NCBI GenBank assembly: GCA_024401295.1
Contig: JAKSLG010000012.1
Coordinates: 1-64,000, forward strand
Direction of reading: 5' to 3'
DNA: 64,000 nucleotides
DNA from: Bacteroidales bacterium
GTDB taxonomy: Bacteria > Bacteroidota > Bacteroidia > Bacteroidales > Marinilabiliaceae
In this document: positions 1 to 64,000 of the stretch, one piece after another
Layout of the letters: the number at the start of each line of letters is the position of its first letter
Position numbering within the stretch: position 1 is the stretch's first letter
The notes under the pieces: generated by a model
Database searches by the model: none
The model's input: the letters and a program-made list of their open reading frames with translations, nothing else
Told to the model about the DNA's origin: nothing
Made by a program: the position numbers and the translations under genes

Positions 1-17
1 GCCGCCACTTGGATATT

Positions 18-52
18 AAGGAGATTCTTCTCATGAAGAGTCTCCTTTTTTT
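18..52 (+). terminator. Rho-independent terminator of a gene left of the window
   Basis: A 13-bp stem (18-30 with 35-47, one G-T wobble) closes a TCAT loop and is followed by seven T on the plus strand. Whatever is transcribed rightwards into the window ends here; bases 1-17 are too short to identify. Confidence 0.8.
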
Positions 53-117
53 ATTGTCGTAAATCGATATTCTTTCTTTCTGTTCGAATAGAATTTACTT
101 GATAACAGACAAACAGA

Positions 118-143
118 AAAGGCTGCCCAAATGAGCAGCCTTT
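118..143 (-). terminator. Terminator of the flavodoxin-like gene
   Basis: The perfect 9-bp stem AAAGGCTGC / GCAGCCTTT lies just past the stop codon of the minus-strand gene ending at 162. A T tract follows on the minus strand. Confidence 0.8.
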
Positions 144-161
144 ATTCGTTTGTGTATTGGT

Positions 162-971
162 TTATCGTTCTACGAGTGTGAAGAATGGATCTTCATCGTT
201 TTTCTTAGTTACGTAAACTTTGATTTCGGCAGCACTCTGATCTTTGTTGTTAGCTACAAAGATGTAGTCTGTTCCATTTGCCGTAGTGCGGCTGCATACT
301 TTTGCGGGTGTTGCTTGAATCATAGGATAACTGCTTGTAGCTGCATCGAAAATTTCAACATCGCTTTCGCTAACCTCTTGCATTTCAGAGAATTCAGGAA
401 GAACTTCATTCTGACCTTCGATAAGACCAAGGTCGATGAGCATTCTGTTGATGACATCAGGTGCTGTTGCGAGGAGCGATGTACGTACGCCTGCTTGTGC
501 CTTGATGTTGATAGAAGGAACTGCAGCTTTCAAGTCTCTTACGCTCTCTGTGAGTCCGCCACTACCGAATGTACAAAAAGGAACGACGTCCTTGCCTGAA
601 AAATCAACTTGCTTGAGAAGAGCCTCGATTGGTGGAGCGTATGTTCCGAACCAAATTGGATAGCCGAGGAAAACGATGTCGTAGTCAGCAATGTTTGCAT
701 TGATTGGCTTCAGCTGTGGCAATGTGCCGTTTGCCTTGTCTTCCTGGCATCGAGCGATGGTTTGGCCAAAGTCTGCAGGATAATCGTTTTCGACTTCGAT
801 GCGTACGATGTCGGCTCCGATTTTCTGAGCGATGCTGTCGGCCATTGTCTTTGTTGACGAGAATTGTGAGTAGTAGAGAACAAGAGCTTTAGTCTTTGTC
901 TCTGCCTGTGGCTGCTGCGAACATGATGAAAGGACGAGCGCCGCAAAGATACTTAATAGAAAATGCTTCAT
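162..971 (-). CDS. Flavodoxin-like lipoprotein
   Basis: A 269-residue protein with a lipoprotein signal peptide: charged start, hydrophobic stretch and lipobox LSSC with Cys16. It is therefore probably anchored to the envelope. Residues about 28-190 look like a flavodoxin_4-type domain: the first strand ALVLYYSQFSSTKTMA matches the FMN phosphate-binding loop, and FLGYPIWFGTYAPPIEALL is the conserved second FMN-contact region. The last 60 residues form an additional, unassigned C-terminal part. Flavodoxins carry FMN and act as one-electron carriers or NAD(P)H:quinone-type reductases; the partner here is unknown. It is a monocistronic minus-strand gene with its own terminator, divergent from the MATE gene. 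A role in stress or redox protection is inference. Confidence 0.8.
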   Translation of the reverse strand: MKHFLLSIFAALVLSSCSQQPQAETKTKALVLYYSQFSSTKTMADSIAQKIGADIVRIEVENDYPADFGQTIARCQEDKANGTLPQLKPINANIADYDIVFLGYPIWFGTYAPPIEALLKQVDFSGKDVVPFCTFGSGGLTESVRDLKAAVPSINIKAQAGVRTSLLATAPDVINRMLIDLGLIEGQNEVLPEFSEMQEVSESDVEIFDAATSSYPMIQATPAKVCSRTTANGTDYIFVANNKDQSAAEIKVYVTKKNDEDPFFTLVER

Positions 972-1088
972 CTTTTTTGAGATTGTTTTGAAGATTAATT
1001 TGTTTGTTGCTTTTGTAATTTTCGATAAAGTTAGTGGTTAAAAAGCATATAATGTGCATGTTGCCCCAAAAAACGAACATGAAATGCT

Positions 1089-1096
1089 TAACTTTG
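1089..1096 (+). promoter_or_regulatory. -7 box (TAACTTTG) of the MATE gene
   Basis: An exact match to the Bacteroidetes -7 consensus TAnnTTTG, 25 bases before the ATG. The -33 box is weak (a TTG at about 1061). Confidence 0.55.
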
Positions 1097-1120
1097 CGCT
1101 ATTAGAAGGATTTGTTCTTT

Positions 1121-2500
1121 ATGGAAAGAGATTCGATAGACTTCAGCAAGGGTAGTGTCGGCCGTATTTTTGTGCGTATGTTGTGGCCAACGCTGATAGG
1201 CATGATATCGTTGGTTATTTTAAATCTCACCGACGGCGCATTTGTCGGTCATGGTGTAGGAAGTGATGCACTTGCTGCAATTAATATTGTTGGTCCATGT
1301 TTCCTTCTTCCCGGAGGTATCGCCCTTATGTTCGGTATGGGTGCAAGTGTTGTTGCAAGCATCCATTTGAGCCGTGGAAAGACTAAGGCTGCTAATATTA
1401 ATATCACTCAAGCGTTGATTGGTGCGGAACTCATTACGTGTATCCTGTCCGCTTTATTGTTGACTTTTCCAGAGGCTTCGTGCCGTTTGTTTGGCAGTAG
1501 CGAACAGTTGTTGCCGCTTGCAACGAAATATATGTTTTGGATAGCGTTGTTTCAGCCACTTGGTACAATCGCTTCTGTCGGCATGTTCCTTATCAGGCTT
1601 GATGGAAATCCTAAATTGGCAATGATCTTGACAAGTGCAGCTTCTATCAGCAATATGTTTTTCGACTGGCTGCTCATTTTCCCGTTTGGTATGGGCATTG
1701 AGGGTGCGGCTATTGCCACCAGTTGTAGTTTCGGCGCTGGCGGAATTCTGACGCTTGTGTATCTTCTGAAATATAGCAAGACGTTGCATCTCTATCGTCT
1801 AAAGATGAGTGTTAAAAGTTTCTTGCTCACAATGCGGAACATCGGATATCAGATGCGTCTGGGCTGTTCTGCATTTTTTGGCGATGCAGCAATCGCCTTT
1901 GTGATGATAATCGGCAACTATGTCTATATGCGTTATCTTGGCGAGGATGGCGTTGCTGCGTTTTCGATAGCATGTTATTGTTTCCCGGTGGTTTTCAATG
2001 TGGGAAATGCAATTGTTGTTTCGGCTCAGCCGATAATCAGTTTTGCATATGGCGTTGGCAATAGCGAACGTGTCGGATTGGCGCTCAAACTCGGCCTTCT
2101 GACGGCTATCGGCGTTGGTCTGTCTGGAATATTACTGATGTCTATAGGCTCACCTCTTGTTGCATCGCTTTTCCTCGATGCAGATTGCAATGCCTATCAC
2201 ATTGCGATTGACGGATTGCCAATCTTCGGAGTAGGTTTTCTGTTTATTGCCATCAATCTGATGATGGTCGGTTATATGCAGAGCATTAAGCGGGCACGAG
2301 ATGCTGCTTTTTACACCTTTATGCGCGGTTATGTATTGGTGCTCTTGGCCTTTGTGGTGATGCCTTCAATATGGGGCGTGAGTGGAATATGGGCTGCTAT
2401 GCCATCGGCAGAATTCGTGACAACGATGCTTCTTCTGGTTCATCATTTTGTCTTCGGACGTCGAAGAAGGCATAATAATGCAAGAATCCTTTCTAATTGA
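1121..2500 (+). CDS. MATE-family multidrug efflux transporter
   Basis: A 459-residue polytopic membrane protein with about 12 hydrophobic segments arranged as two similar halves of six, the architecture of MATE (NorM/DinF-like) antiporters. These use Na+ or H+ gradients to export cationic drugs and metabolites. Visible family features are the N-terminal stretch MLWPTLIGMISLVILNLTD in helix 1 and LIFPFGMGIEGAAIATS near the end of the first half, typical of the Bacteroidetes MATE branch. I chose ATG 1121 because AGAAGGA sits 10 bases upstream; an in-frame TTG at 1112 is a less likely start. The length is normal for the family. The substrate cannot be told from sequence. The next gene has its own promoter, so this is probably a single-gene unit. 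Confidence 0.9.
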   Translation: MERDSIDFSKGSVGRIFVRMLWPTLIGMISLVILNLTDGAFVGHGVGSDALAAINIVGPCFLLPGGIALMFGMGASVVASIHLSRGKTKAANINITQALIGAELITCILSALLLTFPEASCRLFGSSEQLLPLATKYMFWIALFQPLGTIASVGMFLIRLDGNPKLAMILTSAASISNMFFDWLLIFPFGMGIEGAAIATSCSFGAGGILTLVYLLKYSKTLHLYRLKMSVKSFLLTMRNIGYQMRLGCSAFFGDAAIAFVMIIGNYVYMRYLGEDGVAAFSIACYCFPVVFNVGNAIVVSAQPIISFAYGVGNSERVGLALKLGLLTAIGVGLSGILLMSIGSPLVASLFLDADCNAYHIAIDGLPIFGVGFLFIAINLMMVGYMQSIKRARDAAFYTFMRGYVLVLLAFVVMPSIWGVSGIWAAMPSAEFVTTMLLLVHHFVFGRRRRHNNARILSN

Positions 2501-2512
2501 TTATATTAACGT

Positions 2513-2520
2513 TAACTTTG
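2513..2520 (+). promoter_or_regulatory. -7 box (TAACTTTG) of the TPR/PD40/SPOR gene
   Basis: An exact TAnnTTTG match 33 bases before the ATG, with a TTTC 19 bases upstream as a degenerate -33 box. Confidence 0.55.
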
Positions 2521-2552
2521 TGCTCCGAAAGGCATAACGAAAAAGGACAAAG

Positions 2553-5069
2553 ATGACAAACTGCATATTCAGAGCAATTATTGCTTCGATTTTTATCTTG
2601 AATATCTCTCTCGCTGTTGCGCAGGTTAATATCAAACCAGCCATAGCGCTCTTCGATCGACATGATTATGATGCAACGATCAGCATGCTTGAACCAATGG
2701 CACGCACTAACGATCGAGATGCTAAAATCAACTACTATCTGGGAGCATCGTATGTGCAGGTCGGGCGCAATCTTTCAGATGCAATCAAGCGTCTCAAGCT
2801 TGCGCAGATCAAGGGATATGCCGCAGATTCACATTTTTATCTTGGACGAGCTTATCAGCTTCAGTATGAATATGAGATTGCGCAGGCTGAATTTGATCGC
2901 TACGTCAAGCAGTCGAAGAATGCAGAACTGATAGAACTTGCAAAGAAATACAGATTGCAATGCGAGAATTCAGTCGCACTTGCCAATAAGATATTCACCT
3001 TGCGTGTTATCGACAAATACAGAGTGTCGCCAGACAGCTTGCTTCTTGTCTATAATCCATCGCGAGAGGTCGGTTCTGTAGCAAGGAACAGCACTTTCTT
3101 TGATTCAGACATTGATCCGGACGGCGTTCTGTATCGCACGGAGCGTGGTGATGCTGTCTATTTCTCGCTTGTTGCCAACGACGGATATTCTCACCTATAT
3201 AAAATGGAGAAACTTCTCGATGGATGGGGTGAGATGCAGATGTTGCCTGGCATTCAGACGAATGGCAATGACAAGATGCCGGTCATGATGACGGATGGCC
3301 AGACGCTCTATTTCGCTTCTGACCGCGAAGGTGGCATGGGCGGATTTGATATTTATCGTTCAACGTATGACATTGAGTCTCGCACGTTTACAGAGCCTGT
3401 AAATATCGGCGTACCATTCAATTCTGCTGCCGACGATTATCTGTTCGTTGCCGATGAATTCCGTACTCGTGCGTGGTTTGCATCCAATCGTGCTTCGCAA
3501 GGCGATTCGACCATCGTCTATGAGATTCTTTGGGACGATTCTGTCATAAGAAATTTCGCGCAAAGCACGGAAGATATACGCAATGCAGCCGCCTTGAATA
3601 TCGACAAATCTTTGTCGAAAATGCGTGATAACATTACCTCGGCAGGTACTTCACGATCGTCGTTCAGCGTTACGCGTGAACAGAAAAAGTTTGAATTTCA
3701 GGTCAACGACTCATTGATTTATACGCAATGGGAACATTTCAAGTCGGAAGATGCACTTTCGCTCTATCAGGTTGCATTGGCATCACAGAGCAAACGAGAC
3801 AGCCTCTCGCAGGCAATGAGCGTTATGCGAAAGCAGTTTGCATCGACAAACAGCGATGAAGAGCGTGATGCCATAATTGGCAAGGTCCTTTCTGTTGAGC
3901 GTGTCGTATATGCTCTTGAAGACGAACTTGATGGTCAATACAAGAGAGTCCGTATGCTCGAGAATCAGAAGATCATGGAGCTCGTTGAGTCTGACAGCTA
4001 TGTTTCGCTTTCAGACACGAAACTCAAGAGTTCTCTGCCTGTCTTCAAGTGGGATGAGATCCTTCGCAAGGATAATTTCGCAATGTATTCTGATGTTGCG
4101 TTTGCCGAAGTGCGTTCTTCCAATCGATTCTATAAAACGCTGTTTGACGAGCGTGAACGCGAAGAACTTTTTGAGGCCGACAGCCTTTATGCATGGGCAG
4201 GAATTCTTGCTCTCGAAGCGCAGAAACTGCACGAGAATGCAGATAATGACGATTTGCAACGTGCAAATTATTTAAACATGGCATCTGTCGTGCTCTATGG
4301 CAAGGCTCTTGATCAGAAGTTCGATATATTTGATGATAAATACAACGAGGCAATTGAGGATAATGCCGATGTCGATTTCACGGAAATAACAGTTCTCCGC
4401 AAGTCCGCAGTTCGTGATTTTGGTCTTGTCGAAAACGTGACACTTGCCGATGGCTTGACTCAGATGCAGCGAGCTGGCGTTATGAAGAAGCGCGGAATGG
4501 CTTCATTTACCGATGCAATGAAGCGTTATGCAGCACATGTCGACGGATCATTCCTTTTGCCTGCCAAGCAGAGAACATCAGAACCACTTTCGGTCATAAC
4601 AAATGCTCCAAAATCAAAGCCTGCAGAACCACAGGTAGTTGCTGCTGACGAAGATGACGATGAAGAAGTAGAGGAAGTTGAGCAATTGCCTCAGAAAGTT
4701 GAAGAGCCAAAACCTGAAGTTGAGGAACCCGTAGTTGAAGAAAAGCAAATAGAACCTGTTGTCGAGAAGCCTTTGGTAAATGTGTCGTCAGATGCAACGG
4801 TTTCGCCTTTCGGCAACAAGCCAGTCTATCGCATACAGCTCGGCGTTTTCCGCAACAAGCCTGATGCAACGAAACTTACTGCTTTTGACGTTGTTACGTC
4901 CGTTTCAATACCAGAAAAAGGATTGACGAAATACTATGGTGGTGCATACAGAACATATTCAGAAGCGTCTTCACAATTGAAGTCAATCACAGGCTTCAGT
5001 GGCGCGTTTATCGTTGCCTTTATGAATGGCGAGCAGGTTAAACTCTCTGTGGCGCAAAAAGCAGAATGA
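2553..5069 (+). CDS. TPR / PD40 beta-propeller / SPOR envelope protein
   Basis: An 838-residue exported protein (signal peptide of about 23 residues ending ...LAVAQ). Domains in order: tetratricopeptide repeats (about 30-135); a WD40-like PD40 region (about 170-340, with the hallmark YFASDREGGMGGFDIY); a helical, charged middle (about 350-680); a low-complexity Glu/Pro/Val-rich acidic linker (about 690-745); and a C-terminal SPOR-type domain (about 755-835, beginning PVYRIQLGVF). The TPR plus PD40 arrangement resembles Bacteroidetes periplasmic proteins such as PorE, but the peptidoglycan-binding end here is SPOR-like, which in other proteins binds glycan strands lacking stem peptides, rather than OmpA-like. 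A periplasmic scaffold at the cell wall is my inference. RBS AAAAGGAC precedes the ATG. Confidence 0.8.
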   Translation: MTNCIFRAIIASIFILNISLAVAQVNIKPAIALFDRHDYDATISMLEPMARTNDRDAKINYYLGASYVQVGRNLSDAIKRLKLAQIKGYAADSHFYLGRAYQLQYEYEIAQAEFDRYVKQSKNAELIELAKKYRLQCENSVALANKIFTLRVIDKYRVSPDSLLLVYNPSREVGSVARNSTFFDSDIDPDGVLYRTERGDAVYFSLVANDGYSHLYKMEKLLDGWGEMQMLPGIQTNGNDKMPVMMTDGQTLYFASDREGGMGGFDIYRSTYDIESRTFTEPVNIGVPFNSAADDYLFVADEFRTRAWFASNRASQGDSTIVYEILWDDSVIRNFAQSTEDIRNAAALNIDKSLSKMRDNITSAGTSRSSFSVTREQKKFEFQVNDSLIYTQWEHFKSEDALSLYQVALASQSKRDSLSQAMSVMRKQFASTNSDEERDAIIGKVLSVERVVYALEDELDGQYKRVRMLENQKIMELVESDSYVSLSDTKLKSSLPVFKWDEILRKDNFAMYSDVAFAEVRSSNRFYKTLFDEREREELFEADSLYAWAGILALEAQKLHENADNDDLQRANYLNMASVVLYGKALDQKFDIFDDKYNEAIEDNADVDFTEITVLRKSAVRDFGLVENVTLADGLTQMQRAGVMKKRGMASFTDAMKRYAAHVDGSFLLPAKQRTSEPLSVITNAPKSKPAEPQVVAADEDDDEEVEEVEQLPQKVEEPKPEVEEPVVEEKQIEPVVEKPLVNVSSDATVSPFGNKPVYRIQLGVFRNKPDATKLTAFDVVTSVSIPEKGLTKYYGGAYRTYSEASSQLKSITGFSGAFIVAFMNGEQVKLSVAQKAE

Positions 5070-5128
5070 AAATTTGAAAAAGACAACTGAATTGTCTATA
5101 TTCGCGAAGAACTAATTCAATCAATGAA

Positions 5129-6118
5129 ATGGAGACAATAAATATTTTCATAGGAATAGGTGCGTTCATATTCTTGCTCCTGTTCTTCTATTATGTGCCG
5201 ATTGTCCTGTGGTTTTCGGCCATCGTGTCAGGTGTACACGTGTCGCTCATTCAGCTCATGTTGATGCGCATCCGTAAGGTTCCGCCTTCGATTATCGTTC
5301 AGGCAATGATTGAGGCACACAAGGCAGGTCTCGCCCAGATTCGCCGCGATGAGCTTGAAGCACATTTCCTTGCCGGTGGTCATGTGCGCAACGTCGTTCA
5401 TGCACTTGTTTCGGCAAATAAGGCAAATATCAATTTGACATTCCAGATGGCAACGGCAATCGACCTCGCTGGTCGTGACGTGTTCCAGGCCGTTCAGATG
5501 TCGGTTAATCCAAAAGTTATTGATACTCCACCTGTTACGGCTGTTGCAAAAGATGGTATTCAGCTCATTGCGAAGGCTCGTGTGACAGTTCGTGCAAATA
5601 TTAAGCAGCTTGTCGGCGGTGCTGGCGAAGAGACAGTTCTTGCCCGAGTAGGCGAGGGTATTGTGTCGTCAATTGGTTCTTCTGATTCCCACAAGACTGT
5701 GCTCGAAAATCCTGATAGCATATCGAAAGTCGTTCTCGAGAAGGGACTTGATGCTGGTACAGCGTTTGAGATTCTCTCTATCGACATCGCGGATATTGAC
5801 ATAGGCAAGAATATCGGTGCAGGTTTGCAGATTGATCAGGCTGAGGCTGATAAGAATATTGCTCAGGCAAAGGCCGAGGAACGTCGTGCAATGGCTGTTG
5901 CTCTTGAGCAGGAGATGAAGGCGAAGGCTCAGGAGGCTCGTGCCAAGGTGATTGAGGCCGAGGCTGAAGTCCCACGTGCAATGGCTGAGGCATTCCGCAA
6001 TGGCAATCTCGGCATCATGGATTATGCTCGCTATCAGAATCTTCAGGCAGACACTCAGATGCGCCAGACGATAGCTAAGCCAACGACTTCGACGACTACA
6101 AAAACGTCAAAACAGTAG
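5129..6118 (+). CDS. floA: Flotillin-like protein FloA
   Basis: A 329-residue protein matching the bacterial flotillin FloA family (usual length about 330). It has an N-terminal hydrophobic hairpin (about residues 5-45) that anchors it in the inner membrane, then an SPFH/band-7 domain (about 50-215, with [20 protein letters not shown] and a conserved [14 protein letters not shown] strand), then an Ala/Glu/Lys-rich coiled-coil (about 225-290) with repeated AKAEERRA-like heptads. FloA oligomerises and organises membrane microdomains and protein complexes. It lies 59 bases after the PD40/SPOR gene on the same strand, possibly co-transcribed. A rho-independent terminator follows 30 bases after the stop. 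Confidence 0.92.
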
Positions 6119-6147
6119 TAGATTTTAACATAATCGCAATAAAAAGG

Positions 6148-6181
6148 CCGCTCTCATTAAATAATGGGTGCGGTTTTTTTA
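6148..6181 (+). terminator. Terminator after floA
   Basis: An 11-position stem (6148-6158 with 6163-6173, one mismatch, one wobble) with loop AAAT, followed by eight T. It covers the first possible ATG (6164) of the next reading frame, which argues that translation of that gene starts further downstream. Confidence 0.8.
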
Positions 6182-6235
6182 TTCTTTAACTTTTATTGTC
6201 TTCGTATCAGAGAAAGAGTAATTATTTTTGTCAAC

Positions 6236-8023
6236 GTGAATAGAGTGTATGACATAATAAAGCTGGTTTCAGCCCGCTACGGCCAATGGCAAACACGTCA
6301 CATAGGGCAACGGTACTCTGTGTTGGTGTTGAGCCTTTTGGTTGGTATATTAAGCGGTCTGGCTTCTGTCATACTTAAACATACCATTGAATTCCTCAAA
6401 GAGGTTGTGACGGAAGCTATTTCTGGCGATTACAACTTCTTGTTCCTTGTCAGCCCGGCAATTGGTATCTTCATCACAATGCACTATGTCCGTTATATCG
6501 TCAAGGATAACTTGGGACACGGAATCACGAAGATTTTGTATGCCATATCGAAAAACGACAGCAATATAAAAAAACATCATGCCTATTCTTCTGTCATTGC
6601 CTCTTCATTCACGATCGGTTTTGGTGGATCTGTCGGAGCAGAGGCACCAATTGCGTTGACTGGTGCGGGTATAGGTTCGAACATTGGAAAGCTTTTTCAT
6701 GTCGATTATAAGACGATCACGTTGTTGGTTGCATGTGGTGCTGCCGGCGGTATTGCGGGCGCTTTCAAGGCTCCAATTGCGGGCATTGTCTTCACTCTTG
6801 AGATATTGATGCTCAACCTTACGATGGCTTCGGTTATTCCGTTGACCATTTCTGTGTTGACGGCAACTTCGATAACGTATTATTTCATGGGCAACGACAT
6901 TGAGTTTGGCATGCTTGCCATAATGCCGTTCCGCTTGAGTAATCTCCCATTCTACGTCTTCCTGGGCATTTTCACAGGCCTTGTCTCGCTGCTCTTTACA
7001 CGTGGCACGTGGTTCTGTGAGCGCAACATGGCGAAGGTCAAGAATCCGTATGTCAAGTGGCTGTTGGGTAGCACGTTGCTCGGTTTGCTCGTGTTCCTGT
7101 TCCCACCGCTTTATGGTGAGGGTTTCTCTGTTATCAGCCTGTTGCTCAATAATCAGTCGACACAGATGTTTGAGGGATCTCCTTTCTCTGCATTTGGTCA
7201 GGGAACAATTCAGGTGTTGCTTTTCACCGCAGGTGTGATATTGTTCAAGACATTTGCGACATCAATAACGACAACATCGGGAGGCGTTGGTGGTACGTTC
7301 GCGCCAAGTCTTATGCTTGGCGGTGTCGCGGGCTTCTTCTTTGCGACATTGAACAATGCCTTGGGTTTCCATGAGGTGCCGGTTGCGAATTTTACGCTTG
7401 TCGGCATGGCGGGCGTGATGTCTGGTGTGATGCATGCTCCATTGACGTCAATCTTCCTTATCGCAGAGATCACGAATGGTCACCAGTTGCTGTTGCCTTT
7501 GATGCTCGTCTCGACGGTTTCGTATCTGACAATATGTGCATTTGAGGAACATAGCATATACACGAAGCAATTGGCCGAGAAGGGCGAACTGCTTACGCAT
7601 GAACGTGATAAAACGGTGTTGACCTTGATGCATCTCGATCGTGTGATCGAGACTGATTTTACAGTTGTACATGCGAATGATTCCTTTGGTAGCCTGATTC
7701 AGGCCATATCGAAGTCGGAGCGCAATCTTTTCCCTGTCGTCAACGAACGCAACGAGATGATCGGCGTCGTGTTGCTCAATGATATTCGTAACATAATGTT
7801 TGATCAGGAACGATATAATACGATGAAGGTGCGTGAGGTGATGATGATTCCTCCTGCATTCGTCAATAAGAATGAGACGATGGAGAGTGTCATGGAGAAA
7901 TTCGAGGAGACGCAGGCGTGGAACTTGCCGGTTGTTGACAATCACCAGTATGTAGGCTTCGTTTCAAAGAGTAAGATTTTCTCTGTCTATCGTCGAGTCC
8001 TGACGCACGTTGCGTATGAATAG
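6236..8023 (+). CDS. ClC-type chloride channel/transporter with CBS domains
   Basis: About 595 residues. The N-terminal 430 residues are the ClC membrane domain: GFGGSVGAEAPIALTGAGIG contains the selectivity-filter motif GxxxGxEGP in the variant form GSVGAEAP, and GGVGGTFAPSLMLGG contains the GxFxP motif. The C-terminal part (about 450-590) holds two CBS domains, usual nucleotide-sensing regulators. ClC proteins are Cl- channels or Cl-/H+ exchangers in the inner membrane. The frame stays open from ATG 6164, but that codon lies inside the preceding terminator, and family members begin about a dozen residues before the first helix; GTG 6236 or GTG 6245 is therefore the likelier start. A weak TAACTTTT at 6187-6194 could serve as -7 box. 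The gene converges on nhaA. Confidence 0.88.
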   Translation: MNRVYDIIKLVSARYGQWQTRHIGQRYSVLVLSLLVGILSGLASVILKHTIEFLKEVVTEAISGDYNFLFLVSPAIGIFITMHYVRYIVKDNLGHGITKILYAISKNDSNIKKHHAYSSVIASSFTIGFGGSVGAEAPIALTGAGIGSNIGKLFHVDYKTITLLVACGAAGGIAGAFKAPIAGIVFTLEILMLNLTMASVIPLTISVLTATSITYYFMGNDIEFGMLAIMPFRLSNLPFYVFLGIFTGLVSLLFTRGTWFCERNMAKVKNPYVKWLLGSTLLGLLVFLFPPLYGEGFSVISLLLNNQSTQMFEGSPFSAFGQGTIQVLLFTAGVILFKTFATSITTTSGGVGGTFAPSLMLGGVAGFFFATLNNALGFHEVPVANFTLVGMAGVMSGVMHAPLTSIFLIAEITNGHQLLLPLMLVSTVSYLTICAFEEHSIYTKQLAEKGELLTHERDKTVLTLMHLDRVIETDFTVVHANDSFGSLIQAISKSERNLFPVVNERNEMIGVVLLNDIRNIMFDQERYNTMKVREVMMIPPAFVNKNETMESVMEKFEETQAWNLPVVDNHQYVGFVSKSKIFSVYRRVLTHVAYE

Positions 8024-8187
8024 CAGCGAGTGAAGACGTCTGGAATGAGAACCAGAGGATGACCGAAGCCAACGGCGGTGAACGGAGCGGAGACGGTCAG
8101 TGAGGGGGGAGCGGAAGTGCCGCTTTGCGGCCGAAGCGAGGGGGCGGCTGCCCACACAACAGAAAGTAATGATTTTCTTAAAAATAA
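8024..8187. other. GC-rich non-coding spacer
   Basis: A non-coding segment much richer in G and C than its surroundings, with purine-rich stretches and a short inverted repeat (GCGGAAGTGCCGC around 8110-8123). A similar GC-rich patch follows the A2M gene region at 58430-58550. No gene or recognisable RNA. Confidence 0.4.
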
Positions 8188-8230
8188 AAAGTAGCATATT
8201 GTCTGAGTCAATATGCTACTTTCTTTTTTA
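8188..8230. terminator. Bidirectional terminator between the ClC gene and nhaA
   Basis: A perfect stem of at least 13 bp (8189-8201 with 8209-8221) with T tracts on the 3' side in both directions. It serves the two convergent genes. Confidence 0.9.
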
Positions 8231-8243
8231 TGCAGTGAATGTC

Positions 8244-9674
8244 TTATTCAGCTTCGGCAGGAATGCTTTGTGCGTTGTTCTTCTCGTCGCGCGCAATGGA
8301 ATAGCGGAGGTAGAAGTAGCCGCAAACGCCGGAGAGTGTCGAGCCGATGAAGATGCCGAGCTTTGCCTGTGTGAGCACGTCAGGATCGACGAATGCGAGT
8401 GAGGCGATGAAGAGTGACATCGTGAAACCGATACCGCCCATCATGCCCATGCCCATCATTGTGTGCCAAGAGCTGCCTGCCGGCTTGTCGGCCAGTTTGA
8501 GCTTGACTGCGAACCACGAGAAGAGCGTGATGCCCACCGTCTTGCCGACGAAGAGGCTGACAGCGATGGCTACGGTCACGATTGAGAACAACTCAGGTTG
8601 TATGTCGGATGCGTAGTTATAAACGATCACGCCGCTGTTTGCGATTGCGAAGAGTGGCAAAACGAAGTAGTTGACAACCTCGTGGAGTGAGTTCTCGAGG
8701 AATTGAAGCGGGCTCTGCACGTTCTTGACGAGGTTGTGGATTGTGCGAACGCCATCGACTTGCTCTTCATTGAGTACGACAGTCGTGAAACGGCCTTCTT
8801 TGTTGCCTTTCTTGAGAACGCTGAGTCGTGGCAACACTTCCTGAATGCCGTCGATGAATGCCGTTGAAGTGATCTTCGTGCGCAATGGAATGGTGATTGC
8901 GACGAGAACACCGGCGATGGTTGAATGGATACCGCTCTGGAGCATGAAATACCATATGACGCATCCAATGAGGAGATATGGAAGGAGCTTTTCGACATTG
9001 AACACGAGGTTGAGTATCGACAACACACCGAAGAATGCGAGTGCAATCGCAAGATATGTGAAGTTGATCTGCGACGTGTAGAAGAGTGCAATAACCAATA
9101 CGCCACCAAGGTCATCGACGATTGCGAGTGCCGTGAGGAAGACCTTGAGCGACAGTGGAACACGATCGCCAAGCAGGCTCAGGATACCAATAGAGAATGC
9201 GATGTCGGTAGCCATAGGTATTCCCCATCCGCCAATGGCTTCTGCGCTCATGTCGAAAGAGAAAAGCTTGTAGATGATGATCGGAACGACCATACCGCCA
9301 ACAGCCGCAAAGATAGGTAAAATGGCCTGCTTGAAGTTGGCAAGTTCGCCGGCAAGCATCTCGCGCTTGATTTCCAGTCCGGCCATGAGGAAGAAGAGGG
9401 TCATCAGACCATCGTTAATCCAGTGGATGGAGTGCATGCCGACACCGAAGCCTCCTGCATCGCTTTCGAGCGAGATGGAGACGTGGAATTCTTCCATCAG
9501 GTATGTGTAGAGTTCCTGAAGAGGGCTGTTTGCCCAGATGAGCGCGATGGTGCCGACGAAAAGCAACATCAGACCACCATTTGATGAAATACGTTCAAAG
9601 GTTCTAAATGGCCGTTCGAATGCTTTTTCCAAGGCAACGCGACGGCGTTTTCTTTGCATCGATGATTTTCTCAT
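8244..9674 (-). CDS. nhaA: Na+/H+ antiporter NhaA
   Basis: A 476-residue membrane protein of the NhaA family. NhaA exchanges two external H+ for one internal Na+ (or Li+), controlling pH and sodium in the cytoplasm. Key motifs: ATDIAFS contains the Asp equivalent to E. coli Asp133, and IVDDLGG contains the ion-binding Asp-Asp pair (E. coli Asp163/164). The TM assembly GIPMATDIAF and the C-terminal GIGFTMSLFI are also conserved. It is longer than the E. coli protein (388) owing to a basic N-terminal extension and an insertion around residues 290-325. It is the last gene of a minus-strand run, 24 bases after the nucleotidyltransferase gene. Together with the NQR sodium pump at 28-34 kb it fits a sodium-energised cell. 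Confidence 0.93.
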   Translation of the reverse strand: MRKSSMQRKRRRVALEKAFERPFRTFERISSNGGLMLLFVGTIALIWANSPLQELYTYLMEEFHVSISLESDAGGFGVGMHSIHWINDGLMTLFFLMAGLEIKREMLAGELANFKQAILPIFAAVGGMVVPIIIYKLFSFDMSAEAIGGWGIPMATDIAFSIGILSLLGDRVPLSLKVFLTALAIVDDLGGVLVIALFYTSQINFTYLAIALAFFGVLSILNLVFNVEKLLPYLLIGCVIWYFMLQSGIHSTIAGVLVAITIPLRTKITSTAFIDGIQEVLPRLSVLKKGNKEGRFTTVVLNEEQVDGVRTIHNLVKNVQSPLQFLENSLHEVVNYFVLPLFAIANSGVIVYNYASDIQPELFSIVTVAIAVSLFVGKTVGITLFSWFAVKLKLADKPAGSSWHTMMGMGMMGGIGFTMSLFIASLAFVDPDVLTQAKLGIFIGSTLSGVCGYFYLRYSIARDEKNNAQSIPAEAE

Positions 9675-9698
9675 AGTAGATTCTTTTATTTCTGTTGT

Positions 9699-10451
9699 CT
9701 ATTTTGAATGTTGTTTGTCACAGTAATCTTGTGCGGTTTTGAGTTTTTCAGGTGTCCCTATGTCGAACCAATAGTAGTCATAAGGCAGGTTCACTTGGCC
9801 AATATTGTCATCGGCAGCAACACTGAGATATGCATCTATGATTGAAAATTTACGCACAGGAAGCCAGAAACGAATCAATCCTTGATCAATGACATGGAAA
9901 CCGCAAAATGCAGATTCGTGAAGGGCCAATGTCTCGACACTATTGATTCGTGGAAGGCGTTCTTCGCCCGTTGTCTTGTTTCGCCATCCCGAGAGACGCC
10001 CGTCTTTGTCGAAAAGAAGCTGGCGTGTTGAATTGCGCGTGCGTGTGAGCAGTGTCGCGGAGCGGCCGCTTTTCACATGAAGATTGTAGAACCAGTCGAT
10101 AGGCACATTGCAGAACACATCTGCATTTCCAACAACGATAGGCTTGTCGTCAGGGAAAAGGTTGAGCGCTTTGACGAGTCCGCCGCCCGTGTCGAGCAGG
10201 AAGTCCTGTTCGTCGGATATTTTGATGGTCATTTCCGGCCATTTATTCGCGTTAGCGTTTACGTAGTCGATAATCTGCTGTGCAAAGTGATGCACATTTA
10301 TGACGAGTGTCGTGACGCCACCTTTTGCAAATTGTTCTATTGCGTATTCAATAAGCGGCTTGCCGTTGAGCTCAACGAGTGCTTTAGGCTTTGTATCGGT
10401 AAGTGGCGCTAGTCGTGTGCCAAGTCCGGCCGCAAATATCATTCCGTTCAT
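9699..10451 (-). CDS. MurU-like sugar-1-phosphate nucleotidyltransferase
   Basis: A 250-residue nucleotidyltransferase. The N-terminal AAGLGTRLAPLTDTKPKAL is the nucleotide-binding signature; GNADVF contains the metal-binding Asp; IGTPEKL closes the fold. The compact length, with no hexapeptide C-terminal domain, fits MurNAc-1-phosphate uridylyltransferase (MurU), which makes UDP-MurNAc in the peptidoglycan recycling route that bypasses de novo synthesis. The start codon lies only 4 bases after the stop of the upstream gene, an AmgK-like kinase that would provide the sugar-1-phosphate, and this pairing is the main reason for the MurU call. A mannose-1-phosphate or other hexose-1-P specificity remains possible. 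Confidence 0.82.
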   Translation of the reverse strand: MNGMIFAAGLGTRLAPLTDTKPKALVELNGKPLIEYAIEQFAKGGVTTLVINVHHFAQQIIDYVNANANKWPEMTIKISDEQDFLLDTGGGLVKALNLFPDDKPIVVGNADVFCNVPIDWFYNLHVKSGRSATLLTRTRNSTRQLLFDKDGRLSGWRNKTTGEERLPRINSVETLALHESAFCGFHVIDQGLIRFWLPVRKFSIIDAYLSVAADDNIGQVNLPYDYYWFDIGTPEKLKTAQDYCDKQHSK

Positions 10452-10455
10452 TTGT

Positions 10456-11907
10456 CTAGTTGATTTTTACTGGTTCAACGTCCAAGAGTTTCTGCTCCCA
10501 ATGGTTGAGTGAAATCTCAACATCGTATGTCTCTTTTATCCATCTGGTTATCTCTTCTGCGCAGAATACGGAGCGGTGCTGGCCGCCTGTGCAGCCGAAG
10601 TTGACAGCCAGATTCGAGAATCCGCGTTCGATATATTTCTCGATGCTGATAGCCACAATCTGTTTGACAGGTTCGATGAATTCATTCATCTTAGTGCGCT
10701 CGTTGGCAAAGAAGTCGAGCACTTCCTTGTCACGACCTGTGAATGGCTTGTACTTGTCGTAGCGGCCTGGGTTTGGCAATGCTCGGCAGTCAAAGACGAA
10801 GCCACCGCCATTTCCTGTGTTGTCGGCTGGAATGCCATGCTTGTATGAAAAGGAGTTGATTGTGACCTTCAATTTTGTCGTGTTTGCAATGCTGAGCAGA
10901 CGCTCTGAAGTGGTGATGACGTTGAGAACGCGCATCAGTTCAGGCGTTTCTATTGGCAGCGGATGGTTGTCCATTATGTTGCTCAGATTTGCCAACGCAA
11001 ATGGAATGCTCTTTAGGAAGTGCGATTTCTGCTCGAAAAAGCCTCTGTAGCCATAGGCTCCCATAGCCTGCAAGATGCGAATGAGAACATAGGCATAATA
11101 GCGGTTTTCAAAGTCTGGACCTTGATTTTCGCCGAGCTGGCCGATGTAGTATGTGAGCATCTCGTCGCGCACGGATTGAGGAATGTCTGCTTTTGCATCG
11201 AAGAGCAACGAAGCAACGTCATATTGCAATGCTCCACGTCGTCCGCCCTGATAGTCGATGAACCAAGGCTCACCATTGACAATCATGATGTTACGGCTTT
11301 GGAAATCGCGATATAGGAAGTAGTTGCATGGCGCTTCGAGCAGATAATCCATTAGCTTGTTATAGTCGTTTTCGAGTGCCTGTTCGTCAAATACGACATG
11401 CGCCAGCTTCAGGAAGTAGTATTTGAAATACTGCAAGTCCCAGTTCATGCTCTGGCGGTCAAATGCCGCACGCGGATAGCATTTCGAAAAGTCGATATAT
11501 TCTGTTCCGGCAGTCTGGATTTTCGAGAGTTGATTCAGAACTTTCTTGTAGATGTTCTTCAGCTCTTGTGTGAACTCGCCGTTGTTGAGCTTGCGTTCTC
11601 TGACCAGATATGAATAGAGCGTCTCATCGCCCAGATCCTGCTGCAGATAGACTCCATAGGCGAGGTCTTCGCCATAGATTTGTGGCACATTGACGCCAGC
11701 CTTTTTAAGGCTTTGGCTGAAACTTACGAACGCAAGGTTTTCCTTTGCATCAGCATTATAGACGCCTATCGCCGGTCCACCTTCGCCAGTAAGGCGGAAA
11801 TAGCGTCGGTTCGAGCCCGAAGGTGGCAACTCTGTATGTTGTGATGGCATCTGGCCACTCCATTTCTGGTACAGGTTCGAAAGCAGTTCAATGATTTGTG
11901 AGTCCAT
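10456..11907 (-). CDS. AmgK-like amino-sugar kinase fused to a RapZ C-terminal domain
   Basis: A 483-residue two-domain protein. Residues about 20-330 form an aminoglycoside phosphotransferase-type kinase: SGSNRRYFRL is the glycine-rich loop, YRDFQSRNIMI the catalytic loop and FIDYQGGRRG the metal-binding DFG-equivalent. This is the family of AmgK, the anomeric MurNAc/GlcNAc kinase. Residues about 346-483 match the RapZ C-terminal domain closely, with GIPADNTG, FDCRALPNPGRYD and the phosphate-binding GCTGGQHRSV (about 438-447). In E. coli that domain binds GlcN6P and the RNA GlmZ; the N-terminal P-loop domain of RapZ is absent here. The fusion may couple kinase activity to amino-sugar sensing (inference). 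It sits 4 bases upstream of the MurU-like gene. Confidence 0.85.
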   Translation of the reverse strand: MDSQIIELLSNLYQKWSGQMPSQHTELPPSGSNRRYFRLTGEGGPAIGVYNADAKENLAFVSFSQSLKKAGVNVPQIYGEDLAYGVYLQQDLGDETLYSYLVRERKLNNGEFTQELKNIYKKVLNQLSKIQTAGTEYIDFSKCYPRAAFDRQSMNWDLQYFKYYFLKLAHVVFDEQALENDYNKLMDYLLEAPCNYFLYRDFQSRNIMIVNGEPWFIDYQGGRRGALQYDVASLLFDAKADIPQSVRDEMLTYYIGQLGENQGPDFENRYYAYVLIRILQAMGAYGYRGFFEQKSHFLKSIPFALANLSNIMDNHPLPIETPELMRVLNVITTSERLLSIANTTKLKVTINSFSYKHGIPADNTGNGGGFVFDCRALPNPGRYDKYKPFTGRDKEVLDFFANERTKMNEFIEPVKQIVAISIEKYIERGFSNLAVNFGCTGGQHRSVFCAEEITRWIKETYDVEISLNHWEQKLLDVEPVKIN

Positions 11908-11935
11908 CCTTATTCTATTCTTTGTTTATATTCCG

Positions 11936-14059
11936 TTAGTTGTCTTTTTGCTCCTGAAGCATTTCGTCGACGAGATATTTCGCACCCGCGAATTTGTCAA
12001 CGATGAAGAGCAGATAGCGTATGTCAACTGTTATGTTGCGGCATATTGATGAGTTGAAATACATGTCGCTCATCACGCCATTCCAGGCTCGGTCAAAGTT
12101 GAGCCCGATGAGCTCGCCGTCGGCATTGAGCACTGGGCTTCCCGAATTTCCGCCCGTTGTGTGGTTCGTTGCGACGAAGGCTGTGTGAATCTTGCCGTCG
12201 GCATCGGCATATTGCCCATAGTCTTTGGCTTTATATAGATCCTTCAGTTTCTCCGGCATCTCATAGTCCGGATTGCCGGTGCTGTTTTTCTCGATTATAC
12301 CGTCAAGCGTGGTGAATGCCTCATAGCTCACAGCGTCGTCTGCATCGTATCCGGCAACGTGGCCGTAAGCCACACGCATAGTGAAGTTGGCGTCTGATGG
12401 CAGAAGACTGTCCGGATAGGCTGCAATGAGTGCACTAAGGTAACGGCGGTCCACATCGTGGACTTTTTCAAGATTGTCAATGTTTGGACAATATGTGGCG
12501 ACGTTTCTGAAAAGCGTGATTCGGTGCAGCTCTTTCTGCAAACGTATTGCAGGGTCGTTTCTAAGCGCTTTGCCGACTTGCGAAATGTTCTTTTTACTGA
12601 TCAGTTTGAGCACAGCCGCTTCGTCGGCAAGAAGGCTTTTCGAGTATATTTGTCCGATGAGTTTTTCAATCGTCGTTTTGCCTTTGGCCAGCTTCTCTGG
12701 CCAGAAATCCTTGCGCGTATTGCGGCAATAGACCTTCAGCACTTCGATAGCCATCTCTTGCGAGAGATCCTTGTCAAAGTTGCGATAGAACTGCTCGATG
12801 TCTTTCATGTCGCTCTCGCTGAATTTCTCTTTGCTGTCGCTCTTGAAGTTGAATTTGCGTGCAAGCTGGCATAGCTCAATGCCTCCTTGACGAATGAGTT
12901 CTCTGTAGTAGTTGTCTATTATGAACCACTCGACGCAGTCTCTGTCGTAAATGCTTTCATATTCCTTGAGTATTCCTTTTGCATCTTCATTTCTCTTGCA
13001 TAGCTCCATTTCTCTCTGGCGCAGCTGTGCAATGGCGTCGGTCTTCTTTAGTCCTTTGATTTCGCCTTGCCATTTTTTCCATGCATTTGATGTCAAGGAA
13101 TTCTTGTATGCATATTGTATATCGACTTTTTCGCTCTTCGCCTGATGTCTGTTCATGACGTCGAGTTTTGCGCCGCGCATCTCAATCAAGCGGGGATAGA
13201 TGGCGTTTTGAATCTGCTCGATGAATACTGATGGCGAGTAGAGTTTTGTCGAACCGGGATAGCCGATGACCATGGTGAAATCGCCTTCCTTGATGCCTTT
13301 TGTGCTTATCTTGAGATGCTTTTTAGGCCTATATGGCACGTTGGCCGACGATCTCGGTGCCGGATTATTCTCTTTGTCTGCATAGATGCGGAAGATCGAG
13401 AAATCTCCTGTGTGTCGTGGCCATACCCAGTTGTCCGTGTCGCCGCCGAATTTGCCAATCGACGATGGCGGTGCACCTACAAGGCGAATGTCGCTATACA
13501 CTTTGTATCTGTATAGCAGATACTGATTTCCGGCATAGAAACTCTCGACGCTTGCGCTGATCATCTTGTCCTCAGCCATTGCTGCCGATTCAATTTCGCG
13601 GCATCTCTTCTTGATTGTCTCAGCCCGCTTGTCGTCGCTGTCTGCTGAAGAGATGTCTGCAAGAACTCTTTCCGTGACATCTTCGATGCTCTCAAGGAAA
13701 CTGACGCTCAGTCCGTCGCATGGCAACTCTTCCTCGCGGCTCATTGCCCAGTATCCGTTGGCCAGATAGTTGTGGGTGACGGACGATAGTTTCTGAATGG
13801 CATCATAGCCGCAATGATAGTTCGTAAGGAGCAGACCTTCTTCGCTGACCACTTCACCTGTACATCCTCCGCCAAAGATCACGACGGCATCTTTCAGCGA
13901 AGCATTGTTGACCGAATAGATCTCTTCGGCCGAGAGACGAAGTCCCTGTTTGTGCATTTCGTCGATGTTCCTGTTGAGGAACATCGGAATCCACATACCG
14001 ACATCGGCTCGCGCAAGCGTTGCAGCTGCAATGAATATTATCAGAAGAAGGCCTCTCAT
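11936..14059 (-). CDS. S46-family dipeptidyl peptidase, DPP11-like
   Basis: A 707-residue secreted serine exopeptidase (signal peptide 1-18, cleavage after ARA). Family S46 removes dipeptides from oligopeptide N-termini in the periplasm or at the outer membrane of Bacteroidetes. The catalytic triad is visible: His82 in NYHCGYDA, the Asp in RHTGDFSIFRIY, and Ser639 in GGNSGSPV. Cys66 and Cys83 match the conserved disulfide. Residue 657, eighteen after the catalytic Ser, is Arg (GLNFDRAW). In Porphyromonas this position is Arg in DPP11 (acidic P1, Asp/Glu) and Gly in DPP7 (hydrophobic P1), so DPP11 specificity is predicted. Upstream is maf, 3 bases away; downstream is the AmgK-RapZ gene, 28 bases away. 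Confidence 0.92.
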   Translation of the reverse strand: MRGLLLIIFIAAATLARADVGMWIPMFLNRNIDEMHKQGLRLSAEEIYSVNNASLKDAVVIFGGGCTGEVVSEEGLLLTNYHCGYDAIQKLSSVTHNYLANGYWAMSREEELPCDGLSVSFLESIEDVTERVLADISSADSDDKRAETIKKRCREIESAAMAEDKMISASVESFYAGNQYLLYRYKVYSDIRLVGAPPSSIGKFGGDTDNWVWPRHTGDFSIFRIYADKENNPAPRSSANVPYRPKKHLKISTKGIKEGDFTMVIGYPGSTKLYSPSVFIEQIQNAIYPRLIEMRGAKLDVMNRHQAKSEKVDIQYAYKNSLTSNAWKKWQGEIKGLKKTDAIAQLRQREMELCKRNEDAKGILKEYESIYDRDCVEWFIIDNYYRELIRQGGIELCQLARKFNFKSDSKEKFSESDMKDIEQFYRNFDKDLSQEMAIEVLKVYCRNTRKDFWPEKLAKGKTTIEKLIGQIYSKSLLADEAAVLKLISKKNISQVGKALRNDPAIRLQKELHRITLFRNVATYCPNIDNLEKVHDVDRRYLSALIAAYPDSLLPSDANFTMRVAYGHVAGYDADDAVSYEAFTTLDGIIEKNSTGNPDYEMPEKLKDLYKAKDYGQYADADGKIHTAFVATNHTTGGNSGSPVLNADGELIGLNFDRAWNGVMSDMYFNSSICRNITVDIRYLLFIVDKFAGAKYLVDEMLQEQKDN

Positions 14060-14062
14060 TTG

Positions 14063-14647
14063 TCAGAAATTCATGAGTTCGCTGAAGAGACGTTGCGTCG
14101 GCAAGCCCATCACATTGTGGTAGCTGCCTTCGATATAGTCGATTCCGACCAGGCCGATCCACTCTTGAATGCCATAGGCACCGGCCTTGTCGAATGGTTT
14201 GTATGTCTCAACGTAATGGTCGATGATGTCATGCTCAAGCTGGCGCATCATCACTTTCGTCTTGACTGTGAACGAGACCTGCTTGTCGCGTGTCGTGATG
14301 GCAACGCCGGTCAGAACCCTGTGTGAGTGCCCTTGAAGCATTTTCAGCATGTTGCGTGCATCAATCGCATTTTTTGGCTTCCCCAAAATCTTCCTGTCGC
14401 AAACAACGACCGTGTCTGCGGTAATCAGCAGAGAATCACCCTTTTCAAGCATGTCGGCATAGGCCGCCGCTTTCTTTTTTGCCAGATATTCAGGCACGTT
14501 TTTTGCGTTCATCTCTGGCGGGTAACTCTCGTCAATACCTTGTTTTGCAACAACTTCGAATTCCACACCCATCTCTTTCAGCAGTTCCTGACGGCGTGGC
14601 GAGTTGCTTGCAAGCAGTATTTTGAGGTTTTTTATGTTGTCGAGCAT
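14063..14647 (-). CDS. maf: Maf-family nucleotide pyrophosphatase
   Basis: A 194-residue Maf/HAM1-like house-cleaning enzyme that hydrolyses non-canonical or excess nucleoside triphosphates (dTTP/UTP or modified bases) to monophosphates. Visible signatures: LLASNSPRRQELL at the N-terminus, the KAxAxA-like AKKKAAAYAD, ITADTVV containing the metal-binding Asp, and the C-terminal FDKAGAYGIQ and YHNVMGLP. I chose the ATG at 14647 because the homologous protein begins there; the reading frame extends 65 codons further upstream without family similarity. It appears to be the first gene of the minus-strand run maf - S46 peptidase - AmgK/RapZ - MurU - nhaA, divergent from ddl. Confidence 0.9.
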   Translation of the reverse strand: MLDNIKNLKILLASNSPRRQELLKEMGVEFEVVAKQGIDESYPPEMNAKNVPEYLAKKKAAAYADMLEKGDSLLITADTVVVCDRKILGKPKNAIDARNMLKMLQGHSHRVLTGVAITTRDKQVSFTVKTKVMMRQLEHDIIDHYVETYKPFDKAGAYGIQEWIGLVGIDYIEGSYHNVMGLPTQRLFSELMNF

Positions 14648-14823
14648 GTTTTTGCATATTTTTCGATAAACAAAATTAGACATTTTTCTACATAAATATT
14701 CATTTTTGCGTATTACAATTCTATGTTTTTTTATCATTGATGCTGCTTTGACGAAATCTATGTCCCTTTTTTCGCCCCACTGAATACATTTTTCGTTAAT
14801 TTCGCGCAAAAATTTATTTGAAA

Positions 14824-15798
14824 ATGAAAAAGACCGTAGCAATTGTCTATGGCGGCTATTCTTCTGAGGCCGTCGTATCCGAAAAGAGTCTTGCAGGATT
14901 GCTGACTTTTATCGACAGCGAAAAATATAACCTCGTCCCTGTGTTCATCTCGCGCACCGAATGGAGTGCCGTAATCAATGGCAAGCATCTGCCAATCAAC
15001 CGCGAAGATTTCTCGTTCGACAACGAAGGCAAGAAGGTCAAAATCGACTTCGCATACATAACCATCCATGGCGCACCTGGCGAAAACGGACAGCTCGCCG
15101 GCTATCTTGAGATGCTTGGCGTTCCTCACTCAACTTGCCCTTCGCTCACGTCGGCCATGACGTATGACAAATTCGTGTGCAACAGCTATTTGCGCTCGTT
15201 CGATGTCTGCGTTGCCGATTCGGTTCTGGTCAAGAAGGGCCGTCCGTTCGACGTTGAGAAAATTGCTGCACGACTTGGCATGCCATGCTTTGTTAAGCCA
15301 AGTGCAGCCGGCTCAAGTTTCGGTGTGAGCAAGGTCAAGAGCATCGAACAGATGATGCCTGCAATCGAGAAGGCATTCACAGAGAGCGACGATGTCGTCA
15401 TCGAGTCCTTCCTCGATGGCACAGAAGTCACTTGCGGCCTCTATAAGACTAAGCAGCGCACTGTCATATTCCCTCTGACTGAGGTCGTTAGCAGCAACGA
15501 ATTCTTCGATTACGAAGCAAAATACACTCCAGGCAAGACTCAGGAAATCACTCCCGCACGTGTTCCTGACGACATCCGCGACAAGGTTCAGCAGACTGCA
15601 TCGCAGGTCTATGACCTCATGAACATGCGTGGCATCGCCCGCATCGATTTCATCATCTGCAAGGACAAGATCGCGCTCCTCGAGGTCAATACGACTCCGG
15701 GCATGACGGCAACGAGCTTCATCCCTCAGCAGATCAAGGCAAGCGGAGCAAAGCTCAACGACGTCTTCACCGAAGTGATCGAAGATATCTTGAACTGA
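14824..15798 (+). CDS. ddl: D-alanine--D-alanine ligase
   Basis: A 324-residue ATP-grasp ligase that joins two D-alanines for the peptidoglycan stem peptide. N-terminal VAIVYGGYSSEAVVS corresponds to the GGxSxEHxVS signature, with Ala in place of the usual His; the ATP-grasp core shows CFVKPSAAGSSFGVSK and the C-terminal LEVNTTPGMT with metal ligands Glu and Asn. The length is normal. The start is the ATG at 14824; a TTG two codons upstream is unlikely. A TAATTTCG at about 14798 may be the -7 box. The terminator at 15843-15875 ends the unit. It sits among cell-wall turnover genes. Confidence 0.93.
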   Translation: MKKTVAIVYGGYSSEAVVSEKSLAGLLTFIDSEKYNLVPVFISRTEWSAVINGKHLPINREDFSFDNEGKKVKIDFAYITIHGAPGENGQLAGYLEMLGVPHSTCPSLTSAMTYDKFVCNSYLRSFDVCVADSVLVKKGRPFDVEKIAARLGMPCFVKPSAAGSSFGVSKVKSIEQMMPAIEKAFTESDDVVIESFLDGTEVTCGLYKTKQRTVIFPLTEVVSSNEFFDYEAKYTPGKTQEITPARVPDDIRDKVQQTASQVYDLMNMRGIARIDFIICKDKIALLEVNTTPGMTATSFIPQQIKASGAKLNDVFTEVIEDILN

Positions 15799-15842
15799 GC
15801 AATGCGTTGAGGCCTCTTTTGGCGGACCTCACAACCCATAAT

Positions 15843-15875
15843 GCGGCATCCGGCTTCTGCTTGATGCCGCTTTTG
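15843..15875 (+). terminator. Terminator of ddl
   Basis: The 8-bp GC-rich stem GCGGCATC / GATGCCGC is followed by a T-rich tract. Confidence 0.8.
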
Positions 15876-15906
15876 CATTTTTTTTCCTGATTATTTCGTA
15901 GATTTG
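15871..15906 (+). promoter_or_regulatory. Promoter of the ThpR gene
   Basis: -33 TTTTG at 15871-15875 and an exact -7 TAGATTTG at 15899-15906, spacer 23 bases, 16 bases before the ATG. It overlaps the tail of the ddl terminator. Confidence 0.5.
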
Positions 15907-15922
15907 TGTGAACTGAGATAAT

Positions 15923-16429
15923 ATGGAAGCGCGATACCAACGAATATTCATTGCGATACGGTTTTCGGCCGATTTCTGCGATGCACTGCAGAATACCCAG
16001 CTCCTGTTGCAGAAGCGCGGCGTGAGGGGCAATTACTGTTCTCGCCAGAATCTTCATCTGACACTTGCATTCATTGGCGAGACATATCAGATTGAGGAGA
16101 TAAGGACTGCTGTCGGAAAAATCCATTTCCAGCCTTTTGAGATTACAACGGGCCGGCTCGGCACATTCGGGCTGCGCAGCAAGGTCATTTGGGCCGGCAT
16201 TGAGGGCGAGGAGCATGTTGAGTCTGTTGCCTTGCAGCTCCGTGCGGAATTGGAAGCTCAGGGCGTCAGGTTCGGCCCGAAGCCGTTCAAGGCCCATGTG
16301 TCGCTTTTGCGTCAGCCTTCGTCGATGGTCACCGATGTTGAGGTGGTGAAGGCAACGATGAGCGTAAGCCGAATCAGCATCATGAAGTCGGAACGCATTA
16401 ACGGAGAGTTGATTTATTCAGAGATTTGA
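15923..16429 (+). CDS. thpR: RNA 2',3'-cyclic phosphodiesterase
   Basis: A 168-residue member of the 2H phosphoesterase superfamily (LigT/ThpR). Both catalytic HxT/S motifs are present: HLTLAF near residue 47 and HVSLL near residue 120. FIAIRF at the N-terminus and KPFKAHVSLLR are typical. Such enzymes open 2',3'-cyclic phosphates on RNA ends and can ligate tRNA halves in vitro; the physiological substrate is uncertain. The length is a little under the E. coli protein (176). It is followed 9 bases later by an unrelated membrane-protein gene. Confidence 0.88.
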   Translation: MEARYQRIFIAIRFSADFCDALQNTQLLLQKRGVRGNYCSRQNLHLTLAFIGETYQIEEIRTAVGKIHFQPFEITTGRLGTFGLRSKVIWAGIEGEEHVESVALQLRAELEAQGVRFGPKPFKAHVSLLRQPSSMVTDVEVVKATMSVSRISIMKSERINGELIYSEI

Positions 16430-16438
16430 TGTCGGGAT

Positions 16439-18121
16439 ATGAGTAAGAGTCTGAAGTTGATAATAAGCGTATCGGTTTTTGCGGCCACTATCCTCTGGGA
16501 GATTTTCGAAGCTACACATCCGGAAATTCGCAATGCCAATCCGTTTCGTGACTCTTATTTTAGTGGTTATGTCTTTCTGTTGGCAATCATTCAGGCAGCT
16601 TCGCTGGTAACGATTGTTAGTGAAGTGTTTGCAGATAAAATCAACACCGATAAGCTGGATGGGTATGGGTGTTTGGGATTAATTCTGTTGTGGCTGTCTT
16701 ATTTGGGAGGGGTATTCGGCGTTCTTTATGTTTGTATGCAAGTTCATCTATCCATCATGCATTGGGGATACGATATGGAGAAGAAAAACAGCTACATAAA
16801 GCTCGGATACGTAGTTGATAAAAAGCATCATGCCGGAAGAAGGAGAACGCCGTCGTCACACATGATATATGCAAAGGTAGATTCGAAGAATACTGTATCT
16901 GCGGAGGTTGACCGAAACGACTACAATGACATAAACCTTGGCGACACGGTAATTGTCAGGGTGACAGATGCCGGCGGCTTGTTTATTTTGGAATGTAATC
17001 CGACATCGGAGATTATAGCCCAGTATAAGATACCCGTTCGCATACAAGATGGAAAGCGCATCGACACCACTCCAAAGGATATGTATAGCGATGAGGTAAG
17101 GAATAAAGCCTTGCAGCAGTCGCATACCGAAATAGGTCGTGTATATGAGATTTTAAATCTGTATTCTCGGCATTTTGTGCGTGTCGGCACCGATGTTGAA
17201 CATACGACGATACACGAATTCATCGAATCGGATAGATTATATGCCAAGGCCTTCAAGCGTTTGCAGGTGGGGAACGAAGTCGTGATCAGAGTGTCAGATG
17301 AAAAGCCTGAAATAAATGAGGTGTTGATTTGGATGCCAGACAAAGAGAACTTGAAGAGATACAAAGACAAAACGCCATATACGGTTCCACAATTTGCATC
17401 GAAATTTGAGAGAGGAATGAATTTGAGACCTAATGATGTGCAGACAGCCTTGCAGGAGTCGCACTTGCAGATGGGAAAGATTTATGACAAGTATAGAGAT
17501 GACAATGTCGGAGGCTATTTGGAAATAGGGACAGATGGCAGTTTTATAAAAGCCTACAAATACAATCTATGCGATTCGGGCCAGATGAAAATGTTCTCCA
17601 TGAAGCAGATTGACGACAAAGTGATTGTGAGAGTGTCGGACAAATACCCGAGAGTGATGACGTTGTATTCCATGAACCCAAACGAAGAAGAGCTGAATTT
17701 GTTGTCTGAAACCTCGTCGTTGTCGTTTGAAGATGTGGATAAACGGATAAAGGAGAAAAAGAAGAAGACAGAGTTCTTTAGCGAGGCTGCGTATGAGAAA
17801 CGGAAATCAGAGATGGAACGGGAAGGACTGATTCGATATTATACGAATTCGCATAAGCAGACCGGATATATATGGAGAATAGACGAAAGAGAGAATGCGA
17901 TAGCCATTGACATTGGCGTGACCGAGGATGACATTTGTACGCATTACCTGACCACGTCATACGAACTCCAGTATTTCAGGAATATGAGGATGAAGGTCGG
18001 TTATGCCGTAATCCTGCAGGTGTCCGACGATTATCCCAATAGGAATCGTGTCCTCAATTGGAACCCTTCGCGCTATGAAATCGAAACTTATAGGACACCA
18101 GTGAAGATGGAGACGAAATGA
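16439..18121 (+). CDS. Unrecognised membrane protein with four internal repeats
   Basis: A 560-residue protein that I do not recognise. The first 110 residues hold three hydrophobic segments (about 5-25, 40-62, 78-102). The rest, probably cytoplasmic or periplasmic, is made of about four degenerate repeats of roughly 100-110 residues. Each ends with a strand of the form VIVRVSDxxP followed by an aromatic/Asn-Pro segment: VIVRVTDAGG (about 163), VVIRVSDEKP (about 280), VIVRVSDKYP (about 400) and VILQVSDDYP (about 523). The linker is usually a helix with an xSHxQMGKIY-like sequence. This suggests a tandem beta-domain. It is co-directional with thpR with only 9 bases between, so it may be co-transcribed; its role is unknown. 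Confidence 0.65.
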   Translation: MSKSLKLIISVSVFAATILWEIFEATHPEIRNANPFRDSYFSGYVFLLAIIQAASLVTIVSEVFADKINTDKLDGYGCLGLILLWLSYLGGVFGVLYVCMQVHLSIMHWGYDMEKKNSYIKLGYVVDKKHHAGRRRTPSSHMIYAKVDSKNTVSAEVDRNDYNDINLGDTVIVRVTDAGGLFILECNPTSEIIAQYKIPVRIQDGKRIDTTPKDMYSDEVRNKALQQSHTEIGRVYEILNLYSRHFVRVGTDVEHTTIHEFIESDRLYAKAFKRLQVGNEVVIRVSDEKPEINEVLIWMPDKENLKRYKDKTPYTVPQFASKFERGMNLRPNDVQTALQESHLQMGKIYDKYRDDNVGGYLEIGTDGSFIKAYKYNLCDSGQMKMFSMKQIDDKVIVRVSDKYPRVMTLYSMNPNEEELNLLSETSSLSFEDVDKRIKEKKKKTEFFSEAAYEKRKSEMEREGLIRYYTNSHKQTGYIWRIDERENAIAIDIGVTEDDICTHYLTTSYELQYFRNMRMKVGYAVILQVSDDYPNRNRVLNWNPSRYEIETYRTPVKMETK

Positions 18122-18136
18122 CGAAAGGAACGATGC

Positions 18137-18526
18137 CTATTCGTCTTCCAGAAAATGCTTCAGCGGATCCAGATAGACGTTTTTCCATCCGTCAACGATG
18201 TCGTCGTAGTCTTCGTCTGGAATGTTCGTGTGAATTATCTGTAAGTCAGACTTCTGCGTTCCGTTCGGATAGATGTTGAATACGACGATCGACTGCTCTT
18301 CCTGATCACCGAAATACCACTCCTGTTCAATCTTTCGGTTCTCGACAAAGCTGATGTTGCGACCGCAGATGTCGCCTTCCCAAAGCTCAAATTCGCTTCC
18401 CGGCTCTGTGCTCATGACGGCTGGTGCGCCGCTCCACAGCTCAATTGCAAAAGGTTTTGTCAGCGCATCGTAAACCTCTTCGGGCAGCGCGTTGATTTTC
18501 ATCTTGATTTTGAATTCTTTCGACAT
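18137..18526 (-). CDS. SRPBCC (START-like) domain protein
   Basis: A 129-residue single-domain protein of the SRPBCC/AHSA1 superfamily: MKINALPEEVYDALTKPFAIELWSG is the start of the helix-grip fold, FELWEGDICGRNISF the central strands, and IVDGWKNVYLDPLKHFLE the long C-terminal helix. These folds bind hydrophobic ligands or partner proteins such as Hsp90 in the case of Aha1; the ligand here is not known. Predicted cytoplasmic, with no signal peptide. It converges on the repeat membrane protein with only 15 bases between the stops. Confidence 0.8.
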   Translation of the reverse strand: MSKEFKIKMKINALPEEVYDALTKPFAIELWSGAPAVMSTEPGSEFELWEGDICGRNISFVENRKIEQEWYFGDQEEQSIVVFNIYPNGTQKSDLQIIHTNIPDEDYDDIVDGWKNVYLDPLKHFLEDE

Positions 18527-18661
18527 CTCTTTTCGGATTTTTCTGCAAGTTATGAATTTCTGCTCGTATGGGCATTCTTTTGCACTACAATTTTTATCGG
18601 CACGATTGTTTAGGGCTGAGTTTTAATGCGATGAGGTGCATTCTGTGACCTTTTTTTGTCG

Positions 18662-18669
18662 TACCTTTG
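18662..18669 (+). promoter_or_regulatory. -7 box (TACCTTTG) of the NamZ-GH3 gene
   Basis: An exact TAnnTTTG match 20 bases before the ATG; no clear -33 TTTG at the usual distance. Confidence 0.5.
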
Positions 18670-18689
18670 CGCTCATCAATTGACGTGCT

Positions 18690-21425
18690 ATGTTTAAACT
18701 CCTTCGCATTTTATTGTTCGGACTTGTGATGGCATCATGTGGACATTCTGTCGCATCGCAGCCCGAATCGTCAACTACAGAGCCTTTTGTGAAAGACTCG
18801 ATTGTGCTTTCCAATGCCCTTTTTGAACGCTATGTGCCTTTCCTGGAGTCGAAAAGAGTGGCTCTTGTGGTCAATAAGGCGTCGGTGGTCGGTCAGCACC
18901 ATCTGTGTGATACTTTGGTGGCTCAGGGTGTTGATGTCGTGAGCATTTTTGCTCCGGAACATGGCTTCCGCTCCGATGCCGATGCAGGTGCAAAGGTCGA
19001 CGATTCTGTAGATGCCAGGACGGGTATTCCGATTGTGAGTCTCTATGGAAAGAACAAGAAGCCTACAGCTGCGCAAATGGCTGATGTCGATGTCGTTATA
19101 TATGATTTGCAGGATGTCGGAGTCCGTTTCTATACATATATCTCAACGCTTCATTATGTCATGGAAGCGTGCGCCGAGAATGGCAAGACGCTGATTGTCC
19201 TCGACCGTCCGAATCCTAATGGCGACTACATCGACGGCCCGGTCCTTGAGCCTGATTGCCGCAGTTTTGTGGGACTCGATTGCATCCCGATTGTCTATGG
19301 CATGACGGCTGGCGAGCTGGCCTGCATGATCAATGGCGAGCGATGGCTCGGTGGTGGTGCAACGTGCGACTTGAAGGTCGTCACAATGCCTGCTTATTCC
19401 CATTCAATGCGCTATGATATCGGCATTGCCCCTTCGCCAAATTTGCGCACTCCTCATGCCATTCGCCTCTATCCTTCGCTCTGTTTCTTCGAGGCTACGA
19501 ATGTGAGCGTAGGTCGTGGCACGGATTTCCCTTTCGAGGTGATTGGTGCTCCGGATGGCAGATTCGACGATTTTAATTTCACTCCACAACCGTCGGCTGG
19601 CGCTGCGTCGCCTTTGCATAACGGACTGGACTGCAGTGGATTTGATCTGCGCAACGTGGATGCTCCAAAGTCGGTTTCACTTTCGTGGTTCCTCGATTTC
19701 CGTAGCAAGATGGGCGATAAGTTTTGGCTTAACCCGAAGTTTTTCGACCTGTTGGCTGGAACCAAAAAACTTCGTCAACAGATTGATGCAGGGCTTTCCG
19801 AAGACTCCATTCGCGCTACTTGGCAGCCTAAGCTTGAGGCTTTCAAGGCGTTGCGCAATAAATACCTGCTCTACGATGTTGCCGAAAAGCAGCCCGGAAC
19901 AATCGAGTGGGAATCAGCGATTCATTCGGCCTATGTTGACTCTGTCTATGCCCGTATGACTCTCGATGAGCGCATCGCTCAGCTTATTTGGGTGACTGTC
20001 GAGGGAAGCCTCACCGGACCCGTTTCCGAGGAAGCCATCGGCCGTGCTGTGCAGATCGTTTCAGAACATCAGATCGGTGGCGTGCTGATTCAGCAGACCA
20101 ATGTCGGACAGATTCCTCGGATTGTCAATAGCCTTTCGGCCGTTGCCAGATATCCGCTTATGTTTGCTGCCGATGCCGAGAATGGTCTCTCGATGAAGTT
20201 CCGCAATGCTACGGTCTTCCCTCGCAATATGTCTCTTGGCGCCATCCGCAATTCTGATGAACTCCTGTTCGAGATGGGGCAAATGGTTTCGCAGCAGATG
20301 CGTGCCTGTGGCCTCAACGTCAATTTCGCTCCTGTTGTCGATGTCAATACCAATCCGCTCAATCCGATAATCGGCATACGTTCTTTTGGCGAGGATCCTG
20401 CTCGTGTCATGAAATGCGGAGCATCGTTTGTAAGGGGGGTGCAGAGTGCAGGCTGTCTTGCCGTTGCAAAGCATTTCCCTGGTCATGGCGATACCGACAA
20501 GGATTCGCATCTCGCTCTCCCTGCTGTCATGCATGATCGGGCTCGCCTCGATTCTGTAGAGCTCAAGCCATTCCGCCATCTGATCGACAATGGAGTGATG
20601 GGAGTTATGAGTGCTCATCTCATTGTGCCGGCGCTCGACTCGTCAAACAGATCTTCGAGCATGTCCTCGTCGATGATGAACGACATCCTTCGCAAGGAGC
20701 TGAATTTCAACGGACTTATCATCAGCGATGCCATGAATATGCAGGGTGCCATTGTTGCAGCCAAAGGCGATTCGCCAGAATGTCTGTCACTTGTCGCTGG
20801 CAACGATATCGTTGAATTCTCGACCAATGTGATGCGTGCCATCAAGGCCGTGCACGATGCTCTCGAGGCCGATTCCTCGCTCGTCTCGGACTTCGAAATG
20901 AAGGTCCGTCGCACGTTGGCGGCCAAGCAGTGGAGTGGGGTGGAGCATCGCCCGTTTGGCCATGCCGAGGCAAAAGTAAACAGCATTGAGGCATGGCTCT
21001 TGTCGCGACGTCTTTATGATGCTTCGCTGACCGTCATCGACTCTCTCAACATGCAGATGCCGATCGGCAAGGTTGAACTCTGTGGCAAATGGAATGGAAC
21101 CGCAATCCGCAATTCCGACAACGGCTCCTCTGTATGGATTTTTGCCGATGACACGTCACTCTCTGAAGCCCGTGCAAAGCTCGATGGCTATGCAGGACGA
21201 ATGCCTGTCGTTTTCGTCTATGCCGGCAATCCTTATCGTCTGAAAAACATCAATTGGCATGACTATAAATGCGGTCTCATCCTCGCTTACGAAAACAACC
21301 TCCAGGCCCGCGAAGCCCTGCTTCGTTTCGCTGTCCAGGGCGGTCATGCCGATGGCATACTTCCCGTCAGTGTCTCTCGCTTTGCCCAAGGCACAAGCTT
21401 CATCATCGACCGCATCTGCCGTTGA
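18690..21425 (+). CDS. NamZ (GH171) exo-muramidase fused to GH3 N-acetylglucosaminidase
   Basis: A 911-residue lipoprotein (lipobox ending MASC, Cys17) carrying two exo-glycosidases. Residues about 40-400 match DUF1343/NamZ (family GH171), which releases MurNAc from non-reducing glycan ends; FAPEHGFR (Glu90), DLQDVGVRFYTY, DRPNPNG and ATNVSVGRGTDFPF are characteristic. Residues about 420-760 are a GH3 NagZ-like domain: KHFPGHGDTDKDSH (594-607) carries the NagZ His/Asp acid-base loop and ISDAMNM contains the nucleophile Asp680. The remaining 150 residues look like a GH3 C-terminal domain. Alternating removal of MurNAc and GlcNAc would let one protein degrade peptidoglycan chains processively (inference). 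Products could feed the AmgK/MurU genes 7-9 kb away. Confidence 0.9.
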   Translation: MFKLLRILLFGLVMASCGHSVASQPESSTTEPFVKDSIVLSNALFERYVPFLESKRVALVVNKASVVGQHHLCDTLVAQGVDVVSIFAPEHGFRSDADAGAKVDDSVDARTGIPIVSLYGKNKKPTAAQMADVDVVIYDLQDVGVRFYTYISTLHYVMEACAENGKTLIVLDRPNPNGDYIDGPVLEPDCRSFVGLDCIPIVYGMTAGELACMINGERWLGGGATCDLKVVTMPAYSHSMRYDIGIAPSPNLRTPHAIRLYPSLCFFEATNVSVGRGTDFPFEVIGAPDGRFDDFNFTPQPSAGAASPLHNGLDCSGFDLRNVDAPKSVSLSWFLDFRSKMGDKFWLNPKFFDLLAGTKKLRQQIDAGLSEDSIRATWQPKLEAFKALRNKYLLYDVAEKQPGTIEWESAIHSAYVDSVYARMTLDERIAQLIWVTVEGSLTGPVSEEAIGRAVQIVSEHQIGGVLIQQTNVGQIPRIVNSLSAVARYPLMFAADAENGLSMKFRNATVFPRNMSLGAIRNSDELLFEMGQMVSQQMRACGLNVNFAPVVDVNTNPLNPIIGIRSFGEDPARVMKCGASFVRGVQSAGCLAVAKHFPGHGDTDKDSHLALPAVMHDRARLDSVELKPFRHLIDNGVMGVMSAHLIVPALDSSNRSSSMSSSMMNDILRKELNFNGLIISDAMNMQGAIVAAKGDSPECLSLVAGNDIVEFSTNVMRAIKAVHDALEADSSLVSDFEMKVRRTLAAKQWSGVEHRPFGHAEAKVNSIEAWLLSRRLYDASLTVIDSLNMQMPIGKVELCGKWNGTAIRNSDNGSSVWIFADDTSLSEARAKLDGYAGRMPVVFVYAGNPYRLKNINWHDYKCGLILAYENNLQAREALLRFAVQGGHADGILPVSVSRFAQGTSFIIDRICR

Positions 21426-21427
21426 AA

Positions 21428-21458
21428 AAAAAGAAAGGCCGCGAATCTCGCGACCTTT
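21428..21458 (-). terminator. Terminator of the surface-protein operon
   Basis: The stem AAAGG-CGCGA / TCGCG-CCTTT with one C-A mismatch and an ATC loop, followed on the minus strand by an eight-T tract. Confidence 0.75.
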
Positions 21459-21519
21459 CATCTGTATGTCTCTCAGGAATTTCTTTGCAATTCAGATGCC
21501 CAAAGCCCTGCTCCTGTCC

Positions 21520-22662
21520 CTAATTATACTCAAATGCCATAGGATCTGAGTAGTAGATGACCTTCGTGGCCAAATACTCGGGTGTGATGGCAGGATGTGG
21601 TTTCACACTGCCATTCTCGTCATATTCCAGCGGATCCTCAAAGGTGAAGAAGCGTACCAGATACTTTGAGCCTTTCTCTAGCTTGTCTTCTACGTCGTAT
21701 ATCGACCACGAGGTCTCGTTTCTCTCCAGATCTACAGGAGTTGTATATGCATCTTCTATAGTAGGCATGTAACCTTTTGCATAGCAGAAGCCTCCACGCT
21801 GCAAGTACATATTGCCACCATCTTCTCTGATCGATCCTTTAAACGTTCCACCAGAACTCTTTAAACTCAACGAAGGTATGCCGTTACGTGTCTTGATCGC
21901 TAAGTCGTCAGAGTAGATCATGTTGCCGCCAGAGTGCTTGGCAAATGCCCTGAAGTGATATGTCGTAGCTGGCTTGAGATCGTTGACTATTGCAATGCCC
22001 GACTCTGTAGGGTAGCCGTCTGGCAAAAATAGTACAGCATGAGCATCGTCTATGGTAGGATTCTCTTCTGTGCTGTAGCATACGCCTTGCTCCACTACAA
22101 CGTCACCGGGCATCTGAAGCACAATGGTATTTGTCATGATGAGGTGCGCCGATGTAGAGTAGTGTTCCTTCAGACCACCATTGCCCGTTCCCGACCAGTT
22201 GATCAGCTTAAGGCGTGAGAATGCATCGTAACAGCTGACTTCTTGTACCTCGCTATAAGATATTCCACGCGCATTCTCTGCAAACGCACATATGTACAGT
22301 TTAGTGCCAGGTTTCATGTTGTCGTACGATATGTCTGGTACAGTATACACTATCTGAGTGTCATAGTAGTTTCTTTCCGCATCAACGGTTATGCTGTTGT
22401 CTAGCGTCGGATTGCTTTCCGTAAAGGAGTAGCAGATGCCTCTGCGAGAGATCGGCAATGCATTTTCCTTGGCTTTAAAGCTCTCAGGGTCAATTTCTAT
22501 ATTTAATGTCGTATCCGTCACAACGGCTGTCATCTTGAGAGATGCCTCTGGTACGGAAGTATCTACCGTTGTTACCTCTTCTGGGTAGTTGTCTAAGAGT
22601 TCTGCATCACAAGCGCACAAGAGTGACGCTATAGTGAAAAGTGATATTATATGTTTTTTCAT
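21520..22662 (-). CDS. Surface lipoprotein with three FN3-like repeats
   Basis: A 380-residue lipoprotein (lipobox LLCAC, Cys18). It contains three degenerate repeats of about 90-100 residues, each with the core RRGICYS...NPTLDNS, EQGVCYS...NPTIDDAH and RGGFCYA...MPTIEDAY, followed by a strand ending in YxFRAFA or YICAFA. This pattern is common in Bacteroidetes cell-surface proteins with immunoglobulin/fibronectin-III-like folds. The function is not known; surface display and binding are inferred. It is the third gene of a minus-strand operon, 12 bases after the beta-barrel gene. Confidence 0.75.
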   Translation of the reverse strand: MKKHIISLFTIASLLCACDAELLDNYPEEVTTVDTSVPEASLKMTAVVTDTTLNIEIDPESFKAKENALPISRRGICYSFTESNPTLDNSITVDAERNYYDTQIVYTVPDISYDNMKPGTKLYICAFAENARGISYSEVQEVSCYDAFSRLKLINWSGTGNGGLKEHYSTSAHLIMTNTIVLQMPGDVVVEQGVCYSTEENPTIDDAHAVLFLPDGYPTESGIAIVNDLKPATTYHFRAFAKHSGGNMIYSDDLAIKTRNGIPSLSLKSSGGTFKGSIREDGGNMYLQRGGFCYAKGYMPTIEDAYTTPVDLERNETSWSIYDVEDKLEKGSKYLVRFFTFEDPLEYDENGSVKPHPAITPEYLATKVIYYSDPMAFEYN

Positions 22663-22674
22663 TGCGTTCTACTA

Positions 22675-23451
22675 TTATTTGTAAAGACTACGTTTCGGAC
22701 GTGTAATGGAGATGTTCCAGCCTATTGTCATACCGACCATCCATGCATGGAGAGTTGTGCATTTGGCATTTACTGTTCTGCCGTCTATTGCTGTTTTGTT
22801 GTCAAAGTAGTAGTGTTTATGAACATTTATCTGTTCCTCTATGCCGAATGTCTCTCCGACCAGACCGAGATGGAAACCGCTGCGGCACTCAAAGCCAAAG
22901 GAAAACTTGCTGAACAAATAGCCAGGTTTGACGGAAATTATACCATCGCCTTCTACATCGAATCTCGACTGGCATGATATTCCGTCGTACGAGTCTTTCA
23001 CATATTTTTCCCGATAATCATTCCGCATATCATCATCATCATATTCATTGCCCTTTATCATGACGCCGATTTGTGCTGCATAGAAGAGGCGTATGCGACG
23101 TGTCTGGCGGCCTGCGTATGCACGAACATCTATACCTAGCGGAATGCCCGTTAAAGTGCCATCAAGTGTTTCTATCACTGCTCCTGTAAATATACCAGCC
23201 TGCACAAGTGTGTTGATCTGATAATCCAACGAAAGCGTTCCACTTACTGCCTCGTCAAAGTAATCTTTCTTTGTAGAGACTGGCATTACCAGATCGGCAT
23301 CCAAGCGAAGCTTGAATCCCTTCTCCCAACATGGATAGCGAACCTTGCCTGCTGAGTTGCCTCCGTCTGTCTCGTTTTGTGCTGCAGCCACTGAGAGATT
23401 GCTGCACATCATTGCCATCATTATGGCCAGTGATATTATATATCGTTTCAT
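22675..23451 (-). CDS. Predicted outer-membrane beta-barrel protein
   Basis: A 258-residue exported protein (signal peptide about 1-23 ending VAAAQ). The mature part alternates polar and hydrophobic residues in strand-length segments (LRLDADLVMPVS, GTLSLDYQINTLVQAGIFTG, IRLFYAAQIGVMI, FSFGFECRSGFHLGLVGETFG, LHAWMVGMTIGWNISI), which suggests an 8-12 stranded outer-membrane barrel of the OmpW or PorT-like sort. It does not end in the usual terminal Phe. Family not identified. It is the middle gene of the three-gene operon, between two surface lipoproteins. Confidence 0.65.
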   Translation of the reverse strand: MKRYIISLAIMMAMMCSNLSVAAAQNETDGGNSAGKVRYPCWEKGFKLRLDADLVMPVSTKKDYFDEAVSGTLSLDYQINTLVQAGIFTGAVIETLDGTLTGIPLGIDVRAYAGRQTRRIRLFYAAQIGVMIKGNEYDDDDMRNDYREKYVKDSYDGISCQSRFDVEGDGIISVKPGYLFSKFSFGFECRSGFHLGLVGETFGIEEQINVHKHYYFDNKTAIDGRTVNAKCTTLHAWMVGMTIGWNISITRPKRSLYK

Positions 23452-23476
23452 TACTGAAATTGCTAAGTATTGTGAA

Positions 23477-24889
23477 TTATTCGATAACTATATTGCCACC
23501 GTCTTCCTCATTCTCCGGATAATAGTACACATCTTTCGAACTGGTAGATGTTACAATATTTCGTCCCGGAATAGTATATTCGAACAATATAGGGTAGTTG
23601 CCTGGGAAATATGCAGGTAACTTCCTGTCTTCAAAGAAATATCGTTCTTCGCGAGCTTCGGATGAGAAAGAAATACTATTGCCATTCATGCGACGATACC
23701 ACTTGCTCACCCAGTTGTCAGGAAAATTGGCCGTATACCACCACGTGTTTTGTAAATCAGGTGCAATTTTCATAAGTTCGGTGTCTATACTCTCATCCGA
23801 CTTGAATGAATATCTTAAATAGTCGTAATCGTCACTCTCATCATGCAACACAGATATCTTAACTTCCATATCCTTGACAGCCTCGAAGAGATAGTCGTAT
23901 TTGCTGATGTTGACATAGTAAAAGTCCAAGTATTGATTTTCTCGCACGAATTCTTCGTATGGAACGCCTTCTGTATATGCATATATGTTAATTTCGTATT
24001 GGAGTCCCTTCTGAAGTTCTACTTTGTCTAATGAAAGAGCTACTTCCGACCATGAGTCAGGTGTCTTTACATCTGCTCCAACTCTCAACTCTCCTTCAAC
24101 ATAAACAGGTTCATATGTATCGGTATTTCTGAATCTGAAGAGAGGCTTCTTTCCATCTTTGAAGAGTGAACTTAGATCGCGGCTCGATGAATAGAATATC
24201 TCAGGATACTCTTTGAGATAGAGTACGTCGTGTGGGTATCTGGCAGTGATGTGACTGTAAAATGACGTCTCGGTAGCCGATGTGTTATAAAAACTATAGC
24301 TGTCTGTAGTACGTGTTTTGAATGTAGGTTCCCGTTTCCCATTGTACACGACTTCTCGGTATGTCAATTTCAGGTAATAGCGGTGGTCTATTTTCAGAGG
24401 TACAGTAGGGTAGATCAAAGCAGAGGTCGCGGATTTTATTTCTACTCTGCCTGGTACATCAGGAACTTCCTCTTCTTGAAACAAACTTCCATCTGAGAAT
24501 ACCGCACTCGTTATTTCCAGCTGCGTGGCCTGACTTCCATAGTATCCGTCAAATTCCTTATCCTCTAGCATAAAATCACTCTTGCTATACACGCTCAACT
24601 TCATGCCTGCATAGTAGGCATCTCCAGAATAATCTGTGAATTCACTAAGACTAAATTGTGCCGACCTGTAATCAATCCAATCCGCAAACTTTTTAGAATA
24701 CAAGTCTTCTGGGATCTCTTCTTCTGGATCTTCCTTAGGATCTTCTTTAGGATCCTTTGGATCGTCGGTTGTGTCGTCCGTCTCTTTTTTCGGAAAATCT
24801 GGAATCTCGTAACTTTCCTCGCAGGACTGTAGCCCCACGAACAAGGAACAGGCCAAACAGAATAGGCCGAGTGCTTTTAGTTCTTTCAT
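23477..24889 (-). CDS. Large surface lipoprotein, unknown function
   Basis: A 470-residue lipoprotein: the hydrophobic signal ends at LQSC (Cys about 23), followed by an Asp/Glu/Pro/Lys linker of about 35 residues (repeated DPKEDP) that would hold the folded part away from the membrane. The rest looks beta-rich, with many aromatic and Asp residues, and has no motif I recognise. I placed the start at ATG 24889, where AAAGGAA lies 7 bases upstream; 39 further in-frame codons upstream lack a signal sequence. First gene of the operon with the beta-barrel and FN3-like lipoprotein; a -7 box lies at 25004-25011. Confidence 0.7.
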   Translation of the reverse strand: MKELKALGLFCLACSLFVGLQSCEESYEIPDFPKKETDDTTDDPKDPKEDPKEDPEEEIPEDLYSKKFADWIDYRSAQFSLSEFTDYSGDAYYAGMKLSVYSKSDFMLEDKEFDGYYGSQATQLEITSAVFSDGSLFQEEEVPDVPGRVEIKSATSALIYPTVPLKIDHRYYLKLTYREVVYNGKREPTFKTRTTDSYSFYNTSATETSFYSHITARYPHDVLYLKEYPEIFYSSSRDLSSLFKDGKKPLFRFRNTDTYEPVYVEGELRVGADVKTPDSWSEVALSLDKVELQKGLQYEINIYAYTEGVPYEEFVRENQYLDFYYVNISKYDYLFEAVKDMEVKISVLHDESDDYDYLRYSFKSDESIDTELMKIAPDLQNTWWYTANFPDNWVSKWYRRMNGNSISFSSEAREERYFFEDRKLPAYFPGNYPILFEYTIPGRNIVTSTSSKDVYYYPENEEDGGNIVIE

Positions 24890-25003
24890 AGTTGTTTCCT
24901 TTGGCATCTCAGATGCGCTGATCCATTGCGTTTGTGCGTCGATTGTTATTCGGCAATGCGATTTGTCGCGCTCAGAAATGACTATTAACCAAATTTGTGT
25001 CTG

Positions 25004-25011
25004 CAAAATTA
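25004..25011 (-). promoter_or_regulatory. -7 box (TAATTTTG) of the surface-protein operon
   Basis: An exact TAnnTTTG match on the minus strand, 115 bases before the first start codon, so the leader is about 110 bases. No good -33 box seen. Confidence 0.45.
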
Positions 25012-25109
25012 AGTTAATTCTCTCAAATGTATGTCGAAAATCGTTTTTTTTGATTCGTGCTTGTAATTAGCTGTAAATCTGTTGTTTGCGCTTTGAATGC
25101 GGGAAATTT

Positions 25110-25215
25110 CCGGCTATTTCTGGCTATTTCTCCCTATATCCTCCCTATTTCTCCCTATGTTCTGGCTATCTCTCCCTACGTTCTCCCTATTTCCTCCCTA
25201 CATCCTCCCTGCAAC
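25110..25215. repeat. Degenerate pyrimidine-rich tandem repeat
   Basis: About nine imperfect copies of a unit near TCTCCCTATNTT (variants with GGCTAT or TCCTCCC), period 11-13 bases, in the spacer between the surface operon and guaA. The plus strand is almost free of A/G outside the TAT core. The short open frames here are products of the repeat and not convincing genes. Confidence 0.7.
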
Positions 25216-25372
25216 CTCGCTATTTGACTCTCCCGAAATCAGTCGCCGCAGCAATCCTGCGACGTGTGACCTGAACAATGCAGCCTCCATTCTAACCCCC
25301 GGCCTGATCCCAATTAACCTTAATTGACATCGTGAACTTCTGTTCAGATTAGGAAATCATAAAACATAGAGT

Positions 25373-25380
25373 TATCTTTG
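25373..25380 (+). promoter_or_regulatory. -7 box (TATCTTTG) of guaA
   Basis: An exact TAnnTTTG match 38 bases before the guaA ATG. Confidence 0.5.
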
Positions 25381-25417
25381 CATCATTATTGCAAATCATT
25401 AAGCTTTTTGATTTAAG

Positions 25418-27214
25418 ATGCAACAAAAGATTATTATTCTCGACTTTGGCGGTCAATATGCACACCTTATTGCCAACAGAGTGCGCCGTTTGGGCGTTTT
25501 TACCGAAATTCATTCACCTGCTGCTCCTGTAGAAGAGCTAGCCGGCGCCAGTGGAATCATCTACAGTGGCGGACCATCGAGCGTTTATGCCGACGATGCT
25601 CCTGAGTATAACCCTGAGATTCTCAACATTCCGGTGCCGAAGCTTGGCATCTGCTACGGACATCAGCTCATCGCTCAGCAGCTTGGCGGCACGGTGACCC
25701 CTGGCAAAGTCAAGGAATACGGCATCGCCGACCTTCTTATCGGCGAAGCTAATCATCCGTTGCTCAAAGATATACCTGCTGCTTCACCTATGTGGATGAG
25801 CCACGGAGATGCTGTCTCTGCACTCCCACAAGGCTATCGCATCATTGCTTCTACCAAGGACTGCCCTGTCGCTGCCGTCGCACTCGACGAACGCAAGATA
25901 TATGGCATTCAGTTCCACCCTGAGGTTACTCATAGCAAGTTCGGCATGAAGCTGCTCGACAACTTTGTCAGCATCTGTGGTTGCGAACGCAACTGGAACA
26001 TGAAGAGCTACATGCCTCTCATTTCAGAGAAGATAAAGAACGAAGTCGGCAACCGCAAGGTCTTCCTCCTCGTTTCGGGTGGCGTGGACAGTACGGTGGC
26101 ATTCGTCTTGCTCAACAAAGTCCTCGGCACCGACCGCGTTCTCGGTCTCCATATCGACAACGGTATGATGCGTATGGACGAGAGCCAGAAGATCATCGAA
26201 TTCCTCAATGCATCGGGCATGAACAACCTTCGTGTTGTTGACGCTACTGATTCTTTCCTCTCGCGTCTCGAAGGCATCACTGCTCCTGAGGAAAAACGAA
26301 AGCGCATCGGTGCAACATTCCTCGTGGTTAAGGACGAGGAAATGGCCAAGCTCAACCTCGATCCTAAAGAGTGGATGATTGCTCAGGGCACTATCTATCC
26401 AGATACAATCGAAAGTGGCGGCACAAAGAACGCCGACCTCATAAAGACACACCACAACCGCGTTAAGGAGGTTATGGACCTCATGGCGCAGGGCTTGCTC
26501 CTCGAGCCACTTGCCGACCTCTACAAGGACGAGGTCCGTATGCTTGGCGAAGAACTCGGCATCCCTCACAATCTCGTCTGGCGTCACCCATTCCCTGGTC
26601 CAGGTCTCGGAGTGCGTATGCTCTGCACTGATGGCAAGGGCGATTTCGCTACAAATGCCGATGTCGAAGGTCTTGAAGAATACCTCAAGGAGCATAACAT
26701 CGAAGGCGTGGTATTGCCTGTCAAGAGTGTCGGTGTGCAGGGCGATGGCCGTACATACGCTCAGCCATTCCTTCTCACAAGCAAGAATCTCTCTTGGAAG
26801 GAATGCGAGAAGTATAGCACGGAGCTTGTCAACCGCTTCAAGGTAATCAACCGTGTCATATGGCAGGTCGGCACAGTATCGGCAGAAATGCCTAAGCTCG
26901 TCGCCCAGTATGCCACAAAGGACAAGTTCGACACGCTTCGCAAGTTCGACAACATCTGTACGGAATTCCTCCAGAAAAACGACCTCTATGAGAAGATATG
27001 GCAGATGCCTGTTGTGCTCACACCTCTTCGTGTAGCCGACAAGCCTTGCATCGTGATGCGTCCTGTCAATAGCTCTGAGGCCATGACCGCTAACTTCGCC
27101 GAAATCGACCAGAAGCTCCTCGAAGGACTCTGGGGCCAGTTCCAGGCCGACGGCGCAGGTTCTCTCTGGTACGATGTGACTCACAAGCCTCCGGGAACCA
27201 TCGAGTGGGAATAA
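25418..27214 (+). CDS. guaA: GMP synthase (glutamine-hydrolysing)
   Basis: A 598-residue enzyme converting XMP to GMP with ATP and glutamine, the last step of guanine nucleotide synthesis. Residues 1-190 are the class-I glutamine amidotransferase domain with the nucleophile Cys79 (GICYGHQ) and FHPEV containing the catalytic His/Glu. The ATP-pyrophosphatase domain begins near 205, with the P-loop SGGVDST; the C-terminus KPPGTIEWE is the GuaA dimerisation/XMP-binding end. At 598 residues it is longer than the roughly 510-525 typical of E. coli-type GuaA; the extra length lies in the C-terminal half between the PP-loop domain and the end. A terminator follows at 27231-27267. Confidence 0.95.
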   Translation: MQQKIIILDFGGQYAHLIANRVRRLGVFTEIHSPAAPVEELAGASGIIYSGGPSSVYADDAPEYNPEILNIPVPKLGICYGHQLIAQQLGGTVTPGKVKEYGIADLLIGEANHPLLKDIPAASPMWMSHGDAVSALPQGYRIIASTKDCPVAAVALDERKIYGIQFHPEVTHSKFGMKLLDNFVSICGCERNWNMKSYMPLISEKIKNEVGNRKVFLLVSGGVDSTVAFVLLNKVLGTDRVLGLHIDNGMMRMDESQKIIEFLNASGMNNLRVVDATDSFLSRLEGITAPEEKRKRIGATFLVVKDEEMAKLNLDPKEWMIAQGTIYPDTIESGGTKNADLIKTHHNRVKEVMDLMAQGLLLEPLADLYKDEVRMLGEELGIPHNLVWRHPFPGPGLGVRMLCTDGKGDFATNADVEGLEEYLKEHNIEGVVLPVKSVGVQGDGRTYAQPFLLTSKNLSWKECEKYSTELVNRFKVINRVIWQVGTVSAEMPKLVAQYATKDKFDTLRKFDNICTEFLQKNDLYEKIWQMPVVLTPLRVADKPCIVMRPVNSSEAMTANFAEIDQKLLEGLWGQFQADGAGSLWYDVTHKPPGTIEWE

Positions 27215-27230
27215 ATCTAATCTGCATATA

Positions 27231-27267
27231 ATCAGTGTGTTCCATAAACGGATGCACTGATTTTTTT
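27231..27267 (+). terminator. Terminator of guaA
   Basis: The stem ATCAGTG / CACTGAT encloses a 17-base loop and is followed by seven T. Confidence 0.7.
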
Positions 27268-27285
27268 ACATATATAAATCAGAAA

Positions 27286-28026
27286 ATGAATATCAATATC
27301 AAGACATCTATGGGCGACATCAAAGTGCGCCTTTATGACGAGACACCTCTTCATCGCGACAATTTCTTGAAGCTCGCCAAGGAAGGTTACTATGATGGCA
27401 CGCTCTTTCATCGCGTCATCAAGAACTTCATGATTCAAGGCGGCGATCCAGACTCGAAGGGTGCGCCTGCAGGCAAGCAGCTTGGAGTTGGTGGCCCAGA
27501 CTATACTATTGAGGCCGAAATAAAGCCAGATCTCTATCATAAGCGTGGTGCACTTGCTGCAGCACGTCAAGGCGATGAGGTGAACCCGCAACGACGCAGT
27601 AGCGGTTCTCAGTTCTACATCGTCTGGGGCGATACCTACAATGCCGGCCAATTAAAGCAGTTCGAGAAGCAGATGCAGATGCAGGCCATGCAGCAGGCTT
27701 TTGACGCTCTCGTTCAACAGCATCGTAGCGAGATCATGCAGATGCGAAGAGATCGCAATCAGGCCGCTTTGCAGGAAATGCAGGACAGACTCATAAAAGA
27801 GGCTGAAGCCGAGGTGAAGAAGAACGGTGGCGTCAAGATGACTGATGAGCAGATAGCCACATATCAGAACATTGGAGGCACACCACATCTCGATGGACAA
27901 TACACAGTCTTTGGAGAGGTGACAGAAGGCCTCGATGTTGTCGATAAGATCCAGCAGACATCAACTGCTCGCGGCGACCGTCCAAAGGAGGACATCACCA
28001 TCATCTCGATGACAGTTATCGACTGA
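27286..28026 (+). CDS. Cyclophilin-type peptidyl-prolyl isomerase with helical insertion
   Basis: A 246-residue cytoplasmic cyclophilin (no signal peptide). The N-terminal half has the cyclophilin core: MGDIKVRLYDETPLHRDNF, YDGTLFHRVIKNFMIQGGDP and RRSSGSQFYIVWGD. After this comes a highly charged, Met/Gln-rich predicted helical insertion (about residues 120-190), then the final cyclophilin strands YTVFGEVTEGLDVVDKI. The insertion resembles coiled-coil and may mediate binding to partners (inference). The start is ATG 27286; the frame continues upstream through the guaA terminator without similarity. Terminators at 28053 and 28133 separate it from nqrF. Confidence 0.9.
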   Translation: MNINIKTSMGDIKVRLYDETPLHRDNFLKLAKEGYYDGTLFHRVIKNFMIQGGDPDSKGAPAGKQLGVGGPDYTIEAEIKPDLYHKRGALAAARQGDEVNPQRRSSGSQFYIVWGDTYNAGQLKQFEKQMQMQAMQQAFDALVQQHRSEIMQMRRDRNQAALQEMQDRLIKEAEAEVKKNGGVKMTDEQIATYQNIGGTPHLDGQYTVFGEVTEGLDVVDKIQQTSTARGDRPKEDITIISMTVID

Positions 28027-28052
28027 TTCCGTTCAAATGACGACATATTCAG

Positions 28053-28085
28053 GCCACGGAGAGATCTCTTCTCTACGTGGCTTTT
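28053..28085 (+). terminator. Terminator of the cyclophilin gene
   Basis: A stem GCCACG / CGTGGC with further pairing inside (AGAGA / TCTCT) and a TTTT tail on the plus strand. Confidence 0.7.
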
Positions 28086-28132
28086 CTGTTTTCCGGACAA
28101 ACCCATAGATAGGCACATATGTAAACACAAAA

Positions 28133-28166
28133 AAGAGATGCTTCCCGAATCCGGAAAGCATCTCTT
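28133..28166 (-). terminator. Terminator of the nqr operon
   Basis: The 11-bp stem AAGAGATGCTT / AAGCATCTCTT has a T tract on the minus strand, 41 bases past the nqrF stop. Confidence 0.85.
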
Positions 28167-28206
28167 GCTCTATGTAGTCTTATGTTGAAACTACTTTTGA
28201 AATCGA

Positions 28207-29493
28207 CTATCCACCGAAGTTATCGAAGCGGATCATCTCATCCTCTACGCCGAGAGAGTGGAGAAGGTCGAGAACTGTCTTGGCCATCATAGGAGGACCG
28301 CAGAGGTAGTACTCGCAATCTTCTGGAGCCTCGTGAGCCTTGAGGTAAGTATCACCCATAACTGGAGCAACGAAGCCTGCTGTGTACTTGATGCCAGCTG
28401 CGTCTGCCTTAGGGTCAGGACGGTCGAGTGCCAAGTGGAAGTGGAAGTTAGGGAATTCCTTCTCAAGTGCGAGGAAGTCGTCCAAGAATGGAATTTCCTC
28501 GAGGGCACGTGCACCATAGAAGTAGTGCATTGGACGCTGACGATCTTCTGGAGCGATGCCATTGCCCTTGAGCATGTGCATGATCTGTGCACGGAGAGGA
28601 GCCATACCGGCACCACCGCCGACCCAAATCATCTCACGGCCTGTGCCATACTGTGGACGGAACTCGCCATAAGGACCGCTCATGATAACCTTGTCGCCTG
28701 GCTTGAGGCTGAAGATATATGAAGAAGCGATACCTGGGTTCACGTCGATGAAGCCAGGACCCTGATCTTTTGGCTTGAAAGGAGGAGTTGCGATACGCAC
28801 GTTGAGTGTGATGATATCGCCCTCGTCTGGGTAATTGGCCATTGAGTATGCACGGATCGTTGGCTCCTCGTTCTTACACTTCAAGCCAAAGAGACCGAAC
28901 TTCTCCCATGCAGGAAGATATGTGTCGCCAATGAGACCCTTGTCGAAGTCCTTGTTGTAGTCAAGCTCGAAAGCAGGAATACGAATCTGTGCGTATGAAC
29001 CTGGTTCGAAATCCATGTGCTCGCCCTTTGGAAGAGCAACCTTGTATTCCTTGATGAATGTTGCTACGTTCTTGTTGCCAATAACCTCGCATTCCCATTC
29101 CTTAACGCCCATTACGCTGTCGTCAACCTTAATCTTAAGGTCGCCCTTGACCTTTGCCTGGCAACCAAGACGCCAGTGGTCTTGCTGCTGCTTACGGCTG
29201 AAATGGCCCTTTTCTGAAGGAAGAATCTCTCCTCCACCTTCAACGATCTGGCACTTGCACTGACCGCAAGAACCCTTACCACCGCACGCTGATGGCAAGA
29301 AGATTCCTTCTGCCGCGAGTGTGCTGAGGAGGCTTGAGCCCGACTCAACTTCAATTTCGTTGTCGCCGTTGATGTTGATCTTTACCTTGCCTGAAGCAAC
29401 GAGGAAGTTCTTTGCAACGAGAAGAATGACAACGAGGAGAAGAATGATAACGAGGAAGACTCCGATGCTCGCTAATATCAAATTCAAATCCAT
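28207..29493 (-). CDS. nqrF: Na+-translocating NADH:quinone reductase subunit F
   Basis: A 428-residue NADH-oxidising subunit of the Na+-NQR complex. It has one N-terminal transmembrane helix (about 5-27), a 2Fe-2S ferredoxin domain with cysteines in ACGGKGSCGQC plus a later Cys (RLGCQAK), then a ferredoxin-reductase FAD domain (RAYSMANYP) and an NADH domain (WVGGGAGMAPLRAQI; YLCGPPMM). Electrons pass NADH - FAD - 2Fe-2S - NqrB/C flavins - quinone while Na+ is pumped out. Last gene of nqrABCDEF, 20 bases after nqrE. Confidence 0.96.
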   Translation of the reverse strand: MDLNLILASIGVFLVIILLLVVILLVAKNFLVASGKVKININGDNEIEVESGSSLLSTLAAEGIFLPSACGGKGSCGQCKCQIVEGGGEILPSEKGHFSRKQQQDHWRLGCQAKVKGDLKIKVDDSVMGVKEWECEVIGNKNVATFIKEYKVALPKGEHMDFEPGSYAQIRIPAFELDYNKDFDKGLIGDTYLPAWEKFGLFGLKCKNEEPTIRAYSMANYPDEGDIITLNVRIATPPFKPKDQGPGFIDVNPGIASSYIFSLKPGDKVIMSGPYGEFRPQYGTGREMIWVGGGAGMAPLRAQIMHMLKGNGIAPEDRQRPMHYFYGARALEEIPFLDDFLALEKEFPNFHFHLALDRPDPKADAAGIKYTAGFVAPVMGDTYLKAHEAPEDCEYYLCGPPMMAKTVLDLLHSLGVEDEMIRFDNFGG

Positions 29494-29513
29494 TGTTTTA
29501 ATCCTTTGTCAAA

Positions 29514-30161
29514 TTAAATATTAAGTCCCGAGAAGCACATGAACGACATTGCCATCAAACCTACAACGATGAAGGTGATGCCAAGACCGCGCAATGCTGG
29601 TGGCACGTTTGAATACTGCATCTTTTCGCGAACCGCTGCAAGAGCTACGATTGCAAGCAACCAGCCGATACCTGAACCAAGTGCATATACAACGGCATCT
29701 GTTACGCTGCCGATGAACTTTGGATCTGTTGCGTCAAGGCCGATACGCTGCTGCATGAAGAGCGAAGCACCCATGATAGCGCAGTTTACTGCGATAAGTG
29801 GCAAGAAGATACCGAGAGATGCGTAGAGCGATGGAGAGAACTTCTCAACAATCATCTCGACGAGCTGAACGATACCTGCGATGACAGCGATGAAGAGAAT
29901 GAAGCTCAAGAAGCTGAGGTCCACACCACCGAGAACAGCTGTATTGAAACCGCCGTCGGCTGCAAGAACCTGTGTCTGGAGCAAGTAGTTCACAGGAAGT
30001 GTTACGAGGAGCACGAATGTAACCGCTGCACCAAGACCAAGACCTGTCTTAACGTCCTTCGATACGGCAAGGTAAGAACACATGCCGAGGAAGAAGGCGA
30101 AGATCATATTGTCCACAAAGATTGAGCGGACAAACAGACTGATCAAATTTGCATTTTCCAT
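29514..30161 (-). CDS. nqrE: Na+-NQR subunit E
   Basis: A 215-residue membrane subunit with six predicted helices, of the NqrE/RnfA family; [17 protein letters not shown] contains one of the conserved cysteines and [25 protein letters not shown] is typical. NqrD and NqrE form an inverted pair that holds an iron centre within the membrane. It lies in order between nqrD (27 bases upstream) and nqrF. Confidence 0.96.
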
Positions 30162-30188
30162 TTTACTATGTATTTATTACCTTACTAA

Positions 30189-30812
30189 TTATTTTTCCTG
30201 AAGATCCTTGTTGTGCGCACGCTCATACCAGATGATGCATGCAACGATGATGAGAGCCATTGGTGGCATGAGCATCAGACCGTTGTTTGAGTAGCCAAGC
30301 TCGTAGAAGCTGTCTGGGATAATCTGGAAGCCAAAGAGCTTGCCAGAACCAAGAAGCTCACGGAAGAATGCTACGATAACGAGAATCTTTGCATAGCCAA
30401 GACCGTTTGCAACACCATCGAGGAACGACTGCCAAGGCGAATTCTGCATTGCAAATGCCTCGAGACGACCCATGAGGATACAGTTTGTAATGATAAGACC
30501 AATGTAAACCGAAAGCGTCATTGCTACGTCATAGGCAAATGCCTTGAGCACCTCGCTCACGATTGTTACCAATGAGGCAACAACAACGAGCTGAACGATG
30601 ATTCGGATTCGATTTGGAATTGTATTGCGCAAAAGTGAGATTACCACGTTTGCGATTGCTGTGATGATTGTCACAGAAAGACCCATCACGAGAGCAGGAA
30701 CCAACTGCGCTGTAACAGCCAACGCCGAGCAGATGCCAAGCACCTGTACGGTCACAGGGTTGTTGAGTGACAGAGGACCTACGAATACGTCTTTATCTTT
30801 AAGTTTTGCCAT
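30189..30812 (-). CDS. nqrD: Na+-NQR subunit D
   Basis: A 207-residue membrane subunit paralogous to NqrE. Conserved features include NPVTVQVLGICSALAVT near the N-terminus and the helix TNCILMGRLEAFAM, which contains a conserved Cys of the shared iron site. It is 16 bases downstream of nqrC. Confidence 0.96.
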   Translation of the reverse strand: MAKLKDKDVFVGPLSLNNPVTVQVLGICSALAVTAQLVPALVMGLSVTIITAIANVVISLLRNTIPNRIRIIVQLVVVASLVTIVSEVLKAFAYDVAMTLSVYIGLIITNCILMGRLEAFAMQNSPWQSFLDGVANGLGYAKILVIVAFFRELLGSGKLFGFQIIPDSFYELGYSNNGLMLMPPMALIIVACIIWYERAHNKDLQEK

Positions 30813-30828
30813 TTGTTTGTCCTCCTAA

Positions 30829-31596
30829 TTAATTGATTGAATCATTTACTGCAGTTGCAGCAGCGGCAATTGTATCTGTGCATGCAGCAATTGTGTCTGC
30901 ACATGATGCAGCTGCATTTTCGCATGAAGCTGAAAGGAATTCCTTATAGTTCTTGAGGCAATTCTGAAGCATGTCGCGAACACCATTAGATGTAAGTGTA
31001 CCGCCTGAGATACCGTCGCACTCAACCTCTGCATCGCTTACGTTGCCATTCTTGACAACTGTGAGAGCAACTTGTGCATCCTTGACAACCTTCTTGCCTG
31101 CGAACTGGCTCTTGAACTTGTCTGCAGTGATTTCTGCACCAAGACCTGGAGTTTCTGAATCGTGAGAGAAGTCAACACCGCATACTGTGTTCTTGTCTGA
31201 CTCTACCGAGATATAACCCCAGATTGCACCCCAGAGACCGTTGCCGGCAAGTGGGAATACATATTTCTTGTCGCCATTCTTTTCATAAACGAATACGTGG
31301 AAGTTTCCTTCCTTGATTTCGCTCGCATACTTTGTCTTGAAGTCAGCAGCGCTGACCTCTTCCAAAGAGCCATTCTTGAAAAGATAGTCCTTTACATTTG
31401 CGTCGAACTCTGCATCGGCATCCTCAGCCTCGACATTGACTGCACGAAGAATCTGCTTCTTTGTGTCGAGCTTGACATTCTTGCCCTGCTGCTCCTTAAG
31501 TGTAGATGAAACGAACGAAAGGAGGAACGCCACTATGATAACCAATACAGTAGCATAGATGACTGTATAGGCATTGCTATTTGTGTTTGTAGCCAT
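30829..31596 (-). CDS. nqrC: Na+-NQR subunit C
   Basis: A 255-residue subunit with one N-terminal transmembrane helix (about 10-30) and a periplasmic FMN-binding domain. FMN is covalently attached by ApbE to Thr in the motif S(T)GATLT; here it appears as ISGGTLTSNG, with Gly for the usual Ala. The C-terminus (about 225-255) carries an unusual Ala/Cys/Thr-rich repetitive tail (three ACADTIAA-like repeats, four Cys) not present in the E. coli/Vibrio-type proteins. Confidence 0.94.
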   Translation of the reverse strand: MATNTNSNAYTVIYATVLVIIVAFLLSFVSSTLKEQQGKNVKLDTKKQILRAVNVEAEDADAEFDANVKDYLFKNGSLEEVSAADFKTKYASEIKEGNFHVFVYEKNGDKKYVFPLAGNGLWGAIWGYISVESDKNTVCGVDFSHDSETPGLGAEITADKFKSQFAGKKVVKDAQVALTVVKNGNVSDAEVECDGISGGTLTSNGVRDMLQNCLKNYKEFLSASCENAAASCADTIAACTDTIAAAATAVNDSIN

Positions 31597-31607
31597 TTTC
31601 GTTTGTT

Positions 31608-32741
31608 TTATTTGTTGTTCTTAACTCGGTTCTTACGACGATTAATGTTCGACTGAACGAAGCAATAGTCGATCAGTGGAGCGAATGTGTTCATCAACAG
31701 GATTGCGAGCATCATACCTTCTGGATAACCAGGGTTGAGAACGCGGATGATGATTGCCATCGCACCAATCAAGAAACCATAAATGTATTTACCCTTCTCT
31801 GTACGGCATGATGTTACAGGGTCTGTAGCCATGAAGACTGCACCGAATGCAAAACCACCGATGACGAGCTGCTCGCACCAGCAGATGTCGCATGCACCTG
31901 TCGCATTGAAGATATAACCCATGAGCGCACCACCAACGAATACGCTGCACATCGTCTTCCAGCTTGCTACGCCTGTGAGAAGAAGAATTACTGCGCCAAT
32001 GAGGCAGCAGAGAGCACTTGTCTCACCGATAGAACCTGGGATAAGGCCGATGAATGATGCTTCAAAGCCAAATGTGTTGCCTGCCAATGCTGTTGCACCA
32101 GTGAAACCATCTGCAACCTGTGTTGCATCATAATCATAATACCAAACCTGATCACCAGACATCTTTGTTGGGTATGCAAAGAATAGGAACGCACGAGCTA
32201 CGAGTGCTGGGTTCCAGATATTCATACCTGTACCGCCAAATACTTCCTTGCCGAAGATTACTGCGAAAGCAGTTGCAACTGCAACGAGCCACAGAGGTAC
32301 GTCTGCTGGCATGATAAGTGGAATAATCATACCTGTTGCGAGGAAACCTTCGTTCACCTCGTGTCCGCGCATCTGAGCCACTGCGAACTCAATGCCAAGA
32401 CCAACAACGTATGATACAACCAAGATTGGGAATACTGCGATGATACCTTCAAGAACGATGTCGCCGAAAGTTGCAGTATCGAGCTGGCCGAGCATACGGA
32501 AATGCTGGTAGCCAGTGTTGTAGATACCGAAAAGAAGAGCCGGTATCAGAGCCAAGATGACGCAAGAGATGGTTCTCTTCAGATCCACCGCGTCGCGAAC
32601 GTGAACGCCGCCTTTGTTGACTGTGTTTGGGACAAAGAGGAAAGTCTCGAACGCACCGAACGTAGAACGGAGCTTTGAGAACTTGCCGCCTTCCTCAAAG
32701 TTAGGCTTCACGCTGTCTATAAAGTCTCTTAATGAACTCAT
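31608..32741 (-). CDS. nqrB: Na+-NQR subunit B
   Basis: A 377-residue polytopic subunit carrying covalent FMN and riboflavin and forming part of the Na+ and quinone path. The FMN-attachment motif is visible as DGFTGATALA. GMNIWNPALVARAFLFFAYP and MATDPVTS are strongly conserved in NqrB/RnfD. It is 76 bases downstream of nqrA and 11 upstream of nqrC. Confidence 0.96.
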   Translation of the reverse strand: MSSLRDFIDSVKPNFEEGGKFSKLRSTFGAFETFLFVPNTVNKGGVHVRDAVDLKRTISCVILALIPALLFGIYNTGYQHFRMLGQLDTATFGDIVLEGIIAVFPILVVSYVVGLGIEFAVAQMRGHEVNEGFLATGMIIPLIMPADVPLWLVAVATAFAVIFGKEVFGGTGMNIWNPALVARAFLFFAYPTKMSGDQVWYYDYDATQVADGFTGATALAGNTFGFEASFIGLIPGSIGETSALCCLIGAVILLLTGVASWKTMCSVFVGGALMGYIFNATGACDICWCEQLVIGGFAFGAVFMATDPVTSCRTEKGKYIYGFLIGAMAIIIRVLNPGYPEGMMLAILLMNTFAPLIDYCFVQSNINRRKNRVKNNK

Positions 32742-32817
32742 TTATTCTAATTGTGATTGATAAGTCTTAAGATTCAAGATCACTCTTTGATTCTTAATTC
32801 TTAATCTGAATTACTAA
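32742..32817 (-). other. nqrA-nqrB intercistronic spacer
   Basis: The longest gap within the operon (76 bases), AT-rich, with near-direct repeats of ATTCTTAA and a GATT...AATC complementarity. I see no promoter box or terminator in it. Confidence 0.3.
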
Positions 32818-34161
32818 CTATCCTACTTCCTTAACCATGAGGTCAAGACCATTGCGGAGCACTTTCTGCAAAGGAATCTTCGATGTGCAGACGAATTCGC
32901 AAAGTGCGATGTCTTCCTCTACAACTTCGTAGATGCCAAGCTGATCCATCTTGTCGATGTCCTGTGCCATGATAGCCTTGAAGAGATATTCTGGATAGAT
33001 ATCCATTGGGAATACCTTGTCGAGTTCGTTGCTGACAACGAATGCACGCTTCTCGCCATGAGTGTTTGTGTCGAGCTTGTATTCCTTCTTGCCCATGAGC
33101 CATGAGAAGAATGTGCGGCCTGCACTGAACTTGTTGAAGCCAGGCAATGCCCATCCGAACATCTCGTACTGATTGCCTTCTGGGATGACAGTTACCTGAG
33201 AGTCATAGAAACCAAGGTAGCCTTCTGCCTTTGTCTCAGCACCTGTGAGAACGTTGCCGCTGATTACGCGAACATTGTCCGAAACGAGGTTGCCGTTGAC
33301 TGCTGTAGAGAGCTGAGCACCTACTATTGTGCGGAAATAACCCTTGTTCTTTACCTCAGAACCTGCGATTACTGCAACACGGCTGAAGTCGTGAACGCCA
33401 GTTGTGAAGAGCTTGCCGACTGCAACAACTTCCTGAACACCGATAGTGAATACCTTTTCGCCAGCATTGATTGGGTTGATGTGGTTGATCTGAATACCAA
33501 CACAACCTGCAGGGTGAGGACCGTCGAATGTTGTAACAGTTACGCCCTTGGCATTCTTGAATGCAGGAGCTGAGCCATTGTTGTGAACACCAACGAAAAC
33601 AGGCGCAATTTTGTTGAGAACGTCAAGACCTTTCTGGAAAGCCTCTTCGTTGCCCTTGATTACGTAGTCGTAGTCAGGAGCAAGTGGAGCTGTGTCGAAA
33701 GTTGATACGAAAATTGCCTTAGGCTCTGCCTTTGGATCAGCAACCACGTTGTATGGACGCTGCTTGAAATAAGGCCAAGCACCAGCTTCGAGCATCTTGT
33801 CGATGACCTGCTGACGGCTGAGGGAATTGATGTCTGCCTTGCCGAAATCAACTGCGCTGTTCTGGCCGTCTGCCTTAACGACAACTTCCAAAATAACACG
33901 TCTTTCGCCACGGTTGACAGCAACCAACTCGCCGCTCACTGGCGACACGAATTTAACCTCTGGCTGCTTCTTGTCGAAGAAGAGCACGCTGCCTGCCTGC
34001 ACTTTGTCGCCTACCGCTGCAACCATCTTTGGCACCAGATTGTGGAAATCTGTTGGCTGGATGGCATAGAGCTCCGGAAGGGCTACCTGCGCAAAGACAG
34101 TCTCCGCCTTGCCAGCAAGACGAATGTCGAGGCCTTTCTTGAGTTTTATTACATCAGACAT
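32818..34161 (-). CDS. nqrA: Na+-NQR subunit A
   Basis: A 447-residue peripheral subunit on the cytoplasmic side, linked to ubiquinone binding. The N-terminal KLKKGLDIRLAGKAE and central GPHPAGCVGIQINHINPIN are signatures of NqrA. It is the first gene of the operon. The 34162-34263 region contains the start points of this gene and of the divergent Plug-family gene; I see a strong promoter only for the latter. Confidence 0.96.
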   Translation of the reverse strand: MSDVIKLKKGLDIRLAGKAETVFAQVALPELYAIQPTDFHNLVPKMVAAVGDKVQAGSVLFFDKKQPEVKFVSPVSGELVAVNRGERRVILEVVVKADGQNSAVDFGKADINSLSRQQVIDKMLEAGAWPYFKQRPYNVVADPKAEPKAIFVSTFDTAPLAPDYDYVIKGNEEAFQKGLDVLNKIAPVFVGVHNNGSAPAFKNAKGVTVTTFDGPHPAGCVGIQINHINPINAGEKVFTIGVQEVVAVGKLFTTGVHDFSRVAVIAGSEVKNKGYFRTIVGAQLSTAVNGNLVSDNVRVISGNVLTGAETKAEGYLGFYDSQVTVIPEGNQYEMFGWALPGFNKFSAGRTFFSWLMGKKEYKLDTNTHGEKRAFVVSNELDKVFPMDIYPEYLFKAIMAQDIDKMDQLGIYEVVEEDIALCEFVCTSKIPLQKVLRNGLDLMVKEVG

Positions 34162-34184
34162 TTGTTAAGAATGAAATGGTTTTA

Positions 34185-34216
34185 TTTGATTATTTGTTAT
34201 TTCTTTGGTTATTTTT
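34185..34216 (+). promoter_or_regulatory. Promoter of the Plug-family gene
   Basis: -33 TTTG at 34185-34188 and -7 TATTTTTG at 34209-34216, spacer 20 bases: a full match to the Bacteroidetes consensus. ATG follows 47 bases downstream. Confidence 0.75.
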
Positions 34217-34263
34217 GCGATGTGAATAGACACACCACGAAAAACTCTGCAAAGAAAACGAAA

Positions 34264-35550
34264 ATGACAATCATTTACGAATATACGAACAAAAAATTCT
34301 TTAATTGGCACGAAATAATCGTGTTAATTTTTGTAATAATTGCTGGACTGCCATTTGCGCATGCGCAAAATTCCGCTTTTTATGCACTCCCAGGCATCCG
34401 TTCGCTCTCAATGAAGACTCTCAATGATTCGCTGACGATTCCGTCTGTCGCACTTGGCACCGACGAAATTCTTATTGTCGAATTCGACGAACTTGATGCC
34501 GATTCCCGGTCGCTGTCGTATTCGCTCCGTCATTGCAATGCCGATTGGCAACCTTCAGATCTCATGGATATTGAGTTCTTCGATGGCTTCAATCGGGTCT
34601 ATGGACATGATGCATATCACCTTTCGTTTAACACGACAACTGATTATACGCACTACGTCGTAAAAGTTGAAATAAAGGATATTAAAATTTCTGGCAATTA
34701 TGTCTTGACGCTCATCGACGATGATGATACGCGGGTGTTGTCTGTTCCGTTTCTCGTTTATGAAAACATGGCAGGAATCCGTAGTCGTATAATTCGCTCA
34801 CGAAGTGGAGATTGCGGAACGCAAAAACTCAGTTTCTCAATTCTTCATCCTCAGATTCATACTACAAATCCGATGCTTGAATTCAGCGTCGTCGTTTGGC
34901 AGAATTCTCGTGATGATACCAGGCAAATATTGAATCAGCCGACTTTTGTCCGAAGTTCAGAACTTGTTTTTCTTGACGCTGCATCATTTGATGCTGGTAA
35001 TGAGCATCGGTGGGCTGACAATAGAAGCCTGAAATACAACGGACTCAACGTGGTTTCGGTCGATTTTTATGATCCTTATTATCACGTCACTCTTGACCGT
35101 GATGCCGTACCTATTGGCTATTTCTATCACGAGGATTTTAATTCAAGAAGCCATTTCGAGGCGCGGGATATTCACCGAAGTGCCAGCTACGCTGCAGACT
35201 ATACTTTTGTGCATTTTTCGCTTGCAACTCCTCCTCTCGATGGTAAGGTCTATGTCTTTGGCCAGCTTTCTGATTTTGCATTTTCCGATGCCAATCGTAT
35301 GTCATACGATGAACAGGTTGGTGCATACAAACTTTCGATGCAGATGAAGCAAGGTCTACATAGCTATCAGTATGTTGTCGTTGACGACAAAGGCCGTGTC
35401 TCAACAGCTGATACGGAAGGCTCTTTTGCCGATACGGAGAACGACTATTTTATCGCTGTTTACTATCGTCCGCAGTCTGAAACGCACGATAGGCTGATTG
35501 CCTTCAAGCGTCATAATTCAATGAAGACAATCAATGATTTTATAAAATAG
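34264..35550 (+). CDS. Type IX secretion Plug-family (DUF5103) protein
   Basis: A 428-residue exported protein (signal anchor about 15-36 ending AHAQ). It matches the DUF5103 family, now described as the type IX secretion system Plug domain: the Flavobacterium Plug protein closes the periplasmic side of the SprA channel. Recognisable features are SYSLRHCNADWQPSDL and NDYFIAVYYRPQ at the C-terminus, with a central carbohydrate-binding-like beta domain (FGQLSDFAF). I placed the start after the consensus promoter, at ATG 34264; the frame extends upstream antisense to nqrA but without similarity. Its presence supports a functional T9SS in this organism. Confidence 0.85.
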   Translation: MTIIYEYTNKKFFNWHEIIVLIFVIIAGLPFAHAQNSAFYALPGIRSLSMKTLNDSLTIPSVALGTDEILIVEFDELDADSRSLSYSLRHCNADWQPSDLMDIEFFDGFNRVYGHDAYHLSFNTTTDYTHYVVKVEIKDIKISGNYVLTLIDDDDTRVLSVPFLVYENMAGIRSRIIRSRSGDCGTQKLSFSILHPQIHTTNPMLEFSVVVWQNSRDDTRQILNQPTFVRSSELVFLDAASFDAGNEHRWADNRSLKYNGLNVVSVDFYDPYYHVTLDRDAVPIGYFYHEDFNSRSHFEARDIHRSASYAADYTFVHFSLATPPLDGKVYVFGQLSDFAFSDANRMSYDEQVGAYKLSMQMKQGLHSYQYVVVDDKGRVSTADTEGSFADTENDYFIAVYYRPQSETHDRLIAFKRHNSMKTINDFIK

Positions 35551-35569
35551 AAATGGATGATATTCGCGA

Positions 35570-36658
35570 CTATTGCTCGTCTCTGCTCGCAATATAGCCT
35601 CGCCATTTGTTGATGCAATCGACCATGTCTTGTGGCAGTTCCGAGTCAAATTCCATATATTCGCCGCTCACTGGGTGCATGAATCCGAGTGTCTTTGCAT
35701 GAAGGGCTTGGCGCGGGAGAATTTCAAAGCAGTTTTGCACAAACTGTTTGTATTTCGTAAAAGTCGTTCCTTTCAAAATCTGGTTGCCGCCATATCGTTC
35801 ATCGTTGAAAAGTGTATGTCCGATGTGCTTGAAATGTGCACGGATTTGATGTGTGCGTCCAGTTTCAAGACGGCATTGCACCATTGTGATATACCCCAGA
35901 TTTTCAAGCACTTTATAGTGCGTTACGGCATGTTTGCCGATATCGCTTCCCTCTGGATATACCGACATCTGTTTCCTGTCTTGTGAACTTCTTCCGATGT
36001 TGCCTCGGATGGTGCCTTCCTGTTCGTCGAAACGGCCCCATGCAAGCGCAATATATGTGCGCGAAGTTGTCTTGTTGAAGAATTGTTTTGCAAGATGCGT
36101 CTTCGCTCGTTCTGTTTTTGCAACAACCAGCAAACCGCTTGTGTCTTTGTCAATGCGGTGAACAAGTCCGGGACGAGGATCGTTTTTCGACTCTTTGGTC
36201 CATAATTCGGCCTTGTCTTGAAGATGAAATGCCAAGGCATTCACGAGAGTTCCCGTATAGTTGCCGAAACCAGGGTGAACGCACATGCCTGCACGTTTGT
36301 TGACAACGAGCAACTCGCTGTCCTCATAGACTATTTCAAGCGGTATGTCTTCGGGAATGATCTCTATTTCGCGTGGCGGATAGCTCATTACGATGCTCAC
36401 CACATCGCCAGGCTTGATCTTGTAATTCGCCTTTACAGGCTTGTCGTTGACCAGGATGTTTCCGGCATCTGCAGCCTCTTGTATCTTTGTGCGAGATGCA
36501 TGCTCAATACGGTTGACGATGAACTTGTCTATGCGAAGAAGCCCTTGCTTTTTGTCGGCAACGAAGTGAAAATGTTCAAACATTTCACCATTTCCACTTG
36601 CGGAATATTCGTTGTCGTCTATATCGTCGAATTCAACGTCGTCAAATTCTTCTGCCAT
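35570..36658 (-). CDS. RluA/RluD-family 23S rRNA pseudouridine synthase
   Basis: A 362-residue enzyme with an S4 RNA-binding domain (about 40-100, LLRIDKFIVNRI...LVNDKPVKANYKIKPGD) and the RluA-type pseudouridine synthase domain. The catalytic Asp is in HRIDKDTSGLLVVAK and the conserved ETGRTHQIRAH follows. By architecture it is RluD-like (pseudouridines in helix 69 of 23S rRNA), but the exact target is inferred. There is an acidic N-terminal extension (EEFDDVEFDDIDDNE). It starts 6 bases after the PASTA gene stop, so the two are translationally close. Confidence 0.92.
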   Translation of the reverse strand: MAEEFDDVEFDDIDDNEYSASGNGEMFEHFHFVADKKQGLLRIDKFIVNRIEHASRTKIQEAADAGNILVNDKPVKANYKIKPGDVVSIVMSYPPREIEIIPEDIPLEIVYEDSELLVVNKRAGMCVHPGFGNYTGTLVNALAFHLQDKAELWTKESKNDPRPGLVHRIDKDTSGLLVVAKTERAKTHLAKQFFNKTTSRTYIALAWGRFDEQEGTIRGNIGRSSQDRKQMSVYPEGSDIGKHAVTHYKVLENLGYITMVQCRLETGRTHQIRAHFKHIGHTLFNDERYGGNQILKGTTFTKYKQFVQNCFEILPRQALHAKTLGFMHPVSGEYMEFDSELPQDMVDCINKWRGYIASRDEQ

Positions 36659-36664
36659 CGCCAA

Positions 36665-37483
36665 TTATTTGTTTCTATTGTTTTCGATCTCCTCCATCGC
36701 ATCTATCACGATGTCGCTATTCTTTGTAAGCCAGAGCGATACTTCGGAACCAACTTCGCGTATGTCGGCACCATCGCCTCCTGGATTTTGTCTGTAGACA
36801 ACGGCCGATAGCGTGTCTGGGCGAACAACAGTCTCGTCATATATGAGACTGCCTATGGCGAGGCCGTCGTTTTTCAATGCGATTTCGGCTTCAGCAAGAG
36901 TGAGTCCGATGAGTTCTGGAATAATCACGTTGTTGCCTCCCGTTCCGCTGCCGACAATGAGCTGGATATTTGTTCCCTTCGGAACTTTTGTGCCCGCCTT
37001 GATTGGAGCGCCGTCGCATTGCTGTCCCATGACGAGGCCGTCATAATTGCTTGGCTTGTATATGATTTTTGCCAAGCGTAGCCCCGAAGTCTCAAGCACG
37101 ACCTGAGCATTGCGAAGCGAACAGTCAACAAGTTGCGGCATGACAACCATCTCTTGCGACCATGCGTTTATCGTGAGGAAGAGTTTGCGTCCTTTCTTTA
37201 CAGTCTTTCCTGCTGCAGGAATCTGCTCGACGATTGTACCAGGCAAGGCATCAGCTCTGTGTATCGAGTCGATCACAACATATTCAAGTCCAACATTTGT
37301 AATCTTTTCTTCAATTTGTCTGACCGTATTGCCAGTCAGGCTTGGAACGATGATTGTGCGTCCCGAAGTGGTGTATGATGTCAAACTCCATGTCAGACCC
37401 AAGATGATAAGTAGAAATATCACTATGGCAATCAAAACGTTGATCCAAAAGGTCTTAGATATGAAAAACTTGAAAAATCCCAT
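36665..37483 (-). CDS. Membrane-anchored protein with three PASTA domains
   Basis: A 272-residue protein with one N-terminal transmembrane helix (about 12-34) and three consecutive PASTA domains outside the membrane (about 42-110, 111-185, 186-260), recognisable by IIVPSLTGNTVRQIEEKI, VVMPQLVDCSLRNAQ and VIIPELIGLTLAEAE. PASTA domains bind peptidoglycan stem peptides or muropeptides. There is no attached Ser/Thr kinase or transpeptidase domain, unlike PknB or PBP2x. It precedes the pseudouridine synthase gene in the same operon; this pairing is common in Bacteroidetes as far as I recall. Start ATG 37483. Confidence 0.88.
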   Translation of the reverse strand: MGFFKFFISKTFWINVLIAIVIFLLIILGLTWSLTSYTTSGRTIIVPSLTGNTVRQIEEKITNVGLEYVVIDSIHRADALPGTIVEQIPAAGKTVKKGRKLFLTINAWSQEMVVMPQLVDCSLRNAQVVLETSGLRLAKIIYKPSNYDGLVMGQQCDGAPIKAGTKVPKGTNIQLIVGSGTGGNNVIIPELIGLTLAEAEIALKNDGLAIGSLIYDETVVRPDTLSAVVYRQNPGGDGADIREVGSEVSLWLTKNSDIVIDAMEEIENNRNK

Positions 37484-37557
37484 TTGCAAATTACATTTTC
37501 AGCCAAAGATAAGAATATTTTTGCAATTTGTTTTTCGCAATGCCATAAAAACAAAAA

Positions 37558-37582
37558 AACCTCATGGAAAATCCATGAGGTT
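37558..37582 (-). terminator. Terminator of rpmH
   Basis: A stem of 11 bp (AACCTCATGGA / TCCATGAGGTT) has a loop of three bases and T-rich sequence on the minus strand. Confidence 0.9.
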
Positions 37583-37607
37583 AATTCTTGCTTGCAAGAG
37601 GCGTCAA

Positions 37608-37769
37608 TTAATAAGCCTTGCCCTTGTTTTCGTCAGAAACTGTAAGCTGCTTACGACCCTTAGCGCGACGAGCAGCGAGTACTCGACGACCATTGGCTGT
37701 TGACATGCGCTCACGGAAACCGTGCTTGTTCACTCTCTTGCGGTTTGATGGCTGAAATGTTCTTTTCAT
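37608..37769 (-). CDS. rpmH: 50S ribosomal protein bL34
   Basis: A 53-residue basic protein, [18 protein letters not shown] at the N-terminus and [13 protein letters not shown] in the centre, is unmistakably bL34. Typical bacterial bL34 is 44-50 residues; a short tail ([13 protein letters not shown]) extends it here. It is located between rpsO and its own terminator, separated from the uS15 stop by 25 bases. It is not adjacent to rnpA/dnaA as in many other phyla. Confidence 0.96.
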
Positions 37770-37794
37770 CGCTTTTGTAATTTTTTTAGGTTAA

Positions 37795-38064
37795 TTACTT
37801 GCGGAGACCCAATTTCGCTACGATTGCACGATAACGTTCGATGTCACGTGCCTTCAAATAGTCGAGAAGACGACGGCGTGAACCTACCAACTTCGTAAGA
37901 GCCTTGCTTGTTACAGTATCCTTCTTGTTTGACTTGAGGTGCTCAGTCAAATGGCTAATACGGTATGAGAACAATGCTATCTGGCTTTCTGCAGAACCAG
38001 TATCAGTGTTAGACTTTCCGTACTGACCGAAGATCTCTTGCTTCTTTTCTTTGTCCAAGTACAT
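37795..38064 (-). CDS. rpsO: 30S ribosomal protein uS15
   Basis: An 89-residue protein of normal length. TGSAESQIALFSYRISHLTEHLK, conserved in uS15, binds 16S rRNA helices 20-22; VGSRRRLLDYLK is the second signature. It has an excellent promoter upstream (38094-38124) and is probably co-transcribed with rpmH. Confidence 0.97.
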   Translation of the reverse strand: MYLDKEKKQEIFGQYGKSNTDTGSAESQIALFSYRISHLTEHLKSNKKDTVTSKALTKLVGSRRRLLDYLKARDIERYRAIVAKLGLRK

Positions 38065-38093
38065 TTTACTTTGTATTTAAAATTTAAGCGGTG

Positions 38094-38124
38094 CAAAATT
38101 AGTATTTATTTCTCACAATGCAAA
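38094..38124 (-). promoter_or_regulatory. Promoter of rpsO-rpmH
   Basis: On the minus strand: -33 TTTG (38121-38124), spacer 19, -7 TAATTTTG (38094-38101). Full consensus match, 29 bases before the start codon. Confidence 0.8.
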
Positions 38125-38348
38125 ACTCTTGCATTTTATTTTTTTGAAGATTGTCTTTTTTCTTCTCTTTTTGAGCGGTACTTATAGTGTAAGATGCTGC
38201 GGCTTTATTGATAAAATTGCATTTGTTTTCTTGGCTTCCAGAATCTGTCCGGTACGCTTCCGTGGTCGTGTTTGTCTGTGAACTGAGCATATTGCCAACA
38301 TTGACTTTTGTCTTTGTCGACAGATCTTTATGGTCTTAATTGTAAAAA

Positions 38349-38389
38349 AAGACATACGGCATAGAGTTTATCTCGGTGCCGTATGTCTT
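38349..38389 (-). terminator. Terminator of LRR gene 1
   Basis: A perfect 13-bp stem AAGACATACGGCA / TGCCGTATGTCTT has a T tract on the minus strand. Confidence 0.9.
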
Positions 38390-38412
38390 GTTGCGTATAA
38401 GTTCTTGAAACG

Positions 38413-39774
38413 TTACCTTATCAATACTTTCTTGCCATTGATGATGTTGATGCCTTTTTGTGGGGCATTCAATTTCTGACCCATAATATCGTATATGCCC
38501 TCTGGGTTGCGATTGTCAATGGTTATATTGTCAATGGCTGTTTCCATTTCTACGAAATTGTATTTTCCGTAATCAACGGTTTCCCAAGCGCCTTTATATG
38601 CTTCAATTGTTCCTTTCGGGATGTAGAATGTCTTTACGGGAATAAATCCAGTGTTGTCTATATTCCATGAACAGAAAACGTAATTGTAGTGGTCGATGTC
38701 TCGCTTAAGCAACGCTGGAGGTTCTGTTGCATGTATTTTTACTGTGGTTAAGTTGTCACACCATTCAAATGCATAAGTGCCAATTGTCTTTATGTTTGAA
38801 GAAAATGTGACGGTGGTTAATCCTTTGCATGAGCCAAAAGCCGCGCTGCCAATAGTTGTCACACCTGAAGGAATGACGATAGATGTTAAACCATTGCATG
38901 CATGGAATGCAAGTTCTTTGATTTCTGTCACGCTTTCTGGAATCGATAAAGATGTCAAACTGCTACAGTCTTCAAACGCACGAGTGCCAATTGATACGAC
39001 TTTTTCCGGAATTGTAATAGTCGTTAGGCTGCTGCATAAACTAAACACACAATTGTTTAGTTTTGTAATATTTGAAGGTATATTGACTGCTTTCAGTTTT
39101 TTTGAAGCATAGAATGCATATTCTCCGATCTCTGTGACGCTTTCAGGGATGACGACGGATGTTAAGTTCGAACCTTCAAAAGAGTGAGGGCCGACCGATG
39201 TGACGCCATTTGGGATTGTGGCATCTCCGCCTTTGCCGATATATGCCGTTAATTTTGTCTTTTCGGCATCAGCATAAATGAAATCTCCATCAAAAAAACC
39301 GTTTATTGTTAGTGCTCCCCAAGGTTCTCCTTTCGCGGTGCCGCTATACACGACGTTTTTGACACAATAAAATGCGTCTTTCTCGATGTCTGTGACGCTG
39401 TTCGGAATGGTGAGTGATGTCAATCCGTCGCAAAAGCTGAAAGCGTCGTCACCAATCGCGGTTACGCTTTCAGGAATAGTGACGGATGTTACTTTGTCGC
39501 ACATTTCAAATGCCTCATCTGTAATCTCTGTTACACTATAATTGATTCCGTTGTATGTGACGGATGAAGGGATGTTTATATCTCCGGAATAATGTTTGCC
39601 TTCGTACATATAGAAGTGATCGTACGTAACTGCGACGGTGTTCCCCGTTCCCGGATTTATACGGTAGTATATTCCATCAACTATGAAATCGTACTTGATG
39701 TATGGTCTGTTGTCTGCCCAAGTCGATGAACTTGCAAGCAAGGCAAAAAGCGAGAAGATCAAATTTCTTTTCAT
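38413..39774 (-). CDS. BspA-type leucine-rich repeat surface protein 1
   Basis: A 453-residue secreted protein (signal peptide about 1-20 ending TWA). It has about ten LRR_5/BspA-type repeats of 22-23 residues with the core IPESVTEIGxxAFxxCxxLTS (about residues 70-360). Such proteins bind host or bacterial ligands at the surface of Prevotella and relatives. The C-terminus, with GIYDIMGQKLN followed by a basic hydrophobic strand ending KVLIR, resembles a T9SS-type C-terminal sorting domain, so secretion to the cell surface is likely (inference). Expression appears to depend on a promoter built partly of a hexamer repeat (39800-39850). Confidence 0.88.
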   Translation of the reverse strand: MKRNLIFSLFALLASSSTWADNRPYIKYDFIVDGIYYRINPGTGNTVAVTYDHFYMYEGKHYSGDINIPSSVTYNGINYSVTEITDEAFEMCDKVTSVTIPESVTAIGDDAFSFCDGLTSLTIPNSVTDIEKDAFYCVKNVVYSGTAKGEPWGALTINGFFDGDFIYADAEKTKLTAYIGKGGDATIPNGVTSVGPHSFEGSNLTSVVIPESVTEIGEYAFYASKKLKAVNIPSNITKLNNCVFSLCSSLTTITIPEKVVSIGTRAFEDCSSLTSLSIPESVTEIKELAFHACNGLTSIVIPSGVTTIGSAAFGSCKGLTTVTFSSNIKTIGTYAFEWCDNLTTVKIHATEPPALLKRDIDHYNYVFCSWNIDNTGFIPVKTFYIPKGTIEAYKGAWETVDYGKYNFVEMETAIDNITIDNRNPEGIYDIMGQKLNAPQKGINIINGKKVLIR

Positions 39775-39799
39775 TTTCTTGATTTTAAAGTTTTAATCA

Positions 39800-39850
39800 C
39801 AAATATATCAAAATCAAAATCAAAATCAAAATCAAAATCAAAATCAAAAA
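39800..39850 (-). promoter_or_regulatory. Promoter of LRR gene 1 containing a hexamer repeat
   Basis: On the minus strand a -7 box TATATTTG (39800-39807) abuts seven tandem copies of TTTTGA (39808-39850). Each copy supplies a TTTG, so -33 boxes exist at spacings 7, 13, 19, 25 and so on; the N19 one (39827-39830) fits the consensus. Repeat and promoter are the same DNA. Confidence 0.7.
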
Positions 39851-40528
39851 AATACACCTAAATGTAATTTTCTGGGTTTTGATACCTATATATAATATAT
39901 ATTAAATATGTTTTTTTCTTGATTTTTGCAGATGGACATAAATTAATATGGTGTTTTTTTGTGGTCATTGTCACAGTTGTAAGTGGGGCACGTTTGGCCA
40001 GAGGCTGTTTGAAAACAAGGTGTCAACAAGCAGCAATGTGTATCAGATATCTTTTTGATTCCGGATCGCAGCAGAGTGAATCTTTTTTTTGTCTTGTTGT
40101 AAAGGGCACATATACGGATTTTTGATAATACTTGGTGACTTTTAAAGATGTGAAAGACAACTGCTGTCAGAGTTCTGTTGAGCTGCCGATACATAATTAT
40201 ATGATATAATAAAATGATTGATTTGTTATAATGAAGACCATTTAGCGCGTTAAAAAAATAATAAAATCTGCGCTATGTCAGTTTTGTATGCTTTTTTTTG
40301 TCTATTGAAAACGTGTTTTTGTATGTAATCGCTTCGGTTCGATGGTCTGTTTTGAATATTTTTTAGTTACATTTTTTTTCATAAAATGCGCTCTACATAA
40401 AAAAAAGTGATTTTTTTAAAAAAAATATTTAATCGTTCATTTTCTTTGTTTGTTGCAGATTTATAGCGATTTACAATCGCCTTCTTTCCGCTGTAACGCG
40501 TTTTGAAAAATTTTGTTACAAAACAGAG
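39851..40528. other. AT-rich non-coding region before susC
   Basis: A 678-base non-coding stretch with long A and T tracts (for example around 40400-40430). Short open frames inside lack ribosome-binding sites or protein character. Nothing identified apart from the susC promoter at its right end. Confidence 0.5.
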
Positions 40529-40560
40529 TTTGTTAATCTTTAATAATATATCTAACTTTA
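40529..40560 (+). promoter_or_regulatory. Promoter of susC-susD
   Basis: -33 TTTG (40529-40532), spacer 20, -7 TAACTTTA (40553-40560; one mismatch at the last base). The leader to the susC ATG is about 80 bases. Confidence 0.65.
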
Positions 40561-40649
40561 CATCGGCATTAATTGTTAGAGTCGTAACAAAACAAAACCT
40601 AGATTGAAATACTAATGAAAGATGCCAAGTAATTTAAACCTTATGTTAT

Positions 40650-43600
40650 ATGAAGAAAATTCAATTCAGAGCTAAGCACATGGGATTGCTTCTTCTGTTG
40701 TTCTTCTTGCCAGTAATGGCGATTGCACAGAATATTGCAATTCGTGGTTTGGTAAAGGACCAGGCAGGTGAACCTGTTCCTGGTGCCAATGTGTTCGTGA
40801 AAGGCACGACTAGTGGTACAATTACCGATATGGACGGTGTGTATTCTATCAATGCGCCTTCAAATGCAACACTCGTATTCTCGTTCATCGGTTTCACTAC
40901 GCAGGAAGTTCCTGTGCAGGGTAGATCAGTGATCGATGTAGCTTTGCAGGACGACGCTATGGAACTTGGCGAAGTCGTTGCTGTTGGTTACGGTACTGTA
41001 AAGAAGAGTGACCTTACTGGTTCGGTTGCATCTGTAGGTGCTGATGCCCTCAAGAACCGTGCAACATCAGATGCTGCTGCTGCACTTCAGGGTAAGGCTG
41101 CCGGCGTTCAGATTCTTTCTAACTCTGGTGCTCCTGGTACTGGTGCTGAGATCCGCGTTCGTGGTATGTCTTCAAACTCAGGCAACCTCGGGCCTCTCAT
41201 GATCGTGGACGGTTTGAAGGTTGATAACATTCAGTACCTTGACCCAGAAATGATCGAGTCTATGGAGATCTTGAAGGATGCCGCTTCTGCAGCAATTTAT
41301 GGTGCACAGGCAGGTAACGGTGTCGTTCTCATCACTACAAAGAATGGCTCTAAGTCTAAAGATGGTACTATCTTCTACAATGGTCAGTGGCAGTTGAGCA
41401 TGTTGTCTCGTGATCTTGAAGTGCTTGACGCAAACCAGTATGTTGACTTCTTCTCTAAAGTTAAGGGTGGTAACAAGAAGTTTGCTGATGAAGTTCGTAC
41501 TGACAAGTATGGTAACTGGGATGGTACTGAAATCAATTGGGCTGATGAGGTATTCGAGCCAACTTGGAATACTCGTCATACTATTGGTGTTCAGGGCGGT
41601 AACGACAGAGGTAGCTTCTTCCTTGCTGGTAACATCGTTAAGAACAACGGTATCTTCAAGGGTGACAAGGATATGTATAAGAGATATACATTCCAGGCTA
41701 ATGCTGATTACAAGATTAAGAGCTGGCTTACTGTAGGTACTAATAACTCTGCAGAGAAGTGGGAAACTAAGTCTGTGTCTTCACAGAATGATAACGGTTC
41801 TGCACTCTTGGCTGCTATTTCTCAGGACCCATTGTTCGGTCCTTATTGCGACGACGAGAGCCAGCTTAATGATAGACAGAAGGACGCACTCGAGAAGGGT
41901 ATCACAGTTCTTGCTGATCCAAAGACTGGTAAGTACTACAGACTCTCTCCTATCTCTGGTCAGTCTCAGTCGGCTAACCCATTCGTTATGAGAGATAACA
42001 ATGAGGCTACTAATTCAGGTATGACTCTTCGTGGTACTACATTCTTGAACTTCACTCCTATTAAGGGTCTTGTGTATACTTCACGTTTCGGTTATCGCAT
42101 GTCTTACAGCAATAGCCATAGATACACATTCCCTTATGAAGCAAATGACTTCGTACGTTCTGAAACTTACAGCATTTCTGCTTCTGCAAACACAGGCTTC
42201 TTCTACAACTGGGAAAACTTTATTAACTACAACCATACATTCGCAGAAAAGCATGACATTAATGCAATGGTTGGTATGTCTTGGGAGCAGAATCACAGCG
42301 ATAACGTAAATATTTCTGCTTCAGGTGAAGACATTCTTAAGGGTTATGAGCCAAACTTCCGCTATATGGATTATGTACTTGCTGATGTCGCTAAGTCTGG
42401 TGGTAACGCTCCTGGCGACAGCAAGGCACTTGCATACTTTGGCCGTTTTATGTATAGCTATGACAGCCGTTATAGCTTGCAGTTCAACTTCCGTGCTGAT
42501 GCATTCGACTCTTCAAAGCTTCCTGCTGATGCTCGTTGGGGTAAATTCCCTTCATTCTCTGCAGGTTGGACAGCTAGCAACGAATCATTCATCAAGGATA
42601 ACGTCCCTACAGACGTTCTTTCATTCTTGAAGTTCCGTGGTTCATGGGGTAAGAACGGTAACATCAACGTGCTTAACAATTATCCATATGCAGTTAGCAT
42701 CATCGCTAACGATGACTGGTATCAGTATAGCACAGACGGTTCTGCTGTATACTCTTCTGTTACTAATGGTTTGCCAAACCCTAACCTCAGATGGGAAGAG
42801 TCTAAGCAGCTTGACCTCGGTATGGATGCTAAGTTCCTTAACAGCCGTCTCTCTTTGACAGTTGACTGGTATAAGAAGACAACAGATGGCCTTTTGGTTA
42901 ACGTTAAGCCTACTATCGAGACAGGTGTAGGAAATACAGTTATCAACGCTGGTACTGTTGAAAATACAGGTCTTGAAATTGAACTCGGTTGGAAGGATAG
43001 AATTGGTGACTTCTCATATTCTATCAGCGGTAACATGGCTACTCTCCACAACGAACTTACTTATCTTGATCCTTCTGTTGATGCTATCACAGGTCGTGGT
43101 CCTCAGGGTTCTAACATCCAGACAAGATGTTCTGTAGGTAACGAACTCTGGTACCTCTATGGCTACAAGTTCGACAAGTTCGATGAGAAGGGTAAGGCTA
43201 CTTTCAAAGATATCAATGGCGATGGCAAGGTAACTGAAGATGACTTCACTAACATCGGTAGTGGTCTTCCAAACCTTACTTATGGTATCACAATCAGCTT
43301 GGAATACAAGGGTCTCGACTTGAATATCTTCGGTACAGGTGTAAGCGGTGTTGATATTCTCCCATTGCCATGGCGTACAGACCGTCCATATTGTAATGTT
43401 TACAAGTGGTACTATGAGAATTCATACGATGTTGACACTAAGAAGGGTGAGTTCCCTGCTCTCGATCAGTGGAACCTCTCAGCATTCAGCTCAGATCTCG
43501 CACTTTCAAATGGTTCATTCTTCAAGATTAAGCAGATTCAGCTCGGTTACACATTGCCTTCAGAGTTGACAAAGAAGGTATTTATCCAGAACCTCCGCGT

Positions 43601-43754
43601 ATTTGCTTCTCTCGAGAACTTCTTCACTTTCACAAAGTACTATGGTCTCGATCCTGAAGTTGCTTCTTCTAACACTAATAATCAGCTTGGTATCGATATG
43701 GCAGCATATCCTACTGCTAAGCAGGTTATCTTCGGTGTCAACCTTACATTCTAA
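40650..43754 (+). CDS. SusC/RagA-family TonB-dependent outer-membrane transporter
   Basis: A 1034-residue protein with signal peptide (1-26, ending AIAQ). The N-terminal carboxypeptidase-regulatory-like domain (about 27-110, IRGLVKDQAGEPVPGANVFVKG) is followed by a TonB box region and plug (about 112-235, VVAVGYGTVKKSDLTGSV ... MRVRGMSS-type IRVRGMSSNSG) and a 22-strand barrel to the end (...IFGVNLTF). SusC proteins import glycans or peptides using energy from TonB together with a SusD lid. Codon use is biased to GGT, GCT and similar, unlike the neighbours, suggesting high expression. The stop codon overlaps the first in-frame ATG of the susD frame. No enzyme genes adjoin it, so the substrate is unknown. 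Confidence 0.95.
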   Translation: MKKIQFRAKHMGLLLLLFFLPVMAIAQNIAIRGLVKDQAGEPVPGANVFVKGTTSGTITDMDGVYSINAPSNATLVFSFIGFTTQEVPVQGRSVIDVALQDDAMELGEVVAVGYGTVKKSDLTGSVASVGADALKNRATSDAAAALQGKAAGVQILSNSGAPGTGAEIRVRGMSSNSGNLGPLMIVDGLKVDNIQYLDPEMIESMEILKDAASAAIYGAQAGNGVVLITTKNGSKSKDGTIFYNGQWQLSMLSRDLEVLDANQYVDFFSKVKGGNKKFADEVRTDKYGNWDGTEINWADEVFEPTWNTRHTIGVQGGNDRGSFFLAGNIVKNNGIFKGDKDMYKRYTFQANADYKIKSWLTVGTNNSAEKWETKSVSSQNDNGSALLAAISQDPLFGPYCDDESQLNDRQKDALEKGITVLADPKTGKYYRLSPISGQSQSANPFVMRDNNEATNSGMTLRGTTFLNFTPIKGLVYTSRFGYRMSYSNSHRYTFPYEANDFVRSETYSISASANTGFFYNWENFINYNHTFAEKHDINAMVGMSWEQNHSDNVNISASGEDILKGYEPNFRYMDYVLADVAKSGGNAPGDSKALAYFGRFMYSYDSRYSLQFNFRADAFDSSKLPADARWGKFPSFSAGWTASNESFIKDNVPTDVLSFLKFRGSWGKNGNINVLNNYPYAVSIIANDDWYQYSTDGSAVYSSVTNGLPNPNLRWEESKQLDLGMDAKFLNSRLSLTVDWYKKTTDGLLVNVKPTIETGVGNTVINAGTVENTGLEIELGWKDRIGDFSYSISGNMATLHNELTYLDPSVDAITGRGPQGSNIQTRCSVGNELWYLYGYKFDKFDEKGKATFKDINGDGKVTEDDFTNIGSGLPNLTYGITISLEYKGLDLNIFGTGVSGVDILPLPWRTDRPYCNVYKWYYENSYDVDTKKGEFPALDQWNLSAFSSDLALSNGSFFKIKQIQLGYTLPSELTKKVFIQNLRVFASLENFFTFTKYYGLDPEVASSNTNNQLGIDMAAYPTAKQVIFGVNLTF

Positions 43755-43774
43755 TGCTTAGAACAGAAACTAAT

Positions 43775-45457
43775 ATGAAAAAGTCAATATTTTTACTTCC
43801 TGCTGTTACCTTGGCTTTAGGCTTTGCAGGTTGTGATGAGGAAAGATTGGACATTCCTCAAAAGGGTGTTGTTAATCTTGAAACATTCTATCAGACCGAC
43901 GCTGACGCAGTAGCAGCTATTACTAAGGTATATGCTGATACTCAGAAGAACTTCGCTATGATGGAAGGTGAGTACAACATCAGCCCTTACGATGCTCTCG
44001 TTAATTTCCAGGACGATGACCTTTGGTTCTCAGGTTCTGGTCCAGAAGATGCTGTAAACGCTCGTGAATATCACGATTTCCGTTTCGCTACAAACAACTG
44101 GATTGTTGAGTCTGGTTATGCAGCATTCTATCGCTCTATTCAGAAGTGTAATCTTGTTATCAACAACTTTACAACTGAAAGACTTGGTGAACTTACTCCT
44201 ACTATGAAGCGTGCTGTGGCTGAGGCTCGTGTTATGCGTGCTTTCGACCATTTCAACCTCGCTATCTATTGGGGTGTTCCTCCTATCGTAAAAACTGTTA
44301 TCACAGCTGAAGATCGTCCTGAAAACGCTGCTTCTCAGGAAGAAGTTCTCAAGTTCGTCATCGAAGATATCGATGCAGCTCTTGCAGATCTCGACGAGCG
44401 TGAGTCTGTTGATGATCAGGAAGGTGCATACAAGATTTCTAAGGGTTTCGCTCTTGCTCTCAAGGGTAAGGCTCAGGTATGGCTCAAGGATTGGGCTGGT
44501 GCAAAGGAATCTCTCAAGGCTGTTATTAACTCAGGTAAGTACGCTTTGGTTCCTAGCGAGCAGATGAAGGATCTCCTTCACAATACTGCTAAGGGTTGCT
44601 CTGAGGCTGTATTCGAGTTCAACATCGTTGATAACGATAACCTTTACACTGGTTATGAACCAAACCAGAGAGGTGGTTGGAACCTTTCTAACACATTCTC
44701 ATGGCGTGGTGATTACTTCTATACTTTCGTTAAGGACAAGATCTTCAACTCTGGTTGGGGCTGGACAAACCCTACTAAGGCATTTGGTGATGACCTCGTT
44801 AAAAATGATGGTGATGAGTCATACCGTCGTCTTGCTTGGATCGTAAGATGGGATGATCTCTACAAGGATGAGTGGAAAGATCAGTTCCAGAATGCATCTA
44901 AGGGTGAGATCGGCATGAAGCCAGGCCAAATGTGGCATTCTTGCGGTGGTTACTTCAACTACAAGACAGTTGTTCACCCATGCCAGGGTGACCAGTTCGC
45001 AAACTGTACACAGCCAGCAAGAAACTACTCTATCATGCGTTACGCTGAGGTTCTCCTCTTGTATGCTGAGGCTTGTGCTATGACAAGCGACAATGATGGT
45101 CTCAAGTATTTGAACGCTATTCAGGAACGTGCTGGTTCTAAGCATGTATCTTCATCACTTACACTTGATGAAGTTAAGTCAGAAAAGCGTTTCGAGTTGT
45201 GGCTAGAAGGTTGTCGTTCAGTTGACCTCAAGCGTTGGGGTGATCTTGAGACTCTTAAGAAGGCTGATTACTATACTCCTGACTTCGGTGTAACTGATGA
45301 TAAGAAGGCTAAACTTGATGAGTCTAATGCTGACTACTATCAGAAGACTTATGGCACAGATGCTCTTGGTTACAAGGATGGTAAGGACGAATTCCTCCCA
45401 TTCCCATTCTCGGCTGTAAGATTGAACACTGGTCTTAAGCAGAATCCAGGCTGGTAA
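43775..45457 (+). CDS. SusD/RagB-family nutrient-binding outer-membrane lipoprotein
   Basis: A 560-residue lipoprotein (lipobox GFAGC, Cys about 19), partner and lid of the upstream SusC. RagB/SusD features: helical TPR scaffold, FYQTDADAVAAITKVYADTQ near the N-terminus, EARVMRAFDHFNLAIYWGVPPIV, and the C-terminal FELWLEGCRSVDLKRWGDLE plus FPFSAVRLNTGLKQNPGW. I used ATG 43775, which directly begins the signal peptide; an ATG at 43754 overlapping the susC stop would add seven residues. A strong terminator follows at 45497. Confidence 0.95.
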   Translation: MKKSIFLLPAVTLALGFAGCDEERLDIPQKGVVNLETFYQTDADAVAAITKVYADTQKNFAMMEGEYNISPYDALVNFQDDDLWFSGSGPEDAVNAREYHDFRFATNNWIVESGYAAFYRSIQKCNLVINNFTTERLGELTPTMKRAVAEARVMRAFDHFNLAIYWGVPPIVKTVITAEDRPENAASQEEVLKFVIEDIDAALADLDERESVDDQEGAYKISKGFALALKGKAQVWLKDWAGAKESLKAVINSGKYALVPSEQMKDLLHNTAKGCSEAVFEFNIVDNDNLYTGYEPNQRGGWNLSNTFSWRGDYFYTFVKDKIFNSGWGWTNPTKAFGDDLVKNDGDESYRRLAWIVRWDDLYKDEWKDQFQNASKGEIGMKPGQMWHSCGGYFNYKTVVHPCQGDQFANCTQPARNYSIMRYAEVLLLYAEACAMTSDNDGLKYLNAIQERAGSKHVSSSLTLDEVKSEKRFELWLEGCRSVDLKRWGDLETLKKADYYTPDFGVTDDKKAKLDESNADYYQKTYGTDALGYKDGKDEFLPFPFSAVRLNTGLKQNPGW

Positions 45458-45496
45458 TAATTTGAAAAAGATATTTATTATATAATATCTGATTGG

Positions 45497-45530
45497 GGAG
45501 CTACTCATTCCTGAGTAGCTCCTTTTTTTT
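45497..45530 (+). terminator. Terminator of susC-susD
   Basis: A perfect 11-bp stem GGAGCTACTCA / TGAGTAGCTCC, loop TTCC, eight T. Confidence 0.95.
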
Positions 45531-45662
45531 CTACCTTTGAAATGGCGTAGAATAATTTATGATGGTATGACAATCAAATCTTTGTCTTTTTATACATCTC
45601 TGCTATGCTTTGGCACGCTTTTTGATTTATGATTACTAGTTAATAATTCAAACAACTATATT

Positions 45663-47111
45663 ATGAATAAGAATTACGTTTCGGCGTTTTTGGCATTGTT
45701 TTGTGCCGTAAACACGTTTGCCGCAGAATTTACGGTAAATGGAGTTAGTTATGCAACCTTATCTACGACAACGGTTAAAGTAACAGATTACACTGGTGTT
45801 GGGACAACCCTTGAGATCCCTGCTTCTGTAACTAATGGTGGAACAACCTACAGCGTTACAGCTATTGGTGAGAATGCTTGTAAGCAGAAGGATTTGGTAT
45901 CTATTGTCCTGCCAAATAGTATCATTGAGATTGAAGGCGGAGCTTTCTATGAGAATCCTATTATTTCGTTCGATATTCCGGAGAGTGTAAGGACTATTGG
46001 TCCGTCTGCATTCAAGAAGTGCAATTCACTCGAGAGTTTGGTGATTCCGGCAACAGTCACTTCTCTTGGTAATAGCATGTTGGAAAATTGTACGGGATTG
46101 AAGACACTGTCGATATATGCCTCAGTTTCATGCTTCGGCGATTTTACTCTTAGTGGAACAAGTGTTGAGAATATATATGTTCCACAAGGTACGGTTCCAA
46201 GTTATGCCGATAAGTTCGGTTCGCACTTAAACTACATTGAGATTGGTCGCTATTTTAAAGTCCTCGATGAGGGAGATAAGACAGCTGCCATGGTTGCACC
46301 ATTTGAGGATGCCCCAGAAGGTTATTCTGGTGATATTGTAGTCCCAGAAACTGTAGATATCGATGGTGTTACATATAAGGTAACAGAGATCGCACAGGAT
46401 GCTTTTAGAAACAATACTAATATCACAAGCATTACATTGTCGAAGAATGTAGAAGTGATTGGCGAGACTGCATTGCAGAACTGCTCAAATCTTACAACTA
46501 TAACATTGTCTGAAGGTTTGAAGACTATTGGTGTTGGTGCTTTGATGGGAACAGCGATTAGTGAAATCGCTTTGCCTAATAGTTTGACAACTATATTGAA
46601 TCAGGCATTCAAGAAGTGTTCTAATCTTAAAACTGTGGTTGTCCCTGCAGGCGTGAAATCGTTGGAATGGTTGACATTCTCAGAGTGTACGTCATTGGAA
46701 AAAGCAGAACTCTTGGGTGTTGAAACAATGGGTGACGATACATTCTACAAGTGTAGCATGTTGAATTCTGTCGTATTCCCAGCTTCGCTCACCGCCATAG
46801 GAAGAAATACTTTGGCTTTGTGTCCTAACTTGGCGACTGTGACTTGTTATGCAGATCCAGCTCCAACAGCATATGATCGTTCGACGATTTTCTACAATTC
46901 ATCAGCAGATGTCATCGTCTATATTCCTGTTGGTGCGACTGCTTCATATACTTCAGCATGGGGTGAAAAGAACTACGTAGAAATGACATCAACAGCTGTT
47001 GAGAAGATCAATGTCAACAAGCCTGGCAGATCTGTCAAGACAATCGAAAATGGCAAGATCGTCATCATCCGTGGTGATAAGAAATATGATGTCAATGGTC
47101 GCAAGCTTTAA
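45663..47111 (+). CDS. BspA-type leucine-rich repeat surface protein 2
   Basis: A 482-residue secreted protein with a signal peptide (about 1-20, NTFAA). Two blocks of BspA-type LRRs (about 60-200 and 225-420) are separated by a segment resembling the N-terminal domain, so the protein may have arisen by internal duplication. The C-terminal IVIIRGDKKYDVNGRKL strand pattern is typical of Prevotella surface proteins with a T9SS tail. It is placed 205 bases after susD and is the counterpart of the LRR gene on the other side of the susCD pair; the two share only the repeat motif. Its own terminator follows. Confidence 0.87.
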   Translation: MNKNYVSAFLALFCAVNTFAAEFTVNGVSYATLSTTTVKVTDYTGVGTTLEIPASVTNGGTTYSVTAIGENACKQKDLVSIVLPNSIIEIEGGAFYENPIISFDIPESVRTIGPSAFKKCNSLESLVIPATVTSLGNSMLENCTGLKTLSIYASVSCFGDFTLSGTSVENIYVPQGTVPSYADKFGSHLNYIEIGRYFKVLDEGDKTAAMVAPFEDAPEGYSGDIVVPETVDIDGVTYKVTEIAQDAFRNNTNITSITLSKNVEVIGETALQNCSNLTTITLSEGLKTIGVGALMGTAISEIALPNSLTTILNQAFKKCSNLKTVVVPAGVKSLEWLTFSECTSLEKAELLGVETMGDDTFYKCSMLNSVVFPASLTAIGRNTLALCPNLATVTCYADPAPTAYDRSTIFYNSSADVIVYIPVGATASYTSAWGEKNYVEMTSTAVEKINVNKPGRSVKTIENGKIVIIRGDKKYDVNGRKL

Positions 47112-47163
47112 GCATCGGGTTATAAGTTTTAAGTCTTAAGCATTGCTAAAAACAATACATCGA

Positions 47164-47197
47164 GAGAGATGTTGCCCACGGGCAACGTCTCTTTTTT
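47164..47197 (+). terminator. Terminator of LRR gene 2
   Basis: The stem GAGA-GTTGCCC / GGGCAAC-TCTC with a two-base loop is followed by six T. Confidence 0.9.
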
Positions 47198-47310
47198 GTT
47201 GTGCATAGTCATACTTGCTTCAGGAATATGGTTTTTATATTGTGACTTAACGATTGAAATCCAATGTCTGATACGCCATGTCTTATTATGTTATAAATGA
47301 ATCTTATGGG

Positions 47311-47340
47311 TTTGCGCGTTAAATATTTTTCATAACTTTG
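47311..47340 (+). promoter_or_regulatory. Promoter of the TMEM43-like gene
   Basis: -33 TTTG (47311-47314), spacer 18, -7 TAACTTTG (47333-47340); ATG 46 bases later. Confidence 0.7.
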
Positions 47341-47386
47341 CCCGTGCGAATGTAATAAACAAAATGCTAACTTAAAACACGAGAAA

Positions 47387-48622
47387 ATGGCAGTCACGGA
47401 AACTACCACCACAAGCTACGGCACTAGAGTGAAACGCTCGGCCGGTGGCATCAAATCCGGCTTTATATTCTTGATTGCAGGCACTGGACTCCTCTGGTGG
47501 AACGAAGGTCGCGCTGTAAAAACTACAGATCTTATCGAAGAGGCTCAGGATGTCGCTGTTCACATTGAAAATGTTGAAACGGTCGATCCTTCGCTCAATG
47601 GCAAGCTCATTCATGCTACCGCTGATGCGACAACGCAAGATGTGCTTACCGATGCTGATTTCGGTATCTCTACAGTTGCCATCAAACTTGACAGAAAGGT
47701 AGAATTCTACCAGTATGTGGAAAATTGCCAATCGGAATCGAAAGATCGTATGGGTGGTAGTGAAGAGACTGTGAAGACATATACATGCGAAGAAAGATGG
47801 ACTTTGTCACCAGTCAATTCTTCAGAATTTCATGGCGCAAATGCTAATTCGTTCAGAAACTTTGCGTTGATGAATTTTGATGAGAAAAGCAGTGTGGCCA
47901 ATAATGTGTCGTTTGGCGGATACACGCTTAATGGTTCTCTCGTCGGTGGAATTACGGGTCAGTCGCTGACAACTGTTGATCTTGATACTGTTCTTGTGAA
48001 TAAGTGGAACAGCATTATCCGCCAAACGATGAGAAATCCAGATGAGGATTATGTTCATGTAAATGGAAATATTGTCTATTTCGGTCGCAATCCTTATTCG
48101 CCACAAATTGGTGATGTGAAAGTAACCTTTACTCAGGTTAATCCAGGTACTGTTTCTGTATTGGCACAGGTCAATGGTAGCACTTTTGAAAGCTTTACTG
48201 CTAAAAATGGCAAGACGCTCAGTGCAATCAGAATGGGCAGCGTCAGCATGAATCAGATGTTTGAAGAGGAAAAGGATTCAAACAAGACATGGACATGGGT
48301 TTGGCGTGTTGTCGGATGGTTGCTTGTTTGTAGCGCATTCAAGAGAATTTTCAGCATCATCTCGACAATATTCAAGGTAGTTCCTTTTGTTGCCAACATT
48401 CTCAATTGGGGTATCAGTCTCGTGGGAAATATTCTCGGAACAGTATGGGCTCTCCTCGTAATAGGCATTGCATGGTTGGCATATCGTCCGGTTCTTTCCT
48501 GCTGTATCCTTGGTGTTGCAGCCATAATCATTGTTTACTACATGTTTAGAGGCAAAAACAAGCAGCCGGAGGCCGTAGCAGCCGCACAAGAAACGACGAC
48601 TTTAGAAAAGACTCAGGAATAA
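47387..48622 (+). CDS. TMEM43-family membrane protein
   Basis: A 411-residue protein resembling the TMEM43/LUMA family (PF07787), known from eukaryotic inner nuclear membrane and found in bacteria. It has one hydrophobic helix near the N-terminus (about 22-40, GFIFLIAGTGLLWWNEGRAV, a family signature), a large extracytoplasmic domain (about 45-295), and four C-terminal helices (about 300-385). The bacterial function is unknown; a membrane organising role is speculative. Monocistronic, with its own consensus promoter and terminator. Confidence 0.85.
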   Translation: MAVTETTTTSYGTRVKRSAGGIKSGFIFLIAGTGLLWWNEGRAVKTTDLIEEAQDVAVHIENVETVDPSLNGKLIHATADATTQDVLTDADFGISTVAIKLDRKVEFYQYVENCQSESKDRMGGSEETVKTYTCEERWTLSPVNSSEFHGANANSFRNFALMNFDEKSSVANNVSFGGYTLNGSLVGGITGQSLTTVDLDTVLVNKWNSIIRQTMRNPDEDYVHVNGNIVYFGRNPYSPQIGDVKVTFTQVNPGTVSVLAQVNGSTFESFTAKNGKTLSAIRMGSVSMNQMFEEEKDSNKTWTWVWRVVGWLLVCSAFKRIFSIISTIFKVVPFVANILNWGISLVGNILGTVWALLVIGIAWLAYRPVLSCCILGVAAIIIVYYMFRGKNKQPEAVAAAQETTTLEKTQE

Positions 48623-48643
48623 CAACAATAGTTGACAAGAAAG

Positions 48644-48676
48644 AAGTGGGTTACACATTGTGTGTAACCCACTTTT
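48644..48676 (+). terminator. Terminator of the TMEM43-like gene
   Basis: A perfect 14-bp stem (48644-48657 with 48661-48674), loop TTG, T-rich tail. Confidence 0.9.
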
Positions 48677-48724
48677 GTTTTGTTCGCCAATAGAACGAGG
48701 CTGGCGAATATTTAAAGCTGTAGC

Positions 48725-49675
48725 CTAATAATTCCCTTCATCACCAGAATCACGCAATACTGTGCCGGCTTTTTCTCCGAAATCGTCTGTCAACAAAACA
48801 CACTCTACAAGTTCGTTTTCATGATATAGGAATGATACCAACGGTTCATCATCTTCCTGCATGAGAGTCACGGTCTCATTGTCATCTTCATATTTAAGCC
48901 AAAAGTGCTTCATCTTTGGCATATCCGGTACTGGCTCGCCATAGTTGAATCCTATGAATGGGAAGCCCATAGTTACATAATATGGTCGTTCTACGGCTTC
49001 ATCTTTATGTGACAAGTTTTCTCCATTCCAACTAAACCATCTGCCACCTAGGAGTCCTGCGACCTTGACTAATACGTCACGAGTATTATCGGCATTACGA
49101 CGAACTTCAAAAGTGTATGATTCGGGATTCGTAGGACTTTTGTCTTCGCTCAGCATCATTATGCCGGATGTCCACATATCCAATTCGTCGCACACCATAT
49201 CTGGCGATATCTGCAATAGAAACGATTCGCTTGGCTCCAATGTCTTGCCATCATAAACATAGAAATCTTTGCTCCATAGTTCCGTGACATCATAGGTGAC
49301 AAGACAAGAGTGAAGCACGTTGTATTTTCCGTCCTTTCGCTTCAGACATTGTATGCTATAACCCAATACGGACCCGTCGGTGTCTTCTATCAACGAGTCG
49401 TTCACCATGCAGTCATACATGTCCGAAGTTCGTTCTGACGATGTCTCGTTCTTGACGCGTTTCTCTATTTCTTCATCTGGCAATGAACTGCTAGCCTTGT
49501 GCGCAACGACGTTGTTGCCAAGTAGCTTGAATACGTCCATTGCAACATCTTTATCGAGCGTATAGGCAAACTTTCCGACATTTGTCGAGACGTATCCTTC
49601 TGTTGCATTGCCACCTTTTCCTGCACACGATGCCATTACAAGTATGGCCAAAGCATAAGCGAAGATTCTTTTCAT
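48725..49675 (-). CDS. Lipoprotein of unknown function
   Basis: A 316-residue lipoprotein (lipobox VMASC, Cys17). It has no motif I recognise. The sequence is rich in Asp and Glu, with likely beta strands (YTFEVRRNADNTRDVLVKVAGLLGG; VTLMQEDDEPLVSFLYHE). It is 32 bases downstream of the first TPM-domain gene on the same strand and is probably the last gene of a three-gene unit (TPM 2 - TPM 1 - lipoprotein), so a role connected with those proteins is possible. Confidence 0.65.
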   Translation of the reverse strand: MKRIFAYALAILVMASCAGKGGNATEGYVSTNVGKFAYTLDKDVAMDVFKLLGNNVVAHKASSSLPDEEIEKRVKNETSSERTSDMYDCMVNDSLIEDTDGSVLGYSIQCLKRKDGKYNVLHSCLVTYDVTELWSKDFYVYDGKTLEPSESFLLQISPDMVCDELDMWTSGIMMLSEDKSPTNPESYTFEVRRNADNTRDVLVKVAGLLGGRWFSWNGENLSHKDEAVERPYYVTMGFPFIGFNYGEPVPDMPKMKHFWLKYEDDNETVTLMQEDDEPLVSFLYHENELVECVLLTDDFGEKAGTVLRDSGDEGNY

Positions 49676-49707
49676 TCGTATATCTTTTATTGTTTTTTTT
49701 TATGCTA

Positions 49708-51291
49708 TTACCAACGTCCGCCAGCTCCACCGCCACCGCTGTAGCCGCCACCACGACTGCCACCGCCTGAGCTGTAACTGCCCGAATTGTAGCCTACGTT
49801 TCCTCCACTGAATGACGATTCGTCGCTGATGTCGTAGAGTTTAGAGAGTTTCGGTACGATAACGGTTTCGGTCGTGTCGCATCCACAACATTCACACTTG
49901 GCTTTGTATAGCCATGAGCCTTTCTTTTTGAATTCGGCTTTCACTTTCTCCTCTTTGTCGGTTACCTTGGCCGAGTATGCTTGGCAGTGTTTGCAGAATA
50001 TGTAATTCTTGACTTTGTTTGTAGGCATGAGTAGGGCAGTGTTGTGCCCGTTCCCACATGTGTAGAGCGTGGCTTTCATTATGCCTTCTCTGATTTCATA
50101 TTGACGAGCCTCGCCCATTGGACTATAGTTGGCCGACGCCTTTTCTGGCATGCCGTTGCATTTGGGACACTTTAGAACTTTGCGTGCAGCTTTTTTCTCT
50201 ACAATCTTGCATGCAAGGTAGAACGGTATTGCGATGTATGGTGCAACAATCATGTAGAATTTAAGCTTGCCACTACGACTCATGGCGTTGGCTCGTGTCA
50301 GCGTGTCGCGACTCGTTTTACAGCTCCACAAATGGTATGTGGCAATGATTGCATGAATGATAGCCGAGAATCCAAAATAACCTGCCACGTATGGAAGGAA
50401 ATGCATGAAGTCGTCATATTGCGTGTCGCCTCCAGCATAGTCCATATATTCAAATGCTTCGCACAGAAACCAGACAAACACTCCCATGAAGAGCAGATAC
50501 CAAATGCCCTTCTTGCCGTCCCAAAATCCCCATTTGGCTATACGCAGATTGTCAGAGTAATATGCCACATTGCATTCGCTATTCTCATATATGACTATCT
50601 TGCTTTCCACACTTTTTAGTGGAGCATTGTTGAGACCGTAATAAGCGATGTAGATGCCGATGAATGGTATGCAGAGTAATAACGTGATGAAGCATGCTAT
50701 CCAGTCACCTTCGCTCCATTTGTCATCATCTTCGATGCTTGTGTTGTTTACGGCATTTGCCCTGTCCAGCACACCATATTCCGATGCTTTGTATTCATGG
50801 TCTGTTGCCACTTTGAATATTTCCGACAAGGCTTTATGGATACCATTTGCATATCTGTCCTCGCGGAATTCCGGCACCATGATGTTGTTTCCTATACGTC
50901 CGAGTATTACGTCCGGGAAATCAGCTTCCGCGCCATAGCCTGTAATGAACTGCCACCTGTGTTGGTTGATGACAACAAGCAATATCAGGCCACGACTGTC
51001 GCGTCCTAGTCTCCAGTTGTTGTACAGTTTTACACCAAAGTCGAGTGGCTCCATGTCAATCTCGTCGAGTACTACAATGGCTGTCTCTAAATCGGCCTTA
51101 GTGTTGAGACTGTCGCACAGGTTGTTGATCTCGGTTCGTTGGTCGGCATCGAGATAGCCTGCCGGATCTAGTACAAACGTCTTGTCGACGGTATATGGGT
51201 CTGTCAGGTTGTCTGGCGTCCATTTCCTCTCCTCATCGCTACAAGCGACAAGGAATAATGTGCTAAATATTATGAGTAGTATGCGATACAT
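49708..51291 (-). CDS. TPM-domain membrane protein with zinc-ribbon motifs (paralogue 1)
   Basis: A 527-residue lipoprotein-type precursor (lipobox LVAC). Residues about 30-180 form a TPM domain (LDADQRTEINNLCDSLN, ETAIVVLDEID, GRDSRGLILLVV, RWQFITGYGAEADFPD), the fold of plant thylakoid TLP18.3 and bacterial YgcG. Then come four hydrophobic segments (about 205-225, 258-280, 290-315, 340-365), and a cysteine-rich part with CPKCNG, CGNGHN, CKHC and CECCGC pairs suggesting two treble-clef or zinc-ribbon sites (about 375-480). The tail is Gly/Ser-rich and ends GGAGGRW. Followed by an acidic lipoprotein gene and preceded by a paralogue. Function unknown. Confidence 0.75.
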   Translation of the reverse strand: MYRILLIIFSTLFLVACSDEERKWTPDNLTDPYTVDKTFVLDPAGYLDADQRTEINNLCDSLNTKADLETAIVVLDEIDMEPLDFGVKLYNNWRLGRDSRGLILLVVINQHRWQFITGYGAEADFPDVILGRIGNNIMVPEFREDRYANGIHKALSEIFKVATDHEYKASEYGVLDRANAVNNTSIEDDDKWSEGDWIACFITLLLCIPFIGIYIAYYGLNNAPLKSVESKIVIYENSECNVAYYSDNLRIAKWGFWDGKKGIWYLLFMGVFVWFLCEAFEYMDYAGGDTQYDDFMHFLPYVAGYFGFSAIIHAIIATYHLWSCKTSRDTLTRANAMSRSGKLKFYMIVAPYIAIPFYLACKIVEKKAARKVLKCPKCNGMPEKASANYSPMGEARQYEIREGIMKATLYTCGNGHNTALLMPTNKVKNYIFCKHCQAYSAKVTDKEEKVKAEFKKKGSWLYKAKCECCGCDTTETVIVPKLSKLYDISDESSFSGGNVGYNSGSYSSGGGSRGGGYSGGGGAGGRW

Positions 51292-51316
51292 TATGCTATT
51301 GAATTATAGAGTATAA

Positions 51317-52861
51317 TCACCATCGGCCTCGAGCTCCGCCACCGCCGCTTCGTCCACCACCACGGCTTCCGCCGCTGCTACGATAGCCGCCACCTCCACT
51401 GCGTCCGCCACCACCAATTGATGAATGCGACAACTTTGGCAATTCCACCTTTTCCTCGTATGTGTGCCCGCAATGTTTACAAGTGATAGTCAATACCTCT
51501 TCTCCCTTTGACGAGTATGTTGGCTCGACAGTTCTTACGGTCTGGGTTACTTTGCATGTGTGTCCTCCACATTCCGGACAATCTGTATAATCCTTATACT
51601 TGTCACCTTTCTGAAGACGTGCCACGCTATGTCCGTTGTCACATTTGCACATCCAGTAATACTTGATGTCGTTTTCTACCTCGAACATCTGGCTTGCCGA
51701 AGCCGGCTTGAACTTGACCGTTTCGTCTCTTGTCAGCTGGCTGTCGCATATTGGACACGTCATCAGTTCTTTTTCATGTTTCTTGTACTTGTGTCGCATT
51801 ATCAGGTAGAATGGCAGAGCAACGACTGGTGCAACAAAGCAAAGAATCGGCAGACTGACACTATGGTATATGGAATCTGTGCATATCATTTTTTCTGTGC
51901 TGCTTTTCGCTTTCCGTAAGTTTATAGCCACCAGGATTATCCATATCGTTGTGGCATAGGTCGCGAATACCAATAAGCCGCCAATGGCATACCAGATGTC
52001 ATCATCCAATGCCGATATGCAAATTGCAATGAGAAATCCCATGTCGATCAACAGAAATTGCAGAAATCCATGGCTCGACCATACGCTCCACGACATGTCC
52101 TTCTCTGTGTTGATGTATGTCAGCGATCCATGGTTTGGCGTCAGTTGCTCTCTCTTAATCTCTCCCTTGATCGCCTTCATCGATTTTGCCGAATGCTGCT
52201 TCGCACATATAGGCAATCCTATCCATACAAGTCCTATCAGCCAGCATACTATCAATCTCTCAAACCATTCCATTTCAATGTCTTCATCGTCTTCATGGTA
52301 TTCACCATGCGTCTCCTCATCCGATGCCGCCAAAAGGTTCATTGAGTAGTTTTTAGCTTTGTATGTGCTGTCAGATGCCACTTTCGTGAGCTCGATGAAA
52401 GCGTCACGCAGTCCTTCATAATATCTCTTTTCACGGAATTGTGGTTCAATCTTCTGATGGCCGATATGGCTGAGCAGGAGGTCGGGATAGTCACCTTCTG
52501 CACCATAGCCCGAGATGAACTGCCAGATGTGCTGCTCCATCACGATCAGGAGAAGTATGCCTCGGTCGTCTCGTCCCAGTCCCCAGTGGTTGTACAGCTC
52601 TACACCAAAATCGAATGAGTCGTCATCAATGTCGTCAAGCAGGACAATCGCTGTCTCAAGGTTGTGCGCATGGTTCAGTTCGTTACATATAGCATTGAGC
52701 GTATCGGTCTCCTCGACATTCAGATAGTTCAGCTGGTCAAGGACATACTGTGTGCTGTCTTTGGTGTATGGATCCACCAATTCCTCCGCTACCCATTTGC
52801 CTTGTGCTGTGATGTCCGTCGTTGACAACAGAAGTAATGTGAATATGAAGATTTTCTGCAT
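51317..52861 (-). CDS. TPM-domain membrane protein with zinc-ribbon motifs (paralogue 2)
   Basis: About 514 residues, clearly paralogous to the next gene: the same order of TPM domain (ETAIVLLDDID, GRDDRGILLLIV, WQFISGYGAEGDYPD), four membrane segments, cysteine-rich domain (CPICDS, CKCDNGH, CPECGGHTC, CKHCGH) and Gly/Ser-rich tail ending GGGARGRW. It has a cleavable signal peptide (ITAQ) in place of a lipobox. The start is either ATG 52861 or ATG 52903, which would add 14 residues; the later one directly precedes the signal peptide. It lies 25 bases upstream of paralogue 1. The pair arose by tandem duplication. Confidence 0.75.
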   Translation of the reverse strand: MQKIFIFTLLLLSTTDITAQGKWVAEELVDPYTKDSTQYVLDQLNYLNVEETDTLNAICNELNHAHNLETAIVLLDDIDDDSFDFGVELYNHWGLGRDDRGILLLIVMEQHIWQFISGYGAEGDYPDLLLSHIGHQKIEPQFREKRYYEGLRDAFIELTKVASDSTYKAKNYSMNLLAASDEETHGEYHEDDEDIEMEWFERLIVCWLIGLVWIGLPICAKQHSAKSMKAIKGEIKREQLTPNHGSLTYINTEKDMSWSVWSSHGFLQFLLIDMGFLIAICISALDDDIWYAIGGLLVFATYATTIWIILVAINLRKAKSSTEKMICTDSIYHSVSLPILCFVAPVVALPFYLIMRHKYKKHEKELMTCPICDSQLTRDETVKFKPASASQMFEVENDIKYYWMCKCDNGHSVARLQKGDKYKDYTDCPECGGHTCKVTQTVRTVEPTYSSKGEEVLTITCKHCGHTYEEKVELPKLSHSSIGGGGRSGGGGYRSSGGSRGGGRSGGGGARGRW

Positions 52862-53019
52862 TGATAATGAGCTTTTTGCTTTTGTGGGGATGTGTCTGGC
52901 CATTTTTCTTGAATGTAGTTGAACATGCTTTTGAGCCGTAAAAATAGGATTATTTCGTGAGATATAAACCAGATGGAAACGTAAAATGGATAATTTGTTG
53001 TGTGTCTGGCTTTAACTTA

Positions 53020-53049
53020 AAAAGGCTGCTCCAGATGGAACAGCCTTTT
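53020..53049 (-). terminator. Terminator of the alpha-2-macroglobulin gene
   Basis: The stem AAAAGGCTG / CAGCCTTTT with inner CCA-TGG pairing lies 25 bases past the stop; T tract on the minus strand. Confidence 0.85.
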
Positions 53050-53073
53050 GTGTTTTTGCAGAGTGACGATGAA

Positions 53074-56000
53074 TCAACGCGTTTCTGTCGTACTGCTTGC
53101 CGTGTTGCCGCAAGTCGTTGCGTCGTACATGGCTTCGGCAGCGATGGCCGGGACGTAGAAATGTCCTGCATAGGTTGCCGAAAGTCCGACGATGACGCGA
53201 CACTCCTGTCCGACTCCGAGCTTGTTGATGTATGTCAAGAGTCGGTCGTCGCGTATGTCCTGATAACTAACTGCTGATGAGTTTTTGGTGTCGATAATCT
53301 CCCATCCGGAAGGAAGCACCTGTGTCAAGGCAATGTTCTCGACTTCTGTCTCGGAAGTGTTGCGAACTGTGACTTCAGCTCTGAAGAGTGTGCTCTGAGC
53401 GATGTTCGTAACATCAATAGGTGTGCCGTTGAGTGCTGAATATGAGACGTTTACAGCGAGTCCGTTGCTGCTTGCTGCTACATCGCCTTGTCTTGCAGTT
53501 CCGCTGGCTGTGAATGTTACGAAGAGCACTCCGTCACCATTGTTTGTGAGGGTGACGTTTTTGCCTGTTTCGGCGTTCCACGCGAGTTTCGTGGTCTCGA
53601 CATTTTCCGTTTTGTCAGAAGCAACATTGAACTTCATCTTTCCTGACGCCTTGATTTTCTTCAGGTAATGTGCTTCGGCCGCGATTGAGAGTGCCGTTTC
53701 GCGTGTCGAGAGCCATGCACGGCTGTTAAGTCTTTTTGCGATGTTGTCGGCAATGACTTTGGCCGAAGGAAGGGTAGGGTTGATGGCAGCCATTGCAGAG
53801 AGTCGCATTGGAAGCGTGTAGAGGTCGGAGTATCTGTCTCCGTCATTCTGCTTCTCAATTGCGACGGCAATGAGGTTCGAAGCCTGATCAGGAAGCGGAT
53901 AGGCAGCATAGGCAGCAGCGAGCAATGTGGCTGTCTCGCTCGTGATTTTTGCCTTTGTCTCTTCGTTGTTTAGCATCTGCATCATGCGGTTCATCGCACT
54001 GAGATCGGCATTGCCGGAGAGCGCAAGCGAATAGATTGCGAATGCTGCATTGTTGATTGTCGAAGGATGGTCCGTCGAACGCCATCCACGTGCAACTTCG
54101 AGAAGATAGTTGGCAAGGCTGTTCTTGAATTGACCTTCGATGTAATAGCCTTTCTGCTCGGCTTCGCAAAGGAATTGCATAACGTATGCCGAGCACCACT
54201 GATTGTCGTAGGTCTGCCCTTGCCAATAAGCGATGCCTCCGCGTGGCGTCTGGTGGGTGCGCAGTTTTTCAATTGCACGTTTGATGTTCTCCTGCGTTTC
54301 TGCAGCTTGCTCGTCGCTGAGATCTGCAAAATCAGAGAGGTAGAGCTGTGCGAAAGCCTTTGATGTCGTCTGTTCTGCACATCCGTGAGGATATTGAATC
54401 AACTCGGCAATGCGCGAAGCAACATTGAGAGGATATGCGGCTGAGACTTCAAGAAGCATCTTTTGATTGCTTTCGCCAACAGGTTGAATCTTCGATTGCC
54501 ATTTCTTGCCAGGCTCAATTACGGCTGTTTCGCTCTCGGCGAGAGTAGTCTCCGCAATGCGAATGTCCGTTTCGACAACGTAAGATGCTTTGTCGTTGCT
54601 CGATTTTGCATCCAGAGCAATCTGGACTTTACCGCCCTTGTTGCCGGCCTTAAGAGCGAAAGCAATTGTCTGGTCGCCTTTCTTTTTCATGACAATGCTC
54701 TGAGTCTTCGAACCGATGATTTGGGCATCGCCATCGCAGCTGATGTTGACCTTGACTTCGCCCAGATTGTCTTCTGTAGCAAAGACTGTTGCACTGACGC
54801 TGACTTCGTCGCCTGCGCCAATGATACGAGGCATCGTTCCTGTCAGCATGAGCGGTTTGCGTACTGTGACCGACTTGTCGGTGTTTCCATAAGCCATTCC
54901 GTCACCAGCGACAACCATCACGCGGACACGGCCGTTATAGTTCGGAATTTCGACTTTATGCTTTGCCGTCTTGCCTTTGCCGAGCTCAAATGGACCCTCG
55001 AACCAGACCATTGGAGTGAATCGGTTTACGATGGCTTTTGGACCGCCATTTAGCGCTTCGTCGCCGCCGATGCTGAACATTTGCTCAATGCATCCGCCGT
55101 AGGCACCGCAGACGAGAGAATACATGTCCCACAGACGCACGCCGAGTGCTTCCTTGGCATTCATTGCTGCCCATGGATTCGGCGTCTTGAAGCGAGTGAG
55201 GTCAAGCAGACCTTCATCGACAATGGCAATCGTGTATGACATTGCACGGCCATTCTTCTCGCTCACGGATACCTCGCATGTCGATTCAGGACGCACTTCG
55301 TCTTTCATCGTGATGACTGGGTTGAGATGGCTCTTCGCCTCGTTGACTTCGATCGGCTTTACGCCATAGAGACGCAGCGGCATGTCATTGTCTGTCTGGG
55401 CGTAAGGCTGGATGAGCTGCACACAGACATACGCGTTTGGCATCATCTCGTTCGTAGCCTTGATCTTGACGCTTGTCTGCTCGCCTGTGCATTCGAGACT
55501 TTCAGTCGTGACAATCCTTGAACCGTTGCAGATGCTGACGATGGCGCGGCTGCCCTTTGCCGATGGCATGCCTATGTTTATCATGTCGCCTGGAGCATAC
55601 GATGTCTTGTCCGTTGTGATGCTCAGGGTCGTCGATGTCTCACGTCCGTCTGCGTTGCGGTTGCCCATCGAAGGCCAGTCGAAATATGCCATGATGCACG
55701 ATGAATGGCCATAGTTCTCGCCTACGCTGATGAGGTATGTGCCCCATTCGCTGTCGTTCATCTTCAGGCTGATTGTGCCTTTGCCATTGGCGTCGGTCGT
55801 GATTGAAAGTGTCTTGACTGGGCGGTTATAGCCCGATGTCGTGTAGTTCGCAATGTATGAGTTGTCTGAATTCCACCACCAATACCATTCGGCTTTATAG
55901 ATGTTGGCTGTCAGATGCACATTCTTCTGTGGTTTGCCATTCTCGTCAACGCACACGATGTTGAACGTGTGGTTCTGGCCTGTTGCCAATGCCTTGTTGT

Positions 56001-58224
56001 CTTTCTGAGGCGATGCAATGCCGACATAGCGCATATATGGCGAACACTTCAGATACATGACGTCGGTACTGAATTCGCCTGATGGCTCATAGGCGCGTGT
56101 CGTCAACGCACACGAAAGCATGCCTGGGGCAATCTGGCTTATCTCGTCGATGGCCGAGACATATACCTCTGCATTGCCTTCTGCATCTGTCTTCCCGTGG
56201 GCAACTTCGGCCTCCGCACGGCATTCGCTCTTCGTGATATCGTCGAACACATAATCGCCATACCCTTCGAATTGCGTCTTTGTAGGCACCATGGTTGCCG
56301 TCATGTCGAAGTTCAGGTTGCGGGCAACATTGCCGTTGAGCCATTCTGTGTGAATGCCTAGCTGACTGCCCGAATTCTTGATGATCATTGGTGCGCCGAC
56401 ATCGATTTTCAATCTGTTCGGCTTGATTGTTTCAACACGTAGATTCTTCGTAAAAACAGCACCGCCGACGCTGATTTTGGCATTCCAGATGCCGGTCGGG
56501 TCTTCCTCGTCGGTTGGAACATTAAATGCGTATGTTCCCAATTTGCTCTCTGTCACCGTCTTGCGGAAGTGGATCTGACCGCGGGCATTTGTGACTTCAA
56601 TGCTGACAGGGTGATTCTTCGGCAGGGTCTGGTCCTTGTCACACAGCATGAAGCCGATGTTGATGACATCGCCCGGACGCCATACGCCTCGGTCTCCATA
56701 CACATATCCCTTCAGGCCCTCTTGAACCTGCTCGCCGCCTACGTCAAACGTGCTCGTCGAGAGCTCTTCGCCTTGTGACACACGCAGATATGTGCAGTCA
56801 TGACCATCTGTTGCAACCACGTAGAACGGACGGCCAAGCGAAGCATCGACGCTTATGTCTGCTATGCCATCCGAATTCGTCGTTGCTGTTCCGCATACAC
56901 GACGTTGAAGCGAATATGCCTTGACCTCAATGCCGCTCATCGGTTTCGCATCGAGAATGCTGTTGCAGATAACGCGTATGTTGCCGCTCTTCTCGCCAAG
57001 CGAAGCTATGCCGATGTTTGTCGAAAGGAAGTTCTGGCCATATTTCTTCTCCTCGTAATATGGCTCTGCGGCAGGATTCTGGCTGTCTTCATACCAGCCG
57101 TCATACCACTCCGTATAGTTGTTCGTCCCCTCGCCGGTCCAGTAGTAGCCACGCTTGTCAAAATAGCTCTGCAGCTCACGGAGGATATTGCGGTCCTCAA
57201 TCTCAAATGTCTCGCGCGAGGCCTTTGGCAGCGTGTCGCATGGCCATGCCGACAGACGACGGTCGAGCAGCATTTCGACACGATACATTGCACCTGGCTC
57301 AGTCTCGACAAGCTTGCTGATGTCAATGCCATAGTTGCGCCATTGCGAGAAATCACTCGTCTCTTCATCAAAGAATATCGTAGTCACGGCAACAGGACGG
57401 CCGTTATATCTCAGGCTCGATGCATCGTCATAGTTCTCCGATGTCAGCATGTCGCCGATGTTGTCGCTGTATATGCGGAACACCCTCACGCGCACGCCCT
57501 TCATCATGATGGCCTTGATCGGTATCACGGCAGAGCCGTCGGATGGCAAGATGTTGCCGCTGCGGGCGAATGCCACATTCGGCTTCTCGCTCTCAAGGCT
57601 CACCTCGAGGCTGCTGTCTTCGCCCAGCGTCACGCCACTCGCACTGCGGATATTGCCCGACAGACGAACCGTCACGACACCCTCGGCATTGCGGTCCGGA
57701 TACAGATAGAGCTTGTTCCCGTCAACACGAATCTGCCCCGAGGCGTTGTCCTCAATCACAGCCAGACCACGCATGTTCTGTTTCCCATCCAGCTTCTTGC
57801 TGAATGTAATCTCGATGCAGCGCTCTTGAAGCTGGTATGGCACACGGGCCGTGAGCACACTCAACGTCCGTGAACTTGGAATTTTCAGCCGCAGCTCGCT
57901 GTCCGGCGACGTGACAATCTCTTCGCGCTCATTGTCTTCACCCTCAAACGTCAGCATCACGCGATGCACACGTCCGTTGTTCACGTGCGACCACATCGGC
58001 TTCGAATTCGCAGGCAGTTTGATGCAGCGCTCAAAAGCCTCGCCCGAGGTCGAATCGGGAGCAAAGAAATCAATTGTGTAGGCATAATCATCGTTCTCGA
58101 TAACGTCAATCTGACGGACCGACATACGAATCATTTTCTTGTGACCATTCTGGTCATCAGATCCGCACGCTGTAACTATTGCGGCAAACCCTAAGCATAA
58201 AAGCAGATATTTTAGGTGCTTCAT
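53074..58224 (-). CDS. Bacterial alpha-2-macroglobulin lipoprotein
   Basis: A 1716-residue lipoprotein (signal ending VTAC, Cys about 20). It has the domain order of bacterial alpha-2-macroglobulins: N-terminal MG domains with a long bait-region-bearing part, a characteristic YVYGDRGVWRPGD segment (MG/A2M_N), a YTIAIVDEGLLDLTRF / A2M core segment, and a thioester domain with YPHGCAEQTTSKAF. The thioester Cys is Cys1282 in CAEQ; it matches the CxEQ of A2M. A receptor-binding-like beta domain ends the protein. A2Ms trap proteases that cut the bait region and are thought to protect the periplasm. The usual partner, PBP1C, is not in the window. The start was set at ATG 58224; the frame continues 28 codons further without a signal peptide. 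Confidence 0.92.
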   Translation of the reverse strand: MKHLKYLLLCLGFAAIVTACGSDDQNGHKKMIRMSVRQIDVIENDDYAYTIDFFAPDSTSGEAFERCIKLPANSKPMWSHVNNGRVHRVMLTFEGEDNEREEIVTSPDSELRLKIPSSRTLSVLTARVPYQLQERCIEITFSKKLDGKQNMRGLAVIEDNASGQIRVDGNKLYLYPDRNAEGVVTVRLSGNIRSASGVTLGEDSSLEVSLESEKPNVAFARSGNILPSDGSAVIPIKAIMMKGVRVRVFRIYSDNIGDMLTSENYDDASSLRYNGRPVAVTTIFFDEETSDFSQWRNYGIDISKLVETEPGAMYRVEMLLDRRLSAWPCDTLPKASRETFEIEDRNILRELQSYFDKRGYYWTGEGTNNYTEWYDGWYEDSQNPAAEPYYEEKKYGQNFLSTNIGIASLGEKSGNIRVICNSILDAKPMSGIEVKAYSLQRRVCGTATTNSDGIADISVDASLGRPFYVVATDGHDCTYLRVSQGEELSTSTFDVGGEQVQEGLKGYVYGDRGVWRPGDVINIGFMLCDKDQTLPKNHPVSIEVTNARGQIHFRKTVTESKLGTYAFNVPTDEEDPTGIWNAKISVGGAVFTKNLRVETIKPNRLKIDVGAPMIIKNSGSQLGIHTEWLNGNVARNLNFDMTATMVPTKTQFEGYGDYVFDDITKSECRAEAEVAHGKTDAEGNAEVYVSAIDEISQIAPGMLSCALTTRAYEPSGEFSTDVMYLKCSPYMRYVGIASPQKDNKALATGQNHTFNIVCVDENGKPQKNVHLTANIYKAEWYWWWNSDNSYIANYTTSGYNRPVKTLSITTDANGKGTISLKMNDSEWGTYLISVGENYGHSSCIMAYFDWPSMGNRNADGRETSTTLSITTDKTSYAPGDMINIGMPSAKGSRAIVSICNGSRIVTTESLECTGEQTSVKIKATNEMMPNAYVCVQLIQPYAQTDNDMPLRLYGVKPIEVNEAKSHLNPVITMKDEVRPESTCEVSVSEKNGRAMSYTIAIVDEGLLDLTRFKTPNPWAAMNAKEALGVRLWDMYSLVCGAYGGCIEQMFSIGGDEALNGGPKAIVNRFTPMVWFEGPFELGKGKTAKHKVEIPNYNGRVRVMVVAGDGMAYGNTDKSVTVRKPLMLTGTMPRIIGAGDEVSVSATVFATEDNLGEVKVNISCDGDAQIIGSKTQSIVMKKKGDQTIAFALKAGNKGGKVQIALDAKSSNDKASYVVETDIRIAETTLAESETAVIEPGKKWQSKIQPVGESNQKMLLEVSAAYPLNVASRIAELIQYPHGCAEQTTSKAFAQLYLSDFADLSDEQAAETQENIKRAIEKLRTHQTPRGGIAYWQGQTYDNQWCSAYVMQFLCEAEQKGYYIEGQFKNSLANYLLEVARGWRSTDHPSTINNAAFAIYSLALSGNADLSAMNRMMQMLNNEETKAKITSETATLLAAAYAAYPLPDQASNLIAVAIEKQNDGDRYSDLYTLPMRLSAMAAINPTLPSAKVIADNIAKRLNSRAWLSTRETALSIAAEAHYLKKIKASGKMKFNVASDKTENVETTKLAWNAETGKNVTLTNNGDGVLFVTFTASGTARQGDVAASSNGLAVNVSYSALNGTPIDVTNIAQSTLFRAEVTVRNTSETEVENIALTQVLPSGWEIIDTKNSSAVSYQDIRDDRLLTYINKLGVGQECRVIVGLSATYAGHFYVPAIAAEAMYDATTCGNTASSTTETR

Positions 58225-58243
58225 CTTGGAAAAAGTTTTTTTG

Positions 58244-58251
58244 CAAAGATA
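58244..58251 (-). promoter_or_regulatory. -7 box (TATCTTTG) of the A2M gene
   Basis: An exact TAnnTTTG match on the minus strand, 19 bases before the start codon; upstream TTG boxes are further than usual. Confidence 0.55.
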
Positions 58252-58340
58252 CAAAAAATACAGTGATGCGTATTGCAACACAAAATATAATGTCGTCTCT
58301 CTCACCAAAAATGCCTACGCCGAACAAGGAGTTCTCCTAA

Positions 58341-58359
58341 ATGGCTTCATTGAAGCCAT
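58341..58359. repeat. Short perfect inverted repeat
   Basis: ATGGCTTCA and TGAAGCCAT separated by one base. Not followed by a T tract, so probably not a terminator; may be an operator or a hairpin. Confidence 0.4.
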
Positions 58360-58429
58360 AAAAGTCGCCTTGAGCTGTTGTTTTTAGTGTGAAGAACATC
58401 AAGAGAAAAAATGCCGCCTCAGTGGAGTG

Positions 58430-58550
58430 CCGTTAAAAGATTTCGCCCGGAGAGCCGTTAAACGACCGGTGCCGTTCAACGAGCGGAGCGAGGCGTTTTA
58501 GCGGTCGTAGGCTCGCAGCAGAAATCTTAGGCACGGAAGTGCTGCGGCAG
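58430..58550. other. GC-rich non-coding spacer
   Basis: A GC-rich patch with repeated GCCGTT words (58430, 58456, 58470). It resembles the patch at 8024-8187 in composition. No gene seen. Confidence 0.3.
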
Positions 58551-58559
58551 AGTCTTTTC

Positions 58560-58680
58560 TTTGCTTCGGTTTCTTTTCTGACGGACAGAAAAGAAATGAA
58601 GAGAAGGCTCATGAAAAAAAATGCCGGCGACGAGCTCTCTTTTGCTTCGTTTTCTCTGAGCGGTACAGAGAAAATGAAGA
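58560..58680. repeat. Two copies of a palindromic repeat
   Basis: Copies at about 58560-58600 and 58640-58680 share the frame TTTGCTTCG...ATGAAGA. Inside are an 11-bp stem (TTTCTTTTCTG / CAGAAAAGAAA) in the first and a 9-bp stem (TTTTCTCTG / CAGAGAAAA) in the second. The arms differ between copies but each is self-complementary. A REP-like element is suggested. Confidence 0.65.
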
Positions 58681-58689
58681 CATGACAAA

Positions 58690-59037
58690 GCATACCGCCC
58701 TTTGTTCAGCGTATGCATTCCTCCATCCCTCCAATTCGCCACTGTTCCTGGCATTTTAATGCCAGTTCATGTTCTCTTCTGCCTGCATCAAACGAAGGGA
58801 AACCAATAAGTAGTTCCTGCGTAAACGAATGTTGAAAGCGAAAAAACAGCTTTATTGCATCTCGCATCGTAGTGGACATATCAGGAAATCTATAAGTTGT
58901 GACTGCTAAGCTGATGAGCGAAGCGAATAATTGCTTTCAGATTTCTTACCTTTGGGTCTCAATTACAACCACACTAAGCTTACATACAAGCCTAACGAGA
59001 ACTGGAAGTAATATGAGACGGAAAGGTGACAAAAAAC
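58690..59037. other. Non-coding region
   Basis: No convincing gene. A weak plus-strand frame (58899-59252) overlaps the RNA unit described next and has neither ribosome-binding site nor protein-like composition. Confidence 0.4.
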
Positions 59038-59180
59038 AAATCGTTACCGAAATTTTATCGGTAACGATTAAAACACTCCCGAAAGATAGTCTAACCGACT
59101 ACCAGACACAAGGGAATTTATTTGCCCTACACAAATGCCATACGCCGGGGATTGCCCACCCGCATGGGGAGTTGTTATAC
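59038..59180 (-). ncRNA. Candidate structured RNA R1
   Basis: On the minus strand a -7 box TATCTTTG (59186-59193) is followed by about 140 bases of structured sequence and a very strong terminator: AATCGTTACCGA / TCGGTAACGATT (59039-59069) with a T tract. Inside, GCCGTAT and GTATGGC pair with two wobbles and enclose G/C-rich runs; ATTTG/CAAAT and GTCT/AGAC hairpins follow. A -33 box at the normal distance is missing. Family not recognised. Confidence 0.45.
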
Positions 59181-59304
59181 GGCGGCAAAGATAATGCAAT
59201 AAAAACACAAAAGCTAAAAAAACTGATAAAAAGGAGAATCTGTAGAGTTTGAAAGAATTATATGTGTTCAGAACAAGATTGTTGTTTATGACGAGACGTT
59301 TGTA

Positions 59305-59366
59305 TGAAAAAGGCACAGGAGGAAGCCTTTCGACTAACCCCCTGCATGTAGATAAACAAACGTTTA
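59305..59366 (-). ncRNA. Candidate small RNA R2, copy A
   Basis: A transcript predicted from the promoter at 59372-59401. It carries a 29-base hairpin at 59316-59344: 7 bp (one G-U), internal loop, 4 bp (AGUC/GGCU), GAAA tetraloop; then a run of five T. Copy B at 60456 has the same geometry with different but still complementary bases, strong support for an RNA function. Confidence 0.65.
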
Positions 59367-59371
59367 CAATG

Positions 59372-59401
59372 CAAATATAGTGCAAATATTTGAATTGCAA
59401 A
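59372..59401 (-). promoter_or_regulatory. Promoter of R2 copy A
   Basis: Minus strand: -33 TTTG (59398-59401), spacer 18, -7 TATATTTG (59372-59379). Confidence 0.65.
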
Positions 59402-59445
59402 CAAGAACAATGATAAAGAATAACGAACTGGGAATGTGATAACAT

Positions 59446-59499
59446 AACGAGAGGTAGCACGACGGAGAAAATTGTCTGTCAATAATATGCTATCTCGTT
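59446..59499. repeat. Long hairpin shared by three sites
   Basis: AACGAGA-TAGCA pairs with TGCTATCTCGTT around a conserved interior (CACGACGGAGAAAATTG...). Related copies lie at about 60597-60650 and 61069-61118, the last one diverged. Confidence 0.55.
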
Positions 59500-59513
59500 T
59501 CTTTTACTTAATA

Positions 59514-59687
59514 TTGCAATGTTTATCACGAGCAGAAAGGCTACTGCCGGATATTGGGCGATTTGTCGAGTATTTAAGCCTAATATGACTGATGGAGGAA
59601 TCTCCACGTAGAGATGGAAGGTCGCCGTCCTCCGATAACCGCATAAAGACCATACAGAAACAGTGTTTTTGTATGGTCTTTCTTTTG
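59514..59687 (+). ncRNA. Candidate structured RNA R3, copy A
   Basis: A plus-strand structured segment: hairpin GGCtactGCC, a 9-bp stem ATATTGGGC (59551-59559) with GCCTAATAT (59578-59586), a hairpin ATCTCcacgtaGAGAT inside a GGAGGA/TCCTCC stem, and a 12-bp terminator AAAGACCATACA / TGTATGGTCTTT (59645-59681). Its promoter is unclear (TAATATTG at 59509-59516 has one mismatch). The second copy is at 60665. Confidence 0.5.
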
Positions 59688-59712
59688 TGTTATAATTTTG
59701 TTTGTAGGTTTG
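59684..59712 (+). promoter_or_regulatory. Array promoter box 1
   Basis: -33 TTTG (59684-59687), spacer 17, -7 TAGGTTTG (59705-59712). The first of five copies of this box in the array; what it transcribes is unclear. Confidence 0.5.
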
Positions 59713-59732
59713 CAATGGAGTTGAGCTATACA

Positions 59733-59761
59733 GCGTAGGCTCCTGCCTGCGTCGAACGGAG
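59733..59761. repeat. Hairpin element, left copy
   Basis: CGTAGGC tcct GCCTGCG forms a 7-bp hairpin followed by TCGAACGGAG. The inverse of this element occurs at 62079-62111. Confidence 0.6.
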
Positions 59762-59777
59762 ATCATATGATTACGCG

Positions 59778-60155
59778 TCATAAATATTTTGAGAGATTAC
59801 GAGTCTGAACAATTTGTGACTGTTTCAAGGCTGTAGTAATGTCTTGTTTGGTAACCTCATTAGGATTCATAACCATCTTGCTCTTCTCTGTTTTTCTATC
59901 GGCGTCAACAACATCTCCATTAGACTCCAAATCATTATTTGTTAAACGGACACATGCTCCTCCGTTCGATGGAGGGAAAATAAGTTTGTCGAAACGACTG
60001 ATTTCAGTGCTTGTGAGTTCGTCAAGATTTGCATTGATAAACTCTTCCATAGCCATCAGAAAAATATCTTCTTTCTTTGTTTTAGTCTTCTTCAAAAGAA
60101 GTTCAAATAGATCTTTCTTCTGTTTTAGAATTTCTTTGTATTGATTGTTATCCAT
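59778..60155 (-). CDS. Small Lys-rich protein of unknown function
   Basis: A 125-residue protein, not recognised. The N-terminal half is Lys/Glu-rich and probably helical (YKEILKQKKDLFELLLKKTK, ITTALKQ...); the middle holds SRFDKLIFPPSNGGACVRL and the rest is polar. No signal peptide or membrane segment. Start at ATG 60155; twelve further in-frame codons upstream are less protein-like. It is the only plausible protein gene between the two copies of the 370-base repeat, so it may be cargo of a mobile unit. It could also be a chance frame; no clear ribosome-binding site is seen. Confidence 0.5.
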   Translation of the reverse strand: MDNNQYKEILKQKKDLFELLLKKTKTKKEDIFLMAMEEFINANLDELTSTEISRFDKLIFPPSNGGACVRLTNNDLESNGDVVDADRKTEKSKMVMNPNEVTKQDITTALKQSQIVQTRNLSKYL

Positions 60156-60247
60156 GGATGAACGTATTTGGGGCCAACACACAAAAAACAATTGTGTTTT
60201 ATCGTTTAATTCAAGTGCTTATTGCAACGAAACTCGGTGTTCTTAAT

Positions 60248-60333
60248 AAAAAAAAGAGGACTCTAAGATCCTCCTTATGGCGGAACCCATACCCCCGTTA
60301 AGGAGCAAAGGCCATGTGTTGATACATTATTTT
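60248..60333 (-). ncRNA. Candidate small RNA R4 with overlapping hairpins
   Basis: Minus-strand transcript from the promoter at 60340-60369. It forms CTCCTTA-CGG / CCG-TAAGGAG (60271-60305) and then a terminator stem GAGGA / TCCTC (60256-60273) with eight T. The two stems share three bases (GAG in the RNA), so they compete to some extent. Confidence 0.55.
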
Positions 60334-60339
60334 CACACG

Positions 60340-60369
60340 CAAATATAGTTCAAATGTTTGAATTACAAA
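60340..60369 (-). promoter_or_regulatory. Promoter of R4
   Basis: Minus strand: -33 TTTG (60366-60369), spacer 18, -7 TATATTTG (60340-60347). Closely similar to the R2 promoters. Confidence 0.65.
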
Positions 60370-60455
60370 CAAGAATAATGAAAAGAAAATAATTGTGGCA
60401 CAACCCAGAGATAACGTATCCCCCAAAGAATACTGTTTATGACGACAATTCACCA

Positions 60456-60517
60456 TAAAAGAGGAACCGGAGGATCCATTTCTGGAAGCCCCCGGCATGT
60501 AGATAAACAAACGTTTA
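60456..60517 (-). ncRNA. Candidate small RNA R2, copy B
   Basis: Promoter -7 TATATTTG at 60523-60530. The hairpin at 60467-60495 has the same 7 bp + 2/1 internal loop + 4 bp + GAAA plan as copy A, but the upper stem is UCCA/UGGA and one lower pair is C-G where copy A has A-U. CTCTTTTA follows. Confidence 0.65.
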
Positions 60518-60664
60518 CAATGCAAATATAGTTCAAATATTTGAATTACAAGCAAGAATAATGATAAAGAATAACGAACTGGGAATGTGATAACATAACG
60601 AGAGGTAGCACGACGGAGAAAATTGTCTGTCAATAATATGCTATCTCGTTTCTTTTACTTAATA

Positions 60665-60838
60665 TTGCAATGTTTATCACGAGCAGAAAGGCTACTGCCG
60701 GATATTGGGCGATTTGTCGAGTATTTAAGCCTAATATGACTGATGGAGGAATCTCCACGTAGAGATGGAAGGTCGCCGTCCTCCGGTAACCGCATAAAGA
60801 CCATACAGAAACAGTGTTTTTGTATGGTCTTTCTTTTG
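60665..60838 (+). ncRNA. Candidate structured RNA R3, copy B
   Basis: Same structure as R3 copy A (offset 1151), terminator at 60796-60832. The next promoter box begins within its T tract. Confidence 0.5.
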
Positions 60839-60864
60839 CATTTAAATTTTTGTTTGTAGGTTTG
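60835..60864 (+). promoter_or_regulatory. Array promoter box 2 (R5 copy 1)
   Basis: -33 TTTG (60835-60838), spacer 18, -7 TAGGTTTG (60857-60864). Confidence 0.7.
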
Positions 60865-60870
60865 CAAAGT

Positions 60871-61022
60871 GTAAGTGTTTAAGCACTTGCAAAAAGAGCG
60901 AATTTGGATCTGTTGACCCTGGCGACGGTTGCCTTGTCATAAACAATCGGTCGTTTGTAAGATAACTCTGGACAGGCGGAGTTTAGTGTCTGGGCAGCAT
61001 TACCATATTCGCTCTTTTTTTT
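60871..61022 (+). ncRNA. Candidate structured RNA R5, copy 1
   Basis: About 150 bases. Order: 5' hairpin GTAAGTG/CACTTGC; closing stem AAAGAGCGAAT (60893-60903) with ATTCGCTCTTT (61007-61017); within it GG/CC, CTG/CAG and CCC/GGG pairs leading to a three-way junction; arm 1 CGACGGTTG / CAATCGGTCG (60923-60953, one bulge); arm 2 AACTCTG / CGGAGTT (60964-60983) with loop GACAGG; then eight T. Copy 2 changes pairs but keeps the pairing. No similarity to 6S, tmRNA, SRP RNA or RNase P RNA that I can see. Confidence 0.7.
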
Positions 61023-61052
61023 CTATTTTTTTCGTATTTAAATTTTTATTTG

Positions 61053-61060
61053 TAGGTTTG
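61053..61060 (+). promoter_or_regulatory. Array promoter box 3
   Basis: -7 TAGGTTTG with TTCG 18 bases upstream as a near -33 box, directly after the R5 terminator. Confidence 0.5.
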
Positions 61061-61066
61061 CAGACG

Positions 61067-61210
61067 AAACGAGGTAGCACGACGGATAAAATTGTCTGTC
61101 AATAATACACTATCTCGCAAAAAAGAATTGGAAGGTGTCCAAAGCGTTGTAAGACGTAAAGATCGGGGCAATTGCATCGAACCGTTGGAAGAACCAATTC
61201 TTTTTTTTAT
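61067..61210 (+). ncRNA. Candidate structured RNA R6
   Basis: Transcript of array promoter 3: first a diverged copy of the GTAGCACGACGG hairpin (61069-61118), then a domain closed by AAAGAATTGG (61122-61131) and CCAATTCTTT (61194-61203), with CCAA/TTGG inside and a GCAATTGC palindrome, ending in eight T. Confidence 0.5.
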
Positions 61211-61355
61211 TTTATTCTCTTTATATACATACGTCACCGACATCTTGCCATTAAAATCAACCCTCATCGCGCAACACTCGACAACAATCTCAACAATCCT
61301 GAACATCACAGTCTCTTTATCGTTCATGTTTTTCTGTTTTTTTTGTTAATATTCT

Positions 61356-61385
61356 TTTGCATTTAAATTTTTGTTTGTAGGTTTG
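61356..61385 (+). promoter_or_regulatory. Array promoter box 4 (R5 copy 2)
   Basis: -33 TTTG (61356-61359), spacer 18, -7 TAGGTTTG (61378-61385). Confidence 0.7.
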
Positions 61386-61391
61386 CAAAGT

Positions 61392-61543
61392 GTAAGTGTT
61401 TAAGCACTTGCAAAAAGAGCGAAGATGGATCTGTTGACCCTAACGACGGTTGCCTTGTCATTAACAACCGATCGTGTTGAAGATAACTCCAGACAGGTGG
61501 AGTTTAACGTGTGGGCAGCGTTACCATATTCGCTCTTTTTTTT
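61392..61543 (+). ncRNA. Candidate structured RNA R5, copy 2
   Basis: Same closing stem and three-way plan as copy 1. Arm 2 is AACTCCA / TGGAGTT with the same GACAGG loop (61485-61504): a U-G pair became C-G and a G-C pair became A-U. Arm 1 is CGACGGTTG / CAACCGATCG (61444-61474): G-U became G-C. Confidence 0.7.
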
Positions 61544-61573
61544 CTGTTTTTTTCGTATTTAAATTTTTATTTG

Positions 61574-61581
61574 TAGGTTTG
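61574..61581 (+). promoter_or_regulatory. Array promoter box 5
   Basis: -7 TAGGTTTG after the second R5 terminator. Confidence 0.5.
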
Positions 61582-61587
61582 CAGTGT

Positions 61588-61727
61588 CAGCCGTTTAGCT
61601 CATAGATGATAGACTTATAATCATTGCTAATCAATTAGTAGCACTATCGGCATCATGTTTGGTACAGCATTTAGTATCTGACCTCTGAAAAGACATTAAG
61701 CACTTATCGTTATTCGGTAGGTGCTTT
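61588..61727 (+). ncRNA. Candidate RNA R7
   Basis: Predicted transcript of box 5. It has a TGCTAAT...TTAGTAGCA hairpin, a GATGATA...TATCGGCATC pairing around it, and the terminator AAGCAC-TATC / GGTA-GTGCTT (61698-61723) with TTTT. The terminator overlaps the end of the minus-strand gene that follows. Confidence 0.4.
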
Positions 61728-62069
61728 TGATGTATATTTACCTCTTGCAGAACTTTTAAGTTCTGTTATTTCTTCTTTTGTAAAGCCGATGCTCTTTAAC
61801 CAATTATCAATTCGTCTTGTATCATACATATATACTTTGTCTGTGAATACGGATTGCATCACAAGCTGATATGTGGATTTTATCGTTCTGGAATGTGTGC
61901 TTTTCATAGGATAAATATCGAACTCGCCATTAAATTCAATATGATTTCCCCTTAAATCAATGATGGAACACACCTTTCGTTGATAACGTGAAATTTCTAT
62001 AAACAAACGTCTTGAAACGGCATCGTTGGCTTGTATGACCAAAACAGGATTATTGATATGATATGGCAA
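61710..62069 (-). CDS. Small protein of unknown function next to cas12a
   Basis: A 119-residue protein, not recognised. It looks like a genuine folded protein: alternating strands (NPVLVIQANDAVSRRLFIEI, CSIIDLRGNHIEFNGEFDIYP), a Ser/Thr-rich middle, and a C-terminal helix-turn-helix-like segment (RIDNWLKSIGFTKEEITEL) with a basic tail. No signal peptide. It is divergent from cas12a, with start codons 239 bases apart. Its predicted leader contains two GC-rich hairpins (62085-62138). Candidates such as a regulator, toxin or anti-phage accessory protein are speculation. Confidence 0.6.
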   Translation of the reverse strand: MPYHINNPVLVIQANDAVSRRLFIEISRYQRKVCSIIDLRGNHIEFNGEFDIYPMKSTHSRTIKSTYQLVMQSVFTDKVYMYDTRRIDNWLKSIGFTKEEITELKSSARGKYTSKAPTE

Positions 62070-62078
62070 TGTTATTAA

Positions 62079-62138
62079 CTCCCGTTCGGCGCAGGCTCCA
62101 TGCCTACGTCGTAGTTAGAAGCAAGGCTCCTGCCTTGC
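62079..62138. repeat. Two hairpins, one the inverse of the element at 59733
   Basis: CGCAGGC tccat GCCTACG (62090-62108) preceded by CTCCCGTTCGG is, in reverse, the same element as at 59733-59761. A second hairpin GCAAGGC tcct GCCTTGC lies at 62121-62138. Confidence 0.6.
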
Positions 62139-62254
62139 ATGCTACATCTTGTTGCGTATATTTTGAGAAGAAATACCAGTTTTCGCTTTTTCTTACTACC
62201 TTTAGCAATCCGCTACTGATTTTTTTGAAAAAAAAAGTCAAATGTGGTACCGGA

Positions 62255-62281
62255 TTTGAGCCACCATGCGCTTTATATTTG
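62255..62281 (+). promoter_or_regulatory. Promoter of cas12a
   Basis: Exact -7 TATATTTG at 62274-62281, 28 bases before the ATG; TTTG at 62255-62258 gives a short spacer of 15. The mRNA leader would be about 20 bases. Confidence 0.6.
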
Positions 62282-62308
62282 CAAAAAGTTGATTCAAAAG
62301 ATATACTT

Positions 62309-64000
62309 ATGAGAACATTTGACAAACTCACAAAGCTTTTCTCTCTAAGCAAAACATTGCGTTTTGAACTGAAACCTGTTGGTAAAACTCTCGATAATAT
62401 CGAGAAGAAAGGACTCATTGCCCAGGACGAACAAAGAGCAGAAGAGTATGAATTGGTAAAGACGATTATTGATGACTATCATAAATTCTTTATCCGCTTT
62501 TCACTTAACAGTCTTGTTCTAAAGCTAAAAAGAACATCAAATGAGGGTCTTGATTCGCTTGAAGAATATGTAGAGTTGGCGTCGAAGAGCAAACGGAATG
62601 AGAACGAGGAAAGCGCATTTGACAAAGTCAAGGAAAACCTTCGCAAGCAAATTGTAAAGGCATTTAAAGATACGAATGGATATGGAGACTTATTCAAGAA
62701 AGAACTTATCCAGAATGTCCTTCCTGATTATCTCACAGACGCCACTCAACGCCAGTTGGTTGACAACTTCAGCAAGTTCACAACATATTTTTCTGGGTTC
62801 CATCAGAATCGTGAGAATATGTATTCAGACGAGGCCAAATCGACAGCTATTGCATATCGTCTGATACATGAGAATCTGCCTATGTTTATTGACAACATAA
62901 AATCATTCGCCAAGATTGCTGACACAGAAGTTAAAGAGCATTTTTCTGACATAAAAAAGGCTTACGAGGAATGCCTTAATGTCAATGAAATAGCTGACAT
63001 ATTCAAACTTGACAACTTCACTCGCACACTGCCCCAAGAACAAATAGATGTATATAACAGTATTACAGGTGGCATCAACGAGTATGTCAACCTCTACAAT
63101 CAGCAACACAAAGACCAGCGTCTGCCACTGCTGAAACCTCTCTATAAAATGATATTAAGTGACAGAGAGGCTTTGTCGCGGTTACCGGAAGAGTTTGCAA
63201 GTGACGAGGAGATGATTGCGGCCATCAATGAAACACACGAAAAACTCAAGGAAGTCTTAACCGGTAATGGAGATAGTAGTTTGCAATATCTGCTTCAGCA
63301 TATTGAAGATTTTGACACGGATCATATCTATATTGCCAACGATGCCAGTCTTACTGATATTTCGCAACAGATATTTGGACAATATGACGTTTACACAAGA
63401 GGCATAAAAGAAGATATACGTCAGCAAGTAAAGCCTACCGCTAAAGAAAGGAAGGATTCGGAATTGCTCGATGAACGCATCAGCAAGATTTTCAAAACAG
63501 CAAACAGTTTCTCTATCGGCTATCTTAACTCGATGAGTGACAAGAAGATTGAGGATTATTTCGCACAACTTGGCGCATACGACAGAGACGGAGAACAGCG
63601 TGTCAATATCTTTTGCAAAATAGAGATGGCACGCATCGCTGCTGGAGACATACTAGCTGGCAAACACAGTAATCTCAACCAATCTGACAGCGACATTAAA
63701 CTTATTAAAGACTTGATGGATGCATACAAGGATTTGCAGCATTTCATCAAGCCCCTACTTGGCAACGGTGATGAAGCCGACAAGGATATTGATTTTGACG
63801 CTCGTCTGAGAGCTGTCTGGGTTGCGCTTGATGTCATCACACCGCTATATAATAAGGTCCGCAACTGGCTTACACGCAAGCCTTACAACGAGGAGAAGAT
63901 AAAGCTAAACTTTGAGAACCCAGTTCTATTGGAGGGATGGCCTAATCCAGAGGCAAATTCTTGTGTAATATTGAAAGAAGATGATAATACATACTATTTG
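62309..64000 (+). CDS. cas12a: CRISPR-associated endonuclease Cas12a (Cpf1), 5' part
   Basis: The first 564 residues of a type V-A effector, cut by the window end with the frame still open (family length about 1,200-1,350). The N-terminus, with FSLSKTLRFELKPVGKTLDN, is the WED-I crRNA-binding segment; residues about 25-320 correspond to REC1 (FTTYFSGFHQNRENMYSDEA, STAIAYRLIHENLPMF are hallmark), about 325-510 to REC2 (DISQQIFGQYDVY, YFAQLGAYD, FIKPLLGNGDEADKD), and WED-II begins at RKPYNEEKIKLNFENP. RuvC, PI and Nuc domains would lie beyond. It resembles Prevotella-type Cas12a. Known proteins of the family process their own crRNA and cut T-rich-PAM DNA. The WED-II loop lacks a usually conserved Lys (see findings). 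An own promoter is present. Confidence 0.95.
   Translation, partial: MRTFDKLTKLFSLSKTLRFELKPVGKTLDNIEKKGLIAQDEQRAEEYELVKTIIDDYHKFFIRFSLNSLVLKLKRTSNEGLDSLEEYVELASKSKRNENEESAFDKVKENLRKQIVKAFKDTNGYGDLFKKELIQNVLPDYLTDATQRQLVDNFSKFTTYFSGFHQNRENMYSDEAKSTAIAYRLIHENLPMFIDNIKSFAKIADTEVKEHFSDIKKAYEECLNVNEIADIFKLDNFTRTLPQEQIDVYNSITGGINEYVNLYNQQHKDQRLPLLKPLYKMILSDREALSRLPEEFASDEEMIAAINETHEKLKEVLTGNGDSSLQYLLQHIEDFDTDHIYIANDASLTDISQQIFGQYDVYTRGIKEDIRQQVKPTAKERKDSELLDERISKIFKTANSFSIGYLNSMSDKKIEDYFAQLGAYDRDGEQRVNIFCKIEMARIAAGDILAGKHSNLNQSDSDIKLIKDLMDAYKDLQHFIKPLLGNGDEADKDIDFDARLRAVWVALDVITPLYNKVRNWLTRKPYNEEKIKLNFENPVLLEGWPNPEANSCVILKEDDNTYYL

What the first reader, a model, noticed from the sequence alone, without database searches (positions are those of the whole stretch)
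60832..61584. Tandem pair of a three-way-junction RNA (R5) with compensatory changes, just upstream of cas12a
Seen directly: two 232-base copies (offset 521) contain an RNA-like unit bounded by AAAGAGCGAAT and ATTCGCTCTTT with a T tail. The interior has drifted but the stems hold: in arm 2 one pair changes U-G to C-G and another G-C to A-U around an unchanged GACAGG loop; in arm 1 G-U changes to G-C. Each copy has a consensus Bacteroidetes promoter. I know no RNA family with this shape. A function in the neighbouring CRISPR-Cas12a locus is possible but only inferred from position.
Basis: partly seen in the sequence, partly recalled or inferred. Interest (0 to 1): 0.85.

Follow-up and report, generated by a model that had tools for sequence, protein, structure and literature searches.

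The report
Orphan RNA partners of RNase toxins
Two copies of a small folded RNA in a bacterial genome belong to an undescribed RNA family that elsewhere lies tail-to-tail with genes for a predicted RNA-cutting toxin, so they may be antidote RNAs that outlived their toxin gene.

Summary
In detail: two 233-nt copies (92% identical, offset 521) each carry a ~131-nt three-way-junction RNA with a TAnnTTTG promoter and a terminator-like closing stem. Two distant homologues support the fold: 15 of 40 pairs show double changes.

The Cas12a link is not supported. Five other genomes were found by RNA search; in four the RNA is tail-to-tail with, and overlaps by 16-22 nt, a PBECR3-like (predicted BECR-fold RNase) ORF. 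Starting from that protein, 11 of 15 loci have a supported convergent RNA, one is weak, three show none. A model built only from protein-adjacent RNAs puts R5a, R5b and a third orphan among its top four of 15 unfiltered hits, each weak alone.

Best explanation: a new RNA family, probably the RNA antitoxin of a convergent toxin-antitoxin module; R5a/R5b are orphans (no PBECR3 found in this 75%-complete genome). Toxicity and neutralisation are inferred. Rfam gives no match; my paper searches found no description.

The parts
60835..60864 (+). promoter-like TTTG-N18-TAGGTTTG of R5a
   Evidence: read; a TAnnTTTG motif also precedes the convergent RNA in 13 of 15 PBECR3-like loci (3.3 expected)
60867..60892 (+). 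5' leader hairpin of R5a (seen only in R5a/R5b, not in the homologues)
   Evidence: fold; identical in both copies
60891..61021 (+). R5a: three-way-junction RNA, P1 closing stem doubling as terminator, arm 1, arm 2, arm1-arm2 loop complementarity CUUGUC/GACAGG
61356..61385 (+). promoter-like TTTG-N18-TAGGTTTG of R5b
61388..61413 (+). 5' leader hairpin of R5b
61412..61542 (+). R5b: second copy of the RNA
60996..61040 (-). possible remnant of a PBECR3-like C-terminus, antisense to the 3' end of R5a (reads ...KKIEKKERIW-stop; R5b reads ...KKTEKKERIW-stop); confounded by the RNA's own pairing and by A-richness
   Evidence: compare ...DDILKREKIW-stop in G514
61053..61215 (+). neighbouring RNA-like unit R4: promoter, 5' hairpin, branched domain closed by a terminator stem
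   Evidence: fold; second copy in own genome at G000:C36:62591-62696, 86%
60602..60832 (+). neighbouring RNA-like unit X (second copy 59451-59681)
   Evidence: homologue in G002 overlaps the 3' part of an ORF with a weak PBECR2 match
61574..61740 (+). fourth promoter and RNA-like unit R6, whose terminator overlaps the 3' end of the ORF below
61710..62069 (-). 119-aa ORF convergent with R6, without an ATG start; weak, non-significant MuF_C match
   Evidence: E 0.034, cutoff not reached; not PBECR3-like
62309..64000 (+). start of the Cas12a-like gene (named from recall of its sequence, no family search run); judged unrelated to R5

Best explanation
R5a and R5b are two orphan copies of a new family of small structured RNAs. 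The family's usual setting is a two-gene module: a ~125-140-aa PBECR3-like protein (predicted BECR-fold RNase) and, on the opposite strand with its own promoter, the RNA, whose terminator/closing stem overlaps the end of the protein gene. The RNA folds into a closing stem, two arms, and a pairing between the two arm loops (a compact shape like that of the purine riboswitch). Most likely mechanism: the RNA binds and blocks the RNase (an RNA antitoxin that works like type III antitoxins). In this genome the RNase gene was lost, while duplicated RNA copies kept promoter and fold; they could protect the cell against related RNases on incoming mobile elements. Shown here by sequence: the fold, the loop-loop covariation, the promoter enrichment, the tail-to-tail pairing in relatives. 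Inferred: transcription, RNase activity, toxicity, binding, neutralisation, protection.
For: Two copies plus G219 and G452: 95.9% of cells paired, 15 of 40 pairs with double changes, 0 of 500 shuffles reach either (that alignment was fitted to the model). RNA search first: five other genomes (G219, G452; G514, G519, G521); four of the five have a PBECR3-like ORF convergent with and overlapping the RNA by 16-22 nt; Pfam PBECR3 E 1.3e-6 for G452, 4e-6 G514, 1.8e-4 G519. Protein search first: 15 loci: R2 or R3 hits or alignment-predicted fold in 8 (G452; G913, G929; G253, G150, G170, G920, G922a), loop-loop test p at most 0.05 in 3 more (G094, G091, G922b). RNAalifold on five protein-adjacent RNAs alone gives the same three-way junction, with a U-A to C-G change in the loop-loop helix. 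Model R3 made from those five only: its top 4 of 15 unfiltered hits in 23.7 kb are the G929, G219, R5b and R5a RNAs, right strand and place. TAnnTTTG upstream in 13 of 15 loci, 3.3 expected. Loop-loop plus hairpin test, one representative for each of 11 lineages, Fisher p 4.9e-6.
Against: No wet-lab evidence. No PBECR3 hit reached Pfam's cutoff; L112 and L113 proteins have no PBECR3 hit at E 0.1 and join the family only through alignments A7/A8. The protein fold was not predicted. R3 with default filters did not find R5, its unfiltered hits to R5 are E 0.16 and 0.23, and the f55 RNAs gave only short pieces at ranks 9-11. The loop test was designed after I had seen the pattern; alone it fails for G253 (p 0.58), G170 (0.41), R5a (0.17), G150 (0.10), and on the other strand 4 of 19 units score better (G369, G094, G452, G514). 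An earlier cruder test gave 12 of 18 against 2.84 expected, but at least 4 of the 12 best hits (G920, G452, G514, R5a) were other pairings than claimed, and a first version was not convincing. Three of 15 loci (G286, G099, G930) show no such RNA. The window and G219 have no PBECR3 gene, so the link for R5 itself is by homology only.
Confidence: 0.6

Rival explanations
1. Type I-like antisense regulator: the RNA acts by pairing with the 3' end of the toxin mRNA (as SR4/bsrG do), and its fold only serves stability or pairing kinetics.
For: Convergent genes with overlapping 3' ends; bsrG/SR4 interact at their 3' ends (PMC7430163, passages).
Against: The overlap in the four f55 loci is only 16-22 nt, lying in the closing stem and terminator, whereas SR5/bsrE pair over 114 bp (PMC7430163, passages). 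The conserved parts (junction, loop-loop helix) lie outside the overlap. Orphans without a PBECR3 gene keep the fold. The PBECR3-like protein is 123-140 aa, not a small hydrophobic peptide.
Confidence: 0.12
2. The RNA is the RNase's substrate, guide or cofactor, not its inhibitor (for example a decoy, or an RNA that directs cutting).
For: The same pairing data fit any RNA-protein partnership; type III toxins themselves process their antitoxin RNA (PMC5086642, section 4 read).
Against: Orphan RNAs without a PBECR3 gene (R5a, R5b, G219) and RNAs beside disrupted protein genes (G521 80-aa ORF; G913 split frame; G170 short frame) fit an antidote better than a cofactor, though they do not exclude it.
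Confidence: 0.13
3. R5 has been recruited as an ordinary trans-acting small RNA, one of a cluster of promoter-RNA-terminator units (X, R4, R5, R6) duplicated by recombination between near-identical promoters, with regulatory targets unrelated to toxins.
For: Five near-identical promoter stretches and two independent duplications in 59.2-61.6 kb; R4 has a second copy elsewhere in the genome; no PBECR3 gene in G000 or G219.
Against: Family-wide tie to PBECR3; the X homologue in G002 also overlaps a gene with a weak PBECR2 match.
Confidence: 0.12
4. A DNA palindrome (mobile-element end or bidirectional terminator) rather than a functional RNA.
For: The model hits its own other strand at 34.1 and 31.2 bits; A-run/T-run symmetric closing stem.
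Against: Covariation on the + strand; 161 and 159 bits on + against 34 and 31 on -; promoter motif on the RNA strand in 13 of 15 loci against 5 of 15 on the other.
Confidence: 0.03

Closest known systems
Type III toxin-antitoxin systems (ToxIN, CptIN, TenpIN)
   Same: An endoribonuclease (here predicted) next to a small, pseudoknotted non-coding RNA
   Different: Type III modules are bicistronic operons with one promoter, an upstream repeat array and a terminator before the toxin gene (PMC5086642, section 4). Here: convergent genes, own promoter for the RNA, a single-unit RNA with two arms whose loops pair, and a BECR-type protein.
AvcID (type III-like, RNA antitoxin AvcI with a deaminase toxin)
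   Same: A protein toxin with an RNA antitoxin
   Different: AvcD is a deoxycytidylate deaminase (PMC10511110, start of abstract in a listing); gene order and RNA fold were not compared.
Type I modules with 3' overlap (bsrG/SR4, txpA/RatA)
   Same: Convergent genes overlapping at the 3' ends
   Different: Antisense pairing to the mRNA of a small toxin (PMC7430163, passages); here a short overlap and a conserved fold outside it.
PBECR/MuF-C RNase domains of polyvalent proteins
   Same: The protein partner: PBECR3 (and PBECR2 beside X)
   Different: The founding paper (PMC5512222, passages by keyword) has no occurrence of 'RNA antitoxin' or 'noncoding RNA' in its main text; an RNA partner appears to be new.
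Purine riboswitch (architecture only; recalled)
   Same: Three-way junction with pairing between two arm loops
   Different: No Rfam match at the gathering score; own promoter and terminator, no downstream gene in the same direction.

Membership tests
Type III toxin-antitoxin | RNA antitoxin of several short repeats upstream of the toxin in one operon, with a terminator between | tested here: not met
   RNA and PBECR3-like ORF are convergent, one RNA unit per ORF; feature from PMC5086642 section 4
Type III toxin-antitoxin | pseudoknotted antitoxin RNA | tested here: inconclusive
   loop-loop (kissing) pairing predicted and covarying; not the H-type pseudoknot described for ToxI and CptI (PMC5086642 passages)
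Type III toxin-antitoxin | toxin is an endoribonuclease neutralised by the RNA | not testable with these tools
   needs expression and binding assays
Type I toxin-antitoxin | antitoxin acts by base pairing with the toxin mRNA | tested here: inconclusive
   overlap only 16-22 nt in four loci; orphans exist
PBECR3 (Pfam PF18812), for the protein partner | score above Pfam's curated cutoff (30 bits) | tested here: not met
   best 28.7 bits, E 1.3e-6; 0 of 6 genomes over the cutoff; hence 'PBECR3-like'
PBECR3 (Pfam PF18812), for the protein partner | BECR fold | not tested
   structure prediction could not be queued; a sequence search of solved structures gave two unrelated hits at E 0.049
Any Rfam 15 family | match at the gathering score | tested here: not met
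   0 in the window, 0 in 12 homologous loci; below-threshold hits only in 59000-62300
Cas12a CRISPR RNA component | linkage to Cas12a in relatives or match to repeat/spacers | tested here: not met
   homologues found beside other genes; no spacer match; the repeats read share no obvious sequence with the RNA core

The most novel reading that the evidence does not exclude
The stretch 59.3-61.7 kb is an RNA-based antidote island: a bank of orphan RNA antitoxins (R5 twice, X twice, probably R4 and R6), each the partner of a different PBECR-type RNase carried by phages or conjugative elements, kept beside a CRISPR-Cas12a-like locus as standing immunity against RNases that such elements deliver. 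The tail-to-tail PBECR/RNA module would be a new type of toxin-antitoxin system.
Probability: 0.2. Interest if true: 0.92.

Novelty: new variant of a known kind. Interest (0 to 1): 0.76.

Why it matters
Known type III antitoxins are repeat RNAs in an operon with one toxin superfamily (three families in PMC5086642). This adds a distinct RNA fold with its own promoter, a different predicted RNase fold, and a tail-to-tail layout, and gives a sequence handle (models R1-R3, the loop-loop pairs) for finding more. It also suggests RNA partners for PBECR domains, a class of predicted phage and plasmid RNases, and raises the directly testable idea that cells keep toxin-free antidote RNAs.

Tried and rejected
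Rejected: (1) Cas12a-related RNA: no linkage in relatives, no spacer match. (2) Known Rfam family: none. (3) tRNA or tmRNA: none in the window or in 20 loci. (4) The 61710-62069 ORF as partner of R5: not PBECR3-like by hhalign, MuF_C E 0.034; it overlaps R6, not R5.

Led nowhere: DNA similarity for R5 in phages and plasmids, best E 2 and 6; viral-contig patterns, 0 matches for one 18-mer and 65 for a 15-mer with no R1 match in those 65 loci; an 18-mer of X gave 3 viral contigs that look unrelated; A7, L113, L108 and PBECR2 proteins in viral contigs, none confirmed; PBECR3-like proteins in phages by tblastn, none for G452, L108 and L113; X in plasmids and phages, none; A8 in a class-wide draw, 0 of 395 (no known positive appears among the 20 listed rows, so it shows little); PBECR2 of G002 in 228 genomes, only G002 itself; PHROGs, NCBIfam and PADLOC for 6 proteins, no useful hit. 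R1 in 61 relatives found only the own genome. The genome searches pre-filter: with R2 only 33-34 of up to about 1500 first-look candidates per genome were scored, so absence elsewhere is weak evidence.

Papers: 'PBECR'+'toxin' 2 papers; 'type III toxin-antitoxin'+'RNA antitoxin'+'Bacteroidetes' 2; four of five terms on convergent RNA antitoxins with kissing loops, 18 papers, 15 listed; type III listing (where 'ToxIN' was read as 'toxin'); orphan antitoxins 6; AvcID 5; 'BECR fold'+'RNA antitoxin' 0. None of the titles and abstract starts listed describes this pairing; subscription papers and most preprints are not held, so print novelty is not settled.

Full report
OBSERVATION. The two copies are real: 60831-61063 and 61352-61584, 233 nt, 92% identical, offset 521. 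Sliding identity shows the duplication ends at the flanking promoters, so the repeated unit is promoter + leader hairpin + RNA + next promoter. The RNA proper is 60891-61021 and 61412-61542. The shared fold has a 12+3-pair closing stem P1, an 8-pair second stem with a bulge, arm 1 (4+6 pairs with a bulged purine, 12-nt loop) and arm 2 (7 pairs, GACAGG loop). All 40 nested pairs hold in both copies. I noticed that arm 1's loop contains CUUGUC, complementary to the GACAGG loop (six pairs, one G-U): a kissing interaction that would explain why that loop does not change. Two copies give one double change only, which is no proof.

HOMOLOGUES. Model R1 from the two copies found nothing but itself in 61 relatives. 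In 393 genomes of the order it found two more genomes, G219 (56 bits, E 1.4e-9) and G452 (34.7 bits, E 2.9e-4). Both keep the stems with many double changes (15 of 40 pairs, 95.9% of cells paired, 0 of 500 shuffles; the alignment was fitted to the model). In both the loops still match: UCCCCA/UGGGGA in G219, CCUUGC/GCAAGG in G452. Model R2 then found G514 (85.5 bits), G519 (63 bits, cut by a contig end) and G521 (26.8 bits) among 98 relatives of G452, and only G219 itself among 101 relatives of G219. Each fully readable copy (G219, G452, G514, G521) has a TAnnTTTG box just upstream.

THE PARTNER. In G452, G514, G519 and G521 the RNA is convergent with, and overlaps by 16-22 nt, an ORF whose intact versions are 123-125 aa (G521's is 80 aa and lacks the middle). 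Pfam names it PBECR3, a predicted BECR-fold nuclease: E 1.3e-6 G452, 4e-6 G514, 1.8e-4 G519, all a little below the curated cutoff. No PBECR3 match at E 1 or better was found in G000 (75% complete) or G219.

THE CONVERSE SEARCH. The protein alignment A7 found the gene in 9 of 393 genomes of the order, and the broader A8 in 11 of 149 relatives of G253: 15 distinct loci. R2 saw no RNA at the first eight new ones, but by eye most have a convergent unit of the same plan. Five of them (G253, G150, G170, G920, G922a) align, and RNAalifold gives a three-way junction of the same plan without any input from R5; their loops read CUUGC/GCAAG in three and CUCGC/GCGAG in two, a compensatory change (93.8% of cells paired; against this, the count of further pair types did not exceed the shuffles, 492 of 500). 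Model R3 from these five finds an RNA beside the split gene of G913 (94 bits). With default filters it does not find R5. Unfiltered over eight loci (23.7 kb, both strands) its first four of 15 hits are the G929 RNA (E 0.011), the G219 RNA (0.063), R5b (0.16) and R5a (0.23), all at the right place and strand; the f55 RNAs appear only as short pieces at ranks 9-11. None is significant alone; together they are hard to put down to chance (my judgement, no test run).

COUNTS. Of the 15 protein-found loci, 8 have model- or alignment-supported RNAs (G452, G253, G150, G170, G920, G922a, G913, G929), 3 more pass the hairpin-plus-kissing test at p 0.05 or below (G091, G922b, G094; for G094 the pair scored best is not the one I saw by eye), 1 is weak (G369, GCCG/CGGC, p 0.14), and 3 show none (G286, G099, G930; G930's protein frame has stops, and G099 matches only in part). 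TAnnTTTG stands on the RNA strand in 13 of 15 loci (3.3 expected from shuffles; 5 of 15 on the other strand; the G913 stretch was centred on its known RNA, the others on the gene end). Fisher over one representative of 11 lineages for the kissing test is 4.9e-6; the test was designed after seeing the pattern, several single units fail it, and 4 of 19 units score better on the other strand. Two cruder tests before it were weaker.

A POSSIBLE REMNANT. Antisense to the 3' end of R5a and R5b, the frame reads KKIEKKERIW-stop and KKTEKKERIW-stop, in G219 VKQKRIW-stop; the protein ends DDILKRKKIW-stop in G452 and DDILKREKIW-stop in G514. This looks like a leftover protein end, but IW-stop is also fixed by the RNA's AUAUGG/CCAUAU pairing, and lysines are expected opposite a T-run, so I count it as suggestive only.

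MECHANISM. Most likely the RNA folds into a rigid, kissing-loop-locked three-way junction and binds the RNase, blocking it; separate promoters let the RNA be made in excess; the shared 3' stem may terminate both transcripts. Shown: fold, covariation, promoter motif, tail-to-tail layout. Inferred: transcription, RNase activity, toxicity, binding, neutralisation. The orphan state of R5a, R5b and the G219 copy, and RNAs beside disrupted genes (G521, G170, G913), fit an antidote that is harmless or useful without its toxin. The paired positions of R5a/R5b have drifted less than the unpaired ones (6 of 92 against 11 of 39), which suggests that the orphans are still under selection.

NEIGHBOURS. The same stretch holds X (two copies), R4 and R6, each a promoter-RNA-terminator unit or part of one. 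X has a homologue in G002 with three visible compensatory changes in one hairpin (AUCUC/GAGAU against ACACC/GGUGU, by eye); it overlaps the 3' part of a long ORF with a weak PBECR2 match (E 3.1e-4, 21.4 bits, cutoff 27.1). R6 overlaps the 3' end of an ORF with a non-significant MuF_C match (E 0.034); MuF-C is described as a PBECR domain in PMC5512222 (passages). This is the ground for the bolder reading of an antidote bank.

KNOWN OR NEW. Type III systems share 'RNase plus pseudoknotted RNA' but are repeat-RNA operons with one promoter (PMC5086642, section 4), a tested feature that is not met here; so it may work like a type III antitoxin without being filed as one. Rfam: no match. Gene names Cas12a, Cas2, bL9, LepA, RibBA and phosphoglucomutase are recalled from sequence, not from a family search.

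Noticed in passing
window 59451-59681 and 60602-60832 (+); L088:2550-2705 (+): RNA unit X, two copies (about 98% identical over 277 nt), with a homologue in G002 that overlaps the 3' part of a 934-aa ORF with a weak PBECR2 match; one hairpin shows compensatory changes.
   Followed up: partly
window 61053-61215 (+); G000:C36:62591-62696 (L087:2091-2200): RNA unit R4 has a second copy in the same genome, without the 5' hairpin, next to a small hairpin unit that resembles minus-strand units near 60445-60530 and 59290-59380.
   Followed up: partly
window 61574-61740 (+) and 61710-62069 (-): RNA-like unit R6 ends inside the 3' end of an ORF without an ATG start; the ORF has a non-significant MuF_C match and is preceded by a repeat element.
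   Followed up: partly
L091:9400-10920 (G219:C4): The G219 RNA lies in a cassette-like array: a ~27-bp repeat close to ACTTATCTTATGTAAAGCGTTTAAAAC recurs between small ORFs and this RNA unit.
   Followed up: no
window about 58314, 59732, 62091; L004 about 5490 and 7560: A dispersed palindromic element (GCGTAGGCTCC..GCCTACGTCG, sometimes followed by AAGCAAGGCTCC..GCCTTGC) recurs; one copy lies just before the truncated ORF at 62069.
   Followed up: no
L004:4818-5436: The CRISPR array downstream mixes two repeat variants (GTCTATAAGACATTTGTAATTTCTACTATTGTAGAT and GTCTAAGAGACTCATAATAATTTCTACTATTGTAGAT) with the same 3' part.
   Followed up: no
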